Part shown: positions 1 to 64,000 of the stretch, one piece after another
Layout of the letters: each line of letters starts with the position of its first letter
Numbering within the stretch: position 1 is the first letter of the stretch
Source of the DNA: Streptomyces exfoliatus
Lineage (GTDB): Bacteria > Actinomycetota > Actinomycetes > Streptomycetales > Streptomycetaceae
NCBI RefSeq assembly: GCF_000725545.1
Contig: NZ_JNZP01000005.1
Span: 1 to 64,000 of the forward strand
Direction of reading: 5' to 3'
Length of the DNA stretch: 64,000 bases
Notes under the pieces: model-generated
What the model saw: the letters and a program-made list of their open reading frames with translations, nothing else
Database searches by the model: none
What the model was told of the DNA's origin: nothing
Program-made: the position numbers and the translations under genes

Positions 1-60
1 ACTAATCTGGCGTTGATTTTTGGCACGCTGTTGAGTTCTCAAGGAACGGACGCTTCCTTT
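1..60 (-). promoter_or_regulatory. rRNA operon leader (pre-16S region)
   Basis: Read on the minus strand this contains CTTGAGAACTCAACAGCG followed by TGCCAAAAATCAACGCCAG, which I recognise as the conserved actinobacterial leader just upstream of 16S rRNA, including the antitermination/processing region. The 16S gene itself would begin to the left of the window. Identification is from memory of the family sequence. Confidence 0.8.
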
Positions 61-123
61 GTACTCACCCTCTCGGGCTTTCCTCCGGGCTTCCCTTCGA
101 TACTTCGTTTTCCTGCGTTTCCG

Positions 124-293
124 ACTCTATCAGATCTTTCCGATCCGATTTCCTCGGTGCTTTCCGGTCCCATTCGCTTTCGCTCCGGGCCCTTCCGGCG
201 GTTCCGACTCTATCAGATCCTTTCGGCGTCTGATTCCCAGTCAGCGGGGTTTGTCTTTCCGGCTGTTGGGCCGTTCCGACGTCTCAAACTCTA
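124..293 (-). promoter_or_regulatory. three tandem -10-like TAGAGT boxes of the rrn promoter region
   Basis: On the minus strand TAGAGT occurs at 124-129, 207-212 and 288-293, that is at 83 and 81 bp intervals. The first two lie in a shared block reading GATCTGATAGAGTCGGAA. Good -35 boxes are not obvious, which is common for the downstream promoters of multi-promoter Streptomyces rrn operons. The assignment as rrn promoters is an inference from position and spacing. Confidence 0.6.
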
Positions 294-332
294 GCGGATT
301 CCCCTGACGGCTCATAATCGAGCTTTCGAAAT

Positions 333-354
333 GAATTTCGGCATGCCGAAATTC
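333..354. repeat. perfect 22-bp palindrome
   Basis: The half-site GAATTTCGGCA is followed immediately by its exact reverse complement TGCCGAAATTC, with no spacer. It lies between the strong upstream rrn promoter and the three TAGAGT boxes. It could be a protein operator or a small cruciform. No known binding-site name comes to mind. Confidence 0.85.
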
Positions 355-447
355 GTCCCGGTGGGGAGATCGTGCGGAGTAGAGGTGCCGCTATCAGCGG
401 CGGAGTGGTCGTCGAAGAACCGTTCCGGCTCCGTGACAACTCGGAGA

Positions 448-476
448 ACACTACCCATCTGGGAGGGGCGTGTCAA
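448..476 (-). promoter_or_regulatory. strong consensus promoter of the rRNA operon
   Basis: On the minus strand TTGACA (471-476), a 17-bp spacer, then TAGTGT (448-453). This is close to the consensus for the principal sigma factor HrdB. It is the most upstream promoter of the leftward rRNA operon. Its -35 box forms part of the hairpin at 473-497. Confidence 0.8.
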
Positions 477-497
477 CCCCCGCCCGGCGGGGGTTGA
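473..497. terminator. hairpin after the marR-like gene, overlapping the rrn -35 box
   Basis: TCAACCCCCGCC (473-484), one central base, then GGCGGGGGTTGA (486-497): a perfect 12-bp inverted repeat starting 5 bp after the marR-like stop codon. The far arm contains TTGA of the rrn TTGACA box. No T-tract is visible, as is common in Streptomyces, and such a tight loop may fold with a few terminal pairs open. Confidence 0.6.
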
Positions 498-502
498 AGG
501 GC

Positions 503-1069
503 TCAGTCAAGGTCCGTCAGGCGGCCGCCGGCGTCCGGCTGGGTGAGCTCCACGCGCCGGAGGAGGCGGATGAGGATCTCGCCGAGGACGCCTCTCTCCT
601 CCCCCGAGAGGTCCTGGACGAGCTCCTCCTCGAAGTCCGTGGCCATCCGCATGGCCTCCAGCCACTTCGAGCGGCCCTCGTCGGTGAGCTCGACGATCAC
701 CCGGACCCGGTTGTTCTCGTCGCGGTCGCGGGTGACCAGGCCTTCGCCGGCCATGCGGTCGATGCGATGGGTCATCGCGGCCGGGGTGAGGCCGAGACGC
801 TTGGCGAGCTCGCCGGGGCCCAGACGGTAGGGCTCCCCGGCGAGGACCAGGGTCTTGAGGACCTCCCACTCGGCGTTGCTGATGCCGAGGTCGGCGAGCT
901 GGCGTCCGTACGCCACGTTCATCCGTCGGTTCAGCCGGCCGAGGGCGGAGACGACCTTCTCGACCTGGGGGTCGAGGTCGCGGAACTCGCGCTGGTAGGC
1001 GGCGATCTGCTCGTCGAGGCTCGGCTCCTGGGGAGCCTGCGGGCCGGATCGCTCGGGGTTGTCGGACAT
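503..1069 (-). CDS. MarR family transcriptional regulator
   Basis: A 188-residue cytoplasmic DNA-binding protein. After a charged N-terminal 40 residues there is a winged helix-turn-helix: the LAKRLGLTPAAMTHRIDRM segment (about residues 89-107) is the recognition helix region, and the wing follows with DENNRVRV and LTDEGR, typical of MarR. It is divergently transcribed from an MFS transporter across about 125 bp that contains inverted repeats, so it probably controls that transporter and itself, the usual MarR arrangement. The ligand cannot be told. The leftward rRNA operon promoter begins directly behind it. Confidence 0.88.
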   Translation of the reverse strand: MSDNPERSGPQAPQEPSLDEQIAAYQREFRDLDPQVEKVVSALGRLNRRMNVAYGRQLADLGISNAEWEVLKTLVLAGEPYRLGPGELAKRLGLTPAAMTHRIDRMAGEGLVTRDRDENNRVRVIVELTDEGRSKWLEAMRMATDFEEELVQDLSGEERGVLGEILIRLLRRVELTQPDAGGRLTDLD

Positions 1070-1099
1070 GGAGGCGAGTATCCCACGCCTCTCGTTGGC

Positions 1100-1157
1100 G
1101 TTGAAGTCCTTCGGTGTGTACTGTTAACACGTTAACTTTAGCGTTGAAGTCTTCAAG
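1100..1157. promoter_or_regulatory. inverted repeats in the marR/MFS divergent promoter
   Basis: GTTAAC-AC-GTTAAC at 1123-1136 gives two 6-bp palindromes in tandem. TTGAAG-T-CTTCAA lies at 1144-1156, and a partial copy TTGAAGT lies at 1101-1107. Such AT-containing dyads between divergent marR and transporter genes are typical MarR operators. The assignment is inferred. Confidence 0.5.
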
Positions 1158-1194
1158 GTTCAGGCGTACACCTCTGAACCTGTGACCGAAGTGG

Positions 1195-2493
1195 GTGAGT
1201 GTGACCAAGGCGAGGGGCGCAGCGATGCGCCGTATTCAGGCAGGCAGCGCGCTGAGCGCGTTCGGACTCGGCTTCACCGTTCCGTACCTCTATGTGTACG
1301 TGGCTCAGGTGCGGGATCTGGGCGCCGCGACGGCGGGCATCGTCCTGGCGGTCTTCGCCATGGCCGCACTGGTGGTGCTGCCCTTCAGCGGGCGGACCAT
1401 CGACCGGCGCGGGCCCGTGCCCGTGCTTCTGGTGGCCTCGGTGGTCGCGGCCTTCGGCGCCGTGGGCATGGGCTTCGCCTCCAGCGTGCCCGCCGCCGTG
1501 GCGGCCGCGGCGCTGCTCGGTGCCGGCACGGCGGTGCTTCAGCCGGCCCTCGCCACGATGATCGTCTGGTGCTCGACGCCCGTCGGCCGCACCCGGGCCT
1601 TCGCCATGCAGTTCTTCCTGCAGAACCTCGGGCTCGGTATCGGCGGTCTGATCGGCGGTCTCCTCGTCGACACGAGCAAGCCGGGCAGCTTCATCCTGCT
1701 GTTCTCGATCGAGGCGGCGATGTTCCTGGTCCTCGGGGCGGTCGTCGGGACCGTCCGCATGCCGGGTTCGCCGGCGCTCCGGGACGCCCGGCCCGCCGAG
1801 GGCGGCAAGGGCGGCGGTCTCCGGGCGCTGCTCGGGCACAAGGCGATGGTGCAGCTGTGCGTCCTCGGCTTCGTCCTCTTCTTCGCCTGCTACGGACAGT
1901 TCGAGTCGGGTCTCGCCGCGTACGGCACCGAGGCCGCCGGCATCGAGCCCTCGGCGCTCGGCATGGCGCTGGCCGCCAACACGGCGGTGATCGTCGCCGC
2001 CCAGTTCCTGGTGCTGAAGTTCGTCGAGCGCCGCAAGCGGACCCGGGTGATCGGGGCCGTGGGTCTGATCTGGACCGTGGCCTGGCTCATCGCCGGGTAC
2101 GCGGGGCTCGGGAACGGCAGCCAGGCCATGGCGACGGCCGCCTTCGTCTCCACGTACGCCCTCTTCGGGCTCGGTGAGGCGATGCTGTCGCCGACCGTGG
2201 CCCCGCTGGTGGCCGATCTGGCGCCGGAGTCGATGGTCGGGCAGTACAACTCGGCCTTCGCACTGGTCAAGCAGCTGGCGCTGGCCGTGGGGCCGGCCGT
2301 GGGCGGGCCCATGGGGGCCGCCCTGCACGGTCCGTACATCGTGACCTTCGTGCTCTTCTCGCTCGGCATCACCTTCCTCGCCGTGCGACTCGGCAAGCAG
2401 CTGACCCCGGAGCAGAACCAGCCTTCCCTGGCCGTGAAGCCGTCGAAGGTGGTCGCGCGGCACGAGCCGGTCCGCGAGGCCGCGTCCGCCTAG
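1195..2493 (+). CDS. MFS transporter
   Basis: A 432-residue membrane transporter with about 12 hydrophobic segments. After the second segment comes the loop GRTIDRRGPVP (about residues 67-77), the MFS signature loop between TM2 and TM3. The set is a drug/metabolite exporter-like MFS. GTG at 1195 is used here; GTG 1201 and ATG 1225 (behind GAGGGGC) are real alternatives, because TM1 starts right after residue 11. Divergent from the marR-like gene, which suggests export of a compound sensed by that regulator. It ends 21 bp before the convergent phosphatase gene. Confidence 0.85.
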   Translation: MSVTKARGAAMRRIQAGSALSAFGLGFTVPYLYVYVAQVRDLGAATAGIVLAVFAMAALVVLPFSGRTIDRRGPVPVLLVASVVAAFGAVGMGFASSVPAAVAAAALLGAGTAVLQPALATMIVWCSTPVGRTRAFAMQFFLQNLGLGIGGLIGGLLVDTSKPGSFILLFSIEAAMFLVLGAVVGTVRMPGSPALRDARPAEGGKGGGLRALLGHKAMVQLCVLGFVLFFACYGQFESGLAAYGTEAAGIEPSALGMALAANTAVIVAAQFLVLKFVERRKRTRVIGAVGLIWTVAWLIAGYAGLGNGSQAMATAAFVSTYALFGLGEAMLSPTVAPLVADLAPESMVGQYNSAFALVKQLALAVGPAVGGPMGAALHGPYIVTFVLFSLGITFLAVRLGKQLTPEQNQPSLAVKPSKVVARHEPVREAASA

Positions 2494-2503
2494 ACCCTGA
2501 TCC

Positions 2504-2530
2504 GCCGGACAGGCCTAGGGCTTGTCCGGC
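2504..2530. terminator. bidirectional hairpin between convergent genes
   Basis: GCCGGACA (2504-2511) pairs with TGTCCGGC (2523-2530) around an 11-base loop. The stop codon of the leftward phosphatase gene (2515-2517) lies in the loop, so the hairpin serves the rightward MFS gene directly and overlaps the end of the other. Confidence 0.45.
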
Positions 2531-4176
2531 AGGGCGAACTCGCACCAGACCGCTTTGCCGCCGCCGGGGGTGCGGCGGCTCCCCCAGGACGAGGCGATCG
2601 TCGCGATGATCGAGATTCCGCGGCCCGCCTCGTCCTCCGTCTCCGCTCTGCGGCGGCGCGGAAGGTGGTCGTCCCCGTCCGTCACCTCGATGATCAGGCG
2701 GCGGTCCGTGCGGCGCAGGCGCAGCCGCATGGGCGGGGTGCCGTGCTGGAGGGAGTTCGCCACGAGTTCGCTGGTGGCGAGGACGCCCAGGTCGCGCAGC
2801 TCGGTCGGGAAGCGCCAGGAGGACAGGACCCCGGAGGCGAAGGCACGCGCGCGGGGGGCGGCCTCCACCCCGCCGAGGAGTTCCAGGGCCGCGTTGTGGA
2901 AGAGCTCCGCGTCCGCTCCCTTGCGGGAGGGGTGCTGGACGACCAGGACGGCGACGTCGTCGTCGTGCTCCGCGGTGACTCCCAGGGAGCGGAGCAGCCG
3001 GTCGCAGACCACCTGGGGGGTGCCGCTGGCGCCGGAGAGGGCGCGGGCCAGGGCGGCGACGCCCTCGTCGATGTCCTCGCGGCGGCGCTCGACCAGGCCG
3101 TCGGTGTAGAGGACGGCGGTGGAGCCGGGCGGCAGCGCGATGGAGCCGGAGGCGTGGAGCCAGCCACCGGTGCCCAGCGGCGGTCCTGTCGGGTCCTCGG
3201 CGCGACGGACGCTGCCGTCCTCGTCCCGTACGAGGATCGGTAGGTGGCCCGCGGAGGCGTAGACCAGCTTTCCCTCGTTGGGGTCGTGGATCGCGTACAC
3301 ACAGGTGGCGATCTGGCTGGCGTCGATCTCGGCGGCGAGGCCGTCGAGGAGCTGCAGCACCTCGTGCGGGGGCAGGTCCAGGCGCGCGTAGGCCCGGACG
3401 GCGGTGCGGAGCTGGCCCATGACGGCGGCGGCGCGGACGCCGCGGCCCATCACGTCGCCGATGACGAGCGCGGTGCGTCCCGCGCCGAGGGTGATCACGT
3501 CGTACCAGTCGCCGCCGACCGCCGCGTCGGTGCCGCCGGGCTGGTAGGTGGCGGCGATCCGCAGGTCGTCGGGCTGTTCGAGGTCCTGCGGGAGCAGGGA
3601 GCGCTGGAGGGTGACGGCGGTCTCGCGGTGGCGGCGCTCGCTGGCGCGCAGCCGCTCGGCGGCCTCGGCGTGGTCGGTGACGTCCGCGGCGTGGACGAGG
3701 ACCCCGTCGTCGAGGTGGGGGCTGTCCACGGGCAGGCACGTGACCGTGTACGAACCGCCGTCCTGGGTGCGGCGGGACTTGACCGTGCGCGGCTTGCCGC
3801 TGCGCAGGACCTGGTCGATGAGGGGCAGCAGGCCGAGCTCCTCGGCCTCCGGGCAGGTGTCGGCGACGGTGGCGCCCGCGGGGCGGGGCCCGAAGGCGGC
3901 GGCATAGGCGTCGTTGACGTACGCGATGCGGTGCTCCGGGCCGTACACGAGCGCGACCAGGCCGGGGAGGCGGCCGAGGAGCTCCCGTACGGAGAAGTCC
4001 TCCAGGGTGGGGACGCCGGCGGCCTCGCCGGCCTCGGCCGGGTCGGGTGCCTCGTGGCCGAGCTGCCCCTGCTGCCGCGCGTACTCACCGCGGGCGGCGG
4101 GCACGGAGCCTTCGGTCCCCCGCGCCGCGCGGCGCTGTGTGCCGGGGAGCCGGGCGCTCCAACGGGTGAAGTTCAC
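2515..4176 (-). CDS. PAS-SpoIIE phosphatase-HATPase signalling protein
   Basis: A 553-residue soluble protein with three parts. Residues about 60-170 form a PAS sensor (YGPEHRIAYVNDAY). Residues about 210-405 form a PP2C/SpoIIE serine phosphatase, with metal-binding acidic residues in VGGDWYDV and IGDVMGRG and later LYTDGLVER. Residues about 425-550 form an HATPase_c domain of the RsbW type (TSELVANSLQHG, then GGGKAVWCEF). Proteins of this architecture both dephosphorylate anti-anti-sigma factors and may phosphorylate them. No partner STAS or RsbW gene is adjacent, so its target is not visible here. Streptomyces genomes carry dozens of such proteins. Confidence 0.88.
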   Translation of the reverse strand: MNFTRWSARLPGTQRRAARGTEGSVPAARGEYARQQGQLGHEAPDPAEAGEAAGVPTLEDFSVRELLGRLPGLVALVYGPEHRIAYVNDAYAAAFGPRPAGATVADTCPEAEELGLLPLIDQVLRSGKPRTVKSRRTQDGGSYTVTCLPVDSPHLDDGVLVHAADVTDHAEAAERLRASERRHRETAVTLQRSLLPQDLEQPDDLRIAATYQPGGTDAAVGGDWYDVITLGAGRTALVIGDVMGRGVRAAAVMGQLRTAVRAYARLDLPPHEVLQLLDGLAAEIDASQIATCVYAIHDPNEGKLVYASAGHLPILVRDEDGSVRRAEDPTGPPLGTGGWLHASGSIALPPGSTAVLYTDGLVERRREDIDEGVAALARALSGASGTPQVVCDRLLRSLGVTAEHDDDVAVLVVQHPSRKGADAELFHNAALELLGGVEAAPRARAFASGVLSSWRFPTELRDLGVLATSELVANSLQHGTPPMRLRLRRTDRRLIIEVTDGDDHLPRRRRAETEDEAGRGISIIATIASSWGSRRTPGGGKAVWCEFALPDKP

Positions 4177-4282
4177 GGATCTCTATGCCTCGTGGTGTCG
4201 GTGCCGTGCAGAGTCACGCTGTGCAGGTGTGAGCCCACCTATGGTCACACGTCCAGTGTGGACGAGTGCACTGACAGTGATG

Positions 4283-5647
4283 TCAGTACGACGGCTTGTC
4301 GCCGGGGTCGGGGGGCGGTGCGGCGGCGAGTTCGAATTCGGCGCGTGGGTGTTCCAGCGAGCCCAGGGAGACGATCTCCCGTTTGAACAGGCCGGACAGG
4401 GTCCATTCGGCGAGGACCCGGGCCTTGCGGTTGAAGGTGGGCACCCGGCTCAGGTGATAGGCGCGGTGCATGAGCCATGCCGGATATCCCTTGAGTTTCC
4501 GTCCGTAGACGTGGGCGACCCCCTTGTGGAGTCCCAGGGACGCGACGGAACCCGCGTACGCGTGCGCGTACTCCTTGAGCGGCTGCCCGCGCAGGGAGGC
4601 CGCGATGTTCTCGGCGAGGACCTTGGCCTGGCGGACGGCGTGCTGTGCGTTGGGCGCGCACTCCCTGCCCGGTTCCGCGGCGGTCACGTCCGGGACGGCC
4701 GCGGCGTCACCGGCCGCCCAGGCGTGCGCGACTCCCTCGACGGCGAGCCCGGCCGTGCAGCGCAGTCTGCCGCGCTCGTTCAGCGGCAGATCGGTCTCGG
4801 CGAGTACGGGAGCCGGCTTGACGCCCGCGGTCCAGACGACGGTACGGGTGGGGAGGCGGGTGCCGTCGCTGAGGACGGCGACCCGGTCCTCGCACGATTC
4901 GAGGCGGGTCCCCAGGCGTACGTCGATGTTCCGGCCGCGCAGCTCGCGGATGGCGTACCGCCCCATCTTCTCGCCGACCTCGGGCAGGATCCGGTCCGAG
5001 GCCTCGACGAGGACCCATTTCAGGTCCTCGGGCTTGACGTTGTGGTAGTACCGCGCCGTGTAGCGGGCCATGTCCTCCAGCTCGGCGAGCGCCTCCACGC
5101 CCGCGTACCCCCCGCCGACGAAGACGAAGGTGAGGGCGGCGTCGCGGAGCCCCGGGTCACGGGTCGAGGAGGCGATGTCCATCTGCTCGATGACGTGGTT
5201 GCGCAGGCCGATGGCCTCCTCCACCGTCTTGAAGCCGATGCCGTGGTCGCGCAGGCCCGGGACCGGGAGGGTGCGGGAGACGGAGCCGGGCGCGATGACC
5301 AGCTCGTCGTAGGTGAGGTCGACGGCGCCGGTGCCTTCTTCGGCGGTGGCGAGGGTGGCGAGGGACGCGGTCCGCTTGGCGTGGTCGACGGACCGGACCT
5401 CACCGATGACGATGCGGCAGCGGTCCAGGACCCTGCGGAGCGGCACGACGACATGGCGCGGGGAGATCGAGCCGGCCGCCGCCTCGGGCAGGAACGGCTG
5501 GTACGTCATGTACGGCTCGGGCGTGACCACGACGATCTCGACGGCGCCGGCTCTGAGCTCGGCCCTGAGCCGCCGCTGCAGGCGCAGCGCGGTGTACATG
5601 CCGACGTAGCCACCGCCGACGACGAGAATGCGCGCAGGTTCGGTCAC
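4283..5647 (-). CDS. type II NADH dehydrogenase (NDH-2 family)
   Basis: A 454-residue FAD/NAD(P)-dependent oxidoreductase. The N-terminal Rossmann motif VVGGGYVGMYTA binds FAD, a second one (FVGGGYAGVEA, about residues 165-175) binds NADH, and GDAAAVPD late in the protein contacts flavin. The family passes electrons from NADH to menaquinone at the inner face of the membrane without pumping protons. The start is GTG 5647 (MTEPARI...); the longer reading frame upstream lacks family similarity. It is divergent from the TetR gene atrA, an arrangement conserved in S. coelicolor, where the regulator is reported to bind between the two genes. Confidence 0.88.
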   Translation of the reverse strand: MTEPARILVVGGGYVGMYTALRLQRRLRAELRAGAVEIVVVTPEPYMTYQPFLPEAAAGSISPRHVVVPLRRVLDRCRIVIGEVRSVDHAKRTASLATLATAEEGTGAVDLTYDELVIAPGSVSRTLPVPGLRDHGIGFKTVEEAIGLRNHVIEQMDIASSTRDPGLRDAALTFVFVGGGYAGVEALAELEDMARYTARYYHNVKPEDLKWVLVEASDRILPEVGEKMGRYAIRELRGRNIDVRLGTRLESCEDRVAVLSDGTRLPTRTVVWTAGVKPAPVLAETDLPLNERGRLRCTAGLAVEGVAHAWAAGDAAAVPDVTAAEPGRECAPNAQHAVRQAKVLAENIAASLRGQPLKEYAHAYAGSVASLGLHKGVAHVYGRKLKGYPAWLMHRAYHLSRVPTFNRKARVLAEWTLSGLFKREIVSLGSLEHPRAEFELAAAPPPDPGDKPSY

Positions 5648-5983
5648 TGTCCCATGACGCACCCCCGTCCGTGGTTTGTCCACAGCCCCGGCAAATTGTG
5701 TGACCGGAGGGGTACGGAGGCGTGGGGTGGCGCGCGAGGGGTGTACGGCGGAAACGGCGCAGGTCAGGGTGGTCGCACCCGGTCGGGTGGGGGGTCGGAA
5801 TCGGGAGTGTTCCGGTCCTTGCTCCGATCGGGGGGCGCACCGTACGGAACTCCCCCTTCTGAATTGACCCGGACTCAACTATGTTCGTAGTTCGTCGGGG
5901 TGGCGGATGCGAGCGCGTGGACCGAATGCGCTCGTCGACCGGAAGCCCCGTTTCAGGGCGGGGAGTCTCCGGGGGGAGACATC
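5648..5983. promoter_or_regulatory. divergent NDH-2/atrA regulatory region
   Basis: This 336-bp gap holds no credible gene. It contains an inverted repeat GGAAT-7-GTTCC at 5797-5813 (longer arms CGGAA/TTCCG at 5796-5814), which resembles AtrA sites as I remember them, a further half-site GGAAC at 5846-5850, and a possible rightward promoter TTGACC (5864-5869)-18-TAGTTC (5888-5893). A ribosome-binding GGGGGGAG lies at 5971-5978. Confidence 0.5.
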
Positions 5984-6823
5984 ATGAGCGGGGGAACGCT
6001 TATGCAGATTCAGGATTCACGATGGCAGACGGGCGCCGGCACGGCGACCGTGGACGACGGCCTCCACGCGGGCGCCGTCGGCCTGGAGCGCAACGGCGCA
6101 CCGGCGGGCGGCAGGGCCGCGCCGCTGCGGGTGGACGCCCAGCGCAATCTGGAGCACGTCCTGCGCGCCGCGCGCGAGGTGTTCGGCGAGCTCGGCTACG
6201 GGGCGCCGATGGAGGACGTGGCGCGCCGCGCCCGCGTCGGCGTCGGCACCGTCTACCGACGCTTCCCGAGCAAGGACGTGCTGGTGCGGCGCATAGCCGA
6301 GGAGGAGACCTCCCGGCTGACCGAGCAGGCGCGGGCCGCGCTGGGCCAGGAGGAGGAGCCGTGGTCGGCGCTCTCCCGGTTCCTGCGGACCTCGGTGGCC
6401 TCGGGCGCGGGTCGTCTCCTTCCGCCGCAGGTGCTGCGGGTGGGCGCGGACGACGCCGCGGTGCCGTCCCTCGGTGACGAGTCGGACGACGCGGCACGGG
6501 TGCCGTCCCAGCGGAGTCTCGGGGCGGGTGCCGGAGTCGGTACCGGTGCCGGAGTCGCGGGACAGGCCGACGCGCGGGTGGTCTCGCCGCGGGCCGTACC
6601 GGCCGAGGAGCGGGACGACGCGGGCGTGGCGGAGCTGCTCGACGTGGTCGGCCGGCTGGTCGACCGGGCGCGGGAGGCGGGTGAGCTGCGGACGGACGTG
6701 ACCGTGGCGGACGTCCTCCTCGTCATCGCCACCGCCGCCCCGGCCCTGCCGGACGCGGTGCAGCAGGCAGCGGCCTCGACCCGGCTCCTCGACATCCTGC
6801 TCGAAGGGCTGCGCTCCCGGTAG
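5984..6823 (+). CDS. atrA: TetR family regulator, AtrA-like
   Basis: A 279-residue TetR regulator. The N-terminal helix-turn-helix spans about residues 46-92 (FGELGYGAPMEDVARRARV, then VGTVYRRFPSKD). The rest is the variable ligand domain, interrupted by a Gly/Ala-rich insertion around residues 180-200. ATG 5984 is chosen because GGGGGGAG lies 5 bases upstream; a longer frame extends left without a good site. AtrA activates actII-ORF4 (actinorhodin) in S. coelicolor and controls other pathway activators and GlcNAc uptake. The name rests on the domain type and on the divergent NDH-2 neighbour, which is diagnostic of the atrA locus. Confidence 0.75.
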   Translation: MSGGTLMQIQDSRWQTGAGTATVDDGLHAGAVGLERNGAPAGGRAAPLRVDAQRNLEHVLRAAREVFGELGYGAPMEDVARRARVGVGTVYRRFPSKDVLVRRIAEEETSRLTEQARAALGQEEEPWSALSRFLRTSVASGAGRLLPPQVLRVGADDAAVPSLGDESDDAARVPSQRSLGAGAGVGTGAGVAGQADARVVSPRAVPAEERDDAGVAELLDVVGRLVDRAREAGELRTDVTVADVLLVIATAAPALPDAVQQAAASTRLLDILLEGLRSR

Positions 6824-7067
6824 ACGCCGGTCCCGTACCGGCCGCGCCGCCGGTACGGGACATCTCGACCCGTCGCGCCGCCGGTACGTGACGCCTTCGT
6901 GGTCCGGGCGGACCAACGAGCATGACACGAACGTGTGAGCGGTTACGCCCGGATACGCGAAGTCGCCCCGGACGAGTGGTAAGTCGACGCGGCGCTTCGG
7001 CGTGCCCGCGCTCTGTGGCAGTCTTGGCCGGTGTTCGGGTCTGAGCGTGCGTACGGGGGCTTCCGCG

Positions 7068-9164
7068 ATGAGCGGTGACGGTCGGGACGATCCGCTGGTC
7101 GACGGCGGCACCGCGGAGACCGGGGGTCCGCCCTCGCGCCAGGTGCCCGGCCAGGGCGGACCGGGAGGCCTCTCCGGTGCACCGGATCCCGCCGAACCGT
7201 TCGACGCGAGCGTGCCGCAGCAGCGCGAGGGCCCGCGGCGGACGCCGCCCGCGCCTGCCGCCGGGATGGCCCCCACGGGATTCGCCGACCAGGAGACCGG
7301 TCAGGACATCGGTCAGGACACCGGTCAGGACACCGGTCGGGACATCGGCCAGGACATCGGTCGGGACGTCGAGGAGGACGACGAGCACGACACCGTCCTC
7401 CCGCCGCCCCTCGAACTGCCGCCCTCCGACGCCGAGCTCGTCCAGCTCATGCGGGACGGCGACGGCTCCGCGTACGAGGAACTGTTCCGCCGCCACTCCG
7501 ACGCCGTCCGCCGGTACGCCAGGACCTGCTGCCGGGACGCCCACACCGCCGACGACCTCACCGCCGAGGTCTTCGCCCGCACCCTCCAGGCGGTCAGGGG
7601 CGGGGCCGGTCCCGAACAGGCCGTCCGCGCCTATCTGATGACCACCGTCCGCCGGGTCGCGGCGAACTGGGCCAGGACCCAGAAGCGGGAACACCTCGTC
7701 GAGGACTTCGCCCTGTTCGCGGCGGACGCCGCCCGCGCCTCCGAGGTCTCCGACCAGAACGCCTCGTTCGGAGCGGGCCTCGACCTCGGCGCCGACGTGC
7801 TGGCCATGCACGAGGCCGAGCAGTCGCTCGCCATGCAGGCCTTCCGCTCGCTGCCCGAGCGCTGGCAGGCCGTGCTGTGGCACACCACCGTCGAGGAGGA
7901 GTCGCCGAGCGAGGTCGCCCCGCTCTTCGGGCTCACCGCCAACGCCACGGCCGTACTCGCCAGCCGCGCCCGCGAGGGCCTCAAGCAGGCCTACCTCCAG
8001 GCCCACGTCAGCCAGTCCCTGACCGCGGGCGGCGACTGCGCCCGCTACGCGGACCGGCTCGGCGCCTACGCGCGCGGCGGCCTGCGGATGCGCGCCGAAC
8101 GCGGACTGCGCAAGCACCTCGACGAGTGCGCCAAGTGCCGGCTCGCCGCCGGCGAACTGGCCCACGTCAACGCCGGGATCCCCGCGCTGCTCCCGGTCGC
8201 CGTCATCGGCTGGTTCGCCGCCGGGTACTCGCTCAAGGCGGCCGGTGTCGTCGCCGGTGGCACCGCGGCAGCCGCGGGCGCGGGCGCCGCGGCCGCCGCC
8301 TCCGGGTCCTCGGGCGGCGCGGCCTCCGGCGGTGCCGCCGCCGAGGGGCTCGGCGCGCCCGCGAAGGCCGGTATCGCGGCGGCCATGGCCGTCGCCGCGG
8401 CGGCCGGGCTCGTCTGGGCCATGTCGGGGGACCCGCAGCCCGTGGCCGCGCCCAGGCCGACGCAACCGGTCGTCACCCCCGTCGTGCCGGCGGAGCCCGC
8501 GCCGCCGCCGAAGCCGACGCCGGAGCCCGTACCGCCGCCACCGCCCGTACGGTCCGAGCCGCCCGCGCCCACGCCGAGCCCCGCGAAGCCCTCGCCGACC
8601 CCGAGTCCCGAGAAGCCCTCGCCGACGCCCACGCCGAAGCCCAGCCCCAAGCCGACACCCACTCCGACGCCGACGCCGAGTCCCGAGAAGCCCTCGCCCA
8701 AGCCGAGTCCGACGCCCGCGCCGCCCTCCGTCTACCAGGTCCGTGAGCTGGACTACGGCATGTTCGGCGACGGCACCAAGCCCGAGGTCGCGCTCGAGAG
8801 CAGCAGTTGGATGTGGCAGCGCGACGGCCTCTCCATCGGCGGCACCCAGTACGCGCACGGGGTGAGCGTCCACGCGCCGTCCTCGCTGTTCATCGACCTC
8901 AACCGGCAGTGCACGAGCTACGACGCGATCGTCGGCGTCGACGACCTGAGCGCGCCGCTCGGCGTCGGCGGCGTCCGGTTCTCCGTCTACGGGGACGAGG
9001 AGCGGCTCTGGCGGTCCGACGTGGTCCGGCCGGGCGACCCGCCGGTCCCCGTGCACGTCGACATCTCCGGCCGGAGCACGATCCGGCTCGTCGTGGAGGA
9101 GCACACGCCGTTCGGGAGGGCCGCGGTCGCCGACTGGGCGCAGTCCCAGATCAGCTGCTCCTGA
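7068..9164 (+). CDS. ECF-like sigma factor fused to anti-sigma zinc finger, membrane segments and NPCBM domain
   Basis: A 698-residue multidomain protein. A disordered N-terminus includes a repeat rich in GQD/GRD (residues about 78-101). Sigma-70 region 2 lies near residues 134-205 (YEELFRRHSDAVRRYA) and region 4 near 257-307 (SLPERWQAVLW, SRAREGLKQAY). A zinc-finger of the anti-sigma type follows at about 345-357 (HLDECAKC fits HxxxCxxC). Hydrophobic segments at about 373-400 and 430-452 and a long Pro-rich spacer lead to an NPCBM/NEW2-like carbohydrate-binding domain (about 560-698, YAHGVSVHAPS). It probably sits in the membrane with the sigma half inside and the sugar-binding half outside. 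Release would need proteolysis or a conformational change. Start ATG 7068 follows GTACGGGGGC. Confidence 0.85.
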   Translation: MSGDGRDDPLVDGGTAETGGPPSRQVPGQGGPGGLSGAPDPAEPFDASVPQQREGPRRTPPAPAAGMAPTGFADQETGQDIGQDTGQDTGRDIGQDIGRDVEEDDEHDTVLPPPLELPPSDAELVQLMRDGDGSAYEELFRRHSDAVRRYARTCCRDAHTADDLTAEVFARTLQAVRGGAGPEQAVRAYLMTTVRRVAANWARTQKREHLVEDFALFAADAARASEVSDQNASFGAGLDLGADVLAMHEAEQSLAMQAFRSLPERWQAVLWHTTVEEESPSEVAPLFGLTANATAVLASRAREGLKQAYLQAHVSQSLTAGGDCARYADRLGAYARGGLRMRAERGLRKHLDECAKCRLAAGELAHVNAGIPALLPVAVIGWFAAGYSLKAAGVVAGGTAAAAGAGAAAAASGSSGGAASGGAAAEGLGAPAKAGIAAAMAVAAAAGLVWAMSGDPQPVAAPRPTQPVVTPVVPAEPAPPPKPTPEPVPPPPPVRSEPPAPTPSPAKPSPTPSPEKPSPTPTPKPSPKPTPTPTPTPSPEKPSPKPSPTPAPPSVYQVRELDYGMFGDGTKPEVALESSSWMWQRDGLSIGGTQYAHGVSVHAPSSLFIDLNRQCTSYDAIVGVDDLSAPLGVGGVRFSVYGDEERLWRSDVVRPGDPPVPVHVDISGRSTIRLVVEEHTPFGRAAVADWAQSQISCS
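7299..7370 (+). repeat. six tandem 12-bp repeats inside the sigma-factor gene
   Basis: Six consecutive 12-bp units of the form GGTCAGGACATC / GGTCGGGACATC encode G-Q/R-D-I/T/V repeats in the disordered N-terminus of the sigma fusion. Length variation by slippage would stay in frame. Confidence 0.9.
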
Positions 9165-12100
9165 CGGTCCCGTCGCTCGCTTCATCCGTGTCCGTCGGCC
9201 TCTGCGGGCCCGTCTCCGTGGTGCCGGTCTTCGCGAGGGTGAGGACGTCCTCGATGTCGAGGCCGGCCCCGGCGGCGCGGGCGGCGGCGAGGCCGGACGG
9301 GCCGAGTGCGGCGAGCGCCCTGGCCGTCACGGTGTCGCGGTCCCGCGTCCCGGGGACCGAGCGGGGGCGCGTGGTGTCGTGCCAGTCCTCGACGGCGGCC
9401 ATGATCTTCACCGCCAGGGAGTGTTGACCCGCCTCCGACAGGGTGACGGCGAGGCCCTCCGCGAGACCCGAGGTGACGAAGTCCGCGCACTGGGCGTCGA
9501 GCGCGGCGCGCAGGGCCGAAGCGGCCGTGGCGACGGCGGCAGCGCCCCTCCCCTCGGCCGCCTCGACCCGGGCCGCCAGTCCGGTCACGACCGCTTCGAA
9601 GTGCGGTGGCGGGGCGCCGAGCGCGACCGTCCGGCCCGCCTCCTCCACCTGGGCGCGGGCACCCGCGACGTCACCGCGGTAGAGGGCGAGCGAGGCGCGT
9701 AGGAAGCAGACGAACGTCTGGGTGTCCCGCACGTGATAGCGCTCGGCCTCCCGCGCGGCCTCGTCGACGCCCCGCTCGGCGGCTTCCATGTCGCCCGCGC
9801 GAAAGGCGAGTTCGGCCATACGGGCGAGGAGGAAGGGGCTCTCGGCGTGCGCGCCGACCTCACGCGCCAGGCCGAGCGCCTCCTCGTACGCGTCGGCGGC
9901 CTCCTCGTGGCGGCCCCGCATCATGTGGGCCTCACCCGCCGCGCTGGCGATCTGCGCCCCCATCCAGCGGTCGCCCACCCGCCGGGACAGCGACCGGAGT
10001 TCGGACAGGTCCTCGTCGATGCCGGGCAGGCCGCCGGGCATGTCGACGACCATGTGCGTACGGAACATGAGGCTGACGCCGATCTCCCAGTCGCCCCCGT
10101 ACCGGCGGCAGTTGTCGACGGCGACGTCGAGCAGGTTCCGTATCACGGCCGGTTCCTCGGTGAGGTACGCGGTGAACGGCCAGAGGAGGCCGGGGAAGCG
10201 GGCCCCCTGGGGGCCGGGCGGCTCGCCGAACGCGGCGCGCACGCGCCGGACGATCGCGAGCTTCCCGGGTTCCTGGAAGTCCCCCATCGTGCTGCTGTCG
10301 ACCGCGAGGAAGAACTGCAGCATGCGCAGGTGCATGCGCGGCCAGTGGCGGGGATCGGACGGGTCGGCCGGGTCCTCGCCGAGCGCGACCGCGCGCTCCA
10401 CCCACGCCTGGCCCTCGGGCCGGTAGTTGCGCAGCCACCAGAACCAGCCCATGGCGAAGACGAGCCGGTGGGCGGCGGCCTCGTCGGGGGCCGTGACGAG
10501 GGTCCGGTGCAGGGCGGCGCGGATGTTGTCGAGGTCGCGCTCGATCCGCCCGATCCACGGCAGCTGCTCGCCCGAGCGGAGTCTGGGCTCGGCCGCCTCC
10601 GCGAGCGCCGTGAAGTGGGCCGTGTGGGTGGCCTCGGCGGCGGCCAGGAGTTCCGGGGTCTCGGCGGCGCGCTCGGCCGCGTACTCGTGGATGGTCTCCA
10701 GGAGGCGGTAGCGCATCTCGCCGCCCTCGGTGGGGGTGGCGACGACGAGCGACTTGTCGACCAGGGCGCCGAGCGAGTCGGCGGCGCGCGGCGACAACGC
10801 CTCGGCCGCGGCGAGGTCCCAGCCGCCGGCGAAGACGGAGACCTGGCGGAGCAGGGTGCGCTCGTCGGCGTCGAGCAGGTCCCAGGACCAGTCGACGACA
10901 GCGCGCAGGGTCTGCTGACGGGGCAGGACCGTGCGGGAGCCCGAGGTGAGGAGCCGGAACCGGTCGTCGAGGCGGTCGGCGATCTGGCGCGGGGTGAGCA
11001 GCCGCAGCCGGGCCGCGGCCAGCTCGATGGCGAGCGGCAGGCCGTCGAGGCGGCGGCAGATCTCGTCGACGGCCTCGCCGCCGTCCCGGGCGAGGTCGAA
11101 GGAAGGGCGCACGGCGCGGGCGCGCTCGGCGAAGAGCCGGTGCGCGGGGTCCGGTGGCAGCGGCTCCACGGGGCGGACGGATTCGCCGGGGACGCCGAGG
11201 GGTTCGCGGCTGGTGGCGAGGACGCGGAGCTGCGGGCAGTGGGTGAGGAGGGTCTCGGCGAGGGCGGCGGCCGCGTCGATGACGTGCTCGCAGTTGTCGA
11301 GGACCAGGAGGAGGGGTCGGCTGGCCAGGTGCTCGACGAGATGGGCGGTGGGGTCGTCGTGGAGGGGTACGCCGTCGCGGGTGATCAGGTTGATCTCGCG
11401 GAGCCGGAGGGCGGAGAGGACGGCGCCGGGGAGCGCCTCGGGGTCGTCGAGCGGGGCCAGTTCGGCGATCCAGGCGGCCGGTCCCACCGCGCGCAGCGCG
11501 GCCTCCTCGGCGAGCCGGGTCTTGCCGGAGCCGCCGGGCCCGGTGAGCGTGACGAGCCGCGAGCGGGCGAGGTCGGCGCGGAGCGCGACGAGCTCGGGTT
11601 CCCGGCCCACGAAGGAGGTGAGGCGGGGGCGGATGTTGCCGGGGTCGGGGGTGGGGTCGGGGTCGGGGGTGGGGCTGGGGGTCTGTGGTCCGGGCGGTGG
11701 TGTGGTGGTCGGCCGGATCGGTTCGGTCGGCCCGGCTGGCCCGGTCTGACCGGTCGGACCGCTCGGCCTGGTCGGCCTGGTCGATGCGGGCGGTGCGGTC
11801 GGTCCGGGCGGTGCGGTCGGTGCGGTCGGTCCGGGTCCGATCGGACCGGAGGCCGATTTCGGCGGCGGTGGGCCCGTGAGGAGTTCCCGGTGCAGGGATA
11901 CGAGTTCCGGGCCGGGGTCGGCGCCTAGGGCGTCCGCGAGGGTGCGGCGGGCCGACTCGTACGCGGCGAGGGCGTCGGCGTGGCGGCCCTCGGCCCGCAG
12001 GGCGCGGATGAGGTGGGTGCGGAAGGTTTCGTCGTACGGGTACGTGGTGGTCAGCTCGGTCAGTTCCGGTACGAGTCCGTCGGTGGCGCCCCGGCGCAGA

Positions 12101-12585
12101 TCGGCCTCGACGCGCTGTCGCAGGGCGGCGAGCCGCTGGGCCTCCGGCCGGACGCCCGCCGGATCGGGCAGGTCGGCGAGGGCGGGGCCCCTGAAGAGCC
12201 CGAGGGCCTTCCGGAGGAGGGCGGCGGCGGCGTCGGGGTCGCCTGCGTCGAGGCGGTCGCCGGCGTCCCTGACGTGGCGCTCGAAGACGTACAGGTCGAT
12301 GTCGTCGGGGGTGGCGACGAGGCGGTAGCCGGGGCCGGGAGTGGAGAGGACGGTCTCCCTGCCGAGGGTCCGGCGGAGGCGGCCGACGAGGGCCTGGAGG
12401 GCGGCGGGCGCGTCCTGCGGCGGGGCGTCCCCGTACACGTCCTCGGCGAGCTCGGTGGCGGAGGCCGCCCGTCCGCCGCGCAGCGCGAGCGCGGCGAGGA
12501 GCGCGCGGAGCCGGGCGCCGCCGAGGGGAAGGGGGGTGCCGTCGGAGCCGATGGCCTCGGTGGTGCCGAGGATGAGATACCGCAC
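9151..12585 (-). CDS. AfsR-type regulator: BTAD DNA-binding plus NB-ARC ATPase plus TPR
   Basis: A 1144-residue transcriptional regulator. An OmpR-like winged helix (about residues 10-95, ELAEDVYG...) is followed by the bacterial transcriptional activation domain (to about 245). A linker of some 80 residues is extremely rich in Pro, Gly and Thr. The NB-ARC/AAA module has a Walker A TGPGGSGKTRL near 343 and Walker B LLLVLDNCEHV near 430. The C-terminal third is alpha-solenoid TPR. This is the SARP/AfsR large-activator layout. The GTG at 12585 is preferred because family similarity begins at VRYLILGTTEA; upstream in-frame codons look non-coding. Its 3' end overlaps the convergent sigma gene by 14 bp. 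No biosynthetic cluster adjoins it, so its target is unknown. Confidence 0.85.
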   Translation of the reverse strand: MRYLILGTTEAIGSDGTPLPLGGARLRALLAALALRGGRAASATELAEDVYGDAPPQDAPAALQALVGRLRRTLGRETVLSTPGPGYRLVATPDDIDLYVFERHVRDAGDRLDAGDPDAAAALLRKALGLFRGPALADLPDPAGVRPEAQRLAALRQRVEADLRRGATDGLVPELTELTTTYPYDETFRTHLIRALRAEGRHADALAAYESARRTLADALGADPGPELVSLHRELLTGPPPPKSASGPIGPGPTAPTAPPGPTAPPASTRPTRPSGPTGQTGPAGPTEPIRPTTTPPPGPQTPSPTPDPDPTPDPGNIRPRLTSFVGREPELVALRADLARSRLVTLTGPGGSGKTRLAEEAALRAVGPAAWIAELAPLDDPEALPGAVLSALRLREINLITRDGVPLHDDPTAHLVEHLASRPLLLVLDNCEHVIDAAAALAETLLTHCPQLRVLATSREPLGVPGESVRPVEPLPPDPAHRLFAERARAVRPSFDLARDGGEAVDEICRRLDGLPLAIELAAARLRLLTPRQIADRLDDRFRLLTSGSRTVLPRQQTLRAVVDWSWDLLDADERTLLRQVSVFAGGWDLAAAEALSPRAADSLGALVDKSLVVATPTEGGEMRYRLLETIHEYAAERAAETPELLAAAEATHTAHFTALAEAAEPRLRSGEQLPWIGRIERDLDNIRAALHRTLVTAPDEAAAHRLVFAMGWFWWLRNYRPEGQAWVERAVALGEDPADPSDPRHWPRMHLRMLQFFLAVDSSTMGDFQEPGKLAIVRRVRAAFGEPPGPQGARFPGLLWPFTAYLTEEPAVIRNLLDVAVDNCRRYGGDWEIGVSLMFRTHMVVDMPGGLPGIDEDLSELRSLSRRVGDRWMGAQIASAAGEAHMMRGRHEEAADAYEEALGLAREVGAHAESPFLLARMAELAFRAGDMEAAERGVDEAAREAERYHVRDTQTFVCFLRASLALYRGDVAGARAQVEEAGRTVALGAPPPHFEAVVTGLAARVEAAEGRGAAAVATAASALRAALDAQCADFVTSGLAEGLAVTLSEAGQHSLAVKIMAAVEDWHDTTRPRSVPGTRDRDTVTARALAALGPSGLAAARAAGAGLDIEDVLTLAKTGTTETGPQRPTDTDEASDGTVRSS

Positions 12586-12643
12586 CGGCTCATTGTGGCG
12601 GGTGGCCCGTGCGGGCGCCTCGGGGTTTACCCGGGCACGACCC

Positions 12644-13246
12644 TCAGAACTCGGACGTGTCGAGTGTGAAGCCAAGGGGGGACGGCAGCGGGACCTGCGT
12701 CCCCAGCTTGTGGATGGACTTGTGGCCGTAGTCGTCGCCGGAGGGCTCGGAGCACACGACGGCCTCGTTCGCGTCGCGGTCGATCAGCAGGTAGAGGGGG
12801 ATGCCCGCGCGCGCGTAGGCCCGGATCTTCTGGACGCGGTCGCGGCTCGCGGTGGAGGAAGAGGTCACCTCGGCGACGAGAAGGACGGGATCGGCTTCGT
12901 GCCACTCCTGCTGGTCGTCGAAGCTGCCCTTGGGAGCGATGACGAGGTCGGGGATGACCCTGACCGGGTCGGCGATTCCCGGCAGGCCGAGGCCAATGCC
13001 CGTGAAGTTGCGCAGTTCCCTGTCGACGCGACGGGCGATGACCTGTTCCACCACCTCGGTCACGATTTCCTCGTGGTCGCCGTTGGCCGGAGGCCCCACG
13101 TAGATCTCCCCTTCGATCAGCTCCACGCGCCAGCCCTTGGGGGCCAGCGCACTGAACAGCTCGAAGGTCTCCTGGACGCTCGCACCCTCACGGTCGGGCA
13201 CACCCTCGGAGAACGCGCTTTCCGGAACCGGCAGCGGCATCGCCAT
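12644..13246 (-). CDS. Uma2 family protein (DUF820, PD-(D/E)XK nuclease fold)
   Basis: A 200-residue protein with the Uma2 pattern: VELIEGEIYVGPP near residue 40, VIPDLVIAP near 98, then LLVAEVTSSSTASRDRVQKIRAYARAGIPLYLLID split over about residues 121-157, giving the D...E...K nuclease-like triad. The family is greatly expanded in Streptomyces and cyanobacteria, and its biological role is not established. The start at 13246 follows GGAGGAGGTCCAGC. It lies between the AfsR-type regulator and the asparagine-synthase homologue on the same strand. Confidence 0.85.
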   Translation of the reverse strand: MAMPLPVPESAFSEGVPDREGASVQETFELFSALAPKGWRVELIEGEIYVGPPANGDHEEIVTEVVEQVIARRVDRELRNFTGIGLGLPGIADPVRVIPDLVIAPKGSFDDQQEWHEADPVLLVAEVTSSSTASRDRVQKIRAYARAGIPLYLLIDRDANEAVVCSEPSGDDYGHKSIHKLGTQVPLPSPLGFTLDTSEF

Positions 13247-13364
13247 GCTGGACCTCCTCCGCTCGGTGCGACGCTTTCAGCTTAGGCCGGGCCTCGCCGC
13301 GGGGTCCGGGATCCGTTCACTCGAACGAGCGTGCTGGGACGTTCCTCCCTGGTGGGACCGCCCC

Positions 13365-15587
13365 TCACGCAGGCAGTGACCTCGACGCCGGGATCAACGG
13401 GCCCTGGACCGCGCGGTGGGCGCGGGGTTCCGTGGTGCTGGTCCAGCAGGAGCCTCGTCGGGCCAGGAGGCGGCGGAGCCAGAGTTCGGTGGAGACGAGG
13501 TCGGCGAGGCCGTCCAGGGGGACCGGCTGGCCGTCGGCCGCCGCGCGGAGCGCCTCGCGGACCACCCGCGCCTCGATCAGGCCCGCGTCGGCGAGGAGCG
13601 GGGCGTCGAAGAGGGCGATGAGCCCGGGCAGCGCGGCCCGCAGGCCCGCGCGCGCGGCGGCGGCCGGGACCGCCGGATGGGGGGCGCCCCAGCCCGACGG
13701 GAGGTCGTGGACACCGGCGCCGGAGAGGACCGTACGCAGTACGCCCGCGCGTGCGTCCGGCTGGACCCGCAGCGATTCGGGGAGGGCGCGGCAGGCCCGT
13801 ACGACCTGGTTGTCGAGGAAGGGGGCGTGCAGGCGCTGGCCGCGGATCTCGGCGGCCTGCTCCAGGACCCGGTGGTCGGCCGCCGCGCGCGCGAGCGCGG
13901 CACGCGCGCGTGCTTCGCCCGGGCGCTGGACGGAGGTCGGCAGCGTCGCCGCCCGGTGGAGGCGAACCGATACTTCAGCCAGCGCCTCCCCCGTCAGCCA
14001 CCGCGCCGCGGGACCCGGCCGCGACCAGGTCAGCGCGGACAGGGACGCCTCCAGCGGACCGAAGCCGTCCGGCGCCGTGCGGTTCGCCTCGAGGACCCGC
14101 TGGGCCGCCGCTTCAAGGCCCGCCCGGTACGGGGTGCGCGCCAGCTTCCGCGCCGCCCGGTACACGGTCAGCGGCACCAGGAACGAACCGGCCGACGGCC
14201 CCGCCGCCTTCGCGAGCGCCGTCACGGGACGCACCAGGGAGCGGCGCCTGCGGTCCATCAGGAGGTCCGCGAGGCGCGCGGGGTGCGCGTCCAGGACCTG
14301 CTTGGCGCCCATGCCGGTGAAGTGGTCGGCGCTGCCGCCCGCGAGCCGCCTCCGGTGCCGTTCGGCCGTGACGAGCGCGGGACCCGGCTCGTCGGTGAGC
14401 GGACCGTCCAGAGCGGCGTACGGCAGCGCCTCCTCGCCCGCCGCGACGACCACGTGGTGCAGGCGCGGGTCGGCGGCGATCTCCCCGGCGCGCTTCAGCT
14501 CCTCCTCGCGGCCCGAACCTGCCCGCGTCGCCAGGTCGTTGAAGGTGACGGCGAGCAGCCGCTCCCCCGCGCCGGCGCCGTGTCCTGTGACCGTGCCCGG
14601 CACGCCGGGAAGTCCGGCCGCGAGCAGCGCGAGCGTGCCGGAGGCGCTGCCGCCGGACAGGTCGGCGCCGATGCCCGCCGCCGGGCCCGCGCCGCGGGCC
14701 GCCCGCCGGTCCGCGGGCCCCATGCCGGGGACGGGGCCCGGGTCGGGAAGCGGGGCCTCCGGCGCGTGCCGGGGGGCGGTGAGCCGGGCGCGTACGGCCT
14801 CGATCAGGGCGTCCCTGACCGCTTCGACGGACTGCCGGGCGTCGGACTCGGCCGCCGCGACCGCGAGCGAGGCCACCTGCTCGTACCCGGCGATCTCGCG
14901 CGAGCCCTCCCGCAGGATCAGCGCGTGGCCGGGCGGCACGCGCCGGACGCCCTCGTACGGGGTGGAGTCGCGCAGCGCCTCCGGGGTCTCGGGGCAGGCG
15001 AGCAGCGCCCCGAGATGGCCGATGTCGAGCTGGGCCTCGACGAGGTCGGCGAGCGGCAGGGCGGCGGTGGCGTAGGCGGTGCCGCCCTGCCACGGGGTGT
15101 GGAACACCGGCCGGGCGCCGGCCAGATCACCGGTGACCGTGACGCGGCGGCCGGCCTTGACGACCGCCGTGTAGCTGCCGGGCCAGGCCGTGAGATGCCG
15201 CAACGCGCCCCCGCGCGCGGTGAGCAGGCCGATCCGCAGCTCCTCGTCGGTGGCCGCGCAACAGCCGAGCACGGCGAGGCGGGTGTGGTCGTCGACGGCC
15301 ACCACGCGGACCTCGTCCGGGCGCCAGTCGCCGACCGCCCACAGGGGGTCGGGGTCGCCCCAGAGGAGTTGTGCGCCCACCGGTTGCACCGTGCGCCCCT
15401 CGGTGGCGGCCGCCGCGGACCGCGAGGAGGGGGAGTCGTCGTAACCGCTGCCGTGACCGCTGCCGTACGAGCCGCCGTGCCCGCCGCCGTACGAGCCGGT
15501 CATCGAGCCGCTCACCGAGCCCGCTCGCGCCCCTGACGTCGTGGCGTAGCTCGCGGCGACACTGCTCCAGCCCACCAGCCATCGCAT
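13365..15587 (-). CDS. asparagine synthase / lasso-type macrolactam cyclase homologue
   Basis: A 740-residue member of the asparagine synthase superfamily. It lacks the catalytic Cys2 of class II glutaminases (it begins MRWLVGWSS), so it should not use glutamine. The C-terminal synthetase domain carries LSGGSASG near residue 310 in place of the usual SGGxDS pyrophosphate loop. Later motifs ([30 protein letters not shown]) are recognisable. The nearest named group I recall is the albusnodin/ikarugamycin family macrolactam cyclases. A Gly/Ser/Tyr/His-rich stretch lies near residues 32-52. ATG 15587 follows TGGAGGCGCCG. No lasso precursor, leader peptidase or RiPP recognition protein is nearby, so its substrate is open. 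It is divergent from the sporulation gene. Confidence 0.72.
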
Positions 15588-16156
15588 CGGCGCCTCCACG
15601 TCCGTTTCGGTGGGAGACATGCTGCCACGACAACGGCGCACGGGGCGGGGTCCGGGTGCACGCGCCTGAAAGCCGAATGCGCCCCTGGCATGGGCCAGTT
15701 GGGCACCGGCGTCATTCGGCCAAATATCGCCCCTCCGTGAGGGGCCCGAAGGCGTCCGGCGCCGGCCTCACGCCCACGGCCTCTCACCGGACATCGGCAG
15801 TCCGGGAGGCGCTCCCGCCTCCCGGAGCCGTCCGCCGCCCGCGGGGAATTGGAGCGGCGGTGTCCCCCAGCCCACTGGTCCGGACTCTGTCCCGGCCGAG
15901 CGGGCCGACCCACGCACCATCCATGGAAGCGCTCCCCGGACGACCCCGACGAGAGCGCACGGCCGGGCGCACGACCACACGGCCGGAGCACGGATCCGGC
16001 CGGGAGCTCCGCCGGCCCGACGTTCACACAACAATCTCGCCATACGGAACTCCGCCCCTTAACGGTAGGGATGCGGCGAACTACGCTGTGTTTACGAATG
16101 CCGCACGCCTATGCCCGGCGTCGTGGCGGCCGTCTGTGTTGTCGAGGGGTGGCGTC
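15588..16156. promoter_or_regulatory. long divergent intergenic region
   Basis: 569 bp without a convincing gene on either strand. It holds a perfect 11-bp hairpin, TCCGGGAGGCG (15801-15811)-CTCC-CGCCTCCCGGA (15816-15826), and a possible rightward promoter TTAACG (16059-16064)-17-TACGCT (16082-16087) about 60 bp before the sporulation gene. I searched it for a small lasso-type precursor and found none. Confidence 0.45.
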
Positions 16157-17596
16157 ATGTCCAGGGAGCAACGCGGGCCGAACGAAAAGCTCGGCACGGT
16201 TCTCGCCCTCGCGGGAATCAGCAACGCCGGGCTCGCCCGGCGCGTCAACGACCTCGGAACGCAGCGTGGACTGACGCTTCGTTACGACAAGACCTCCGTC
16301 GCCCGATGGGTGTCGAAGGGCATGGTGCCCCAGGGCGCCGCCCCGCACCTGATCGCCGCAGCGATCGGGCAGAAGCTCGGCCGTCCCGTGCCGCTGCACG
16401 AGATCGGGCTCGCCGACGCCGACCCGGCCCCCGAGGTGGGGCTCGCCTTCCCGCGCGACGTGGGCGAGGCGGTGCGCTCGGCCACCGATCTGTACCGGCT
16501 GGACCTCGCCGGTCGGCGGGCCGGCGGTGGCGGGATCTGGCAGTCGCTCGCCGGATCCTTCGCGGTGAGCGCGTACGCGACGCCCGCGTCCCGCTGGCTG
16601 ATAACCCCCGCCGACCCGTCGGTGGAGCGGGACGCCCCCCGCCCGGCGGGCGGCATCACGGCCGCCGTCACGGAGCACACGCGCGTGGGCCACAGCGACG
16701 TCGCGAAACTCCGCGAGGCGGCGGAGGACGCCCGCCGCTGGGACTCCAAGTACGGCGGCGGGGACTGGCGCTCCTCCATGGTCCCCGAGTGCTTACGGGT
16801 GGACGCCGCTCCGCTCCTCCTCGCCTCGTACTCCGACGAGGTCGGCCGGGCCCTGTTCGGCGCGACCGCCGAGCTCACCCGGCTCGCCGGCTGGATGGCC
16901 TTCGACACCGGGCAGCAGGAGGCCGCCCAGCGCTACTACATCCAGGCCCTGCGGCTCGCCCGCGCCGCCGCCGACGTGCCCCTCGGCGGCTACGTCCTGG
17001 CCTCGATGTCCCTCCAGGCGACCTACCGGGGCTTCGCCGACGAGGGCGTGGACCTCGCCCAGGCCGCGCTCGAACGGAACCGGGGCCTGGCCACCGCCCG
17101 GACCATGTCCTTCTTCCGGCTCGTCGAGGCACGCGCGCACGCGAAGGCCGGTGACGGGGTCGCCGCCGCGGCCGCGCTGAAGTCCGCCGAAGGCTGGCTG
17201 GAGCGCTCACGGGACGGGGACGGCGACCCGACCTGGCTGGGCTTCTACTCGTACGACCGGTTCTGCGCCGACGCCGCGGAGTGCTACCGCGACCTGAAGG
17301 CGCCCCACGAGGTGCGGCGCTTCACCGAGCAGGCGCTCCTGCGGCCGACCGAGGAGTTCGTCCGCTCGCACGGGCTGCGGCTCGTGGTCTCCGCCGTCGC
17401 CGAGCTGGAGTCGGGCAACCTGGACGCGGCCTGCGCGGCGGGCACGCGCGCGGTGGAGGTGGCGGGCCGGATCTCCTCGGCGCGGACGACGGAGTACGTA
17501 CGGGATCTGCTGCACCGGCTCGAACCGTACGGGGACGAGCCTCGCGTCATGGAGCTGCGGGAGCGGGCCAGGCCGCTGCTCGTCGCCCCGGCGTGA
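16157..17596 (+). CDS. sporulation-associated regulator (S. griseus ORF1590 / NsdA-like)
   Basis: A 479-residue protein. The N-terminus resembles a divergent helix-turn-helix ([12 protein letters not shown], then [10 protein letters not shown], about residues 21-54). The rest is predominantly helical repeats of TPR character ([24 protein letters not shown]). It matches my memory of the S. griseus ORF1590 sporulation protein family, of which NsdA is a paralogue. Start ATG 16157 follows GAGGGG with a short spacing; the frame is open far upstream but without family similarity. For ORF1590 two nested products from alternative starts were described, so an internal start is possible. The biochemical role is not known. 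Confidence 0.78.
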
Positions 17597-17701
17597 CGTC
17601 GGCCCTCTCCCCTGGGCGTGACCTGCGTCTCGTGATGTCGCGCGAGGTTTCACGGGATTGTCAGTGGGCCAGTGCACTATCGGGGGTGGGAGGTGGCTCT
17701 G

Positions 17702-18886
17702 GTGTTTGACTGTGACGTGCTGGTGATCGGTGGCGGGATCGTCGGTCTGTCGACGGCGTACGCGCTGACGCGCGCCGCTCCCGGCACGCGGGTCACGGTC
17801 CTGGAGAAGGAGCACGCCCTCGCGCGCCACCAGACGGGGCGCAACAGCGGCGTGATCCACAGCGGGATCTACTACCGGCCGGGGTCGCTCAAGGCGCGCT
17901 TCGCGGTCGAGGGCGCGGCCGAGATGGTCAAGTTCTGCGCGGAATGGGGCATTCCGTACGAGGTGACGGGGAAGCTGGTCGTCGCCACCGCGCGCGAGGA
18001 GCTGCCCCGGTTGCACGCGCTCGTGCAGCGCGGCAGGGAGAACGGCATCCCGGTGCGCGAGCTGGGCCCGGCGCAGATCAGCGAGTACGAGCCACGGGTA
18101 CGGGGCCTGGCTGCGATCCACGTCGGCACCACCGGCATCTGCGACTACGGGGCGGTCTCCGCCCGGCTCGCCGAGGCCTCGGACGCCCGGATCCTGTACG
18201 GCGCGGAGGTCACCGTGATCGACCGGCGGCCGTGGGGCGTCGCCGTGCGGACGGCGGACGGCCGGGTGGTGCGGGCGCGGGTCCTGGTGAACTGCGCGGG
18301 GCTGCACTGCGACCGGATCGCACGGCTCGCGGGCGACGACCCGGGCATGCGGATCGTCCCCTTCCGGGGCGAGTACTACGAGCTGGCGGACCCCTCGCTC
18401 GTGCGGGGCCTGGTCTATCCGGTGCCGGACCCGGCGTTCCCGTTCCTCGGGGTGCATCTGACGCGGGGCATCGACGGCGGCGTCCACGTCGGGCCGAACG
18501 CGGTCCCGGCGCTCGCCCGCGAGGGATACGGCTGGTCCGTCGTCCGGCCCCGCGAGCTGGCCGGCACGCTGGCCTGGCCCGGCTCCTGGGCCATCGCCCG
18601 CGCGCACTGGCGGTACGGGGCGGGAGAGCTGCGCCGGTCGCTGTCGAAGCGGGCCTTCACGGAGGCGGTGCGGCGGCTGCTTCCGGTGGTGGAGGAGTCC
18701 GACCTGCGCCCGGCGGCGGCCGGGGTCAGAGCCCAGGCGGTGCTGCGGGACGGGACGCTCGTCGACGACTTCCTCATCCGCGAGGCGGCGCGGACGGTCC
18801 ACGTCCTGAACGCGCCCTCGCCCGCGGCGACGGCGTCCCTGCCGATCGGCCGAGAGGTGGCGGGGCGGGCGCTGGCCCTGCTGTAG
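17702..18886 (+). CDS. lhgO: L-2-hydroxyglutarate oxidase / FAD-dependent dehydrogenase
   Basis: A 394-residue flavoprotein of the DAO superfamily. The FAD dinucleotide fold is at the N-terminus (VLVIGGGIVGLSTAYAL), followed by the family signature HQTGRNSGVIHSGIYY (about residues 45-60). Members oxidise L-2-hydroxyglutarate to 2-oxoglutarate, passing electrons to the quinone pool or to oxygen. GTG 17702 is chosen behind GGGAGGTGG; GTG 17693 is an alternative. It stands alone between the sporulation gene and trmB. Confidence 0.87.
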   Translation: MFDCDVLVIGGGIVGLSTAYALTRAAPGTRVTVLEKEHALARHQTGRNSGVIHSGIYYRPGSLKARFAVEGAAEMVKFCAEWGIPYEVTGKLVVATAREELPRLHALVQRGRENGIPVRELGPAQISEYEPRVRGLAAIHVGTTGICDYGAVSARLAEASDARILYGAEVTVIDRRPWGVAVRTADGRVVRARVLVNCAGLHCDRIARLAGDDPGMRIVPFRGEYYELADPSLVRGLVYPVPDPAFPFLGVHLTRGIDGGVHVGPNAVPALAREGYGWSVVRPRELAGTLAWPGSWAIARAHWRYGAGELRRSLSKRAFTEAVRRLLPVVEESDLRPAAAGVRAQAVLRDGTLVDDFLIREAARTVHVLNAPSPAATASLPIGREVAGRALALL

Positions 18887-19033
18887 CGCGGCCCCGGCCC
18901 GTACCCCGTGCGCTCGTCCGGGTACCCCCGTGTGCTCGTCCGCCCATCCCCGTGCGCGCCCGCGGCCCGTACCCGCTGCTCGCCGGTCGCACCGCGCGCC
19001 CTCGCCCGGGCCCACCGTAGAATCGGGGGCATT

Positions 19034-19828
19034 GTGTCTGAGCAGCCTGAGAACACCCCGCGCCCCGCCGCCGACCCCGCCCAGCCCGTCGCGCAGCGGG
19101 GCAGTCGGAGGTTCGCCCCCGGTGAGGGGCCCCTGCCCGATCCCGCCGGCTCCCACCACGAGCGCCGGATCCGCAGCTTCCAGCCGCGCCGCAGCCGCGT
19201 CACCACCGGTCAGGCCGAGGCGATGCTGAAGCGGTGGCCCGACTGGGGACTCGACATCGACGGCAAGAGCGTCCTCGACCTCGGCGAGATGTTCGACGGT
19301 CTCCCGGTCGTCCTGGAGATCGGCTTCGGCATGGGCGAGGCGACCGCGCAGATGGCCGCCGCCGACCCCGGCACCGGCATCCTCGCCGTCGACGTGCACA
19401 CTCCCGGCCAGGGCAATCTGCTCGGCCTCGCCGACCGGAACGGCCTGACCAACGTCCGGGTCGCCAACGGCGACGCGATCATCCTGCTCCGCGAGATGCT
19501 CGCCCCCGACGCCCTCGACGGCTGCCGGGTCTACTTCCCGGACCCGTGGCCCAAGGCCCGCCACCACAAGCGGCGGCTCATCCAGCCCGAGTTCCTCACT
19601 CTCCTCGCGACCCGGATGAAGCCCGGGGCCGTGCTGCACTGCGCCACGGACTGGGAGGAGTACGCCGAACAGATGCTGGAGGTGCTCTCCGCCCATCCGG
19701 ACTTCGAGAACACCCAGGCCGACGGCGGTTACACGCCCCGCCCGTCCTTCCGGCCCCTCACGCGCTTCGAGGGCCAGGGCCTGGACAAGGGTCACGTCGT
19801 GCACGACCTCCTCTTCCGCCGGAAGTGA
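19034..19828 (+). CDS. trmB: tRNA (guanine-N7-)-methyltransferase TrmB
   Basis: A 264-residue SAM-dependent enzyme that makes m7G46 in the tRNA variable loop. The SAM-binding motif EIGFGMGEAT lies near residue 99, and the TrmB signature YFPDPWPKARHHKRRL near residues 171-186. An N-terminal extension of about 60 residues rich in Pro and charged residues is usual for actinomycete versions. GTG 19034 follows ATCGGGGGCATT. The prsW homologue follows on the same strand after a gap of about 124 bp. Confidence 0.93.
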   Translation: MSEQPENTPRPAADPAQPVAQRGSRRFAPGEGPLPDPAGSHHERRIRSFQPRRSRVTTGQAEAMLKRWPDWGLDIDGKSVLDLGEMFDGLPVVLEIGFGMGEATAQMAAADPGTGILAVDVHTPGQGNLLGLADRNGLTNVRVANGDAIILLREMLAPDALDGCRVYFPDPWPKARHHKRRLIQPEFLTLLATRMKPGAVLHCATDWEEYAEQMLEVLSAHPDFENTQADGGYTPRPSFRPLTRFEGQGLDKGHVVHDLLFRRK

Positions 19829-19952
19829 CCTGCCGGCCGGAGGCGAACCGCCCACCGGTTCCGACCCGCGGGCCGGAACCGGCCCCGCCGAGATGACCGA
19901 GACCGGGTAACTCCGTCGCCCGGTGTCGGTGGCGGTCGTTAGGGTCGCTCAC

Positions 19953-21284
19953 GTGTCGAAATCCGTCCCCGCCGACCAGCCGGAAGCCGCTCCCGTCCCG
20001 CTCAGGGACGCCGAGGAGCCTGCCTTCCCCGCCGCCGCCGACCGGTCCCAGTGGCGCTACCGGCCGCGACGGGCCTTCTGGCGCAGCCGGCTGGTCCGGG
20101 CCGTCGCCCTCGTCACCGTGCTCGCGATCTGCGCCCTCGTCATCCTGGGCCTGGTCCGCGAGCAGACCGGCACCGAGGGCTTCCTGGTGGGTCTGGGCCT
20201 CGCCGTGCTCCCCGTACCCCTGCTGATGGCGGCGTTCCGCTGGCTCGACCGGGTCGAGCCGGGCCCCTGGAGGAACCTGCTGTTCGCCTTCGCCTGGGGC
20301 GCCTTCGCCGCCGCGCTCGTCGCGATCCTGGCGAACACCTTCGCCATCCGCTGGATCGCGACGGCGACCGCGGACCCGCACTCGGCCGACAACCTCGGTG
20401 CCACGGTCGTCGCGCCGGTGGTGGAGGAGAGCGCGAAGGCCGCCGCGGTCCTGCTGCTCTTCCTCTTCCGCCGCCGCCACTTCGGCGGTCTCGTCGACGG
20501 AGTCGTCATCGCCGGCTTCACGGCGACCGGCTTCGCCTTCACCGAGAACATCCTCTATCTCGGCAACGCCTTCGGCGAGGACCAGGAGTTCGGCTCCTCC
20601 GGCATCGGCATGGTGACGGCCGGGACCTTCTTCGTACGGGTCGTGATGTCGCCGTTCGCGCATCCGCTCTTCACCGTGCTCACCGGCATCGGCTTCGGCC
20701 TCGCCGCGCTCGCCCCGCGCGGGAAGCGGGTCCGGAAGGTGCTCCTCCCGCTCGCGGGGCTGCTGCTCGCCATGGGCCTGCACGCCGCGTGGAACGGCTC
20801 CGCCACCTTCGGCGGCCCGTGGGCCTTCTACGCGGTGTACGGGGCGCTCATGGTCCCGGCCTTCGGGCTGCTGACCTGGCTCGCGGTGTGGAGCCGGCAG
20901 CGGGAGCTGCGCACGATATCCGGCGAGCTCCCGGCGTACGCGGAGGCCGGCTGGCTCTCCCCCGCCGAGCCGCTGGCGCTCTCCTCGATGCGGGCCCGTG
21001 AGATGGCCCGTTCGTTCGCCGCCCGGACGTACGGCCCGACGGCCGCGCGGACGGTCGGTGAGTACGAGTCGTTCGCGACGACGCTGGCGTTCCTGCGGGA
21101 CCGGGCCAGGCGCGGCACGGCGGGACCCGACTTCCCGGCCCGGGAGCAGGAGCTGTTGCACCATCTGTGGCAGCGCCGTGAGGTGGCCTCGCCGTCGCTC
21201 ACGTACGCGGCCAGGGCGACGGGCCGGGTGTGGTCGCCGCCGCAGTACCTGGACTACGGCGGCTACAACCCGTACCGCCGTTAG
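19953..21284 (+). CDS. PrsW family intramembrane metalloprotease
   Basis: A 443-residue membrane protein with about 8 hydrophobic segments. The PrsW motifs are visible: VVEESAKAAA (EExxK, about residue 153), FAFTENILY (about 190), HPLF in a later helix, and MGLHAAWNG (about 275). Such proteases cut membrane-bound anti-sigma factors or act on prenyl-type substrates in related families. A soluble C-terminal tail of about 120 residues follows. GTG 19953 (MSKSVPAD...) is preferred. Its stop codon TAG overlaps the stop TAA of the convergent aldo/keto reductase in the tetranucleotide TTAG. Confidence 0.87.
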   Translation: MSKSVPADQPEAAPVPLRDAEEPAFPAAADRSQWRYRPRRAFWRSRLVRAVALVTVLAICALVILGLVREQTGTEGFLVGLGLAVLPVPLLMAAFRWLDRVEPGPWRNLLFAFAWGAFAAALVAILANTFAIRWIATATADPHSADNLGATVVAPVVEESAKAAAVLLLFLFRRRHFGGLVDGVVIAGFTATGFAFTENILYLGNAFGEDQEFGSSGIGMVTAGTFFVRVVMSPFAHPLFTVLTGIGFGLAALAPRGKRVRKVLLPLAGLLLAMGLHAAWNGSATFGGPWAFYAVYGALMVPAFGLLTWLAVWSRQRELRTISGELPAYAEAGWLSPAEPLALSSMRAREMARSFAARTYGPTAARTVGEYESFATTLAFLRDRARRGTAGPDFPAREQELLHHLWQRREVASPSLTYAARATGRVWSPPQYLDYGGYNPYRR

Positions 21285-22225
21285 TTCGACGCCTCCGTCA
21301 GGAGGGTCAGCTCGGCCTCCGTCAGGGTGAGGCCGGCGGACGCGATCAGGGCGGGGAGCTGTTCGACCGTACGCGCCGAGGCGATCGGCGCAGCGACGGT
21401 CGGGCGGGAGGCGAGCCAGGCGAGGGCGACGGAGGCGGGTTCCGCCTCGTGCGCCTCGGCGACCGTGTCGAGCGCAGAGAGCACGGCCCGGCCCCGCTCG
21501 CTGTCCAGGTGCTTGCCGGCTCCGGCGGCCCGAGCGCTGTCGACGGCGGAGCCGGGGCGGTACTTGCCGGTGAGGAAGCCGGCCGCGAGTCCGTAGTACG
21601 GGACGGCGGAGAGGCCGGACTGCTCGACCGTCTCCTGGAGGGGGCCTTCGTAGGTCTCGCGGGAGACCAGGTTGTAGTGCGGCTGGAGGGCCACGTACCG
21701 GGCCAGGCCCTCGGTCTCGGCGAAGTCGAGGGAGGCGCGGAGCCGCTCGGGGGAGATGTTGGAGGCGGCGACGGCCCGGACCTTGCCGTCCTTCACGAGC
21801 TGGTCGAGGGCGGTGACGATCTCCTCGACGGGGACCGACTCGTCGTCGAAGTGCGTGTAGTAGAGGTCGATGTGGTCGGTGCCGAGGCGGCGCAGGGACT
21901 CCTCCGCGCCGGCCTTGATGGTCGTGGCGGAGAGCCCCTTGAAGCGGGGGTGGGCGCCGACCTTGGTGGCGACGACGATGTCGGCGCGGTTGCCGCGGGA
22001 GGCGAGCCAGCGGCCGATGACGGTCTCGGACTCGCCGCCCTCGTTGCCCTCGGCCCAGGCGGAGTAGACGTCGGCGGAGTCGACGAAGTTGCCGCCGGCG
22101 GCTGCGTAGGCGTCGAGGACGGCGAAGGACTGCGCCTCGTCGGCGGTCCAGCCGAAGACGTTGCCGCCCAGGGCGAGGGGGAAGACGTTCAGGTCCGAGC
22201 TGCCCAGCGGGCGGAGAGAGGTCAT
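21281..22225 (-). CDS. aldo/keto reductase
   Basis: A 314-residue NADPH-dependent oxidoreductase of the AKR fold, closest in look to the tas/YajO group. The catalytic tetrad is visible: Asp and Tyr in FVDSADVYSAW (about residues 49-59), Lys in VVATKVG, His in YYTHFDDE. A C-terminal motif APIASARTVEQL binds cofactor phosphate. The start ATG 22225 opens MTSLRPLGSSDL, the usual family N-terminus. The substrate cannot be inferred. It is 50 bp downstream of the M23 peptidase on the same strand and may be read with it. Confidence 0.88.
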   Translation of the reverse strand: MTSLRPLGSSDLNVFPLALGGNVFGWTADEAQSFAVLDAYAAAGGNFVDSADVYSAWAEGNEGGESETVIGRWLASRGNRADIVVATKVGAHPRFKGLSATTIKAGAEESLRRLGTDHIDLYYTHFDDESVPVEEIVTALDQLVKDGKVRAVAASNISPERLRASLDFAETEGLARYVALQPHYNLVSRETYEGPLQETVEQSGLSAVPYYGLAAGFLTGKYRPGSAVDSARAAGAGKHLDSERGRAVLSALDTVAEAHEAEPASVALAWLASRPTVAAPIASARTVEQLPALIASAGLTLTEAELTLLTEASN

Positions 22226-22275
22226 GAGTCGGTCAACCCTCTCCGCCGCCGGAGCTATTCCGCGACGGGAACCCG

Positions 22276-23412
22276 TCAGACCGAGAGGCCCTTGGAGCGG
22301 AGCCAGGCCGCCGGGTCGATGCCGTCGCCGCCGGGCGTGTGGACCTCCATGTGGAGGTGGGCGCCGGAGACGTTGCCGGTGGCGCCGACGCGGCCGATCG
22401 TCTCGCCGGTGCCCACGGTCTGGCCGACGCCGACCGTCATGGACGACAGGTGGCAGTACCAGACCTCGGTGCCGTCCTCCAGCTCCAGGACGATCCGGTA
22501 GCCGTAGGAGCCGGACCAGCCGGCCGACTTCACGGTGGCGCCGTGGACCGCCTTGAGCGGGGTGCCGGTGGGCGCGGCGAAGTCGAGGCCCGTGTGGTAG
22601 CCGGAGGACCACATCGAGCCGGACTGCATGTAGGTGGCGGTGAGGGAGTACGAGGAGAGCGGCATCGAGTAACTCGCGGCGAGCTGGGCGAGGCGCTCGG
22701 CCTCGGCCTTCGCCCTGGCTTCCGCCTCCGCCTTCGCCTTGGCCTCCGCTTCGGCCTTGGCCTTGGCTTCCGCCTCGGCCTCCGCGGCCGCCTTCTCCGC
22801 GGCGTCGGCCTTGGCCGCGGCCTCCGCGGCGGCCTTCTCGGCGGCCGCCTTCTCCGCCGCGGCCATGTCGGCGGCGTCGGCGGAGGCCTGCTGCTGCTCG
22901 GCCTGCTGGAGGATGCGGGCGCGCAGGGCCTCGCCGGCGTCGGCGGTGCCGGTGGTGAGGCCGGTGGGCTCGCCCTGCCCGGCCGTTGCGCCCTGCCCGG
23001 TGTCGGGCGTGGTGTACGTGGCGGCCGTGAGCGGGTTCGGGTTGGAGCCGGCCGCGCTCGCGGTCTCCATCTCCGTGTCCGTGTCGGAAAGGAGGTCGCC
23101 GACGCCGGGGAGGTCGTGGGCGTCCGGCAGGCCCAGGTCCGGGAGGTCCGGGAGCGATATGGCGACCGGCGGCTTGTCCTGCGCGGTGGCGAGGCCGCCC
23201 GCACCGACGGCCGCGATGACACCCACGCCGAGGACGGTGGAGGAGCGGGCGAAGTTGGAGCGCTGTTTGACGACCCGGTGCCGGCCGCCGGAGCGGCTCT
23301 GGGCGCGGAGGGACTCCTCGCTGGGGTTCCACTCGGTGTCCGGGGCGGCGGGACCCGCACCACCACCGAAGGCATCGAAGGGGGCTTCGGGTACGGGAGT
23401 GTTGGACGCCAC
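22276..23412 (-). CDS. M23 family peptidoglycan endopeptidase, riboswitch-controlled
   Basis: A 378-residue exported cell-wall hydrolase. A cytoplasmic head of about 55 residues is followed by one hydrophobic segment (about 57-77, VGVIAAVGAGGLATA). An Ala/Glu/Lys-rich helix of about 85 residues (163-248) is probably coiled coil. The C-terminal M23 domain (about 273-373) has zinc ligands in GYHTGLDFAAP and AHLHMEV. It should cut peptide cross-links in the wall. GTG 23412 is the start, with AAGGAG 9 bases upstream; the longer frame merely translates the upstream c-di-AMP riboswitch. Turning down this gene when c-di-AMP is high would limit wall cleavage, as shown for rpfA in S. coelicolor. Confidence 0.9.
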   Translation of the reverse strand: MASNTPVPEAPFDAFGGGAGPAAPDTEWNPSEESLRAQSRSGGRHRVVKQRSNFARSSTVLGVGVIAAVGAGGLATAQDKPPVAISLPDLPDLGLPDAHDLPGVGDLLSDTDTEMETASAAGSNPNPLTAATYTTPDTGQGATAGQGEPTGLTTGTADAGEALRARILQQAEQQQASADAADMAAAEKAAAEKAAAEAAAKADAAEKAAAEAEAEAKAKAEAEAKAKAEAEARAKAEAERLAQLAASYSMPLSSYSLTATYMQSGSMWSSGYHTGLDFAAPTGTPLKAVHGATVKSAGWSGSYGYRIVLELEDGTEVWYCHLSSMTVGVGQTVGTGETIGRVGATGNVSGAHLHMEVHTPGGDGIDPAAWLRSKGLSV

Positions 23413-23435
23413 TAGGGCGCGCTCCTTTCCTTCCT

Positions 23436-23575
23436 TCTCGCCTACCGGGTTAGCTGACGGGTTCGGAGCAGGAAGGTCTCCTACGAGCACGTCGCACAGG
23501 TGCGAAGGGCCCGATTCACCCCAAGTAGTGGTTCCCCGGTTCCTTTTCAGGATTCGGCGCGTGCGCACGGTGCCG
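23436..23575 (-). promoter_or_regulatory. c-di-AMP (ydaO/yuaA) riboswitch
   Basis: In the 5' UTR of the M23 peptidase the minus strand reads CGCCGAATCCTG, then CCGGGGAACCACTACTTGGG and GTGAATCG, later CGAACCCGTCAGCTAACCCG and GTAGGCG. These are the conserved blocks of the ydaO/yuaA class. The closing stem pairs CGCC (23556-23559) with GGCG (23439-23442). The ribosome-binding AAGGAG lies just after it, so control could be at transcription or translation. In this class ligand binding usually turns genes off. Confidence 0.88.
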
Positions 23576-23770
23576 TCTCTTGCGACGGCTGGGACGACCG
23601 CACTGCGTTATCGAACGTTAATAGACAGGGGGTCCCGATTCCAAGCCGTTCCTCTTGATCATTCATGGAATTGGGGGAGAATAGCCCGAGTTGACCCCCC
23701 TTCAGTAAGGGCCGCGCAAACCTCCGCGATCTGACGTTATGTCAATTGTTATCGCAGGGACACCTTTCGA

Positions 23771-24985
23771 CTACGGCCCGTGACCGGATCCGTTCGGCGG
23801 CACCACCGGCATCGTCCGGCGCCGCTCCGGCTGCCCCGCCGCCGGGCGGCTCAGCGCGAGCAGCGCCATGTCGTCCGTGGACCCGCCGCCCGTGTGCAGT
23901 CGTACGTCGTCCACGAGCGCGTCGAGCAGTTCCTCGGGCCCCGGGAAGATCCGGCCGGCGAGGCGCTCCCCCGGGTCGTAGAAGACACCCGCCGCGTTCC
24001 GCGCCTCCGTGAGTCCGTCGGTGTAGAAGAGCAGCGTCGCGCCCGGCGGGAACGGCCGCCCCTCGGCCCGGTCCGGCCACGTCGCCAGATCGCCCATGCC
24101 GAGCGGCAGCGCCGGCTCGGTCGGTTCGAGCGTGTCCAGACGCCCGTCGGCGTACAGCATCAGCGGGGGCGGGTGCCCGCGGTTGACGACCCGTACGAAA
24201 CCGTCGAAGGTACCGCTCCCGTCGCCGCGCGGGATCTCGGCCAGGACGGCGGTGGTGAACCCCTCGAAGGCGTCGAGCCCGTCGCGCCGGGTGCCCTCGC
24301 GGGCGAGGGCTCGTTCGAGGCGCCGCGCCACGCCCTCCAGGTTGCGCTCCTGCTCGGCCGCCTCGCGGAAGGCGCCGATGACGATGGCGACGGCCTCGAC
24401 CGCCTCCATGCCCTTGCCCCGGACGTCGCCGACCACGAGTCGCACCCCGTAGGGGGTGTCCTGGACGGCGAACAGGTCGCCGCCGATGAACGCGTCCGCT
24501 TGCGCCGCCTCGTAACGGGCCGCGCACTGCAGCCCGCCGATCCGCTCGGCGGGAGTCGGCAGCACGGCCTTCTGCGCGGTCTCCGCGATGACCCGCGCCG
24601 AGGCGAGCCGCTCGCCACTGCGGCGCACGACCCGGCTGATGAGGAGGGCGAGCGCGGAGACGGTGAGGACGGTCAGGGTCTCGGTGAGGGTCGGGATCTC
24701 GGTGGCGGTGCCGTTGTAGAGGTGCAGCCCGACGGAGGCGAGGACGGCGGCGATCCCGGTGAGGAGCGTCGTGAGCGTGGAGAAGAACGGCGCGGCGATC
24801 AGCGGGGCGGCGGAGAAGAGCGGCGCCGCGGTGTACGCGGGCGGGGTCAGCAGGTCGAAGACGACCCCGCCGACGATGACCAGGGGCGGCAGGGCGCGGA
24901 TGAACCGCCGGGCACGCCCGTACGACCGGCGGCCCTCGCCGTCCCGCCGCCGCCCACCGCCGACCGCTCCTAGGGGGTGCCCCAC
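23771..24985 (-). CDS. membrane SpoIIE-type PP2C protein phosphatase
   Basis: A 404-residue protein. Two to four hydrophobic segments occupy about residues 30-125 (LVIVGGVVFDLL; LTVLTVSALALLISRVV). A PP2C/SpoIIE phosphatase domain follows (about 160-385) with metal-binding acidic sites in FIGGDLFAV, VVGDVRGKGMEA and LLFYTDGLTEAR. It lacks the HATPase domain of the phosphatase at 2.5-4.2 kb. The probable substrates are phosphorylated STAS-domain anti-anti-sigma factors, none of which is adjacent. GTG 24985 is chosen because CAGGAGAG lies 7 bases upstream; the frame stays open to 25039. Confidence 0.86.
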   Translation of the reverse strand: MGHPLGAVGGGRRRDGEGRRSYGRARRFIRALPPLVIVGGVVFDLLTPPAYTAAPLFSAAPLIAAPFFSTLTTLLTGIAAVLASVGLHLYNGTATEIPTLTETLTVLTVSALALLISRVVRRSGERLASARVIAETAQKAVLPTPAERIGGLQCAARYEAAQADAFIGGDLFAVQDTPYGVRLVVGDVRGKGMEAVEAVAIVIGAFREAAEQERNLEGVARRLERALAREGTRRDGLDAFEGFTTAVLAEIPRGDGSGTFDGFVRVVNRGHPPPLMLYADGRLDTLEPTEPALPLGMGDLATWPDRAEGRPFPPGATLLFYTDGLTEARNAAGVFYDPGERLAGRIFPGPEELLDALVDDVRLHTGGGSTDDMALLALSRPAAGQPERRRTMPVVPPNGSGHGP

Positions 24986-25123
24986 CTGTGCTCTCTCCTG
25001 CCCGGTCCGTACCGGCGCGGTCCGCACCGCGCCCTTCAAGGGTGGCCGCCGCCGCGGGGGGCGGCGACTCCCACGGGGCCGACTGGCGTACGGACCGGGC
25101 GGCGGCCCCCTGAAGGGGAAGGC

Positions 25124-26332
25124 TCAGTCCTCCGCGAGGCGCCCGCCCCGTGCGAGGAGGGCCATCGCCGCCGCGCACCCCAGACCCACCGCGCACAGCA
25201 CCAGCCACGGCACCTCCGACCAGCCGGCCACGTCGAGCAGCGCGCCCGTCCCCAGGTTCCCGAGGGTGATCCCGATCCCGCACACCGTGTTGTAGAGCCC
25301 GTAGTGGGTGGCCACCCATCGCCCCCGGGCCAGGGCGACGACGGTGTCCATCTCGTACGGGTAGAGCACCGCGTTCCCGACGGCCAGGACCGCCGCGCAC
25401 AGCAGCAGCCCGACCGGGCCCCTGCCCAGGGCCGCGGGGAGCAGGAAGGCCCCGCCCATCAGCCCGAGACCGAGGACCAGGCACCGTTCCCGGCTCAGCC
25501 GGCGCCGGCACCAGGCCGTGATCCGCAGCTGCCCGACCAGCGCGACGAGAGCCGAGACGACGAACAGCGCCGTCGTGAGCCCCGTGCCGCCCGCCGCGAG
25601 CGGCAGCGCCAGATAGACCTGGAAGGACAGGACGTACGAGCCGGTCATCGCGAGCGAGAACAGCCAGAAGGTGCGGTGGGCGAGCACCGTACGGAACTGG
25701 CCCCGCTCACTCCCCGCCGGCGCGGTCCCCCCTCCCCCTACGGGCATGTACCGGAGCTGTACGAGGGTGAGGAGGGCGAACAGCACCGCCGCCACCAGGC
25801 ACGTCAGCCGGAAAGACACCCCCGTCAGGGCCACCCCGAGGAGCGGCCCGAGGAGGATGCCCGCCTGGTAGTACACGTTGAACAGGGCGAAGGCCTCGAC
25901 CCTCCGCTCCTCCCCGGCCTCCGCGGCGAGACAGGCCCGCACGGCGGGGTTGAACAGCGCCCCCGCGAGACCGGTCGCGAGCGAGGCGGCGATCAGCATC
26001 GGCAGCGACTGGGCGAACGCGAGGGCTCCGAAGCCGGCCGTCCGCAGCGCACAGCCGGCCACGATGAGCGGCTTGAAGCCGAGCCGGTCGGCGAGCGCCC
26101 CGCCGACGAGGAACATGCCCTGCTGGGACAGGTTCCGGGCGCCGAGGACGAGGCCGACCGCCCAGGCCGCCATGCCGAGCCCGTCCGCGAGGTGCGCGGC
26201 CAGGTACGGCATCAGCATGTAGAAGCCGAGGTTGATGGTGAGCTGGTTGAGGAAGAGGAGCCGTACGGCCGGTTCGAAGGTACGGCTCTGCTTCCACACC
26301 CCGCCCCGGGGAGTGGTCGTCGTGGTGCTCAA
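25124..26332 (-). CDS. MFS transporter, probable exporter
   Basis: A 402-residue protein with about 12 membrane segments. The loop [12 protein letters not shown] (about residues 77-88) is the MFS TM2-TM3 signature. The likely start is TTG 26332, which overlaps the stop of the cysteine-synthase-like remnant in the sequence TTGA, implying translational coupling. The first hydrophobic helix begins after about 20 residues ([18 protein letters not shown]). MFS exporters paired with PLP-dependent cysteine synthase-like enzymes occur in siderophore and amino-acid-derived metabolite loci; that pairing is the only hint of substrate. Confidence 0.8.
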
Positions 26333-26684
26333 CGGGCCGGCTCCGCCCGGTCCATGGCCTTGCGGGTCCAGCCCTCGACGGGCGCCCCCGCCTCGTACCC
26401 GGCCGGGTCCTCCCGTACGGGCCCGTCGAGAAGGCCGTGCGCCGCGCAGAACTCGTCGTTGAAGACGGTGTCGAAGTACCGCTGCGGCCCGTCGGGGAAG
26501 ACGGCCGCGATCCGCGTCCCGCGCGGCCGGGTACGGGCCAGCCACCCGGCGACGAGCGCGACCGCTCCCACGCTCCAGCCCCCGGTCGCGAACTGGCGCG
26601 AGGCCAGGCCGCGGCGGCGGGAGAGGCCGGCGGGGTGCGGAGTACGGCGTTGACCGGGTTGACCTGCGTCGTTGTCGTCGTCAT
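26329..26684 (-). pseudogene. remnant of a PLP-dependent cysteine synthase-like gene
   Basis: A proper start (ATG 26684, [19 protein letters not shown]) reads for about 20 codons, then similarity continues in another frame down to the stop at 26329. The downstream part ([45 protein letters not shown]) looks like the C-terminal end of a cysteine synthase/SbnA-type enzyme. About 250 central residues, including the PLP-lysine region, are missing. I infer an internal deletion with a frame change at about 26600-26650. A real small gene of unknown role cannot be excluded. Confidence 0.6.
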
Positions 26685-26834
26685 GGTGATCAATCTACGG
26701 ACGGAGATCACGGCGCTGAAGCGTTGATCCACGGCGGTCCGGGCCATCGGCCGGGGAATCCCCGGCGCCTTCCACAAGGCGGCGCGGATCTCACGCCTCG
26801 GGACTGAACGAGCCACCGAACACCGCCACGACCG

Positions 26835-26861
26835 TGTCACATGGGCGGGATTCCATCCGTC
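26835..26861 (+). promoter_or_regulatory. ECF41-type promoter of the downstream sigma gene
   Basis: TGTCACA (26835-26841), 16-bp spacer, CGTC (26858-26861). This matches the TGTCACA/CGTC promoter pattern described for ECF41 sigma factors and lies about 60 bp before the sigma gene start, implying autoregulation. Confidence 0.7.
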
Positions 26862-26900
26862 ATGACGGCATGACGGCATGACGGCGAGACGGCAAGACGG
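26861..26900 (+). repeat. five tandem 8-bp repeats in the sigma gene leader
   Basis: CATGACGG is repeated three times (26861-26884), followed by two degenerate copies, CGAGACGG and CAAGACGG. The first copy begins in the -10 element, so the array covers the transcription start and early leader. Confidence 0.85.
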
Positions 26901-26923
26901 ACCGCGAACGGGGAGATCGACGA

Positions 26924-27862
26924 ATGGACCACCACGACAAGGACCTCCTGGGCGGGGAACTCCTCGACGACAAGGACCTGCTCGCCCGGCGCTTCGAGGC
27001 CGACCGGGGCCACCTCAGGGCGGTGGCCTACCGGATGCTCGGCTCGCTCGGCGAGGCCGAGGACGCCGTCCAGGAGACCTGGTTCAAGCTCAGCCGCAGC
27101 GACGTCAGCGCGGTGGAGAACCTCAGCGGCTGGCTGACCACGGTCGTCGGCCGCGTCTGCCTCGACATGCTGCGCTCCCGCGGCTCGCGCCGCGAGGACC
27201 CGCTGGAGTACCACGTCCCCGACCCGGTCGTCCGGGTCGTCGACGGCACCGACCCCGAACACGCCGCCGAGCTCACCGAGTCCGTCGGCCTCGCCCTCCT
27301 CGTCGTCCTGGAGACCCTGTCACCGGCCGAGCGGCTCGCGTTCGTCCTGCACGACATGTTCGCCGTCTCCTTCGACGAGATCGCCGAGGTCGTGGACCGC
27401 ACCCCGGCGGCCACCCGCCAGCTCGCCAGCCGCGCCCGCCGCCGGGTGCGGGACGCCACCCCGGCCGCCGGTCCCGACGCGCGCAGGCAGCGGGAGATCG
27501 CCGACGCCTTCCTCGCCGCCTCGCGCGGCGGTGACTTCGAGGGGCTGCTCGCGGTCCTCGACCCGGACGTGGTGCTTCGGGCGGACGGCGGCAGGACCCT
27601 CGCGGCCGTCTCGAAGATCGTCAGGGGCGCGGAGGCCGTCATCGCGCAGGCCCTCATGTACGCGAAGTTCAAGCAGGCGGCGCTGCCGGTCGTGGTCAAC
27701 GGCGCACCCGCGTACCTGTCGGTCGTCGACGGACGTCCGGCCGTGCTCATGTCGTTCACGATCGCCGGGGACCGGATCGTCGGGCTCGAGATCCTGGCGG
27801 ACCCGGAGCGGCTCGCCACGCTCGACCTCTCGGAGGAGGACCTGGCGAGGGCGACCTACTGA
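26924..27862 (+). CDS. ECF41 family sigma factor (SigJ-like) with SnoaL-like C-terminal domain
   Basis: A 312-residue sigma factor. Region 2 spans about residues 22-95 (AYRMLGSLGEAEDAVQETWFK) and region 4 about 120-180 (LSPAERLAFVLHDMF, ATRQLASRARRRV). A C-terminal SnoaL/NTF2-like domain (about 190-312) replaces a separate anti-sigma factor; it includes RADGGRT and DPERL, matching the DGGGK and NPDKL motifs reported for ECF41. In known ECF41 proteins this domain tunes activity in cis. The usual partner, a carboxymuconolactone decarboxylase-like (COE) gene, is not adjacent. The start follows CGGGGAGATCGACGA. Its upstream promoter fits self-activation. Confidence 0.88.
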   Translation: MDHHDKDLLGGELLDDKDLLARRFEADRGHLRAVAYRMLGSLGEAEDAVQETWFKLSRSDVSAVENLSGWLTTVVGRVCLDMLRSRGSRREDPLEYHVPDPVVRVVDGTDPEHAAELTESVGLALLVVLETLSPAERLAFVLHDMFAVSFDEIAEVVDRTPAATRQLASRARRRVRDATPAAGPDARRQREIADAFLAASRGGDFEGLLAVLDPDVVLRADGGRTLAAVSKIVRGAEAVIAQALMYAKFKQAALPVVVNGAPAYLSVVDGRPAVLMSFTIAGDRIVGLEILADPERLATLDLSEEDLARATY

Positions 27863-27869
27863 CGCCCCC

Positions 27870-28496
27870 TCACGCCCTGCGGACAGCCGGCCCGGTGACC
27901 GACGTCCCCCTGGCGGCCGACAGGGAGGCTCCGGCCGCCAGCGAGACGACGGCGCTCGCCATGCCGAGTACGGCGCCGGCGGCCACGTCGCCCGGGTAGT
28001 GCACCCCGGTGTGGACCCGGGAGTAGCCCACGGCCATCGCCAGGACCTGCAGGGGGACGGCGGCCGGCGGCAGCACCACTCCCACGGCGGTGGCGAAGGC
28101 GACCGCCGACGCGGTGTGCCCGGAGGGGAACGAGGCCGAGTCGGGCATCGGCACGTGCCGGCCCGTCACCACCCGGGCCGCCTCCCGGTCCGGCCGCCGG
28201 CGGCGCACCAGACGCTTGCCCAGCAGGTTCGCCGCGGCCGAGGCCACGCCGATGGCCCCGACCCCGACGAGGGCCGCCCGGCGCGGCCGACCGGGGACGA
28301 GAGCGAGCCCCGCCGCCAGGGCGAACGAGATCTTGGAGTGGTCGGCCGTGTGCGAGAGCCTGCGGAACCCGGTGTCGAGCGTGGGCGTGGGGGTCGCGGC
28401 CACGGCGGCGTACACGGCCCCGTCGATCGCCCGGAGGTCCCTGAGGACCCCCCGGAGGGGGCCCGTGCTGTTCGTCGTGGTGCTCGTCCCTGTCAT
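27870..28496 (-). CDS. PAP2 family lipid phosphatase
   Basis: A 208-residue membrane protein with the three PAP2 motifs: KRLVRRRRP (about residues 94-102), SFPSGHTASA (about 122-131) and SRVHTGVHYPGD (about 158-169). Enzymes of this kind dephosphorylate phosphatidic acid or polyprenyl pyrophosphates at the outer membrane face. Its ATG overlaps the stop of the preceding kinase gene in ATGA, so the two are translationally coupled, and together they could cycle diacylglycerol and phosphatidate or a prenyl lipid. It converges with the ECF41 gene with a gap of 7 bp. Confidence 0.88.
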   Translation of the reverse strand: MTGTSTTTNSTGPLRGVLRDLRAIDGAVYAAVAATPTPTLDTGFRRLSHTADHSKISFALAAGLALVPGRPRRAALVGVGAIGVASAAANLLGKRLVRRRRPDREAARVVTGRHVPMPDSASFPSGHTASAVAFATAVGVVLPPAAVPLQVLAMAVGYSRVHTGVHYPGDVAAGAVLGMASAVVSLAAGASLSAARGTSVTGPAVRRA

Positions 28497-29944
28497 GTGC
28501 CGCTCCTCGGGGAGTGATGGTGGAAGGCCAGTCGGGTGATGCGCCGCCAGTCCATGGGCGGCTGGGGCTCGATGACGCCCGGCCGGTGACGGGGCACGAG
28601 GACCCGCAGGGCGCCGGGGCGGAGGGTACAGACGACGGGAGTGGGCAGGATCAGCGCCTCACCGTCGACGGCGACGGGAATGAGACCACGGTCCGCACCG
28701 GGCCCAACGTCCTCACCGGCCTCACCAGACCCACCGGACCCACCGGACCCGGTTCCCGAATTGCCGCTCCCCACTCCCACGGACTTCCCCGTCACCTCGA
28801 CCCGGGCGGCCGTGAGGACGTTCAGACCGGCCGCCTGGGTGCCCCGTACGGCCAGTTCCGCGGCCTGGGCCGCCCCGTCGACCCGGATGGCGATCACCCC
28901 CAGCTCGCCCCCGTCGAGCTGCGGTCTCCGGGCGGCGGCGGCAGCGAACGGATCGGGCGCCGCGTACGGGTTGTTGCTGACCAGGAGCGCCTGCTGGGCG
29001 GGCAGCCGGCGGTCGTCGGCGATCGCGTCGAGGCGGTCGCCCTCACCGCCCTGGAGCAGATCGGGCAGGAGGTCCAGCGCGGTGCCCGCCTTCGCGTCGC
29101 GGTAGTCCGGGTGCTGGACGACATCGGCGTACACGCCGAAGGAGACCGTGTTGACGAAGGGCCGCCCGGAGACCGAACCCAGGTCGACCCGGAGTTCCTC
29201 GCCGTCGACGAGAGCCTCCAGGCAGCTCGCCGGGTCGGTGCGGTCCAGGCCCAGATCGAGGGCGAAGTGGTTACGGGTGCCGGCCGAGACGACGAGGAAC
29301 GGCAGGTCGTACTCCGCGGCCACGGCGGCGACAAGGGCTTGCGTACCGTCGCCGCCGGCCACACCGAGCAGGTCGGCGCCCTCGGACACCGCCTTGCGGG
29401 CGAGCGCGGTGACATCGGTCTCGGCGGACGGGTCGAGGAGGACGACCCGGGCGCCCAGCTTCTCGGCGCGCTCGACGAGCCCGAACCGGGCGACCTTCCC
29501 GCCCCCGGACTTGGGGTTCATGATCAGCACGGGCCGGCGCGGCCGGGGCCGCCGCTCCCCGCTCGGACGCGTCGACTCCCGCTCGCCCACGGGCCGGCGC
29601 AGGGCTGCCCGCGCACAGAACAGCGCCACGCCCCACAGGCCGAGGGCCACGAGCGCGGTCAGCCAGAGGCCCCCGACGACGTACAGGGTGAGGACCGCGA
29701 CGGGCGCGCCGACGGCGAGCAGGCCGCCGAACGCGCGCAGCGGCCCGCGGTGGGCGAGGAACCACCAGATCCCCGCGGCCGAACAGACCAGCCCCACGAC
29801 CCCGCTCAGCAGGACCACCAGCCCGCCGTGACCGAGACCGGTCAACAGGAACAACACGGCGGCTGCCGCCGCGGCGAGCGCCCCCCGGGCCAGCCGCCGG
29901 GCCCCCGCCACCGGATCACCGGACCCACTCACCATCACCGTCAC
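28493..29944 (-). CDS. diacylglycerol kinase family protein (YegS/DgkB-like)
   Basis: A protein of about 483 residues. N-terminal membrane segments (about 15-110, LVVLLSGVVGLVCSAAGIWWF, LTLYVVGGLWLTALVAL) precede a DAGK catalytic domain beginning VLIMNPKSGGGKVARF and containing the nucleotide loop LGVAGGDGTQALV. A Gly/Ser-rich insertion lies near the C-terminus. It should phosphorylate diacylglycerol or a related lipid alcohol. GTG 29944 is chosen, with GGAGG 8 bases upstream; ATG 29971 and ATG 29935 are alternatives. It forms a two-gene operon with the PAP2 phosphatase. Confidence 0.85.
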   Translation of the reverse strand: MTVMVSGSGDPVAGARRLARGALAAAAAAVLFLLTGLGHGGLVVLLSGVVGLVCSAAGIWWFLAHRGPLRAFGGLLAVGAPVAVLTLYVVGGLWLTALVALGLWGVALFCARAALRRPVGERESTRPSGERRPRPRRPVLIMNPKSGGGKVARFGLVERAEKLGARVVLLDPSAETDVTALARKAVSEGADLLGVAGGDGTQALVAAVAAEYDLPFLVVSAGTRNHFALDLGLDRTDPASCLEALVDGEELRVDLGSVSGRPFVNTVSFGVYADVVQHPDYRDAKAGTALDLLPDLLQGGEGDRLDAIADDRRLPAQQALLVSNNPYAAPDPFAAAAARRPQLDGGELGVIAIRVDGAAQAAELAVRGTQAAGLNVLTAARVEVTGKSVGVGSGNSGTGSGGSGGSGEAGEDVGPGADRGLIPVAVDGEALILPTPVVCTLRPGALRVLVPRHRPGVIEPQPPMDWRRITRLAFHHHSPRSGT

Positions 29945-30120
29945 CGTCCCCACCTCCGAGCTCTCCGCCATGTTCCAGGTTCGTCCAGAGTGACGCGAAC
30001 CGCGCCCGGGAGGATGCGCGCACAGACGACCGGGTCGACCGCCGCACCCCGGAACAAGGACGTGCGGGGCTCGAACCCCGACCGACGAACGAGAGGTCGG
30101 GATGGGGCCTGACGGGTGAG

Positions 30121-32385
30121 TCAGTCCCCGCCGGGGCGCCACCTCCGTGCCTGCCGGACGGCGACGCGGGAGGCCCAGAGCCACAGGAGCACACTGACCA
30201 CGAGGACGACCCCGGCCGTGGCCAGGATCAGCCCTCCCGTGATGTACGACTCGCCGCTCGCGGTGACCGGCGACGCGAGCGCGGCCGCGACCGCGGTGCC
30301 CGCGATTCCGGCGAGGGCCAGCGGGGCGAGGACCGTCCACGCGGCGCTCGTACGGAAGACGCGCAGCCCTCCGGTGAGGACGGACAGGGGTGCGAGCGCG
30401 CGGCCCTGCCGCAGGAACTCCGCCATGGCACCGAGGCCCGCGGTGAAGGCGAGCACCGTGATGCCGACCATGCCGAACAGGGCGCTCCAGCGGCCCTGGT
30501 CGCGGTTGGGGACGCCTGCGGTGAACTGGTCCTCGCCCGGCGCCATGACTGCCGCGCCGCGCGGGAACACCTCGTGCGACAACCGCTTGAGGGCGGGTAC
30601 GGACAGGGGCTTCCCGTCGGACCGCAGAACGGCGAGGACGCCGCCGCCCTCACCGTCGGAAGCGGCACGTTCCGCAAGCGTCCGGGCATCGGTACGGCGG
30701 ATCAGCAGCGTCGGATCCGTCGGATCCAGAGGGTGCGTCCACAGGATCAGTTCGCGCAGCCTCGGGTCCGTCGCCGTGAGCCCGTCGACGCGCGCCTCGC
30801 GCGCCGGGCACGGCAGGCGCAGCTCGGTCAGGGCGGCGCAGTCGCCGTGCAGGATCGGGCGTGATGCGCGACCTTCGCCGGGCGGGGTCAGCAGGACGGC
30901 CTCGGTGGCCGGCGCTCCGGCGAGGAAGTCGGTCACGGAGGCCGCGGTCGCTTCGCGGATGCCGACGGTGACGACACTGCGGCCGACACGGTCGAGGCTC
31001 TGCCGGGCCTCGGCGGCCTGTGACCCGAACAGCCCCTGCCACGCGATGGCCTGCAAGAACAGGATGAGCGCGATCGAGATGCCGGTGAGGAGCCGGGCCG
31101 TCCCGCCGGGGTGGGTACTCGTGCGGCGGCCCGCCACGAGCGTTCCGGACAGGCCGTGCGCCCGCGCGCGGCGGGTGAGCAGGTGTCCGGCCTTGGCGGT
31201 GACGGTCGCGAGGGCGGCGGGAAGAGTGAGAACCGTGGCGGCGATGCCGACCCAACTGGTGAGCGTGCGCAGGGCGGCATCCGCCGCGAAGAGGTCGGGG
31301 CCCCGCACCGCCAGGATGATCGCGAGGGGGCACAGCACGGCCAGGCGGGGCAGCCAGGTGCTGCGGGACGTCCTGCGTGGCCGGGTTCCGGAGGCGCCCC
31401 GGCGGGGCGCGAGGTCCGCGAGCACCACGGTCGTCAGGACGATCAGGAGCGCGACGAGGGGTGCGAGGAGGGCGGGCAAGGCGTAGGGGCGGAAGTGGGC
31501 GGAGGAGAGGATGTAGTCGGTGTGAGGAAGGCGCGTGTCGAACAGGACCGCCGCGGCGACCACCGCCGCACCGACGACCGCCCCGAGGACGACCGGCGAC
31601 CCGGCCTCACCGACGGCGATCAGGGCGCGGTCGAGGCGTCGTCCGCCGAGTGCGGTGACGAGCGCGCTCCTGCGGTCACGGGTGTGCGCGCCGGTGCGCG
31701 CCGCCACCACCAGCAGGGCCGCGGCCGGCAGGACGAGCAGGCCGGCGACAGCGGCCTGGAACATCCACTCGGGCTTGTCGTCGAGCCGGCCCGTTCCGGG
31801 CTCCAGGGACGTCGACACGCCTCGGGCCGCCGGCCCGAACCCGGTGACGAGGCTGGTGGGCGGTTCAGCGCTGAGGCCGTCGCGCGGGCGGACGTAGGCG
31901 AGCCGTTCGGACGGCTCGTCGAGGCCGTCCTCGCCGATCGTGCCCGCGAGCCGGCCGTAGCGGTGGTCGATGTCCTCGGCGGCGCCCGCCTCCCGCAGGG
32001 CCGGCGACAGGACGGCCTCGCCCGGTTCCGGCCAGCGGTCAAGGCCGGGCGGCAGCGGCGCGTCCCCCTTGTGCGGAGCCAGGTACACGACGCTGAACTG
32101 CCGCTCGCCGTCGAGCGTGTCGGAACCCACCAGCCACGCCGTCGCGTTGGCCGCCCGCTCCCCGGCCTCCTCGGGAGCCACGGGCGTCCTGGCCGTTCGC
32201 CGCTCCTCCTTGCCCGCGTACACCGCGTGTACGGCGACGAGGCCGCCCAGGCTGAGCGCGAGGACAAGCGTGGAGAGGAGCAGGGCGACGAACCGTACGC
32301 CGCCCGCTTCGGCACGCCGGCCCGCCACACCCCCGACGGCGAGCAGCCGGCGCGCGAGCGGCGCGCCGTCCCCGGCGGGCGTCAC
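30121..32385 (-). CDS. ABC transporter permease, FtsX/MacB-like
   Basis: A 754-residue membrane protein. One N-terminal transmembrane helix (about 30-55) and a large extracytoplasmic region are followed by two FtsX-like permease blocks (about 205-330, VAGLLVLPAAALLVVAARTGA; and about 640-740, WSALFGMVGITVLAFTAGLGAMAEF) with further helices between. Such permeases pair with an ATPase to move lipids or peptides, or act mechanically on envelope proteins. Its GTG start overlaps the ATPase stop codon (GTGA), so the two are made together. The cargo is unknown. Confidence 0.87.
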   Translation of the reverse strand: MTPAGDGAPLARRLLAVGGVAGRRAEAGGVRFVALLLSTLVLALSLGGLVAVHAVYAGKEERRTARTPVAPEEAGERAANATAWLVGSDTLDGERQFSVVYLAPHKGDAPLPPGLDRWPEPGEAVLSPALREAGAAEDIDHRYGRLAGTIGEDGLDEPSERLAYVRPRDGLSAEPPTSLVTGFGPAARGVSTSLEPGTGRLDDKPEWMFQAAVAGLLVLPAAALLVVAARTGAHTRDRRSALVTALGGRRLDRALIAVGEAGSPVVLGAVVGAAVVAAAVLFDTRLPHTDYILSSAHFRPYALPALLAPLVALLIVLTTVVLADLAPRRGASGTRPRRTSRSTWLPRLAVLCPLAIILAVRGPDLFAADAALRTLTSWVGIAATVLTLPAALATVTAKAGHLLTRRARAHGLSGTLVAGRRTSTHPGGTARLLTGISIALILFLQAIAWQGLFGSQAAEARQSLDRVGRSVVTVGIREATAASVTDFLAGAPATEAVLLTPPGEGRASRPILHGDCAALTELRLPCPAREARVDGLTATDPRLRELILWTHPLDPTDPTLLIRRTDARTLAERAASDGEGGGVLAVLRSDGKPLSVPALKRLSHEVFPRGAAVMAPGEDQFTAGVPNRDQGRWSALFGMVGITVLAFTAGLGAMAEFLRQGRALAPLSVLTGGLRVFRTSAAWTVLAPLALAGIAGTAVAAALASPVTASGESYITGGLILATAGVVLVVSVLLWLWASRVAVRQARRWRPGGD

Positions 32386-33086
32386 GCGGACGCCCCGGAG
32401 GAGACCGGCTTCAGCACACCCTCTTCGAGGCGAAGCGTACGGTCGGCGCGTGCGGCGATGCCGGGATCGTGGGTCACCACGAGCAGCCCGCAGGCGTGGC
32501 GCCGGGGCAGGCCGAACAGCAGCTCGGCCGTGCGGTCGCGCGTCTCCGTGTCCAGGGCTCCGGTCGGTTCGTCGGCGAGCAGCAGGGCGGGTTCGTTGAT
32601 CAGGGCGCGGGCCACCGCGGTCCGCTGCCGCTCGCCGCCGGACAGCTCCTCGCTCGTCTCCGCGTCCGGTACGCCGAGTTCGTCGAGGAGCTTCCGCGCC
32701 CGGTCCCTCGCGCCCTGACGGTCGGCGCGGGCGAGGAGCGCCGCCAGCATCACGTTGTCCAACGGGCTCAGCTCCGGCAGGAGTTCACCGAACTGGAAGA
32801 CCATGCCGATCGCGTCGGCGCGTAACGCGGCCAGGCGCCCGGACCGTAGGCCGACGATGTCGGTACCCGTCACCTTCACCGATCCCGCCGTCGGCTTGAT
32901 CATGCCGAGTACACAGGACAGCAGGGTGCTCTTTCCGGATCCGCTCGGTCCGGTCACCGCGACGGATTCACCGGTCCGCAGGGTCAGGGAGAGTCCGTCG
33001 AACAGCTTCCGCGCGCCGAGCGAGTGTTCCAGCCCCGCAATCTCCAGGACCGGTTCTCTGTTCTCCGTGCCGTGTGCCTTGTCCAC
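32382..33086 (-). CDS. ABC transporter ATP-binding protein (LolD/MacB type)
   Basis: A 234-residue ATPase. Walker A is GPSGSGKST (about residues 45-53), signature LSGGERQR (about 148), Walker B LLLADEPTGALD (about 171), and the H-loop is in VVTHD. The 'EPTGALD' form is typical of the MacB/LolD group that pairs with FtsX-like permeases, as seen here directly downstream. GTG 33086 follows GTGAGGAC. Confidence 0.92.
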   Translation of the reverse strand: MDKAHGTENREPVLEIAGLEHSLGARKLFDGLSLTLRTGESVAVTGPSGSGKSTLLSCVLGMIKPTAGSVKVTGTDIVGLRSGRLAALRADAIGMVFQFGELLPELSPLDNVMLAALLARADRQGARDRARKLLDELGVPDAETSEELSGGERQRTAVARALINEPALLLADEPTGALDTETRDRTAELLFGLPRRHACGLLVVTHDPGIAARADRTLRLEEGVLKPVSSGASA

Positions 33087-33240
33087 GTGCTGTCCTCACT
33101 GTGCCGGCCGCTCGGGAGTGACGGTCACACGACCCTCACGGAGCGAAACGAGAACTGCCAGCGCCCGTCCGTATGTCCGTCACATCAGCCGCACTGCGGC
33201 CGGAAGAATGGCCGACCGGCGCGGTCCGGCCGGGAACGAC

Positions 33241-33278
33241 GGAGCGCCCCGACCGGTGGAAACCGGTCGGGGCGCTCC
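33241..33278 (-). terminator. strong hairpin downstream of tRNA-Lys
   Basis: A perfect 17-bp stem (33241-33257 with 33262-33278) closed by the tetraloop GGAA, 38 bp beyond the 3' end of tRNA-Lys on the minus strand. It also separates the tRNA from the ABC operon. Confidence 0.75.
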
Positions 33279-33315
33279 CCTGCAGGTCAGAGGGTTTCCC
33301 CTCCCCCGCCACACG

Positions 33316-33389
33316 TAGGCCGTGTGGGACTCGAACCCACAACCAACGGATTAAAAGTCCGCTGCTCTGACCAATTGAGCTAACGGCCC
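33316..33389 (-). tRNA. tRNA-Lys(UUU)
   Basis: The cloverleaf is complete on the minus strand: acceptor GGGCCGT/ACGGCCT, D-arm GCTC...GAGC, anticodon loop CTTTTAA giving UUU, T-loop TTCGAGT. The CCA end is not encoded. Confidence 0.97.
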
Positions 33390-33486
33390 GTGGACAAGCA
33401 CACCCGTGCAGCATAGCCCGAGAGATTCCCTGAACCGATCGGGTATCCGACACGGGCCGCGCGGTGCGCCGTGCCGGGTGCCGGGC

Positions 33487-33517
33487 CGCGGGCCCGGGCA
33501 AGGTGGCCGGGCCCGCG
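33487..33517 (-). terminator. hairpin after the FG-GAP protein gene
   Basis: CGCGGGCCCGG (33487-33497) and CCGGGCCCGCG (33507-33517) form an 11-bp perfect stem with a 9-base loop, 24 bp past the stop codon of the large secreted protein. Confidence 0.6.
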
Positions 33518-33540
33518 GTGGGGCGGGAGGGTTATCGCGG

Positions 33541-36500
33541 TCAGAACAGGGACTTGAAGGCGTTCCAGCCGCCGCCGATCAGGAAGCGGGAGCGGTACGC
33601 GCCGCCGCAGGTGGCGTCGTAGCTGTACAGCCGGCCCGCGCTGTCGCGGCCGACCAGGTCCGGGCAGCCGTCACCCGAGATGTCGCCGACGCCCGCCACG
33701 GACGAGTAGATGCCCCAGCCGGTGCCGATCTTCACCCGTGCCGTCACGCCGCCGGTCGCCGTGCCGTAGTACCGCCACAGCCCGCCGTCCGCGTCCACGC
33801 CCAGCAGGTCGCCGCGCCCGTCACGGTTGATGTCCCCGGCGCCGACGATCTTCTTGTACAGCTTCCAGTTGGTGCCGATCCGCACCCGGCTCTTCACCCG
33901 GTGGTCGGCCGTACCCGCGTAGAAGTACATGTCACCGGTCGACGTCTGGCGTGCGATCAGGTCGGTGAACCCGTCGCCGTTGGCGTCGCCCGGGGACGTC
34001 AGGACGTCGTACTGTCCCCAGCCCGAACCGATCAGCGTGTACGGCGAGGAGGCCGAGACCACCTTCCCGCAGCCCGGCCGGTAGGCCCGCAGCTGGTCGC
34101 CCACGCGGGCGAGGACGTCCGCGCAGCCGTCGCCGTCGACGTCGCCGTACGGCACCAGGACGGACGTGGTCGCGAACGCCGTGCCCGTGCCCGCGGTCCG
34201 CGGCGCGAAACCGCCGAACCCGTTGCCCTTGTACAGGGACACCAGACCCGCCGTGTCCATCGCCAGAAGGTCACCCTGCGTGTCGTTCCCGGCCATGTCC
34301 CGCCAGGCGGGCTTGCCGCCGGTGACCGTGATCGTGCCGGTCAGGGAGAGGTCCCTGCCCTGCCCGTCGGCCGTACCGGCCGCCAGGTGCCAGGTGTACG
34401 TGCCGTTCACGACGGTCTGGCCCGCCGCCGTCCTGCCGTCCCACGAGACGTCGACGCGGCCCCGGGTCTCGTACGCCCCGAGGCTGCGGATCACGTTCCC
34501 GGAGAACCGGTCGCGCAGCGTCAGCTGCCAGATCGACGCGGGCTTGGAGAGCGCCCAGGACGCCTTCCAGCCGTCCTGCGGCCGCATGCCGGCCGGAACC
34601 TTCGCCGAGGCGGCGGTGAGGTCGGAGGTCGGAACGCCGGGCCACACGACATGGAGGAGGTGGTGGCGGTCCTTGTACGCGACGGCCCCGCCGAAGCGGT
34701 CGACGGTCCAGAACTCGCGGCGGGCGCCGGAGACGGGCTCGGAGTCGACGAGCCTGCGCACCACGGGCTTGCCGGAAGAGTCCTTGGAGGTGAGGTCGGT
34801 GAGCCGGAGGTACGACGCGGAGTCCCGGTCGACGACGTAGCCGTCGCCGAGCAGGGACCCGTCGGCAGTTCCCAGGGCCAAGGGCACCTTCGTGCCCGTC
34901 CTGAGGTCGATCACGCCCCGCTGCTGGCTCGGTCCGCATCCCCAGTACAGCCAGCGCCCCGCGGCCGCCTGAAGCTCCGTCGGGACGCACGCCACGCCGG
35001 TCGTGACCTTGCCGAGGTCCTTGCCGGTGGCCAGGTCGGTGCGCGCCACCTCGCCCGCCGTCGCCGTGCCCGCGTACAGGGTGGCGCCCCAGAGGGCCGC
35101 CGCCGTCTGGGGCTGCTCGCGGACGACGGTCTGCGCGTCGAGGTCGACGACGAGCGTCTTGCCTCGTCCCGTGAAGACCGCCCGCGGGCCGAAGGCGTCG
35201 ACGATCCGTCCGTCGGTCTCGCCGGTGGAGACCCGGCTCACCTGTCCGGTGGACGTACGGGCGGTGACCTCCAGCGGCTTGAAGTCGTCCTGGGCCAGGT
35301 AGACCGTACGGCCGTCCCCGCTGTCGAACAGCGGCGTGGTGTTCCTCAGCCGCTTCGTCTCGGCCCCCGCCCACACCGGCTGCGGATCACCGGTGTGCAT
35401 CGGCCCGACGGGCAGCGTCCTTGCGTAGAAGCCGCTGCCCTTCGAGGTGCTCAGCTCCAGGGTGGAGAGCCGGCCCGCGCCGAGGGCGAGCGACGCCACC
35501 CCGGCCGGAATCGGCTCCACACGGCGCAGCTTCTCCAGGACCGGCGCGCCACCGTCCTTCGCCGGGACGGCCTTGAGGAGGGACCAGTCGGTGGCGGAGC
35601 TGCCGCCGACGACGGCCACGCCTCCGCCCGCGATCTGGGTGAGCTCCGCCTCGGCACCCGTCAGAAGCGTCTGCGCGGGCTTGTCGGGGTGCAGCGCGAC
35701 CAGCTTCCGCTGCAAGGACGCGCCGATGCCCGGGACCTGGCCGAGGGCGAGGACCCAGTCGCCGGCCAGGGCGATGCGGGCGGTGCTCAGGCCTTCGGGG
35801 AGGACGAGGGTCCGCTCGGGGCCGGTCAGGGCGGCTCGCTCGCGGATGTGGACCGTGCGGCTGCCGTCGATCCAGGCGATCCGGTCGGGGCTCAGCGCCA
35901 CCGGGGCCACGGGCGCGTTGCCGGTCGCGGTGGGCGCGGGGATCACGGTCATCCGTCCGGTGACCGGATCGACGAGGCCGAGGTCGGAGAAGCCGTACGC
36001 GTACGGGTCGACGCCCCGGGCGAAGCGGAGGACGGCCGTGGAGCCGTCGCCGGCCGCGAGCTGCGCCTGTTCCAGGTTGGCGTCCGTGGGCCAGCCGGTG
36101 ACGGGCGTGCGGGTCCCGTTCGGGTCGTCGGCGCGCACCAGGTGGTAGCCGCCGCTCGTGCCCGTCGCGGCGGAGGCCCCCTGCCGGAAGAGCAGGACGT
36201 CGCCGACGAGGCCCACGTAACTCGTGTCGGTGGGGATGTCGAACGGCCGCTCGGTGCCGGTCTCCAGGTCACGCACGGCGTGGAGGCCGAGGCCCGGCTC
36301 GACGTACAGATAGCGTCCGCCGTTGCCCGACCTCGCGAAGGGCACGGCTCCCTTGTCGTACCCCAGCCCGGTGTTCTTCGCGGGGTCGGTGAAGTCCGTC
36401 CACTCCAGTTCCCCGCCGTACGGCCGGTCGGGGTCCTCCGTCTCGTGCACGTACCCCGTGGGGCCGACGGCGGTGACGGTCTGCTGCCGGGGCAGGCCCC

Positions 36501-36654
36501 GCCAGTTGGGCGCGATGTCCAGCTGGTCCACGCCGACGACCGGCGAGGCCTGGGCGACCACGGCGGGCGAGAGGCCGACCGCCGTGGCGACGAGCGCGGT
36601 GGCGAGGACGGCGATACGCGCGCGGGGACGCCGCACGCGTGCGAAACGAGACAA
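33541..36654 (-). CDS. large secreted FG-GAP/VCBS repeat protein
   Basis: A protein of about 1037 residues. The N-terminus is a signal peptide (RRPRARIAVLATALVATAVG, cut after AQA). The middle is a beta-propeller-like region of low specific similarity. A FlgD-like Ig fold lies around residue 765 (VDVSWDGRTAAGQTVVNGTYTW). The last 240 residues hold FG-GAP/VCBS repeats with calcium-loop patterns such as GDVDGDGCADVL, GDANGDGFTDLI, GDINRDGRGDLL and GDISGDGCPDLV. These domains mediate adhesion or ligand binding outside the cell, and no enzyme is visible. TTG 36654 is preferred because GGGGAGGG lies just upstream; ATG 36675 would place that site inside the gene. Confidence 0.8.
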   Translation of the reverse strand: MSRFARVRRPRARIAVLATALVATAVGLSPAVVAQASPVVGVDQLDIAPNWRGLPRQQTVTAVGPTGYVHETEDPDRPYGGELEWTDFTDPAKNTGLGYDKGAVPFARSGNGGRYLYVEPGLGLHAVRDLETGTERPFDIPTDTSYVGLVGDVLLFRQGASAATGTSGGYHLVRADDPNGTRTPVTGWPTDANLEQAQLAAGDGSTAVLRFARGVDPYAYGFSDLGLVDPVTGRMTVIPAPTATGNAPVAPVALSPDRIAWIDGSRTVHIRERAALTGPERTLVLPEGLSTARIALAGDWVLALGQVPGIGASLQRKLVALHPDKPAQTLLTGAEAELTQIAGGGVAVVGGSSATDWSLLKAVPAKDGGAPVLEKLRRVEPIPAGVASLALGAGRLSTLELSTSKGSGFYARTLPVGPMHTGDPQPVWAGAETKRLRNTTPLFDSGDGRTVYLAQDDFKPLEVTARTSTGQVSRVSTGETDGRIVDAFGPRAVFTGRGKTLVVDLDAQTVVREQPQTAAALWGATLYAGTATAGEVARTDLATGKDLGKVTTGVACVPTELQAAAGRWLYWGCGPSQQRGVIDLRTGTKVPLALGTADGSLLGDGYVVDRDSASYLRLTDLTSKDSSGKPVVRRLVDSEPVSGARREFWTVDRFGGAVAYKDRHHLLHVVWPGVPTSDLTAASAKVPAGMRPQDGWKASWALSKPASIWQLTLRDRFSGNVIRSLGAYETRGRVDVSWDGRTAAGQTVVNGTYTWHLAAGTADGQGRDLSLTGTITVTGGKPAWRDMAGNDTQGDLLAMDTAGLVSLYKGNGFGGFAPRTAGTGTAFATTSVLVPYGDVDGDGCADVLARVGDQLRAYRPGCGKVVSASSPYTLIGSGWGQYDVLTSPGDANGDGFTDLIARQTSTGDMYFYAGTADHRVKSRVRIGTNWKLYKKIVGAGDINRDGRGDLLGVDADGGLWRYYGTATGGVTARVKIGTGWGIYSSVAGVGDISGDGCPDLVGRDSAGRLYSYDATCGGAYRSRFLIGGGWNAFKSLF

Positions 36655-36804
36655 AGAGGTCCCTCCCCAGGGCAACCTGATGTGCGGGATACGGGGAGGA
36701 GCCTCCGCCGGGCCCCCTGGCCGGCACTCCTCACCACGTCAACGGCCTGAGCGTATCCCGTCCGTCGCACGCGAGTACGACTCAGGGGCACATGTACGGA
36801 AACG

Positions 36805-36849
36805 CCTCAGGGCCCGCTCCGGCACCGAGGTGCGGGGCGGGCCCTGAGG
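36805..36849 (-). terminator. terminator of the DEAD-box helicase gene
   Basis: CCTCAGGGCCCG (36805-36816) pairs with CGGGCCCTGAGG (36838-36849), a 12-bp perfect stem with a GC-rich loop, about 50 bp beyond the helicase stop codon. Confidence 0.6.
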
Positions 36850-36901
36850 TCCGTTCAGCTGCCGGCCGTCAGCGCGGTCGCCGACGGCTGCTCACTGCGG
36901 A

Positions 36902-39104
36902 TCAGCCGTTGCGCTTCCAGCGCGGCTTGTCGTCACGGCGGCCGAAGGAGGAGCCGCCGCCGGCGGAACCGGTCGAGCCGGTGCCGCGGTGGTCGTCACG
37001 ACGGCCGTACGGGCGGTCGCCGCCGGCCGGGCGGAAGCCGCCGGTCGCCGGACGGTCGTCACGACGGTCGCGGTTGAACGGACGGTCGCTGCCACGGTGG
37101 CCGCCGGCCGGACGGTCGTTGTCGCGACGCTCGAAGGAGCGGCCGCCACGGTCGTCACGGTTGAAGCCACCGGTGGGGCGGTCGTCGCGGCGGAAGCCGC
37201 CACGGTCGCCACCGCGGTCGTCACGGTTGAAGCCACCCGACGGACGGTCGTCACGACGGAAGCCACCACCGGACGGACGGTCGTTGTCCCGACGGAAACC
37301 GACGGTCGTCGCGGCGGAAGCCGCCGGACGGACGGTCGTTGTCGCGACGGAAGCCGCCACGGTCACCACCGCGGTCGCCGCCACGGAAACCACCACGGTC
37401 GCCACCGCGGTCGTCACGGTTGAAGCCACCGCGCTCGCGGCGCTCGTAGTTGCCCCGGTCGTCGCGGGCGGCCGGACGCTCCTCGCGGCGCTGCTCCTCG
37501 ACGCGGGCGGCGGCGCGCTCGGCCTCCACGGCGGCGGCGGCGATCTCGGCCTCGGCGGCCTCCGTCACCTCGGCCACGGCGGCCTCGGGGTCCTCGCCAC
37601 GCTCGCGGGCGGCACGGGCCACCAGGCGGTCGGCCTCCTCGCGGAGCTCGACGGCGCGGCGCTGCAGGCGCTCCAGCTGCTTGGTCAGGTCGACGACCTC
37701 ACGCTCGGCCTGCTTGGCCGAGTTGTTCGCCGAGTCGGCCTGGACCTCGGTCAGCGAACGGGCACCGGTGATCTCGGCGACCTCGGGGTCGAAGGCACCG
37801 GCGCCACCGACGATGTGACGCGAGGCGTCGACGCCCGCGTCCTCCATCAGGCGGAAGATCTGGCGGCGCTGGTGCGGCAGGGCCAGGGAGACCACGACAC
37901 CGGAGCGGCCGGCACGGGCGGTACGGCCCGAGCGGTGCAGGTAGTCCTTGTGGTCGCCGGCCGGGTCCACGTTGAGGACCAGGTCGATGCCGTCGACGTG
38001 GATGCCTCGGGCGGCGACGTCGGTCGCGACGAGCGCGTTGACGTAGCCCTTCTTGAAGTCCTCCAGGACGCGGGTACGGGCACCCTGCGTCATGCCGCCG
38101 TGCAGCGCGTCGGCCTTCACACCGGCGTCGCACAGCTGCTCGGCGATGCGGTCGGCGCCCAGCTGGGTGCGGACGAAGATGATCGTGCGGCCCTTGCGGG
38201 CGGCGATCGCGGCCGTGACGGGCGCCTTGTCCTTCGGCTTCACGACGAGGACGTGGTGGGTCATGGTCGTGACGTTGCCCTGCGCGCTGTCGACCTCGTG
38301 CGTGACGGGGTCGGTCAGGTAGCGCTTGACCAGGGTGCCGATCTCGTTCTCCATGGTGGCGGAGAAGAGCATGCGCTGGCCGCCGCCGGGGATCTGGTCG
38401 AGCAGCTCGGTGACCTCGGGCAGGAAGCCCAGGTCGGCCATCTGGTCGGCCTCGTCGAGGACGGCGATCTTGACGTTCTCGAGCGAGCAGGCGCCGCGGT
38501 TGATGATGTCGCGCAGACGGCCCGGGGTGGCGACGAGGACGTCGACACCGCGCTCCAGGGCGTAGATCTGGTTGCTCATCGACGTACCGCCGCAGACGAC
38601 CTTCATCTTGAGGCCGAGCACGTCGCCGTACGGCTGGAGGGCGTCCGCGACCTGCATCGCGAGCTCACGCGTCGGCGTGAGGATGATGCCGCGGGGCTTC
38701 TTCTTGTCGGTGTGACCGCCGGCCAGACCGGCGAGCAGCGGGAGACCGAAGGAGAGGGTCTTGCCGGAGCCGGTACGGCCGCGGCCGAGGATGTCCTTGC
38801 CGGCCAGGGCGTCCGGGATGGTCGCCGCCTGGATCGGGAAGGGGGTGGTCACGCCGTTCTGCGCGAGCTTGCGGACGACGCCCTCCGGCAGACCGAGGTC
38901 GCCGAAGGTGACGGTGGGCTCGGACGGCTCCTCGTCGGCGGCGTCGGCGGCGTCGGCGTCGTCGAGCGCCTCGATGGCGTCGTCGATGATCTCGATGGCG
39001 TCGATGGCCTCGACGATGGCTTCGACGGTCTCGGAGGCCTCGACGGCCTCGACGATCTCGTCGTTCTCGGGCATGACGGCGTGGTCAGAACTGAAAATGG
39101 ACAT
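36902..39104 (-). CDS. DEAD-box RNA helicase with frameshift in its RGG-like tail
   Basis: An ATP-dependent RNA helicase of the CsdA/RhlE type, acting on structured RNA in cold adaptation, decay or ribosome assembly. From ATG 39104 an acidic N-terminus of about 60 residues precedes the core: FPIQ, Walker A GRTGSGKT, PTRELA, LDEADQM, FSATM and HRSGRTAR. A charged helical stretch and a long tail of GGFRRDDRPSGG-like repeats follow. The frame that holds the core stops at 37251, but the same repeats continue in another frame to 36902, ending KPRWKRNG. The junction is near 37300, where 8 bases seem lost from a repeat. Intact length would be about 735 residues. The core is whole, so helicase activity is likely retained. 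Confidence 0.85.
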
Positions 39105-39301
39105 GCGAAATGCGAAACCTTCCGGAGTCTCGGCACGCGCCCGTAACTCCGTGATTTCGCAAATCGACCGCCTCAATGCGGTCAGCCACGGCTAGGGAGA
39201 GTACGCGCCACACGGCGCTCTTCTGTGTCGGCGCCGGGCAATGGGATCAAACGATCTACCACCATACGCACCCTCCCCCACCTATGGCAAACCGGACTCC
39301 G

Positions 39302-40018
39302 TCACACCGGTCCGACCTGCGGAGACGCCGTCGGCTCCGCGGGCGCTCCCGGCCCGCCCGCCGCCCGCACGCCACCCATCTGGGTGTCGGGTCCGGGAGA
39401 CGGCGGATCGGTCGGATTCGAGGTCGGTTCCGGGGTCGGCTCGGGGGTCGGCACCGTCGGCTCCGGGGTCGGCTCGGGGGTCGGCACCGTCGGCTCGGGC
39501 GTCGGCGTGGATCCGCCGCCTCCCGCACCCGCGGAGCCTCCGGCGCTGCCCCCGCCGCCGTTCCCGCCGCCGCCGTCCCCGCTCCCGCCGTTCCCGCCGT
39601 TCCCGCTGCCTCCTGAGCCGCCCGCACCGCCGGACGAACCGTTCTGGCCCCCGCCGGTCGGCTGCGGCTTCGGCGAGCCGCCGCGGCCGCCGGAGCCCTC
39701 CACCGGCATCACCGCGCCCGGGGAGGGCTTCGTGGTGCCCGCAGGGGAGCCGCTCGGCACCGGGGACTCCGTACCCGCGCCGGCCGCCGCCGTTCCGCCC
39801 GCGCCGCCCTGCCACCCGTTCGAGGAGTCGCCGCCGCCGTCCGGGGCTCCGGACCCGCCGCTCTCCGAACCGGTCGCCACGCCCCGCTTGGCGCCGGACG
39901 CGCCGGGCGCCGGCTTCGCCCCCTCGTCACTCACACTCATACAGCCGCTCAGACCGGCACAGGCCGCGACGGCCAGCGCGGTGGCGGCCCATCGCACCGG
40001 GGTGGGCAAATGGCGCAC
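39302..40018 (-). CDS. Gly/Pro-rich lipoprotein of unknown function
   Basis: A 238-residue protein. The signal peptide ends in the lipobox LSGC (Cys about residue 26), so it should be anchored to the outer face of the membrane. The remainder has no globular look: a Gly/Ser-rich stretch is followed by repeats of TPEPTVPTPEPTPEP (about residues 170-200), which suggests an extended wall-spanning stalk. GTG 40018 follows GGAGGTGCCCCC. No functional domain is recognised. Confidence 0.72.
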   Translation of the reverse strand: MRHLPTPVRWAATALAVAACAGLSGCMSVSDEGAKPAPGASGAKRGVATGSESGGSGAPDGGGDSSNGWQGGAGGTAAAGAGTESPVPSGSPAGTTKPSPGAVMPVEGSGGRGGSPKPQPTGGGQNGSSGGAGGSGGSGNGGNGGSGDGGGGNGGGGSAGGSAGAGGGGSTPTPEPTVPTPEPTPEPTVPTPEPTPEPTSNPTDPPSPGPDTQMGGVRAAGGPGAPAEPTASPQVGPV

Positions 40019-40117
40019 GGGGGCACCTCCAGAGGACAGCAGGCAGGAACAGAACGCGTCGCGCTGCCCAACTCCCCAGGCGCCACAAGGGACACGGCCC
40101 CCGCGCGCCCGCTCGGC

Positions 40118-40468
40118 TCAGCCGTAACCCAGGGCGTGCAGCCGCTCGTCGTCGATGCCGAAGTGGTGGGCGATCTCGTGGACGACGGTGATCTCGGTCT
40201 CCGCGACCACGTCCTCCTTCGACTCGCACATCCGCAGCGTCGGCCCCCGGTAGATCGTGATCCGGTCCGGCAGCACGCCCGCGTACCACTCCCCGCGCTC
40301 GGTCAGCGGCGTCCCCTCGTACAACCCGAGCAGCTCCGGGTCGTCCGGGGACGGCTCGTCCTCGACGAACACCGCGACGTTGTCCATCAGCCGCGTCAGT
40401 TCCGGCGGGATCCGGTCCAAGGCCTCGGCGACAAGCTCCTCGAACTCCTCGCGCGTCATCTCCAGCAC
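40118..40468 (-). CDS. small zincin-like metallopeptidase family protein
   Basis: A protein of about 116 residues. The motif VVHEIAHHFGIDDERLHALG gives HExxH with a downstream Asp, typical of the minimal 'zincin-like metallopeptidase' (DUF1025) family, whose substrate is not known. The N-terminal part is acidic (MTREEFEELVAEALD). GTG 40468 and ATG 40459 are both possible starts. It is divergent from the tRNA-Glu/Asp/Phe cluster. Confidence 0.85.
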   Translation of the reverse strand: MLEMTREEFEELVAEALDRIPPELTRLMDNVAVFVEDEPSPDDPELLGLYEGTPLTERGEWYAGVLPDRITIYRGPTLRMCESKEDVVAETEITVVHEIAHHFGIDDERLHALGYG

Positions 40469-40498
40469 GCGCCCATTCTCCCCCGCCGGGAAACCGTT

Positions 40499-40528
40499 TT
40501 GGCGATAGCGGCCGGGATCCCATATGCT
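40499..40528 (+). promoter_or_regulatory. promoter of the tRNA-Glu/Asp/Phe cluster
   Basis: TTGGCG (40499-40504), 18-bp spacer, TATGCT (40523-40528), about 45 bp before tRNA-Glu. It lies in the gap between the divergent metallopeptidase gene and the tRNA genes. Confidence 0.6.
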
Positions 40529-40572
40529 TCTCACGTCCCCGACGCGCTGAGAAGCGCGATGGTGGGTCTAGA

Positions 40573-40645
40573 GCCCTCATCGTCTAGTGGCCCAGGACGC
40601 CGCCCTTTCAAGGCGGTAGCACGGGTTCGAATCCCGTTGGGGGTA
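40573..40645 (+). tRNA. tRNA-Glu(UUC)
   Basis: Anticodon stem-loop CCGCC-CTTTCAA-GGCGG gives UUC. T-loop TTCGAAT. The acceptor stem has G-U pairs at positions 1-72 and 5-68. It is the first tRNA of a three-tRNA transcript. Confidence 0.97.
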
Positions 40646-40684
40646 CGCATTACTGTGTGCGAGACTAGTGATCGCACAAAGCAA

Positions 40685-40758
40685 GGCTCTGTGGAGCAGT
40701 TGGTTAGCTCGCCACCCTGTCAAGGTGGAGGTCGCGGGTTCAAGTCCCGTCAGAGTCG
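40685..40758 (+). tRNA. tRNA-Asp(GUC), copy 1
   Basis: Anticodon stem-loop CCACC-CTGTCAA-GGTGG gives GUC. Acceptor GGCTCTG/CAGAGTC, discriminator G. The body is identical to the second tRNA-Asp at 47131 but the acceptor stem differs. Confidence 0.97.
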
Positions 40759-40780
40759 CTGAAGCTGGAAACAGCTTCGT

Positions 40781-40854
40781 GGCTGGGTAGCTCAGTTGGT
40801 ACGAGCGATCGCCTGAAAAGCGATAGGTCGCCGGTTCGACCCCGGCCCCAGCCA
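40781..40854 (+). tRNA. tRNA-Phe(GAA)
   Basis: Acceptor GGCTGGG/CCCAGCC, anticodon loop CTGAAAA giving GAA, T-loop TTCGACC. It is the last gene of the cluster, followed at once by a strong hairpin. Confidence 0.97.
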
Positions 40855-40860
40855 CAAACA

Positions 40861-40890
40861 GAAGGCCCCGTTCGAAAGAACGGGGCCTTC
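40861..40890 (+). terminator. terminator of the tRNA-Glu/Asp/Phe cluster
   Basis: GAAGGCCCCGTTC (40861-40873), GAAA tetraloop, GAACGGGGCCTTC (40878-40890), followed by TTCGTGTT. A perfect 13-bp stem 6 bp after tRNA-Phe. Confidence 0.92.
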
Positions 40891-40937
40891 TTCGTGTTCC
40901 AGGACCGGCGGGACCGGGAGAACCGGGAGAACCGGAG

Positions 40938-40977
40938 GCCGTACGGGGGAGAGGCCCGCGCCCCTCCCCCGTACGGC
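40938..40977 (-). terminator. terminator of the ccdA-like/dsbA-like operon
   Basis: GCCGTACGGGGGAG (40938-40951) pairs with CTCCCCCGTACGGC (40964-40977), a 14-bp perfect stem that starts right after the CcdA stop codon on the minus strand. Confidence 0.75.
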
Positions 40978-41820
40978 TCACACCTCCTCGCGCTCCCGCG
41001 TACGGCTCCCCCGCCTGGCCCGCACCGCGAGCACCAGCGCCACCACGGCCACCACCGCGACGAGCAGCGCCCAGTCGGGGACCGCCCGGCCCAGCGAGGC
41101 GACCCGCTGCTCCACCGCGAACGAGTCGTCCACCGACAGCAGGCCCGGCAGCGCGGTCGTCCCGTCGAAGACCAGGAAGAGCGTGCCGAGGGCGACGAAG
41201 AACAGGCCCGAGAGCAGCGAGGTCGAGTGGAGCGTCAGGTGGCCGAGCCGGACCGGCCGGCCGCGCAGCCAGGACCGCCCGCCCAGGTCGTACCGCTCCC
41301 AGAGCAGGGCCAGGACGAACAGCGGCACCGCCATGCCGAGCGCGTACACGGCGAGGAGCAGCCCGCCGTACGCCGGGCTGCCGCTCAACGCGGCCACCGT
41401 CAGGACGCTGCCGAGGATCGGGCCCGCGCAGAAGCCCGCGAGCCCGTAGACCAGGCCGAGGGCGTAGACGGAGAGCGCCGACGTGGGCCGGATCCGGCCG
41501 CTCGCCTCGGCGATCCGTCGGGAGGCGAAGCCCAGGCCGAGGATCTGGAGGACGCCGAGCCCGACGATCAGCCAGCCGCCGGCGGTGACGAGCAGGTCCC
41601 GGTGGCCGTAGAAGAGGCGGCCCGCGAAGGAGCCGGCCGCGCCGAGCGGCACGAGGGTGGTCGCCAGGCCCGCGTAGAGGATGCCCGTCCTGGCCACCAG
41701 CTTCGCGCGCGTGTCGATCGAATACGCGAAGAAGGCGGGCAGGAGCAGGGCGCTGCACGGGCTGAGGAGGGCGAGCAGCCCGCCGAGGAACGCGGCGAAG
41801 TAGCCGATGCCGGAGGTCAC
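40978..41820 (-). CDS. cytochrome c biogenesis protein CcdA-like (DsbD family)
   Basis: A 280-residue membrane protein with about seven hydrophobic segments. Helix 1 holds LLALLSPCSALLLPAFFAY and helix 4 holds YGLAGFCAGPILGSVL, the two Cys-bearing helices that carry electrons from cytoplasmic thioredoxin across the membrane in CcdA. Its GTG start overlaps the stop of the preceding DsbA-like gene (GTGA), so the two should be co-translated. Together they would form an extracytoplasmic thiol-redox module. Confidence 0.88.
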   Translation of the reverse strand: MTSGIGYFAAFLGGLLALLSPCSALLLPAFFAYSIDTRAKLVARTGILYAGLATTLVPLGAAGSFAGRLFYGHRDLLVTAGGWLIVGLGVLQILGLGFASRRIAEASGRIRPTSALSVYALGLVYGLAGFCAGPILGSVLTVAALSGSPAYGGLLLAVYALGMAVPLFVLALLWERYDLGGRSWLRGRPVRLGHLTLHSTSLLSGLFFVALGTLFLVFDGTTALPGLLSVDDSFAVEQRVASLGRAVPDWALLVAVVAVVALVLAVRARRGSRTREREEV

Positions 41821-42566
41821 GGCTTGGCCTTCGCGGGAGCGCTCTTCGCCGCCTTCGCCGCCGCCTCGATGGCCTCCGTGAAGGTCTCCAGGGGCTGCGC
41901 GCCGGCGATCGGCCGGCCGTTGACCAGGAAGGACGGGGTGGAGGTGGCCCCGAGGGCGTACCCCTGCTCCTGGTCCGCGCGGACGGACGCGCGGGCCGCC
42001 GCCCCGTCGGTGTCCTTCGCGAACCGGGCCGCGTCGGGGACGCCCGCCTCCTTCGCGAGGGCGGCGAGGCGGTCCTTGCCGAAGCCCTTCTCCTTGGCGC
42101 CCTCGGCGTAGGCGGCCTTGTGGAACTCCCAGAACCGGCCCTGCTGCCCGGCCGCCCAGGAGGCGCGGGCGACGGCCTCCGACTCCTCGCCGAAGATCGG
42201 GAAGTTGCGCCACTCGATGCGCAGGGTGCCGTTCTCCACGTACTTCTCGATGAGGAGCGGCTCGGTGTCCCGGGCGAACTTCCCGCAGTAGCCGCACTTG
42301 AAGTCGGCGTACTCGATCAGCACGACGGGCGCGTCGGCGCGGCCGAGGGCGAGCTTGTCGGAGGCGTCGCGGCGGGCGTACGCCTCCAGTTCGGCGTAGA
42401 CGCCGGCGGAGGGGTCGGCGGAGACCTCGGCGACGGCGGAGGAGCCGGCCTCGGAGCCGGAGGCGCCGGGCGAGGTCGGCTTGGTGGCGGTGTACGAGAC
42501 GACGCCGAGCAGGACGGCGGCGACGGCGACCCCGGAGACGACGGCGATCGGCTTGGACTTGGACAT
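41817..42566 (-). CDS. membrane-anchored DsbA-like thiol-disulfide oxidoreductase
   Basis: A 249-residue protein. One N-terminal membrane anchor (about residues 7-27) precedes a thioredoxin-fold domain with the active site FKCGYCGKF (CxxC near residue 92) and the cis-Pro loop TSTPSFLVNG (about 206). The helical insertion between them is of the DsbA type. It probably makes or isomerises disulfides outside the membrane and is recycled by the CcdA-like partner. ATG 42566 follows AGGAGCGCTTCCGC. Confidence 0.88.
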   Translation of the reverse strand: MSKSKPIAVVSGVAVAAVLLGVVSYTATKPTSPGASGSEAGSSAVAEVSADPSAGVYAELEAYARRDASDKLALGRADAPVVLIEYADFKCGYCGKFARDTEPLLIEKYVENGTLRIEWRNFPIFGEESEAVARASWAAGQQGRFWEFHKAAYAEGAKEKGFGKDRLAALAKEAGVPDAARFAKDTDGAAARASVRADQEQGYALGATSTPSFLVNGRPIAGAQPLETFTEAIEAAAKAAKSAPAKAKP

Positions 42567-42620
42567 GCGGAAGCGCTCCTGAGGAGAAGGGGGGTAGGAC
42601 GAGGGAGGACGGCCGTCCGT

Positions 42621-42971
42621 CTACACCCTCAGGACCGACAGCTCCACGGGAGACGGCTGTACGCGCGCGGGTGGCTCCCGCCCCGCCGACACGCCCTGGT
42701 CGGCCGGATCCGTCACGCGGACCCCGCACGGCTCCCGGTCCGCGGCGAGGGCCGGCAACAGCTCGGCGAACCCGAGCGCGCGCGGTGGGACGACGGGACC
42801 CGTGGCCCCCTCGTCCGCCGGGTGGCCGGGATCGCAGCCCGGCACGGCCGCGCCCACGACCACGGGGGCGACCGGCTGGGGCGTCCCCGTCGTCACCCCG
42901 CAGACCAGGAGGCCGAGCACCAGGCCCATCAGCGCGACGAACGCCGCCGGCGCGCGGGTGGTGCGGAACAT
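42621..42971 (-). CDS. small secreted or membrane protein of unknown function
   Basis: A 116-residue protein with one N-terminal hydrophobic helix (AAFVALMGLVLGLLVCGVT). The rest is Pro/Ala/Val-rich with two Cys residues. ATG 42971 follows GGAGAGGTTTCGC, a good site, and codon use is typical of the genome. It lies 54 bp upstream of the dsbA-like gene and may be in the same operon. No family is recognised. Confidence 0.6.
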   Translation of the reverse strand: MFRTTRAPAAFVALMGLVLGLLVCGVTTGTPQPVAPVVVGAAVPGCDPGHPADEGATGPVVPPRALGFAELLPALAADREPCGVRVTDPADQGVSAGREPPARVQPSPVELSVLRV

Positions 42972-43093
42972 GCGAAACCTCTCCGTCCGGGCGGCGTGCC
43001 CGAAATAGTACGCACCCGATCACCGGCCCCCGGTGAGGCCGCTCGTAAATCGGTTCGCCGCTTCTCGGCCGCAGGTGCGATCCTGGATTCCGT

Positions 43094-46000
43094 ATGTCTA
43101 CTTCCTTCGCCGCCCTCCAGTCCGTCCTGGCCGAGGTCTCGCTGCGGGACTCCCACCGGCTCGGCCGCCGTCTCGAAGGCGCCCGCCGCATCCGCAAGCC
43201 CGAGGCCCGCGAGGCCGTCCTGGACGAGATCGCCGCAGAGGCGGCCAAGGCCAAGGAGCGCGTCGACGGGCGCGCCTCCCGCGTGCCCGCGGTCACCTAT
43301 CCCGAGCAGCTGCCCGTCTCGCAGAAGAAGGACGAGATCCTGGAGGCGATACGCGACCACCAGGTCGTGATCGTCGCCGGTGAGACGGGTTCCGGAAAGA
43401 CCACCCAGATCCCGAAGATCTGCCTGGAGCTCGGCCGGGGCGTCCGCGGCATGATCGGGCACACCCAGCCCCGCCGGATCGCCGCCCGCACGGTCGCCGA
43501 GCGCGTGGCGGAGGAGCTGAGGACCCCCCTCGGGGAGGCGGTCGGCTGGAAGGTCCGGTTCACCGACCAGGTGAACCCCGACGCGACCTTCGTGAAGCTG
43601 ATGACGGACGGCATCCTGCTCGCCGAGATCCAGACGGACCGCGAGCTGCGCGCCTACGACACGATCATCATCGACGAGGCCCACGAGCGGTCACTCAACA
43701 TCGACTTCCTGCTCGGCTACCTGGCCCAGCTGCTCCCGAAGCGCCCCGACCTCAAGGTCGTGATCACCTCCGCGACGATCGACCCGGAGCGCTTCTCCCG
43801 CCACTTCGGCGACGCCCCGATCGTCGAGGTCAGCGGTCGTACGTATCCGGTCGAGGTCCGCTACCGGCCCCTCCTGGAGGAGGACTCCGAGGAGTCGGAC
43901 CGGGACCAGATCACCGCGATCTGCGAGGCCGTCGACGAGCTGCAGGCCGAGGGCCCCGGCGACGTCCTGGTCTTCCTCTCCGGTGAGCGCGAGATCCGCG
44001 ACACCGCGGACGCGCTCCTGAAGCGGAACCTCCGCAACACCGAGGTCCTCCCCCTCTACGCGCGCCTGTCCCACGCCGAGCAGCACCGGGTCTTCCAGGC
44101 GCACTCGGGCCGCCGGATCGTGCTCGCCACGAACGTCGCCGAGACCTCCCTCACGGTCCCCGGCATCAAGTACGTGATCGACCCGGGCACCGCCCGCATC
44201 TCCCGCTACTCGCACCGCACCAAGGTGCAGCGGCTGCCGATCGAGCCGGTCAGCCAGGCGAGCGCCAACCAGCGCAAGGGCCGTTGCGGCCGTACCTCCG
44301 ACGGCATCTGCATCCGGCTGTACTCGGAGGACGACTTCCTCACCCGGCCGGAGTTCACGGACGCGGAGATCCTCCGTACGAACCTGGCCTCCGTCATCCT
44401 CCAGATGACCGCCGCCGGACTCGGCGAGATCGAGAAGTTCCCCTTCATCGACCCGCCGGACCACCGGAACATCCGGGACGGCGTGCAGCTCCTGCAGGAG
44501 CTGGGCGCGATCGACCCGACGGAGAAGGACCCCAAGAAGCGGCTGACCCCGCAGGGCCGGAAGCTCTCCCAGCTGCCCGTCGACCCGCGGCTCGCCCGGA
44601 TGGTCCTGGAGGCCGACAAGAACGGCTGTGTCCGCGAGGTCATGGTGATCGCGGCGGCGCTGTCCATCCAGGACCCGCGCGAGCGGCCGGCCGAGAAGCA
44701 GACGCAGGCCGACCAGCAGCACGCCCGCTTCAAGGACGAGACCAGCGACTTCCTCGCCTTTCTGAACCTCTGGCGGTACGTCCGCGAGCAGCAGAAGGAG
44801 CGCGGTTCCAGCTCCTTCCGCCGGATGTGCAAGCAGGAGTACCTGAACTTCCTGCGCATCCGGGAGTGGCAGGACATCTACGCGCAGCTGCGGACGGTCG
44901 CCAAGCAGCTGGGCATCCACGTCAACGAGGAGGACGCGCCGGAGCAGTCCGTGCACGTCTCGCTCCTCGCCGGTCTGCTCTCGCACATCGGCATGAAGGA
45001 CGTGAAGGAGGGCGCGAAGAACGACTACCTGGGCGCCCGCAGCGCCAAGTTCGCGATCTTCCCGGGTTCCGCGCTCTTCAAGAAGCCCCCGCGTTTCGTC
45101 ATGTCCGCCGAGCTGGTGGAGACCTCGCGCCTGTGGGCCCGGGTCAACGCGCGCGTGGAGCCCGAGTGGATCGAGCCGCTCGCCCAGCACCTGGTGAAGA
45201 AGACGTACAGCGAGCCGCACTGGGAGAAGGACCAGGCGGCCGTGATGGCCTTCGAGAAGGTGACGCTGTACGGCGTGCCGATCATCGCCGACCGCAAGGT
45301 GAACTACGGCCGGATCGACCCGGAGGTCTCCCGGGACCTGTTCATCAGGAACGCGCTCGTCGAGGGCGACTGGCGCACCCACCACAAGTTCTTCTCGGAC
45401 AACCGCAAGCTCCTCACCGAGGTCGAGGAGCTGGAGCACCGGGCCCGCCGCCGGGACATCCTGGTCGACGACGAGACGCTGTTCGACTTCTACGACAAGC
45501 GCGTCCCCGAGCACGTGGTGTCCGGCGCCCACTTCGACTCCTGGTGGAAGCGCAAGCGCGACGAGGAGCCGGAGTTCCTCGACTTCGAGCGCGAGATGCT
45601 CATCAACGAGAAGGCCGCCGGGGTCACCAAGGACGACTACCCGGACTCCTGGCGGCAGGGGCCGCTGAAGTTCCGGGTGACGTACCAGTTCGAGCCCGGC
45701 GCGGACGCCGACGGCGTGACCGTCCACATCCCGCTCCAGGTGCTCAACCAGGTCACGGACGAGGGCTTCGAGTGGCAGATCCCGGGTCTGCGCGCGGAGG
45801 TCGTCACCGAGCTGATCCGGTCGCTCCCGAAACCGATCCGCCGGCACTACGTGCCCGCGCCGAACTTCGCGAGCCGCTTCCTGGACGCCGTCGTGCCCGT
45901 GCAGGAGCCGCTGGACGGCGCGCTCGCCCGCGAGCTCCAGCGGATGGTCGGCGTCCCGGTCACCGCCGAGGACTTCGACTGGGCGAAGGTGCCCGAGCAC

Positions 46001-47032
46001 CTCAAGGTGACGTTCCGGATCGTCGACGAGCGGCGCCGCAAGCTCGCCGAGGACAAGGACCTGGAGACGCTGCGGCTCCAGCTGCGCCCCAAGGCCCGCA
46101 AGGCCCTCTCACAGGCCGCTGCGGCGGCCACGGCGGGCCCTGACGGCTCCGGGCCCTCCCTGGAGCGCACGGGGCTCACCGCGTGGACGATCGGCACGCT
46201 CACGAAGGTCTTCGAGACCAAGCGGGGCGGGCAGCCGGTCAAGGCGTACCCGGCGCTCGTGGACGAGGGCGCGACCGTCGCCGTGCGCCTCTTCGACACG
46301 GAGGCCGAGCAGGCGCAGGCGATGTGGCGGGGCACCCGGAAGCTGGTCATGCTGAACATCCCGGTGAACCCGGCGAAGTTCGCCTCGGACAAGCTGACCA
46401 ACCAGCAGAAGCTGGCCCTGTCCTCGAACCCGCACGGCTCGATCCAGGCCCTCTTCGACGACTGCGCGACCGCGGCCGCCGACAAGCTGATCGCGGACCA
46501 CGGCGGCCCGGCGTGGGACGAGGAGTCCTTCCGGAAGCTGTACGACAAGGTCCGTGCTGACCTCGTCGACACGACCGTGCGGACGGTGGGCCAGGTCCAG
46601 CAGATCCTGGCGGCCTGGCAGGCCTGCGAGCGCCGGCTCAAGTCAACGAACAGCCTGGCGCTGATCGACAACCTGAGCGACGTGCGCGCGCAGCTGGCGT
46701 GGCTGATGCCGGCGGGCTTCGTCACCCGTACGGGGCTGAAGCGGCTGCCCGACCTCATGCGCTACCTGGTGGCGGTGGACCGACGGCTCCAGCAGATGCC
46801 GGCCGGGGTGCAGCGGGACACCACCCGGATGGAGAAGGTCCGGGAGATGCAGGACGAGTACGCCTGGCTGCTCGAGCAGCTCCCGAAGGGCCGGCCGGTG
46901 CCGTCCGAGGTCACCGACATCCGCTGGATGATCGAGGAGCTGCGGGTGAGCTACTTCGCGCACGCCCTCGGCACCGCGTACCCCGTCTCGGACAAGCGGA
47001 TCGTGAAGGCGATCGACGCGGCGGCCCCCTGA
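43094..47032 (+). CDS. hrpA: ATP-dependent RNA helicase HrpA (DEAH family)
   Basis: A 1312-residue protein, close to the 1300 of E. coli HrpA. Walker A GETGSGKTTQIPK is near residue 95, DEAHERSLNIDF near 193, SAT in VVITSATID near 219, and the motif VI segment SQASANQRKGRCGRT near 390. The HA2 and OB-like regions and the DUF3418-type C-terminal domain follow, all present. In E. coli HrpA resolves stalled or collided ribosomes. No clear ribosome-binding site precedes ATG 43094, so the message may have a very short leader. Confidence 0.95.
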   Translation: MSTSFAALQSVLAEVSLRDSHRLGRRLEGARRIRKPEAREAVLDEIAAEAAKAKERVDGRASRVPAVTYPEQLPVSQKKDEILEAIRDHQVVIVAGETGSGKTTQIPKICLELGRGVRGMIGHTQPRRIAARTVAERVAEELRTPLGEAVGWKVRFTDQVNPDATFVKLMTDGILLAEIQTDRELRAYDTIIIDEAHERSLNIDFLLGYLAQLLPKRPDLKVVITSATIDPERFSRHFGDAPIVEVSGRTYPVEVRYRPLLEEDSEESDRDQITAICEAVDELQAEGPGDVLVFLSGEREIRDTADALLKRNLRNTEVLPLYARLSHAEQHRVFQAHSGRRIVLATNVAETSLTVPGIKYVIDPGTARISRYSHRTKVQRLPIEPVSQASANQRKGRCGRTSDGICIRLYSEDDFLTRPEFTDAEILRTNLASVILQMTAAGLGEIEKFPFIDPPDHRNIRDGVQLLQELGAIDPTEKDPKKRLTPQGRKLSQLPVDPRLARMVLEADKNGCVREVMVIAAALSIQDPRERPAEKQTQADQQHARFKDETSDFLAFLNLWRYVREQQKERGSSSFRRMCKQEYLNFLRIREWQDIYAQLRTVAKQLGIHVNEEDAPEQSVHVSLLAGLLSHIGMKDVKEGAKNDYLGARSAKFAIFPGSALFKKPPRFVMSAELVETSRLWARVNARVEPEWIEPLAQHLVKKTYSEPHWEKDQAAVMAFEKVTLYGVPIIADRKVNYGRIDPEVSRDLFIRNALVEGDWRTHHKFFSDNRKLLTEVEELEHRARRRDILVDDETLFDFYDKRVPEHVVSGAHFDSWWKRKRDEEPEFLDFEREMLINEKAAGVTKDDYPDSWRQGPLKFRVTYQFEPGADADGVTVHIPLQVLNQVTDEGFEWQIPGLRAEVVTELIRSLPKPIRRHYVPAPNFASRFLDAVVPVQEPLDGALARELQRMVGVPVTAEDFDWAKVPEHLKVTFRIVDERRRKLAEDKDLETLRLQLRPKARKALSQAAAAATAGPDGSGPSLERTGLTAWTIGTLTKVFETKRGGQPVKAYPALVDEGATVAVRLFDTEAEQAQAMWRGTRKLVMLNIPVNPAKFASDKLTNQQKLALSSNPHGSIQALFDDCATAAADKLIADHGGPAWDEESFRKLYDKVRADLVDTTVRTVGQVQQILAAWQACERRLKSTNSLALIDNLSDVRAQLAWLMPAGFVTRTGLKRLPDLMRYLVAVDRRLQQMPAGVQRDTTRMEKVREMQDEYAWLLEQLPKGRPVPSEVTDIRWMIEELRVSYFAHALGTAYPVSDKRIVKAIDAAAP

Positions 47033-47065
47033 CCGGGGTCCTCGTCGCACCCGTCCGGCGGTGAG

Positions 47066-47095
47066 TTCGACCAGACCGCTGACCTGCTGTACAGT
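47066..47095 (+). promoter_or_regulatory. promoter of tRNA-Asp copy 2
   Basis: TTCGAC (47066-47071), 18-bp spacer, TACAGT (47090-47095), 35 bp before the tRNA. Confidence 0.5.
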
Positions 47096-47130
47096 CTTTC
47101 TCGCAGCCACTTACGAGCGGCAGCAACCGA

Positions 47131-47204
47131 GGACCTGTGGAGCAGTTGGTTAGCTCGCCACCCTGTCAAGGTGGAGGTCGCGGGTTCAAGTCCCGTCAGG
47201 TTCG
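47131..47204 (+). tRNA. tRNA-Asp(GUC), copy 2
   Basis: Anticodon loop CTGTCAA. The body matches copy 1 exactly, but the acceptor stem is GGACCTG/CAGGTTC instead of GGCTCTG/CAGAGTC, with pairing preserved. Confidence 0.97.
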
Positions 47205-47211
47205 CTTCACC

Positions 47212-47243
47212 GAAAGGCCCGCATCGCGAGATGCGGGCCTTTC
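47212..47243 (+). terminator. terminator of tRNA-Asp copy 2
   Basis: GAAAGGCCCGCATC (47212-47225), GCGA tetraloop, GATGCGGGCCTTTC (47230-47243). A perfect 14-bp stem. Confidence 0.92.
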
Positions 47244-47347
47244 GTCGTGTTCCCGTGTTCGTTGCGGTCCGGTGTCTTGACGGGGCCGGGCGCCGCCGGT
47301 ACCCCGGACATCAGGGAATCGGGGGCCCACACCGGAGGTGGTCGCGC

Positions 47348-47578
47348 ATGGCCGCGGCGTCCGCAGCACGGCACGAGACACGAGCGCTGCTGCGTGCCCA
47401 TCTGGCGGCCGCTTCCCGCTACGGACACGTCACGCGCCACTGCGCGGTCTGCCATCGCCTCCTGCGGCTCTCCATGGAGCTCGCGGAGGCCGGGGAGCCC
47501 GGGGGGCCCGGGGAGCCCGAGGAGCAGCCGCCGGCGGCGTGCTCGTCCGCGGGGGACGAAAGTCCCACCGACCCATGA
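47348..47578 (+). CDS. small conserved protein (DUF6274-like)
   Basis: A 76-residue protein. The core (RHETRALLRAHLAAASRYG, then RHCAVCHRLLRLSME) has a CxxC pair with flanking His, so it may bind zinc. I recall this as a short family found beside bldC in Streptomyces, with no known role. The tail is Pro/Glu-rich. ATG 47348 follows GGAGGTGGTCGCGC. It converges on bldC. Confidence 0.75.
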   Translation: MAAASAARHETRALLRAHLAAASRYGHVTRHCAVCHRLLRLSMELAEAGEPGGPGEPEEQPPAACSSAGDESPTDP

Positions 47579-47909
47579 CCAACGGCGGGTTGGGAGCGTT
47601 CCGCGAAGTGGGAGGCTGTTCTTTGGCAAGGCTTCGCCAGTGTGACGGGAGTCACTGAGGCAGTTTCAGAAACCGCTTCACTTACACCCTCCCTACACCG
47701 ACCCAATTTAATATGTGCAATTGCACCACCGGCCGAGGAGTGACGCCGGGCACAAAAGAAGATCGCGCCAGACCCGGCGGAGTCCAGCGCGATCGTTGAC
47801 GAAGGCCTGTTGGGGCAGGATTCCGTCGGCAGAGCTAGGGGTGGGCAACCGGATTGGGGGATCCGGAAAGACCCGGTGTTACGGGGTGATACGGGGTGTT
47901 CGCGCGGCC
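47579..47909. other. gap between convergent DUF6274-like and bldC genes
   Basis: 331 bp without a supported gene. It contains a relatively AT-rich patch (about 47705-47730) and an 8-bp inverted repeat GATCGCGC (47761-47768)/GCGCGATC (47787-47794) that could terminate one of the flanking genes. Confidence 0.35.
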
Positions 47910-48116
47910 TCAGGCCTCGCTGCGCTGCTGCGGAATGCCAGCCAGCAGCGCGCGGACCTCAGCCTCGCGGTACCGGCGGTGTCCACCCAGGGTGCGGATG
48001 GACGTGAGCTTCCCGGCCTTCGCCCAACGGGTCACCGTCTTCGGGTCCACACGGAACATCGTGGCAACCTCGGCAGGGGTCAGCAGCGGCTCGGCATCAG
48101 GGGTGCGAGCGGTCAT
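47910..48116 (-). CDS. bldC: developmental regulator BldC
   Basis: A 68-residue protein consisting almost entirely of a MerR-like winged helix: LLTPAEVATMFRVDPKTVTR, then WAKAGKLTSIRTLGGHRRYR. This is the full known length of BldC. It binds DNA as head-to-tail oligomers on direct repeats and holds back entry into development. ATG 48116 follows GAGGAGGCCGCTC. An 8-bp inverted repeat lies just upstream in the leader. Confidence 0.96.
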   Translation of the reverse strand: MTARTPDAEPLLTPAEVATMFRVDPKTVTRWAKAGKLTSIRTLGGHRRYREAEVRALLAGIPQQRSEA

Positions 48117-48708
48117 GAGCGGCCTCCTCGGGAGAACCGAACCATCTCGGTTCTTTCCTCTAAATTCTGCACCTTGACCCGCCTTGCCCGAAATGGCAGA
48201 AGCGGGCCGAGTCGGTTATAGGACGAACGGCTTGTCCTCGGCACTACAACTACACCATCCGTCCAGCCACGTCGGCCAAACCGATGGAATTGCCCTCGCA
48301 GGTGTTCATCAGCGGCGGAAGTCGATGGACCATGCCATAACGGACAGTCACGCGGCTGTGACGATCAGTCACAGCCGCGATCAGGAGTCCTCAGACCCCC
48401 CATAGAGTGCAATGTCGAGCGTTCCGCCCATAGATGGGCGGAAGGAACCCTCCCCGGACTCCTTGTCCTATTTTGGCACGAGGGTGGGCGATGGGCGCAA
48501 GGGTGCGGTAAGTGCTGTCCGTCACGCTTGAGCCAAAGGCCCGGATCGGGACCAACGTCCCCGCCGGAGGGTGCCGAACGGCCCCCGGGAGACCCGGACC
48601 CCCCGATCGCCGAAATCCGGCAGTCGGGATCCGGACACCCCTGAAGATCATTTACACCCGCCGGACATGTCTTGTCGATACCGACCTGACGAAGATGCCC
48701 GACTGATG
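48117..48708. promoter_or_regulatory. long upstream region of bldC
   Basis: 592 bp between bldC and the next gene upstream on the same strand, without a convincing coding sequence. Besides the leader repeat it holds a perfect 12-bp inverted repeat CGCGGCTGTGAC (48351-48362)-GATCA-GTCACAGCCGCG (48368-48379). The stretch is less GC-rich than its neighbours. Confidence 0.55.
48133..48154. repeat. 8-bp inverted repeat in the bldC leader
   Basis: AGAACCGA (48133-48140), six bases, TCGGTTCT (48147-48154), perfect, starting 17 bp upstream of the bldC start codon. It may form an mRNA hairpin next to the ribosome-binding site or be a protein operator. Confidence 0.8.
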
Positions 48709-49572
48709 TCAATTCGCGAAGCGCAGCTCACGGACCGTCCGCCAGCGCTCCGCGAGCCGCCCGTACGCCTCGCTCGCCCCCTCGCCGTCACCGGCCCGCA
48801 GCGCCGCGATCCCCTCCGCCATCTGCGCCGCCGACCGGTCGGCGGCCAGCCACTCCTCCGTCACCGCGTGCACCAGACCGCCGAAGTCCAGCTCCACCAG
48901 CGCCCGCGGATGGAACTCCTCCAGCCAGCGCCCCACCTCGATCAGCCCCTCCGTCATGGGACCGTCGTCGATCGACTCCCGCAGGGCCCGCAGCGCCCGC
49001 GCGAGCCGGCGGCGCGCCTGCGCCATCGTCGTCCGGTAGCGCAGCACCGGCGCCCGGCCGGCCGCCCCCGCGCCGTCCCCGGGCTCCCCCGGCTCGTACT
49101 GCCGGTCCTCGTCCCCGAAGAGCGCGAACCAGCGCAGCGGCACGTGCCAGACCGCCGTACGGATCCACGGCCGCGCGTCCGGGTTCACACCGAGCCACCG
49201 CTCGTAGTCGCCCGCCACCTGGACCCGCACCACCGGCGGCAGCATCGCGTCGAGCACCGGCCCGGGGAACTGGCCGTCGAGCTCCTGGAGCGCCAGCCAT
49301 CCGCGCAGCCGGGTCCGCCACGGACAGATCACCACCACCCCGTCCAGATGGGCGACGAAGGCCTCCGCGCTCTCGTGGACCGGGACCGGGACCGGCGGCG
49401 TCGGCAGCAGGTCCGCGAGCGACCGGCGCAGCTCGTCCTGCGCCCCCGGGACGCGCGGCCGGCGGGCGTACCGGGCCCAGTGGGTCCGCTCCGGCTCGGG
49501 GAACGCGGCCAGCGGCTCGTACACCCGCAGATAGGACGCGTAGGGGACGAGGAGCGAGGAGGCGACCGACAT
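48709..49572 (-). CDS. conserved hypothetical protein
   Basis: A 287-residue protein with no recognised domain or motif. It is soluble-looking, rich in Arg, Trp and Pro, with a conserved-looking opening (SSLLVPYASYLRVYEPLAAF) and a helical C-terminal half (EGLIEVGRWLEEFHPRALVE). The position between bldC and vdh matches a conserved Streptomyces gene as I recall. ATG 49572 follows GGAAGGATTCGCGAC. The function is unknown. Confidence 0.75.
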   Translation of the reverse strand: MSVASSLLVPYASYLRVYEPLAAFPEPERTHWARYARRPRVPGAQDELRRSLADLLPTPPVPVPVHESAEAFVAHLDGVVVICPWRTRLRGWLALQELDGQFPGPVLDAMLPPVVRVQVAGDYERWLGVNPDARPWIRTAVWHVPLRWFALFGDEDRQYEPGEPGDGAGAAGRAPVLRYRTTMAQARRRLARALRALRESIDDGPMTEGLIEVGRWLEEFHPRALVELDFGGLVHAVTEEWLAADRSAAQMAEGIAALRAGDGEGASEAYGRLAERWRTVRELRFAN

Positions 49573-49727
49573 GTCGCGAATCCTTCCACGGAGGTACTCC
49601 GGGAGGGGGTGATCCTGAGCACTGCGGCCGATCTACGCCCAGGTAGGACTTACCCTCTTGCCGAACTGGTCCTCCCCCACCCGCAGGGAGGACCGAAACC
49701 GCCGCTTCGTACTTGGGAGTCACCACC

Positions 49728-50819
49728 GTGACCGATGTGACCGGCGTTCCTGCTGACGTACTGCGCACCCTGTTCCACTCGGAGCAGGGTGGCCACGAGC
49801 AAGTCGTGCTCTGCCAGGACCGCGCCACCGGCCTCAAGGCCGTCATCGCCCTCCACTCCACCGCCCTGGGCCCCGCCCTCGGCGGCACCCGCTTCTACCC
49901 GTACGCCACCGAGGCCGAGGCGATCGCCGACGCGCTCAACCTGGCCCGCGGCATGTCGTACAAGAACGCCATGGCCGGTCTCGACCACGGCGGCGGCAAG
50001 GCCGTCATCATCGGCGACCCGGAGAAGATCAAGAGCGAGGAGCTGCTCCTCGCCTACGGGCGCTTCGTCGCCTCCCTCGGCGGCCGGTACGTCACGGCCT
50101 GCGACGTCGGCACCTACGTCGCCGACATGGACGTCGTCGCCCGCGAGAACCAGTGGACCACCGGCCGCTCCCCCGAGAACGGCGGCGCCGGCGACTCCTC
50201 CGTCCTCACCGCCTTCGGCGTCTTCCAGGGCATGCGCGCATCCGCGCAGACCCTGTGGGGCGACCCGACCCTGCGCGGCCGCAAGGTCGGCGTCGCGGGC
50301 GTCGGCAAGGTCGGCCACTACCTCGTCGAGCACCTCCTGCAGGACGGCGCCGAGGTCGTGATCACCGATGTGCGCGAGGAGTCGGTGCGCCGGATCACCG
50401 ACAAGTACCCGCAGGTCGCCGTGGTCGCCGACACCGACGCGCTGATCCGCGTCGAGGGTCTCGACATCTACGCGCCCTGCGCGCTGGGCGGCGCCCTGAA
50501 CGAGGAGACGGTGCCGTTCCTCACCGCGAGCATCGTCTGCGGCGCGGCCAACAACCAGCTGGCCCACCCCGGCATCGAGAAGGACCTCGTGGGGCGCGGG
50601 ATCCTCTACGCGCCCGACTACGTGGTCAACGCCGGCGGCGTGATCCAGGTCGCCGACGAGCTGCACGGCTTCGACTTCGACCGCTGCAAGGCGAAGGCGA
50701 CGAAGATCTTCGACACCACGCTCGAAATCTTCGCACGTGCGAAGGCTGACGGGATTCCGCCGGCCTCGGCGGCCGACCGGATCGCCGAACAGCGGATGGC
50801 GGACGCGCGGCGCGGCTGA
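49728..50819 (+). CDS. vdh: valine/leucine dehydrogenase
   Basis: A 363-residue amino acid dehydrogenase that deaminates branched-chain amino acids to 2-oxo acids with NAD+. It feeds acyl-CoA starter units and nitrogen metabolism in Streptomyces. The substrate motif GGTRFYPYA and catalytic-Lys motif [10 protein letters not shown] (about residues 80-89) precede a Rossmann motif GVAGVGKVG (about 185-193). GTG 49728 follows GGGAGTCACCACC. The length agrees with S. coelicolor Vdh. Confidence 0.9.
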
Positions 50820-51175
50820 GCCGTACCGGAGGCCGGCCCGCCGCCAGGGCCGCCGCCGGGCCGCCTGTGGACGACTCACGGATGTCCCCAGGCGGCCCAC
50901 AGGCGGTCCGCGGGCGGCCCGCGGGGAGACTTCGCTCACGCCCTTCGGCGGGTCGGTCCTCCAGAAGAGGTTAAAATCGCGATTGACCAGCGAGGAAAGG
51001 GCTCCTCGAAGGTTCTGTACCGGGGTATGTGATGCGCGCGGCGTACCGTAGACCCGCGGAAACAGGTACCGTTGAAGCTCTACGGACCGGTCTCTCTGTC
51101 GAGAGTCCGTTCCGACTCATGAACGCGTGTCAAGACTCTGGGGCCACCGAGCCCCGTCACCGAGGGGGTCGAGCC
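50820..51175. other. gap upstream of the DUF3073 gene
   Basis: 356 bp with no supported gene. It holds GC-rich partial dyads just after vdh and a candidate -35 TTGACC at about 50980 on the plus strand without a clear -10. The region probably carries the promoter and leader of the DUF3073 gene. Confidence 0.35.
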
Positions 51176-51430
51176 ATGGGGCGCGGCCGGGCAAAGGCCA
51201 AGCAGACCAAGGTCGCCCGCCAGCTGAAGTACAGCAGCGGCGGGACGGACCTGACGCGTCTGGCCAATGAGCTGGGCGCTTCGACTTCGAGCCAGCCGCC
51301 GAATGGCGAGCCGTTCGAGGACGACGACGAGGAAGACGACCCGTACGCCCAGTACGCGGATCTCTACAACACGGACGACGAGGACGAGGACGACGAGTCC
51401 GGTCCCGCGTCGTCCCCGCGTCGCGCTTGA
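51176..51430 (+). CDS. DUF3073 family protein
   Basis: An 84-residue protein. The basic N-terminus (MGRGRAKAKQTKVARQLKY) is the family hallmark, followed by a very acidic tail (EDDDEEDDPYAQYADLYNTDDEDEDDE). The polarised charge suggests nucleic-acid or ribosome contact, but no role is established. ATG 51176 follows GAGGGGGTCGAGCC. Confidence 0.88.
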   Translation: MGRGRAKAKQTKVARQLKYSSGGTDLTRLANELGASTSSQPPNGEPFEDDDEEDDPYAQYADLYNTDDEDEDDESGPASSPRRA

Positions 51431-51447
51431 CCTTCTGAATCGCACCG

Positions 51448-51483
51448 CAGAAACCCGGCCGGGGACACCCGGCCGGGTTTCTG
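51448..51483 (+). terminator. terminator of the DUF3073 gene
   Basis: CAGAAACCCGGCCGGG (51448-51463), GACA loop, CCCGGCCGGGTTTCTG (51468-51483). A perfect 16-bp stem. Confidence 0.92.
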
Positions 51484-51520
51484 TGCTGTCCGCGTCCAGG
51501 GGAGGGCCCCGGGTCCCGGA

Positions 51521-51563
51521 GTACGCGAACGGGGCGCCCCTCAGGAGCGCCCCGTTCGCGTAC
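51521..51563 (-). terminator. terminator of the purF-purM genes
   Basis: A perfect 17-bp inverted repeat (51521-51537 with 51547-51563; arms GTACGCGAACGGGGCGC and its complement) lies 13 bp past the purM stop. With the preceding hairpin it separates two convergent units. Confidence 0.88.
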
Positions 51564-51576
51564 CGCTCTGCCGGCT

Positions 51577-52659
51577 CTACTTGGCGTAGTCGCCGACCAG
51601 CTCCGCGCCGGTGGTGTGCGCGCCGCGCTCGGTGATCTCGCCCGCGACCCAGGCCTCGACGCCCCGGTCCGCCAGCGTCGTCAGGGCCGCGTCCACCGAA
51701 TCGGCCGGCACGACGGCCATCATGCCGACGCCCATGTTCAGGGTCTTCTCCAGCTCCAGGCGCTCCACCTGACCGGCCTTGCCGACCAGGTCGAAGATCG
51801 CGCCCGGGGTCCAGGTGGAACGGTCGACCGTGGCGTGCAGGCCGTCCGGGATCACCCGGGCCAGGTTGGCGGCGAGACCGCCGCCCGTGATGTGGCTGTA
51901 CGCGTGGACGTCCGTGGTCCTGGTGAGGGCCAGGCAGTCCAGCGAGTAGATCTTCGTGGGCTCCAGGAGCTCCTCGCCCAGGGTCCGGCCGAGCTCCTCG
52001 ACCCGCTGGTCGAGGGTCATGCCGGCGCGGTCGAAGACCACGTGCCGTACGAGCGAGTACCCGTTCGAGTGAAGACCCGAGGAGGCCATGGCGATGACCG
52101 CGTCCCCCGTACGGATGCGATCGGCGCCGAGCAGCCGGTCGTACTCCACGACACCCGTGCCCGCGCCGGCCACGTCGAAGTCGTCCGGGCCGAGGAGGCC
52201 AGGGTGCTCGGCCGTCTCGCCGCCGACCAGGGCGCAACCGGCCAGGACACAGCCCTCGGCGATGCCCTTGACGATGGCGGCGACCCGCTCCGGGTGGACC
52301 TTGCCCACGCAGATGTAGTCGGTCATGAAGAGCGGCTCGGCGCCGCAGACGACGATGTCGTCCATGACCATCGCGACCAGGTCGTGGCCGATCGTGTCGT
52401 ACACGCCCATCTGGCGGGCGATGTCGACCTTCGTGCCGACGCCGTCGGTGGCGGAGGCGAGCAGCGGACGCTCGTAGCGCTTGAGGGCGGAGGCGTCGAA
52501 GAGGCCGGCGAAGCCCCCGAGGCCACCGAGGACCTCAGGGCGCTGCGTCTTCTTCACCCACTCCTTCATGAGCTCGACGGCGCGGTCACCCGCTTCGATG
52601 TCGACACCTGCAGTTTTGTAGCTCGCCGCCGCGTAGCTGGCACCGGTGGTCTGAGACAT
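51577..52659 (-). CDS. purM: phosphoribosylformylglycinamidine cyclo-ligase (AIR synthetase)
   Basis: A 360-residue enzyme of purine synthesis that closes FGAM to AIR with ATP. Motifs include GVGTKVDIARQMG, the metal-linked MDDIVVCGAEPLFMTDY and GCALVGGETAEHPG, all typical of PurM. ATG 52659 begins MSQTTGASYAAAS, as in other actinomycetes. It lies 58 bp downstream of purF on the same strand and is probably co-transcribed. Confidence 0.96.
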   Translation of the reverse strand: MSQTTGASYAAASYKTAGVDIEAGDRAVELMKEWVKKTQRPEVLGGLGGFAGLFDASALKRYERPLLASATDGVGTKVDIARQMGVYDTIGHDLVAMVMDDIVVCGAEPLFMTDYICVGKVHPERVAAIVKGIAEGCVLAGCALVGGETAEHPGLLGPDDFDVAGAGTGVVEYDRLLGADRIRTGDAVIAMASSGLHSNGYSLVRHVVFDRAGMTLDQRVEELGRTLGEELLEPTKIYSLDCLALTRTTDVHAYSHITGGGLAANLARVIPDGLHATVDRSTWTPGAIFDLVGKAGQVERLELEKTLNMGVGMMAVVPADSVDAALTTLADRGVEAWVAGEITERGAHTTGAELVGDYAK

Positions 52660-52717
52660 GGGTTCAGAGCTTTCGTGTCGTCGTACTGCACGCCGTACTG
52701 CGGGTCGCAGCGGCTTC

Positions 52718-54244
52718 TTACGGGCGACGGAGCGCGTCGGAGGCCGCGGTGGCCGCCGGGCCTGCGGCCAGCTCGGTCTCCAGGAGCTGCTTGCCGAGCA
52801 GCTCGGGATCCGGCAGCTCCATCGGGTACTCGCCGTCGAAGCACGCACGGCAGAGGTTCGGCTTCTGGATCGTGGTCGCCTCGATCATCCCGTCGAGCGA
52901 GATGTACGAGAGCGAATCCGCGCCCAGCGACTTGCCGATCTCGTCGATCGACATGCCGTTGGCGATGAGCTCCGCGCGGGTGGCGAAGTCGATGCCGAAG
53001 AAGCAGGGCCACTTCACCGGCGGCGAGGAGATCCGGATGTGGATCTCGGCCGCGCCGGCCTCGCGGAGCATCCGGACGAGCGCGCGCTGGGTGTTGCCGC
53101 GGACGATCGAGTCGTCGACGACCACCAGGCGCTTGCCCTTGATGACTTCCTTGAGCGGGTTCAGCTTCAGCCGGATGCCGAGCTGGCGGATGGTCTGGGA
53201 CGGCTGGATGAAGGTGCGCCCGACGTAGGCGTTCTTCACCAGGCCCGCGCCGAAGGGGATGCCCGAGGCCTCGGCGTAGCCGATCGCGGCCGGGGTTCCG
53301 GACTCCGGCGTCGCTATCACCAGGTCGGCCTCGACGGGCGCCTCCTTCGCGAGGCGGCGGCCCATCTCCACGCGGGAGAGGTACACGTTCCGGCCGGCGA
53401 TGTCGGTGTCCGGGCGAGCCAGGTACACGTACTCGAAGACACAGCCCTTGGGCTTCGCTTCCGCGAATCGCGAGGTGCGGATGCCGTTCTCGTCGATCGC
53501 GATCATCTCGCCCGGCTCGACCTCGCGGACGTAGCTGGCGCCACAGATGTCGAGGGCGGCGGACTCCGACGCGACCACCCAGCCGCGCTCCAGACGGCCG
53601 AGGACCAGCGGGCGGATGCCCTGCGGGTCACGGGCCGCGTAGAGCGTGTGCTCGTCCATGAAGACGAGGGAGAAGGCGCCCCGGACGTCGGGGAGGACCT
53701 TCGCGGCGGCCTGCTCGATGGTGAGCGGCTTGCCGTCCTCGTCGACCTGGGCCGCGAGCAGCGCGGTGAGCAGATCGGTGTCGTTGGTGGCGGCCACCCG
53801 GGTCGAGCGGCCTTCCTTCTTGGGCAGGTCGGCGACCATCTCGGCGAGCTGCGCCGTGTTCACCAGGTTGCCGTTGTGGCCGAGCGCGATCGAGCCGTGG
53901 GCGGTTGCCCGGAACGTCGGCTGCGCGTTCTCCCACACGGAGGCACCGGTGGTCGAGTAGCGGGCGTGACCGACCGCGATATGACCTTGGAGGGAACCGA
54001 GAGAGGTCTCGTCGAAGACCTGGGAAACGAGCCCCATGTCCTTGAAGACGAGGATCTGGGAGCCGTTGCTAACCGCGATACCCGCGGATTCCTGGCCCCG
54101 ATGCTGGAGGGCATAGAGCCCGAAGTACGTGAGCTTTGCGACCTCTTCACCCGGAGCCCAGACACCGAAGACGCCGCAAGCGTCCTGGGGGCCCTTCTCA
54201 CCGGGAAGCAGATCGTGATTGAGTCGACCGTCACCACGTGGCAC
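52718..54244 (-). CDS. purF: amidophosphoribosyltransferase
   Basis: A 508-residue enzyme of the first committed purine step: PRPP plus glutamine gives phosphoribosylamine. The N-terminal nucleophile Cys follows a propeptide of about 20 residues (QDACGVFGVW). The PRPP-binding loop VVVDDSIVRGNT is near residue 365. Cys residues near the C-terminus (WPCFFGID, LCRACFDGEYP) fit the [4Fe-4S] cluster of the Bacillus-type enzyme. GTG 54244 gives the expected length; the frame upstream shows no similarity. A promoter sits almost on the start codon. Confidence 0.96.
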   Translation of the reverse strand: MPRGDGRLNHDLLPGEKGPQDACGVFGVWAPGEEVAKLTYFGLYALQHRGQESAGIAVSNGSQILVFKDMGLVSQVFDETSLGSLQGHIAVGHARYSTTGASVWENAQPTFRATAHGSIALGHNGNLVNTAQLAEMVADLPKKEGRSTRVAATNDTDLLTALLAAQVDEDGKPLTIEQAAAKVLPDVRGAFSLVFMDEHTLYAARDPQGIRPLVLGRLERGWVVASESAALDICGASYVREVEPGEMIAIDENGIRTSRFAEAKPKGCVFEYVYLARPDTDIAGRNVYLSRVEMGRRLAKEAPVEADLVIATPESGTPAAIGYAEASGIPFGAGLVKNAYVGRTFIQPSQTIRQLGIRLKLNPLKEVIKGKRLVVVDDSIVRGNTQRALVRMLREAGAAEIHIRISSPPVKWPCFFGIDFATRAELIANGMSIDEIGKSLGADSLSYISLDGMIEATTIQKPNLCRACFDGEYPMELPDPELLGKQLLETELAAGPAATAASDALRRP

Positions 54245-54251
54245 GTTTCCG

Positions 54252-54281
54252 AGTGTAGACGCGGTCGACCACTGGTCCGAA
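54252..54281 (-). promoter_or_regulatory. possible leaderless promoter of purF
   Basis: On the minus strand TTCGGA (54276-54281), 18-bp spacer, TACACT (54252-54257). Transcription would start about 7 bases further on, at or next to the GTG start codon at 54244. Confidence 0.5.
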
Positions 54282-54780
54282 TTGGCGAAATCCAGCACCG
54301 CGACGCTCGTACGATCACACCAACTGATCGTCTCTGGCTCGGAGAGGCCCACGAACCAGGCGGGGGAAGGGTTCCGACCCCCGGCGCCCCCGCGAGCGGA
54401 CGCTCGTACCAGCTCCGGAATTCCTCCGCGATGTGACGGAGTTCGCAATCCGGCGGCGTCCCGGAGTCCGAAACACCGCCGCAACACCGCTGCCACACCC
54501 GGTCCCGGGGTGCGAGACGACGTTGACAGGTACGCGGACGCTGGAGAAAGCTCCAGCCCCATGCAGCCCTCGCGTGACCGGTCGGTCACCCTCGTCCAGC
54601 GCCGACACGTGGACCTCGTCCGTGTCACCAGCGCCGGCTGTCGCTGCCTCTGACCGGTCTCCCGGTCCTCCGCCTCTCCCCTCCCCCTCCTTGTCACCGC
54701 CTCCTCCGCGCCGCCGTCCCCCACCCCGCCCGGCGGCACCGGGACCGGAGGCGTACCCGCACGCCCGTCTGGAGACCCCC
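54282..54780. other. divergent gap between purF and the sulfatase gene
   Basis: Nearly 500 bp in which open frames exist on both strands but none shows protein-like composition or family similarity. No purine riboswitch or T-box pattern was seen. A TTGACA occurs at about 54522 on the plus strand without a good -10. Confidence 0.35.
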
Positions 54781-56175
54781 GTGTCCGCATCCCTCTCCCG
54801 CCGCGCCCTCGGCGGCGCCGCCGCCGGAGCCGCCGCCGCTGCCGCCATCGGCGTCACCGCCGCCCCGGCCCAGGCCGCCGCACCCGAGGAGCGCGAGTTC
54901 CGCGCCGCCAGCCCGCGCCGCCACTCCCGGCGCCCCAACATCCTCTTCATCCTCGGCGACGACCTCGGCTGGGCCGACCTCTCCTCGTACGGCTCGCCGC
55001 ACATCCGCACCCCGCACCTCGACCGGCTCGCCCGCCAGGGCGTCCGCTTCACCGACGCCTACTCCGGCTCCGCGACCTGCTCCCCCACCCGCTTCAGCCT
55101 CTACACCGGCCGCTACCCGGGCCGCACCAAGGGGGGCCTCGCCGAACCCATCGCCGACCGGTCCGTCGGCCTGGAGCCCACCCACCCCACGCTCGCCTCG
55201 CTGCTCCGCGACTCCGGCTACGCCACCGCCCTCATCGGCAAGTGGCACTGCGGCTACCTGCCCGACTACTCCCCCACCCGATCCGGCTGGGACGAGTTCT
55301 TCGGCAACTTCGGCGGAGCCCTGGAGTACTACTCCAAGCTCGGCCTCGGCGGCGAGTACGACCTCTACGAGGGCGACGCCGAGTACAAGGACCTGCGCTA
55401 CTACACGCGCATCCTCACCGAGCGGGCGAGCGAGTACGTCGGCCGCGACCACGACCGGCCCTGGCTCCTCAACCTGAACTTCACCACCCCGCACTGGCCG
55501 TGGGTCGCCGACGGCGACAAGGAGACCAGCGACGAGATCACCCGGCGCATCAAGGCGGGCGACGGCCGTGCCCTGTGGCACCAGGACGGCGGCTCGGTCG
55601 AGAAGTACACCCAGCTCGTCGAGGACCTCGACCGGTCGATCGGCAAGGTCCTGGACGCCCTGCGCCGCTCCGGTCAGGAGCAGGACACCCTCGTCGTCTT
55701 CGCCAGCGACAACGGCGGCGAACGCTTCTCCTACAACTGGCCGCTCGCCGGCAACAAGGGCTCCCTCCAGGAAGGCGGCATCCGCGTCCCGTCCGTGCTG
55801 CGCTGGCCGGCCCGGATCGACGGCGGCCAGGTCAGCGGCCTCCCGCTCTTCAGCCCCGACTGGACCGCCACCCTCCTCGAACTCGCCGGTGCCCGCCCCG
55901 ACCCGGCCCACCCGCTCGACGGCACGAGCCTCGCCCGGTACCTGCTGCGCGGCGACGAGGTCCCGGAGCGGGACCTGTTCTGGCGGGTGCGCGGCGAGCG
56001 GGCCCTGCGGCGGGGCGACTGGAAGTACTACCGCGGCAAGTCCGGCCGCGACCAGCTCTTCCACCTCGGCCGGGACGTCCGCGAGCAGGCGGACCTGGCG
56101 GCCGTCGAGCCCGGTCTCACCGCCTCGCTGCGGACGGCCTGGGAACGGATCGACGCGGGACTCCTGCGCTACTGA
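54781..56175 (+). CDS. secreted sulfatase (alkaline phosphatase superfamily)
   Basis: A 464-residue exported hydrolase of sulfate esters. The N-terminus is a twin-arginine signal (SRRALGGAAAGAAAAAA, cleavage near AQA). The metal site NILFILGDDLGWAD (about residue 54) and the formylglycine motif CSPTR (about 100) followed by LYTGRYPGR define a class I sulfatase; the Cys needs oxidation to formylglycine by a maturase not seen here. Further metal ligands are in FASDNGGE. GTG 54781 follows TGGAGACCCCC. The substrate is unknown. The 3' end overlaps the convergent META-domain gene by 7 bp. Confidence 0.9.
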   Translation: MSASLSRRALGGAAAGAAAAAAIGVTAAPAQAAAPEEREFRAASPRRHSRRPNILFILGDDLGWADLSSYGSPHIRTPHLDRLARQGVRFTDAYSGSATCSPTRFSLYTGRYPGRTKGGLAEPIADRSVGLEPTHPTLASLLRDSGYATALIGKWHCGYLPDYSPTRSGWDEFFGNFGGALEYYSKLGLGGEYDLYEGDAEYKDLRYYTRILTERASEYVGRDHDRPWLLNLNFTTPHWPWVADGDKETSDEITRRIKAGDGRALWHQDGGSVEKYTQLVEDLDRSIGKVLDALRRSGQEQDTLVVFASDNGGERFSYNWPLAGNKGSLQEGGIRVPSVLRWPARIDGGQVSGLPLFSPDWTATLLELAGARPDPAHPLDGTSLARYLLRGDEVPERDLFWRVRGERALRRGDWKYYRGKSGRDQLFHLGRDVREQADLAAVEPGLTASLRTAWERIDAGLLRY

Positions 56176-56996
56176 GCACCGGCACCCGGCTCCGCGACCG
56201 CGACCGCGGTGAGGCCCTCGCCGGAGGCATCGGTGAGGGTCAGGGTCCGGTGGTCGAGCCGGTAGGTGAGCGGGCCGTCGAGGAGCTCGTACAGCTTCGT
56301 CTCCAGCTCCATCTGCGGGCTCGTGCACATCATGCGGGTGGTCGCGGCCGGGCCCTGGACCGTGAGCGTCTTCTCCGCCACCGTGGCGGTCGCGGAGAAG
56401 TTGTTGCAGCCCAGGTTGCCGCTGACCCGGCCGTCCTTGCCGAGGACGAGCCGCGCCTTGCCCTCACTGCCGGCGGGCGGTGAGGCCACGGTGTCCCCGG
56501 AGACGAGCCCGTCGATCTTCCAGGTCGTGCCGCGCAGCGGGGCGGCCGGCTCGGCGGTCAGTTCCAGACCGTTCCGGCCGTCCGGGGACGTCAGGGTGAG
56601 GGACTCACCCTTCAGCCTTCCCTTCAGCGGGCCGGAGAAGGCCTTCATCAGCTCCGTCTCGAAGCGCTGCCGGTCGCCGGGGCAGCCGATCTCGGTGATC
56701 CCCTGCCCGGAGACGGTGAGGGTGTCCCCGTTCACCGCGACGGCAGCGTCGAAGCCGTTGCAGCCGCTGTTCCCCCGCGCGCGGCCGTTCTCCCCGAAGT
56801 CGACGCGGGCGCCGTCCGGGGCGGTCGACCTCCGCCCGTCGAGCGTCACGGCGCCGATCGTCCAGTACGTACCGGCGACGGGGAGGTCGGGGGCGGCGGT
56901 GTCCGCGCCGGACCCGGAGCCTCCCTCCGTACCGCAGGCGGCGAGGAGGAGGACCAGGGCGGCGGCTGCGAGGGTGCGCGGCGTCTGCGTCTGCAT
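56169..56996 (-). CDS. lipoprotein with two META (HslJ-like) domains
   Basis: A 275-residue lipoprotein. The signal peptide ends in the lipobox LAAC (Cys about residue 21). Two META domains follow: one with GTYWTIGAVTLDG ... SGCNGFDA (about 42-145) and one with GTTWKIDGLV ... LGCNNFSA (about 155-265). The HslJ/META fold is linked in E. coli to novobiocin resistance and envelope stress; no enzyme activity is known. ATG 56996 starts it. Confidence 0.87.
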   Translation of the reverse strand: MQTQTPRTLAAAALVLLLAACGTEGGSGSGADTAAPDLPVAGTYWTIGAVTLDGRRSTAPDGARVDFGENGRARGNSGCNGFDAAVAVNGDTLTVSGQGITEIGCPGDRQRFETELMKAFSGPLKGRLKGESLTLTSPDGRNGLELTAEPAAPLRGTTWKIDGLVSGDTVASPPAGSEGKARLVLGKDGRVSGNLGCNNFSATATVAEKTLTVQGPAATTRMMCTSPQMELETKLYELLDGPLTYRLDHRTLTLTDASGEGLTAVAVAEPGAGAQ

Positions 56997-57031
56997 GGCG
57001 GTGGGACGGCCGCGCGTACGAGTCGGTTCCC

Positions 57032-57820
57032 TCAGCCCATCAGGGGCAGGAGCCGCTCCAGGTCGGCGCGTTCGCCGCTCGCGCTGATCCGGGCCTCGTC
57101 GAGCTCCTTCGCCCACCGCGCCCGGCCGGTCGCGAGCCGGATCCAGGTCATGGGGTCCGTCTCGACCACGTTGGGCGGGGTGCCCCGGGTGTGCCGGGGG
57201 CCTTCCACGCACTGCACCACCGCGTACGGCGGCACCCGCACCTCGACCGCCCCGCCCGGGGCCTTCGACGCGAGCGCGTCGGCGAGCAGTCGGGTGCAGG
57301 CCGCGAGCGCCTGCCGGTCGTACGGGATGCCGGCGCCGGTCGCCGCGTTCAGGTCGTCGGTGTGGACGACGAGTTCGACGGTCCTGGTGACGAGGAAATC
57401 GGCGAGCGTCATCCCGCCGAAGCTCACCGGCAGGACGCGCTCGTCCTCGACGCCCGCCACCGCCCGCTCGTAATCGTCCGCCACGCGCGCGTACAGCCCG
57501 GTCAGGTCGGAGGCGTCGAGACCGCGGGTAAACGCGTCGATCCGCTCGGACGCGCCGGCCGTGACGAACGGCCAGTCGAGCAGCGCCAGCCGGTCCTTCG
57601 CCCGCTCCGGCATGGCGAGCAGCTGCGGCACGGAGTCGACCATCCACGCCAGATGCGCCGCCAGATCCCGTACCGACCACTCCCCCAGCCTGGTCGGCCC
57701 GTCGAGCTGCTCGGGCGTGAGCGCCCCGACTGCCTCCCGTACGTGGCCGAACTGGGCGAGCACGGCGGACCTGATCTTGGCGGAGTCATAGCTGCGGGTG
57801 CGCTTCTTGGCCGGTGGCAT
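57032..57820 (-). CDS. maleylpyruvate isomerase / DinB-like family protein
   Basis: A 262-residue cytoplasmic protein. The N-terminal four-helix bundle (LGEWSVRDLAAHLAWM; ELVVHTDDL) is the mycothiol-dependent maleylpyruvate isomerase/DinB-like metal-binding fold with conserved His residues. The C-terminal part (about 175-260, DPMTWIRLATGRARW) resembles a sterol-carrier-like domain. Many such actinobacterial proteins are mycothiol-linked enzymes of unknown substrate. It is 35 bp upstream of the META lipoprotein on the same strand. Confidence 0.8.
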   Translation of the reverse strand: MPPAKKRTRSYDSAKIRSAVLAQFGHVREAVGALTPEQLDGPTRLGEWSVRDLAAHLAWMVDSVPQLLAMPERAKDRLALLDWPFVTAGASERIDAFTRGLDASDLTGLYARVADDYERAVAGVEDERVLPVSFGGMTLADFLVTRTVELVVHTDDLNAATGAGIPYDRQALAACTRLLADALASKAPGGAVEVRVPPYAVVQCVEGPRHTRGTPPNVVETDPMTWIRLATGRARWAKELDEARISASGERADLERLLPLMG

Positions 57821-57915
57821 GGGGGCGAGCGTAGTCGGAGACTGGAGAGGTCGAGAGACGGGAGAGGGAAGGCTTCCAGCACAGCGTCTACCCGTACGAA
57901 AGGGGTCGATCAGCC

Positions 57916-58320
57916 ATGGCTGAGCACCCTGACGCCGCCCTGGTCCGCCAGGGCTACGCCGCGTTCTCCAAGGGCGACATGGCGACCATACGGTCGATGA
58001 TGACCGCGGACTGCACCCACCACTCGCCCGGCAGCAGCCGGATGTCCGGCCACTTCAAGGGCGTGGACAACATCCTCGAACACTTCGGGCAGCTCATGGA
58101 GCTCACCGACGGCACGTTCGAGGTCGAACTGAAGGGCGTCTATCCGGACGGCCGGGGCCATGTCATGGCGGTGCACAAGTGGCACGGCGACCGCGGCGAC
58201 CGCGGCATCGAGATGGAGGGCGGGCTCTTCTTCAGCATCGTCGGCGGCAAGATGACCGACGTGGACGAGTGCGTCGCGGACATCGAGGAATCCGACGCCT
58301 TCTGGGGACCGCCCGACTGA
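57916..58320 (+). CDS. NTF2/SnoaL-like protein
   Basis: A 134-residue protein with the SnoaL-like cone fold: the opening helix ALVRQGYAAFSKGDMATIRSMM, then CTHHSPGSSRMSGHFKG, later VYPDGRGHVMAVHKWHGDR and a final beta sheet. Members bind small ligands, and some are cyclases or isomerases. No partner gene is evident, so the function is unassigned. It is followed by a strong hairpin shared with purL. Confidence 0.85.
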   Translation: MAEHPDAALVRQGYAAFSKGDMATIRSMMTADCTHHSPGSSRMSGHFKGVDNILEHFGQLMELTDGTFEVELKGVYPDGRGHVMAVHKWHGDRGDRGIEMEGGLFFSIVGGKMTDVDECVADIEESDAFWGPPD

Positions 58321-58335
58321 ACGTGACACGGATAC

Positions 58336-58377
58336 GAGACGGCCCCCGGTCCCATGCGCAGGACCGGGGGCCGTCTC
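58336..58377. terminator. bidirectional terminator between SnoaL-like gene and purL
   Basis: A perfect 17-bp inverted repeat (arms 58336-58352 and 58361-58377, GAGACGGCCCCCGGTCC) with an 8-base loop, located 15 bp after each of the two convergent stop codons. Confidence 0.92.
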
Positions 58378-58392
58378 ACGTACCGCGTCGGA

Positions 58393-60641
<2,249 letters not shown>

Positions 60642-60642
<1 letters not shown>

Positions 60643-61322
60643 CAGGCGTTGACCAGCTTCTTGAGGATCGAGGTGAAGAAACCGAGGCCGTCCGTCTTGC
60701 CGGTGCCGATCAGCGGCTCGACGGCGTGCTCGGGGTGCGGCATGAGGCCGACCACGTTGCCCGCGGCGTTGGTGATGCCCGCGATGTCACGCAGCGAGCC
60801 GTTGGGGTTCGTGTCCAGGTAGCGGAAGGCCACCCGCCCCTCGGCCTCCAGCTCGTCGAGCACACGCTCGTCCGCGACGTACCGGCCGTCCATGTTCTTG
60901 AGCGGGACCTCGATCTCCTGGCCCTTGACGTAGTCAGAGGTCCAGGCGGTCTCCGCGTTCTCCACCCGCAGCTTCTGGTCGCGGCAGATGAAGTGGAGGT
61001 GGTTGTTGCGCAGCATCGCGCCGGGCAGCAGGTGTGCCTCGGTGAGGATCTGGAAGCCGTTGCAGATGCCGAGGACGGGCATGCCCGCCTTCGCCTGCTC
61101 GATGATCGTCTCCATCACCGGCGAGAAGCGGGAGATGGCTCCGGCCCGCAGGTAGTCCCCGTAGGAGAAGCCGCCTGCCAGGACCACGGCGTCGACCTGC
61201 TTGAGGTCCTTGTCGCGGTGCCAGAGCGAGACGGGCTCGGCGCTGGCCAGGCGGGCTGCGCGCAGCGCGTCCTGGTCGTCGAGCGTGCCGGGGAAGGTGA
61301 CGACGCCGATGCGTGCGGTCAC
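60642..61322 (-). CDS. purQ: phosphoribosylformylglycinamidine synthase, glutaminase subunit
   Basis: A 226-residue class I glutamine amidotransferase. The nucleophile Cys is in [10 protein letters not shown] (about residue 86), and the His/Glu pair is in MPHPEHAVE near the C-terminus. It supplies ammonia to PurL within the PurSQL complex. GTG 61322 overlaps the purS stop (GTGA). Confidence 0.97.
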
Positions 61323-61564
61323 GATTCCACCTTCACGATGAAGTCTTCGATCACGGTGTTGGCAAGGAAGGTTTCGGCCATCTCATGGATGCGGGCGAGG
61401 GCGGCCTCGTCGACCGGGCCCTCCACCTCCAACTCGAAGCGCTTCCCCTGGCGGACGTCGGCGATTCCGGCGAATCCCAGGCGGGGCAGTGCACGCTGCA
61501 CCGCCTGCCCCTGAGGGTCGAGGATCTCCGGCTTGAGCATGACGTCGACTACGACGCGTGCCAC
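61319..61564 (-). CDS. purS: phosphoribosylformylglycinamidine synthase subunit PurS
   Basis: An 81-residue subunit that bridges PurQ and PurL and helps channel ammonia. It begins [19 protein letters not shown], then [20 protein letters not shown], the PurS pattern. GTG 61564 is preferred because GGGAG lies 5 bases upstream; GTG 61570 is an in-frame alternative. It is the first gene of purSQL. Confidence 0.95.
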
Positions 61565-61929
61565 TGGCACTCCCGGTGGTGTGTTGCGTGGGCGGTTCCA
61601 TCAGCGTACCTGCCTCCAAATTCTACGCGGGTAGAGATCTGAAGGATCCTCCAAAAGCCAGGCCGCGAGACCGCTCGGCCGACGAACGCCACACCCTCCC
61701 CGCCCCGGCCCGCGCACACAAAATTCGAGTGAAATATTGCGGAGTCCATTGCTCCGGGACACGCTGAAACAATTGCCAGGGCTTCACAATGCGACGCCTA
61801 CCGCTGTACAAAGGAATGCAGAAGAAAGCAGCATTGTCCCGGCACAGCCGTAAGGTCGACATCGTCGCACGTCAGAGGCGCCACAAGCGTCCTCTCCGCG
61901 ACACCGGCCGCATGAAAGGACCGATATCC
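61565..61929. other. divergent gap between purS and lsrL
   Basis: 365 bp with no supported gene. It is clearly richer in A+T than its surroundings (notably about 61715-61830), which could suit binding by Lsr2-type proteins themselves, and must hold the promoters of both purSQL and lsrL. Confidence 0.4.
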
Positions 61930-62271
61930 GTGGCTCAGCGTGTGGTGGTCACTCTCTCCGACGACATGGACGGCGGAGAAGCGGCTGAGACGGTCGCCTT
62001 CGGTCTTGACGGGAAGATGTACGAGATCGACCTGAATGCTGCCAATGCAGAGAAACTCCGCAAGGCACTCGCCCCGTACCTCACCGCCGGGCGCAAGATC
62101 ACGGGCAGGGCGGCGGCCGGCCGGAACCCCTCGGTGGAGGCGTACACCCACACCGCCCTCGCTCCCGATCCGGCGGCGGTCCGCGCCTGGGCGCAGTCCA
62201 ACAAGATGGAGGTGCCGGCCCGCGGGCGCATCCCCAAGCGCGTCTACGAGGCCTTCCGCGCCGCGAGCTGA
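61930..62271 (+). CDS. lsrL: Lsr2 family nucleoid-associated protein (LsrL)
   Basis: A 113-residue Lsr2 paralogue. The N-terminal dimerisation part reads AQRVVVTLSDDMDGGEAAETV and YEIDLNAANAEKLRKAL. The C-terminal DNA-binding part ends VRAWAQSNKMEVPARGRIPKRV, with the RGR core that inserts into the AT-rich minor groove. Streptomyces has two Lsr2 proteins; the one next to purS and tRNA-Gly is LsrL. Lsr2 silences horizontally acquired and specialised-metabolism genes, while the role of LsrL is less defined. GTG 61930 follows AAAGGACCGATATCC. Confidence 0.9.
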   Translation: MAQRVVVTLSDDMDGGEAAETVAFGLDGKMYEIDLNAANAEKLRKALAPYLTAGRKITGRAAAGRNPSVEAYTHTALAPDPAAVRAWAQSNKMEVPARGRIPKRVYEAFRAAS

Positions 62272-62301
62272 CCTCCGGCCCGAGCGACGCCGGGAGCCGA
62301 G

Positions 62302-62332
62302 TTGCATTGCACCCCCGATGATCCGGTAGAGT
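62302..62332 (+). promoter_or_regulatory. promoter of tRNA-Gly(UCC)
   Basis: TTGCAT (62302-62307), 19-bp spacer, TAGAGT (62327-62332), 50 bp before the tRNA. Another TAGAGT at 62489-62494 precedes the next tRNA-Gly in the same way, and TATAGT at 62714-62719 precedes the third, so each tRNA seems to have its own promoter. Confidence 0.55.
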
Positions 62333-62381
62333 CTGGATCACGCCGAGGGGCAAGGCCGAAAAGCCGAACCTCACGCAGCGT

Positions 62382-62453
62382 GCGGGTGTAGTTCAGTAGT
62401 AGAACATCCCCCTTCCAGGGGGAAGGCGCAGTGTGCAATTCCTGTCACCCGCT
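62382..62453 (+). tRNA. tRNA-Gly(UCC) with atypical D and T loops
   Basis: Acceptor GCGGGTG/CACCCGC, D-arm GTTC-AGTAGTA-GAAC, anticodon arm TCCCC-CTTCCAG-GGGGA giving UCC. The T-arm is unusual: 5' strand GCAGTG (one bulged T), loop TGCAATT, 3' strand CCTGT. GTTC of the T-arm is thus GTGC, and the D-loop has A-G where GG (18-19) is expected. The two tRNA-Gly(GCC) genes nearby are canonical in both places. Confidence 0.9.
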
Positions 62454-62533
62454 CTGCATCGCTCGACCGACCACTGGTGTGGATCAGGTAGAGTAGTGCT
62501 CGCACCGCCCAGTGAAAGCTGAGCGGCAGCAAT

Positions 62534-62606
62534 GCGGACGTGGCTCAGTTGGTAGAGCATCACCTTGCCAAGGTGAGGGTCGCGAGTTCGAATCTCGTCG
62601 TCCGCT
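62534..62606 (+). tRNA. tRNA-Gly(GCC), copy 1
   Basis: Acceptor GCGGACG/CGTCCGC, anticodon arm TCACC-TTGCCAA-GGTGA giving GCC, canonical T-loop TTCGAAT and GG in the D-loop. Confidence 0.97.
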
Positions 62607-62615
62607 CAGGAGTGC

Positions 62616-62647
62616 GAAGGCCCCGGTTCTCAGGAACCGGGGCCTTC
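62616..62647 (+). terminator. terminator after tRNA-Gly(GCC) copy 1
   Basis: GAAGGCCCCGGTTC (62616-62629), TCAG loop, GAACCGGGGCCTTC (62634-62647). A perfect 14-bp stem. Confidence 0.92.
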
Positions 62648-62740
62648 GTCGTACGCCCGGACGGTGTGAAGCGCCCCACACGGCGGCGTGTCCCACGCAC
62701 CCGAAACGTTGGGTATAGTTGGCTCCGCGCTACGGCGCAT

Positions 62741-62813
62741 GCGGACGTGGCTCAGTTGGTAGAGCATCACCTTGCCAAGGTGAGGGTCGCGAGTTCGAAT
62801 CTCGTCGTCCGCT
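62741..62813 (+). tRNA. tRNA-Gly(GCC), copy 2
   Basis: Identical over its 73 bases to copy 1 at 62534, with its own -10-like TATAGT (62714-62719) and its own terminator. Confidence 0.97.
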
Positions 62814-62821
62814 CCATGAAG

Positions 62822-62850
62822 AAGCCCCCGGTCGATCCGACCGGGGGCTT
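62822..62850. terminator. terminator after tRNA-Gly(GCC) copy 2, shared with purC
   Basis: AAGCCCCCGGTCG (62822-62834), ATC loop, CGACCGGGGGCTT (62838-62850), then TTCTCGTG. It lies between the convergent tRNA and purC. Confidence 0.85.
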
Positions 62851-62900
62851 TCTCGTGCCTTCGGACCCTGGGCCCCCCGGCCTGATCCGAGGGACGGGGC

Positions 62901-63809
62901 CTAGAAGCTGTCGGACCAGGTCTTGCCGGTCAGCAGCTCGTACGCCTCCAGGTACTTCGCGCGCGTGGCGTCCACGATCTCCTGCGGGAGGGGCGGCGGC
63001 GGCTGCTCGCTCTTGCGGTCCCAGCCCGAGGCCGGGGAGGTCAGCCAGTCCCGGACGAACTGCTTGTCGTACGAGGGCTGGGCACGGCCCGGCTCCCACT
63101 GCGCGGCCGGCCAGAACCGGGAGGAGTCCGGGGTGAGGACCTCGTCGGCCAGCACCAGGGACGTCCCGTCGAAGCCGAACTCGAACTTCGTGTCGGCGAG
63201 GATGATCCCGCGGTCGCGGGCGATGTCACGGGCCCGGCTGTACACGGCCAGGGTCGTCTGACGCAGCATCGCGGCCGTCTCGGCGCCGACCTGGCGGGCG
63301 ACCTCCTCGTACGACACGTTCTCGTCGTGGTCGCCGACCGCGGCCTTGGTGGCCGGGGTGAAGATCGGGGCGGGCAGCTCGGAGCCGTCGCTCAGACCCT
63401 CGGGGAGCGCCAGGCCGCAGACCGTACGGGACTCGACGTACTCGACGAGACCGGAGCCGGTGAGGTAGCCGCGGGCCACGCACTCGACCGGGATCATGTT
63501 CAGCGACTTGCAGATCAGCGTGCGGCCCGCCCAGTCGGCGGGGGCGCCGGCCGGCAGCTCGGTCGAGAGCACGTGGTGGGGGACCAGGTCGGAGAGCCGG
63601 TCGAACCACCACAGGGAAAGCTGGGTGAGGACCCGGCCCTTGTCGGGGATCTCGGTGGGCAGGACCCAGTCGTACGCGGACATGCGGTCGCTCGCCACCA
63701 TCACGAGGTCACCGGCCTCGTTCCGGTACAGGTCGCGCACCTTGCCCGTGTGGAGATGGGTGAGGCCCGGGACCTGGACAGGCTCGGGCTTTTCTACGAA
63801 TCCGGACAC
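62901..63809 (-). CDS. purC: phosphoribosylaminoimidazole-succinocarboxamide synthase
   Basis: A 302-residue enzyme of purine synthesis that joins CAIR and aspartate, using ATP, to make SAICAR. Motifs include GKVRDLYRNEAGDLVMVASDRMSAYD (given in parts: GKVRDLY, ASDRMSAYD), VECVARGYLTGSG, ILADTKFEFG and LADEVLTPDSSRFWP. It is the longer form, like yeast Ade1. GTG 63809 follows GCGGAGGAACC. Confidence 0.96.
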   Translation of the reverse strand: MSGFVEKPEPVQVPGLTHLHTGKVRDLYRNEAGDLVMVASDRMSAYDWVLPTEIPDKGRVLTQLSLWWFDRLSDLVPHHVLSTELPAGAPADWAGRTLICKSLNMIPVECVARGYLTGSGLVEYVESRTVCGLALPEGLSDGSELPAPIFTPATKAAVGDHDENVSYEEVARQVGAETAAMLRQTTLAVYSRARDIARDRGIILADTKFEFGFDGTSLVLADEVLTPDSSRFWPAAQWEPGRAQPSYDKQFVRDWLTSPASGWDRKSEQPPPPLPQEIVDATRAKYLEAYELLTGKTWSDSF

Positions 63810-63936
63810 GGTTCCTCCGCGTAGGTTGATCCAGGAGCATGTCGATTCTCTCGCACCGGACCGGGTCGTCGGCGAGCGGGCCCGGTCCGTCCTGATCCGT
63901 CCTGGTCAGCCTCGGTCGATACTCGTACGGATCCGG

Positions 63937-64000
63937 TCAGTCCCTCTTACAGATCCGGTCGAGAAGGTTCGCGGTGGCGCGCTGGACCCGGGGGTCGACG
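63937..64000 (-). CDS. C-terminal end of an unidentified protein (runs off the window)
   Basis: On the minus strand the last 20 codons before a TGA (63937-63939) read VDPRVQRATANLLDRICKRD. The codon positions are strongly GC-biased, so it looks genuinely coding. Too little is present to name a family. It lies upstream of purC on the same strand with a 127-bp gap. Confidence 0.55.
   Translation of the reverse strand, partial: VDPRVQRATANLLDRICKRD

Follow-up and report, generated by a model that had tools for sequence, protein, structure and literature searches.

A divergent tRNA-Gly(UCC) conserved in Streptomyces and most Streptomycetaceae genera, a possible glycine donor outside translation

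Locus and genomic setting

The window, here the whole 64,000-nucleotide stretch of Streptomyces exfoliatus DNA that was analysed, carries an odd tRNA-Gly(UCC) gene between an Lsr2-family gene and two normal tRNA-Gly(GCC) genes, with purC downstream (Table 1). The original prediction had placed a tRNA-Gly(UCC) at this site beside two normal tRNA-Gly(GCC) genes. Its coordinates proved exact: the tRNA is complete by the Rfam model RF00005, whose curated threshold it passes with its cloverleaf stems paired, and both neighbours were found by ARAGORN as well as by RF00005. Against RF00005 (gathering score 29), the odd tRNA scored 53.5 bits against 71.8 for each adjoining tRNA-Gly(GCC). ARAGORN overlooks the odd gene in the window and detects 27 of 68 unique odd sequences supplied with artificial flanks, so such genes are easily missed.

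Table 1 Features at the odd tRNA locus; fractions refer to the set of 68 unique sequences.
Feature	Position	Strand	Remarks
Lsr2-family gene	61930..62271	+	Pfam PF11774 and PF23359; conserved upstream neighbour
Putative promoter, TTGCAC/TTGCAT ... TAGAGT	62307..62332	+	Read by eye
5' leader hairpin-like GGC-CGAAAA-GCC	62354..62365	+	Read by eye
Odd tRNA-Gly(UCC)	62382..62453	+	72 nt, CCA not encoded; RF00005 53.5 bits
A18 G19	62398..62399	+	A18 63/68, G19 68/68; G18 replaced, G19 kept
Anticodon TCC	62414..62416	+	68/68
A51	62430	+	Partner U63 at 62443; canonical copy has G51-C63; A-U 68/68
Bulged T in T-stem, between positions 52 and 53	62432	+	RF00005 alignment
T54 G55 C56	62434..62436	+	U55 replaced by G; G55 63/68, T55 5/68, always with G18
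Normal tRNA-Gly(GCC), copy 1	62534..62606	+	ARAGORN, RF00005
Normal tRNA-Gly(GCC), copy 2	62741..62813	+	ARAGORN, RF00005
purC, downstream neighbour	62901..63809	-	NF010568 and TIGR00081

The Lsr2-family gene lies upstream of the odd tRNA, on the same strand and within 600 nt, in all 34 positive loci tested; purC is nearby in only part of the loci tested. TAGAGT/TAAAGT-like boxes occur upstream of the tRNA in several other genera, and a consensus scan found no promoter-like site for the putative promoter of the window. In several genera the odd tRNA is preceded by a GGCCGAAAGGCC-like leader hairpin, in place of which g115 and g118 seem to have other hairpins (genera are given by our own labels).

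The 7.87 Mb assembly yielded 67 RF00005 hits, and its glycine tRNAs comprise one odd UCC, one canonical UCC, one CCC and three GCC species. All 68 ARAGORN calls among the other tRNAs contain GTTC near the 3' end and GG within nucleotides 13–24, a count made on stretches covering 64 of the 66 further RF00005 hits, with some genes counted twice. The remaining two hits, read from the window, likewise have GTTC and GG.

Several peculiarities of the tRNA complement were recorded in passing. ARAGORN called a 95-nt tRNA-Ala(tgc) at window positions 3761-3855 that is absent from the genome's RF00005 list and is probably a false call. tRNA-Leu(UAA), the developmental bldA tRNA, is not among the ARAGORN or RF00005 tRNAs of the genome, perhaps because of a gap in the assembly or in the search. 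Two low-scoring tRNA-like genes (41 bits) lie at G000:C17:113970-114040 and G000:C8:98999-99071 (L057 and L058), one of them with an unclear anticodon (cgat).

Anatomy and covariation of the odd tRNA

Base frequencies were taken from 68 unique 72-nt sequences, drawn from 282 partly overlapping loci by a script that accepted only sequences beginning GC[AG]GG[CT]GTAG, with every acceptor-stem pair intact and 50 or more identities in 72; G1, C2, G4, G5 and G7-G10 are thus fixed by construction. This set leaves out a 71-nt odd tRNA in genome G457 (L192), which has one base fewer in the anticodon arm.

The D-loop of the odd tRNA reads AGTAGTA and its T-loop TGCAATT, in agreement with the prediction that GTGC replaces GTTC in the T-arm. 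Two related claims stood in part. The T54/psi55 pair had been described as lost; U55 is indeed gone, but T54 and A58 are kept and a T54-A58 pair can still form. Likewise, the reported replacement of G18-G19 by A-G is correct at position 18, but G19 and C56 are both retained, so that only the 18-55 contact is replaced. The coordinated loss of the G18 and U55 partners was upheld, since positions 18 and 55 switch together throughout the set (A18/G55 in 63 sequences, G18/U55 in five, mixed states in none). This exchange may represent a single event, and the covariation is perhaps one observation.

The predicted T-stem bulge is also present as one extra base relative to the canonical tRNA-Gly(UCC), and all 68 sequences carry it (T in 65, C in two, G in one, this last sequence reading better with the bulge one place earlier). 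The adjacent A51-U63 pair is invariant, while 49-65 is G-U in 62 sequences, including the window copy, and A-U in six. Positions 32-38 always form a Watson–Crick pair (C-G in 41, U-A in 27), and U-A is found there in the normal tRNA-Gly(CCC) and tRNA-Gly(GCC) of the genome as well. G19-C56, T54, A58, U33, A37 and the whole UCC anticodon, U34 included, do not vary; C50-G64 and U73 are equally constant, and U16 is present in 67 of 68. Because the other tRNAs of the genome have GTTC and GG and the odd form recurs in every genome of the genus searched, the odd elbow cannot be put down to chance.

A second set of 25 unique variants, found without a fixed pattern among 70 loci read for 101 matching genomes, also holds G1, C2 and G10. 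Here 99.4% of cells pair and 24 cells carry changes in both partners, where shuffles give 8.0 (0/500 as high). The number of pairs altered in both partners (four) and of further pair types (six) was not above the shuffles, which reached these values in 69/500 and 500/500 runs. The stems thus pair with compensatory changes, as expected of the conserved tRNA that had been proposed.

The minimum-energy fold contains a different T-arm hairpin, GCGC-AGU-GUGC, which might suit an RNA with a role other than donating glycine, such as a regulatory tRNA, a decoy or a source of tRNA fragments. This hairpin can form in 58 of the 68 sequences, whereas the cloverleaf T-stem holds in 67, and we rejected it as the working structure. 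The cloverleaf stem together with the retained glycyl-tRNA synthetase (GlyRS) identity bases points to charging, and we consider a non-donor role improbable.

Distribution, gain and loss

In a DNA search the odd tRNA was present in 101/101 genomes of the genus, the genome studied here included, at 85–100% identity over all 72 nt, and 30 of these, again including our own, hold an identical copy. The recurrence across Streptomyces implied by the original prediction is therefore complete in this sample. Copies lie close together as triplets in four of the 101 genomes and as pairs in two, with at least four in one named record; such clustering is consistent with demand.

A covariance model (R1) built from the 25 variants gave the window copy 103.6 bits and the canonical tRNA-Gly(UCC) 68.1, a score that no other canonical glycine tRNA of the genome exceeded. 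In a class-wide sample (n=296), only the 28 same-genus genomes reached 97 bits, and the best score outside the genus among the matches listed was 73.9, on a 71-nt span. Within the family, 90/121 genomes and 15/17 genera matched at E <= 1e-16 with a lowest score of 86.2 bits; in two other families of the order (f47 and f48), no R1 score exceeded 73.5. Among the copies read, a subset of the 90 positive family genomes, the elbow is altered in 13 genera and normal (G18/U55), with the bulge, in g115 and g118. A GTGC-type tRNA-Gly(UCC) motif was found in 40/40 same-genus genomes and 0/354 other genomes of the class, although it assumes GTAG, one D-loop length and GTGC and is blind to the g115/g118 form and to other designs. 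Named hosts among the matches listed include Streptomyces, Streptacidiphilus and Actinacidiphila, and one g116 tRNA sequence is identical to that of a named Streptacidiphilus record.

The 31 family genomes without the odd tRNA belong to g127 (27/27), g124 (3/3) and g129 (1/2), and ten of them rechecked at E <= 1e-11 contained canonical glycine tRNAs only. Presence differs between the g129 genomes G415 and G404, through separate loss or an assembly gap. An empty site was seen in nine of the ten tRNA-negative genomes inspected (six of g127 and three of g124), with the Lsr2-family gene followed directly by tRNA-Gly(GCC) 142–170 bases past the end of the protein match; in the tenth, G415, the corresponding site was not found. 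In a PurC tree with 23 rows, rooted at the midpoint and with f47 outside, g115 and g118 grouped together (88/93), separate from the remainder, and the single g127 genome joined two partial g116 rows (96/91). Loss of the odd tRNA in g127 is the simplest reading of this thin tree.

Presence in every genus genome and in 15 of the 17 family genera means that the odd tRNA is not a decayed copy. A decaying gene or the remnant of an integration site might be suspected where ARAGORN so often fails, but this distribution already contradicts it, and the compensatory stem changes, the unvarying Lsr2-family neighbour and searches of phage and plasmid collections that gave no match at E 1e-5 speak against it too. 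We find decay hardly credible. A mobile or phage origin was rejected on the same searches.

Redundancy for decoding

The lack of any other UCC-reading tRNA-Gly, together with normal EF-Tu binding and no preference by FemX, had been named as grounds for abandoning the original reading. These grounds do not apply, since a second, canonical gene was found in the same genome (G000:C4:181236-181306). A pattern for this gene with up to three mismatches matched 117/121 family genomes. Its apparent absence from genus g118 (four pattern misses) was an artefact of the pattern, as a diverged canonical copy is found there; by pattern or by model, the gene is present in every sampled family genome. The two UCC genes share 49 of 72 aligned positions and differ at 23 (22 substitutions and the extra base), 14 of which fall in the variable loop or the anticodon stem. 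The two genes agree fully in acceptor stem, anticodon and discriminator, whereas the canonical tRNA has no bulge and carries G51-C63, G18/U55 and C32-A38. With a separate canonical gene in its own genome and throughout the family, the odd tRNA is spare for decoding.

Specialised decoding is nevertheless the main rival explanation. The odd tRNA would then be a translation-competent second tRNA-Gly(UCC) that tolerates A18-G55 and the bulge and reads GGA/GGG under particular conditions, e.g., during development. The invariant U33, A37, UCC anticodon, G19-C56 and T54-A58, along with a 32-38 pair that covaries, could reflect continued decoding, and the normal elbow of g115 and g118 and the location beside two normal tRNA-Gly genes fit as well. 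However, every sampled family genome has the canonical gene, 31 of 121 manage without the odd one, and A51-U63, the bulge and the lost 18-55 contact are together hard to explain by decoding. On balance, we consider this explanation rather unlikely.

Charging and the Fem-type enzymes

Bacterial GlyRS recognises U73, G1-C72, C2-G71, C35 and C36, to which the Thermus enzyme adds C50-G64, G10 and U16, according to the excerpts of PMC9976931. All of these known identity bases are kept in the odd tRNA (U16 in 67/68), with U73, C2-G71, C35 and C36 found in 68/68 sequences (C2 fixed by the pattern) and 25/25 variants. As its known identity bases are intact, GlyRS would probably charge the odd tRNA.

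In the portions of PMC4790382 available, S. coelicolor FemX adds a single glycine per stem peptide and VanK adds one glycine on D-Lac precursors; precursors without the glycine branch would be lethal, and the branch is held vital for wall cross-linking. FemAB-family genes (PF02388, which also matches in 3/14 control genomes) occurred in 30/30 genomes tested, and the positives without the odd tRNA include 11 family members and 4/4 order outgroups. The presence or absence of FemAB was thus discarded as a correlate, and it follows that the bridging enzymes do not need the odd tRNA, which at most separates pools. Our genome has two FemAB-family genes, the best ~156 kb from the odd tRNA on the same contig; we take its product to be the FemX ortholog, although the N-terminal part of this protein that was tested scored only 30.2 bits against the NCBIfam FemX model, far below the cut-off of 500. 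The distance and the low score both count against the donor reading.

A tree of the 30 best FemX hits, some of them probably paralogs (e.g., that of G415), put the tRNA-negative genera g124 and g127 in separate places. In it, g123 and g128 (A18/G55) adjoin g115 and g118 (G18/U55), which disfavours a simple stepwise order of elbow change. A dedicated EF-Tu partner was also rejected, as the number of EF-Tu copies (TIGR00485, E <= 1e-120, 34 genomes) does not track the odd tRNA: our genome has one copy, and two-copy genomes occur with and without it.

Known aminoacyl-tRNA-dependent natural-product pathways are strain-specific, whereas the odd tRNA is in 101/101 genus genomes, so a donor for some other non-ribosomal reaction appears a slim prospect. 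Such a reaction would involve Fem-like natural-product ligases, for example the BD-12 enzyme Orf11, or some Gly-tRNA-dependent enzyme common to the family, and Streptomyces does have several aminoacyl-tRNA-dependent GNAT-fold enzymes, including the Gly-tRNA-dependent Orf11, in the part of PMC12945691 available.

A glycine donor kept off the ribosome

We give about an even chance to the reading that the odd tRNA is a glycine donor that can be charged but is disfavoured in translation, and that it most plausibly serves a FemX-type enzyme and the single-glycine bridge of the wall. A duplicated tRNA-Gly(UCC) would have been tuned away from the ribosome. GlyRS would charge it through its intact identity bases, and we propose that A51-U63, the T-stem bulge and A-G at 18-55 cause EF-Tu to hold the glycylated tRNA poorly, hinder ribosomal accommodation, or both. 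A pool of Gly-tRNA would then remain for an acceptor outside the ribosome, the likeliest being the Fem-type enzymes that attach the one bridge glycine to precursors of the wall. FemX would not need the odd tRNA, which would only relieve competition with translation, a role that fits the lineages with FemAB genes and without the odd tRNA. Weak EF-Tu binding and use by FemX are both features that we infer.

The peptidoglycan-type reading of the original prediction therefore survives in part. The canonical second UCC gene, compensated conservation, retained GlyRS bases and A51-U63 speak for it, but the 30/30 occurrence of FemAB breaks a strict link, G19 is kept, the strong G-U at 49-65 persists in 62/68 sequences, and g115 and g118 combine the bulge with a normal elbow.

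More tentatively, and with the balance of our judgement somewhat against it, Actinobacteria may have independently evolved a wall-dedicated tRNA from a duplicate UCC gene through the bulge and A51-U63 plus an A18/G55 swap as a unit, fixed in nearly all Streptomycetaceae genera. Lineages that lack the tRNA include a probable Kitasatospora, with a partly meso-DAP wall. The Kitasatospora wall contains LL- and meso-DAP, glycine and galactose in the excerpt of PMC8236941. If g127 is Kitasatospora, the odd tRNA is absent from a lineage whose wall is mixed but does contain glycine.

Streptomyces and most of its close relatives thus have a spare glycine tRNA whose fold is expected to weaken ribosomal use. 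With glycine loading probably retained, it may feed wall building. We found no description of glycine sharing between protein and wall synthesis in Streptomyces in the open-licence PMC papers as far as their available text extends, and none of the odd tRNA in such papers, although an earlier description is possible. Since the tRNA is a single gene backed up by a canonical one, the donor idea can be tested directly, and the 18/55 exchange with the T-stem bulge is a natural experiment on the tRNA features required by EF-Tu and the ribosome.

Comparison with known odd tRNAs

Streptomyces tRNA-ProA and ProX, with ProRSx, mistranslate alanine codons and often lie beside the partner synthetase gene, in the sections of PMC10365949 available. 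They share with the odd tRNA that both are lineage-specific odd tRNAs of related bacteria. Unlike these tRNAs as excerpted, the odd tRNA has an anticodon that fits glycine, and it stands beside an Lsr2-family gene and normal tRNAs.

Closer parallels come from staphylococci. Giannouli et al. in 2009 reportedly described S. aureus non-proteinogenic tRNA-Gly isoacceptors in pentaglycine bridge synthesis. In the original prediction, the staphylococcal tRNA-Gly(UCC) used for these bridges carries GUGC for GTpsiC. As far as the excerpts of PMC4052509, PMC4810233 and PMC9976931 describe them, these isoacceptors serve pentaglycine bridge synthesis, and in those that evade EF-Tu the strong pairs are replaced by A49-U65 and A51-U63, with positions 18-19 occupied by UU or CU (PMC4052509). 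Set against this partial account, the odd tRNA shares being spare beside proteinogenic copies, the loss of G18, and A51-U63 in 68/68 sequences; Fem-type genes are present in the same cell, and the GUGC mark is found in 63/68. In place of the excerpted UU or CU at 18-19 it has AG in 63/68 and GG in five, G19 staying, and in place of A49-U65 it has mostly G49-U65 (62/68).

The odd tRNA further differs in its T-stem bulge and A18/G55 exchange, with the staphylococcal side taken from the same partial descriptions, in usually being one gene (up to at least four), and in its restriction, within the genomes searched, to Streptomycetaceae. The Streptomyces wall bridge is one glycine in the excerpted text, compared with the staphylococcal pentaglycine. 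The restriction to Streptomycetaceae, with the staphylococcal side known by description, suggests an independent origin. Although it lacks two of the sequence marks and has turned up in one actinobacterial family only, the odd tRNA would work like the staphylococcal tRNAs.
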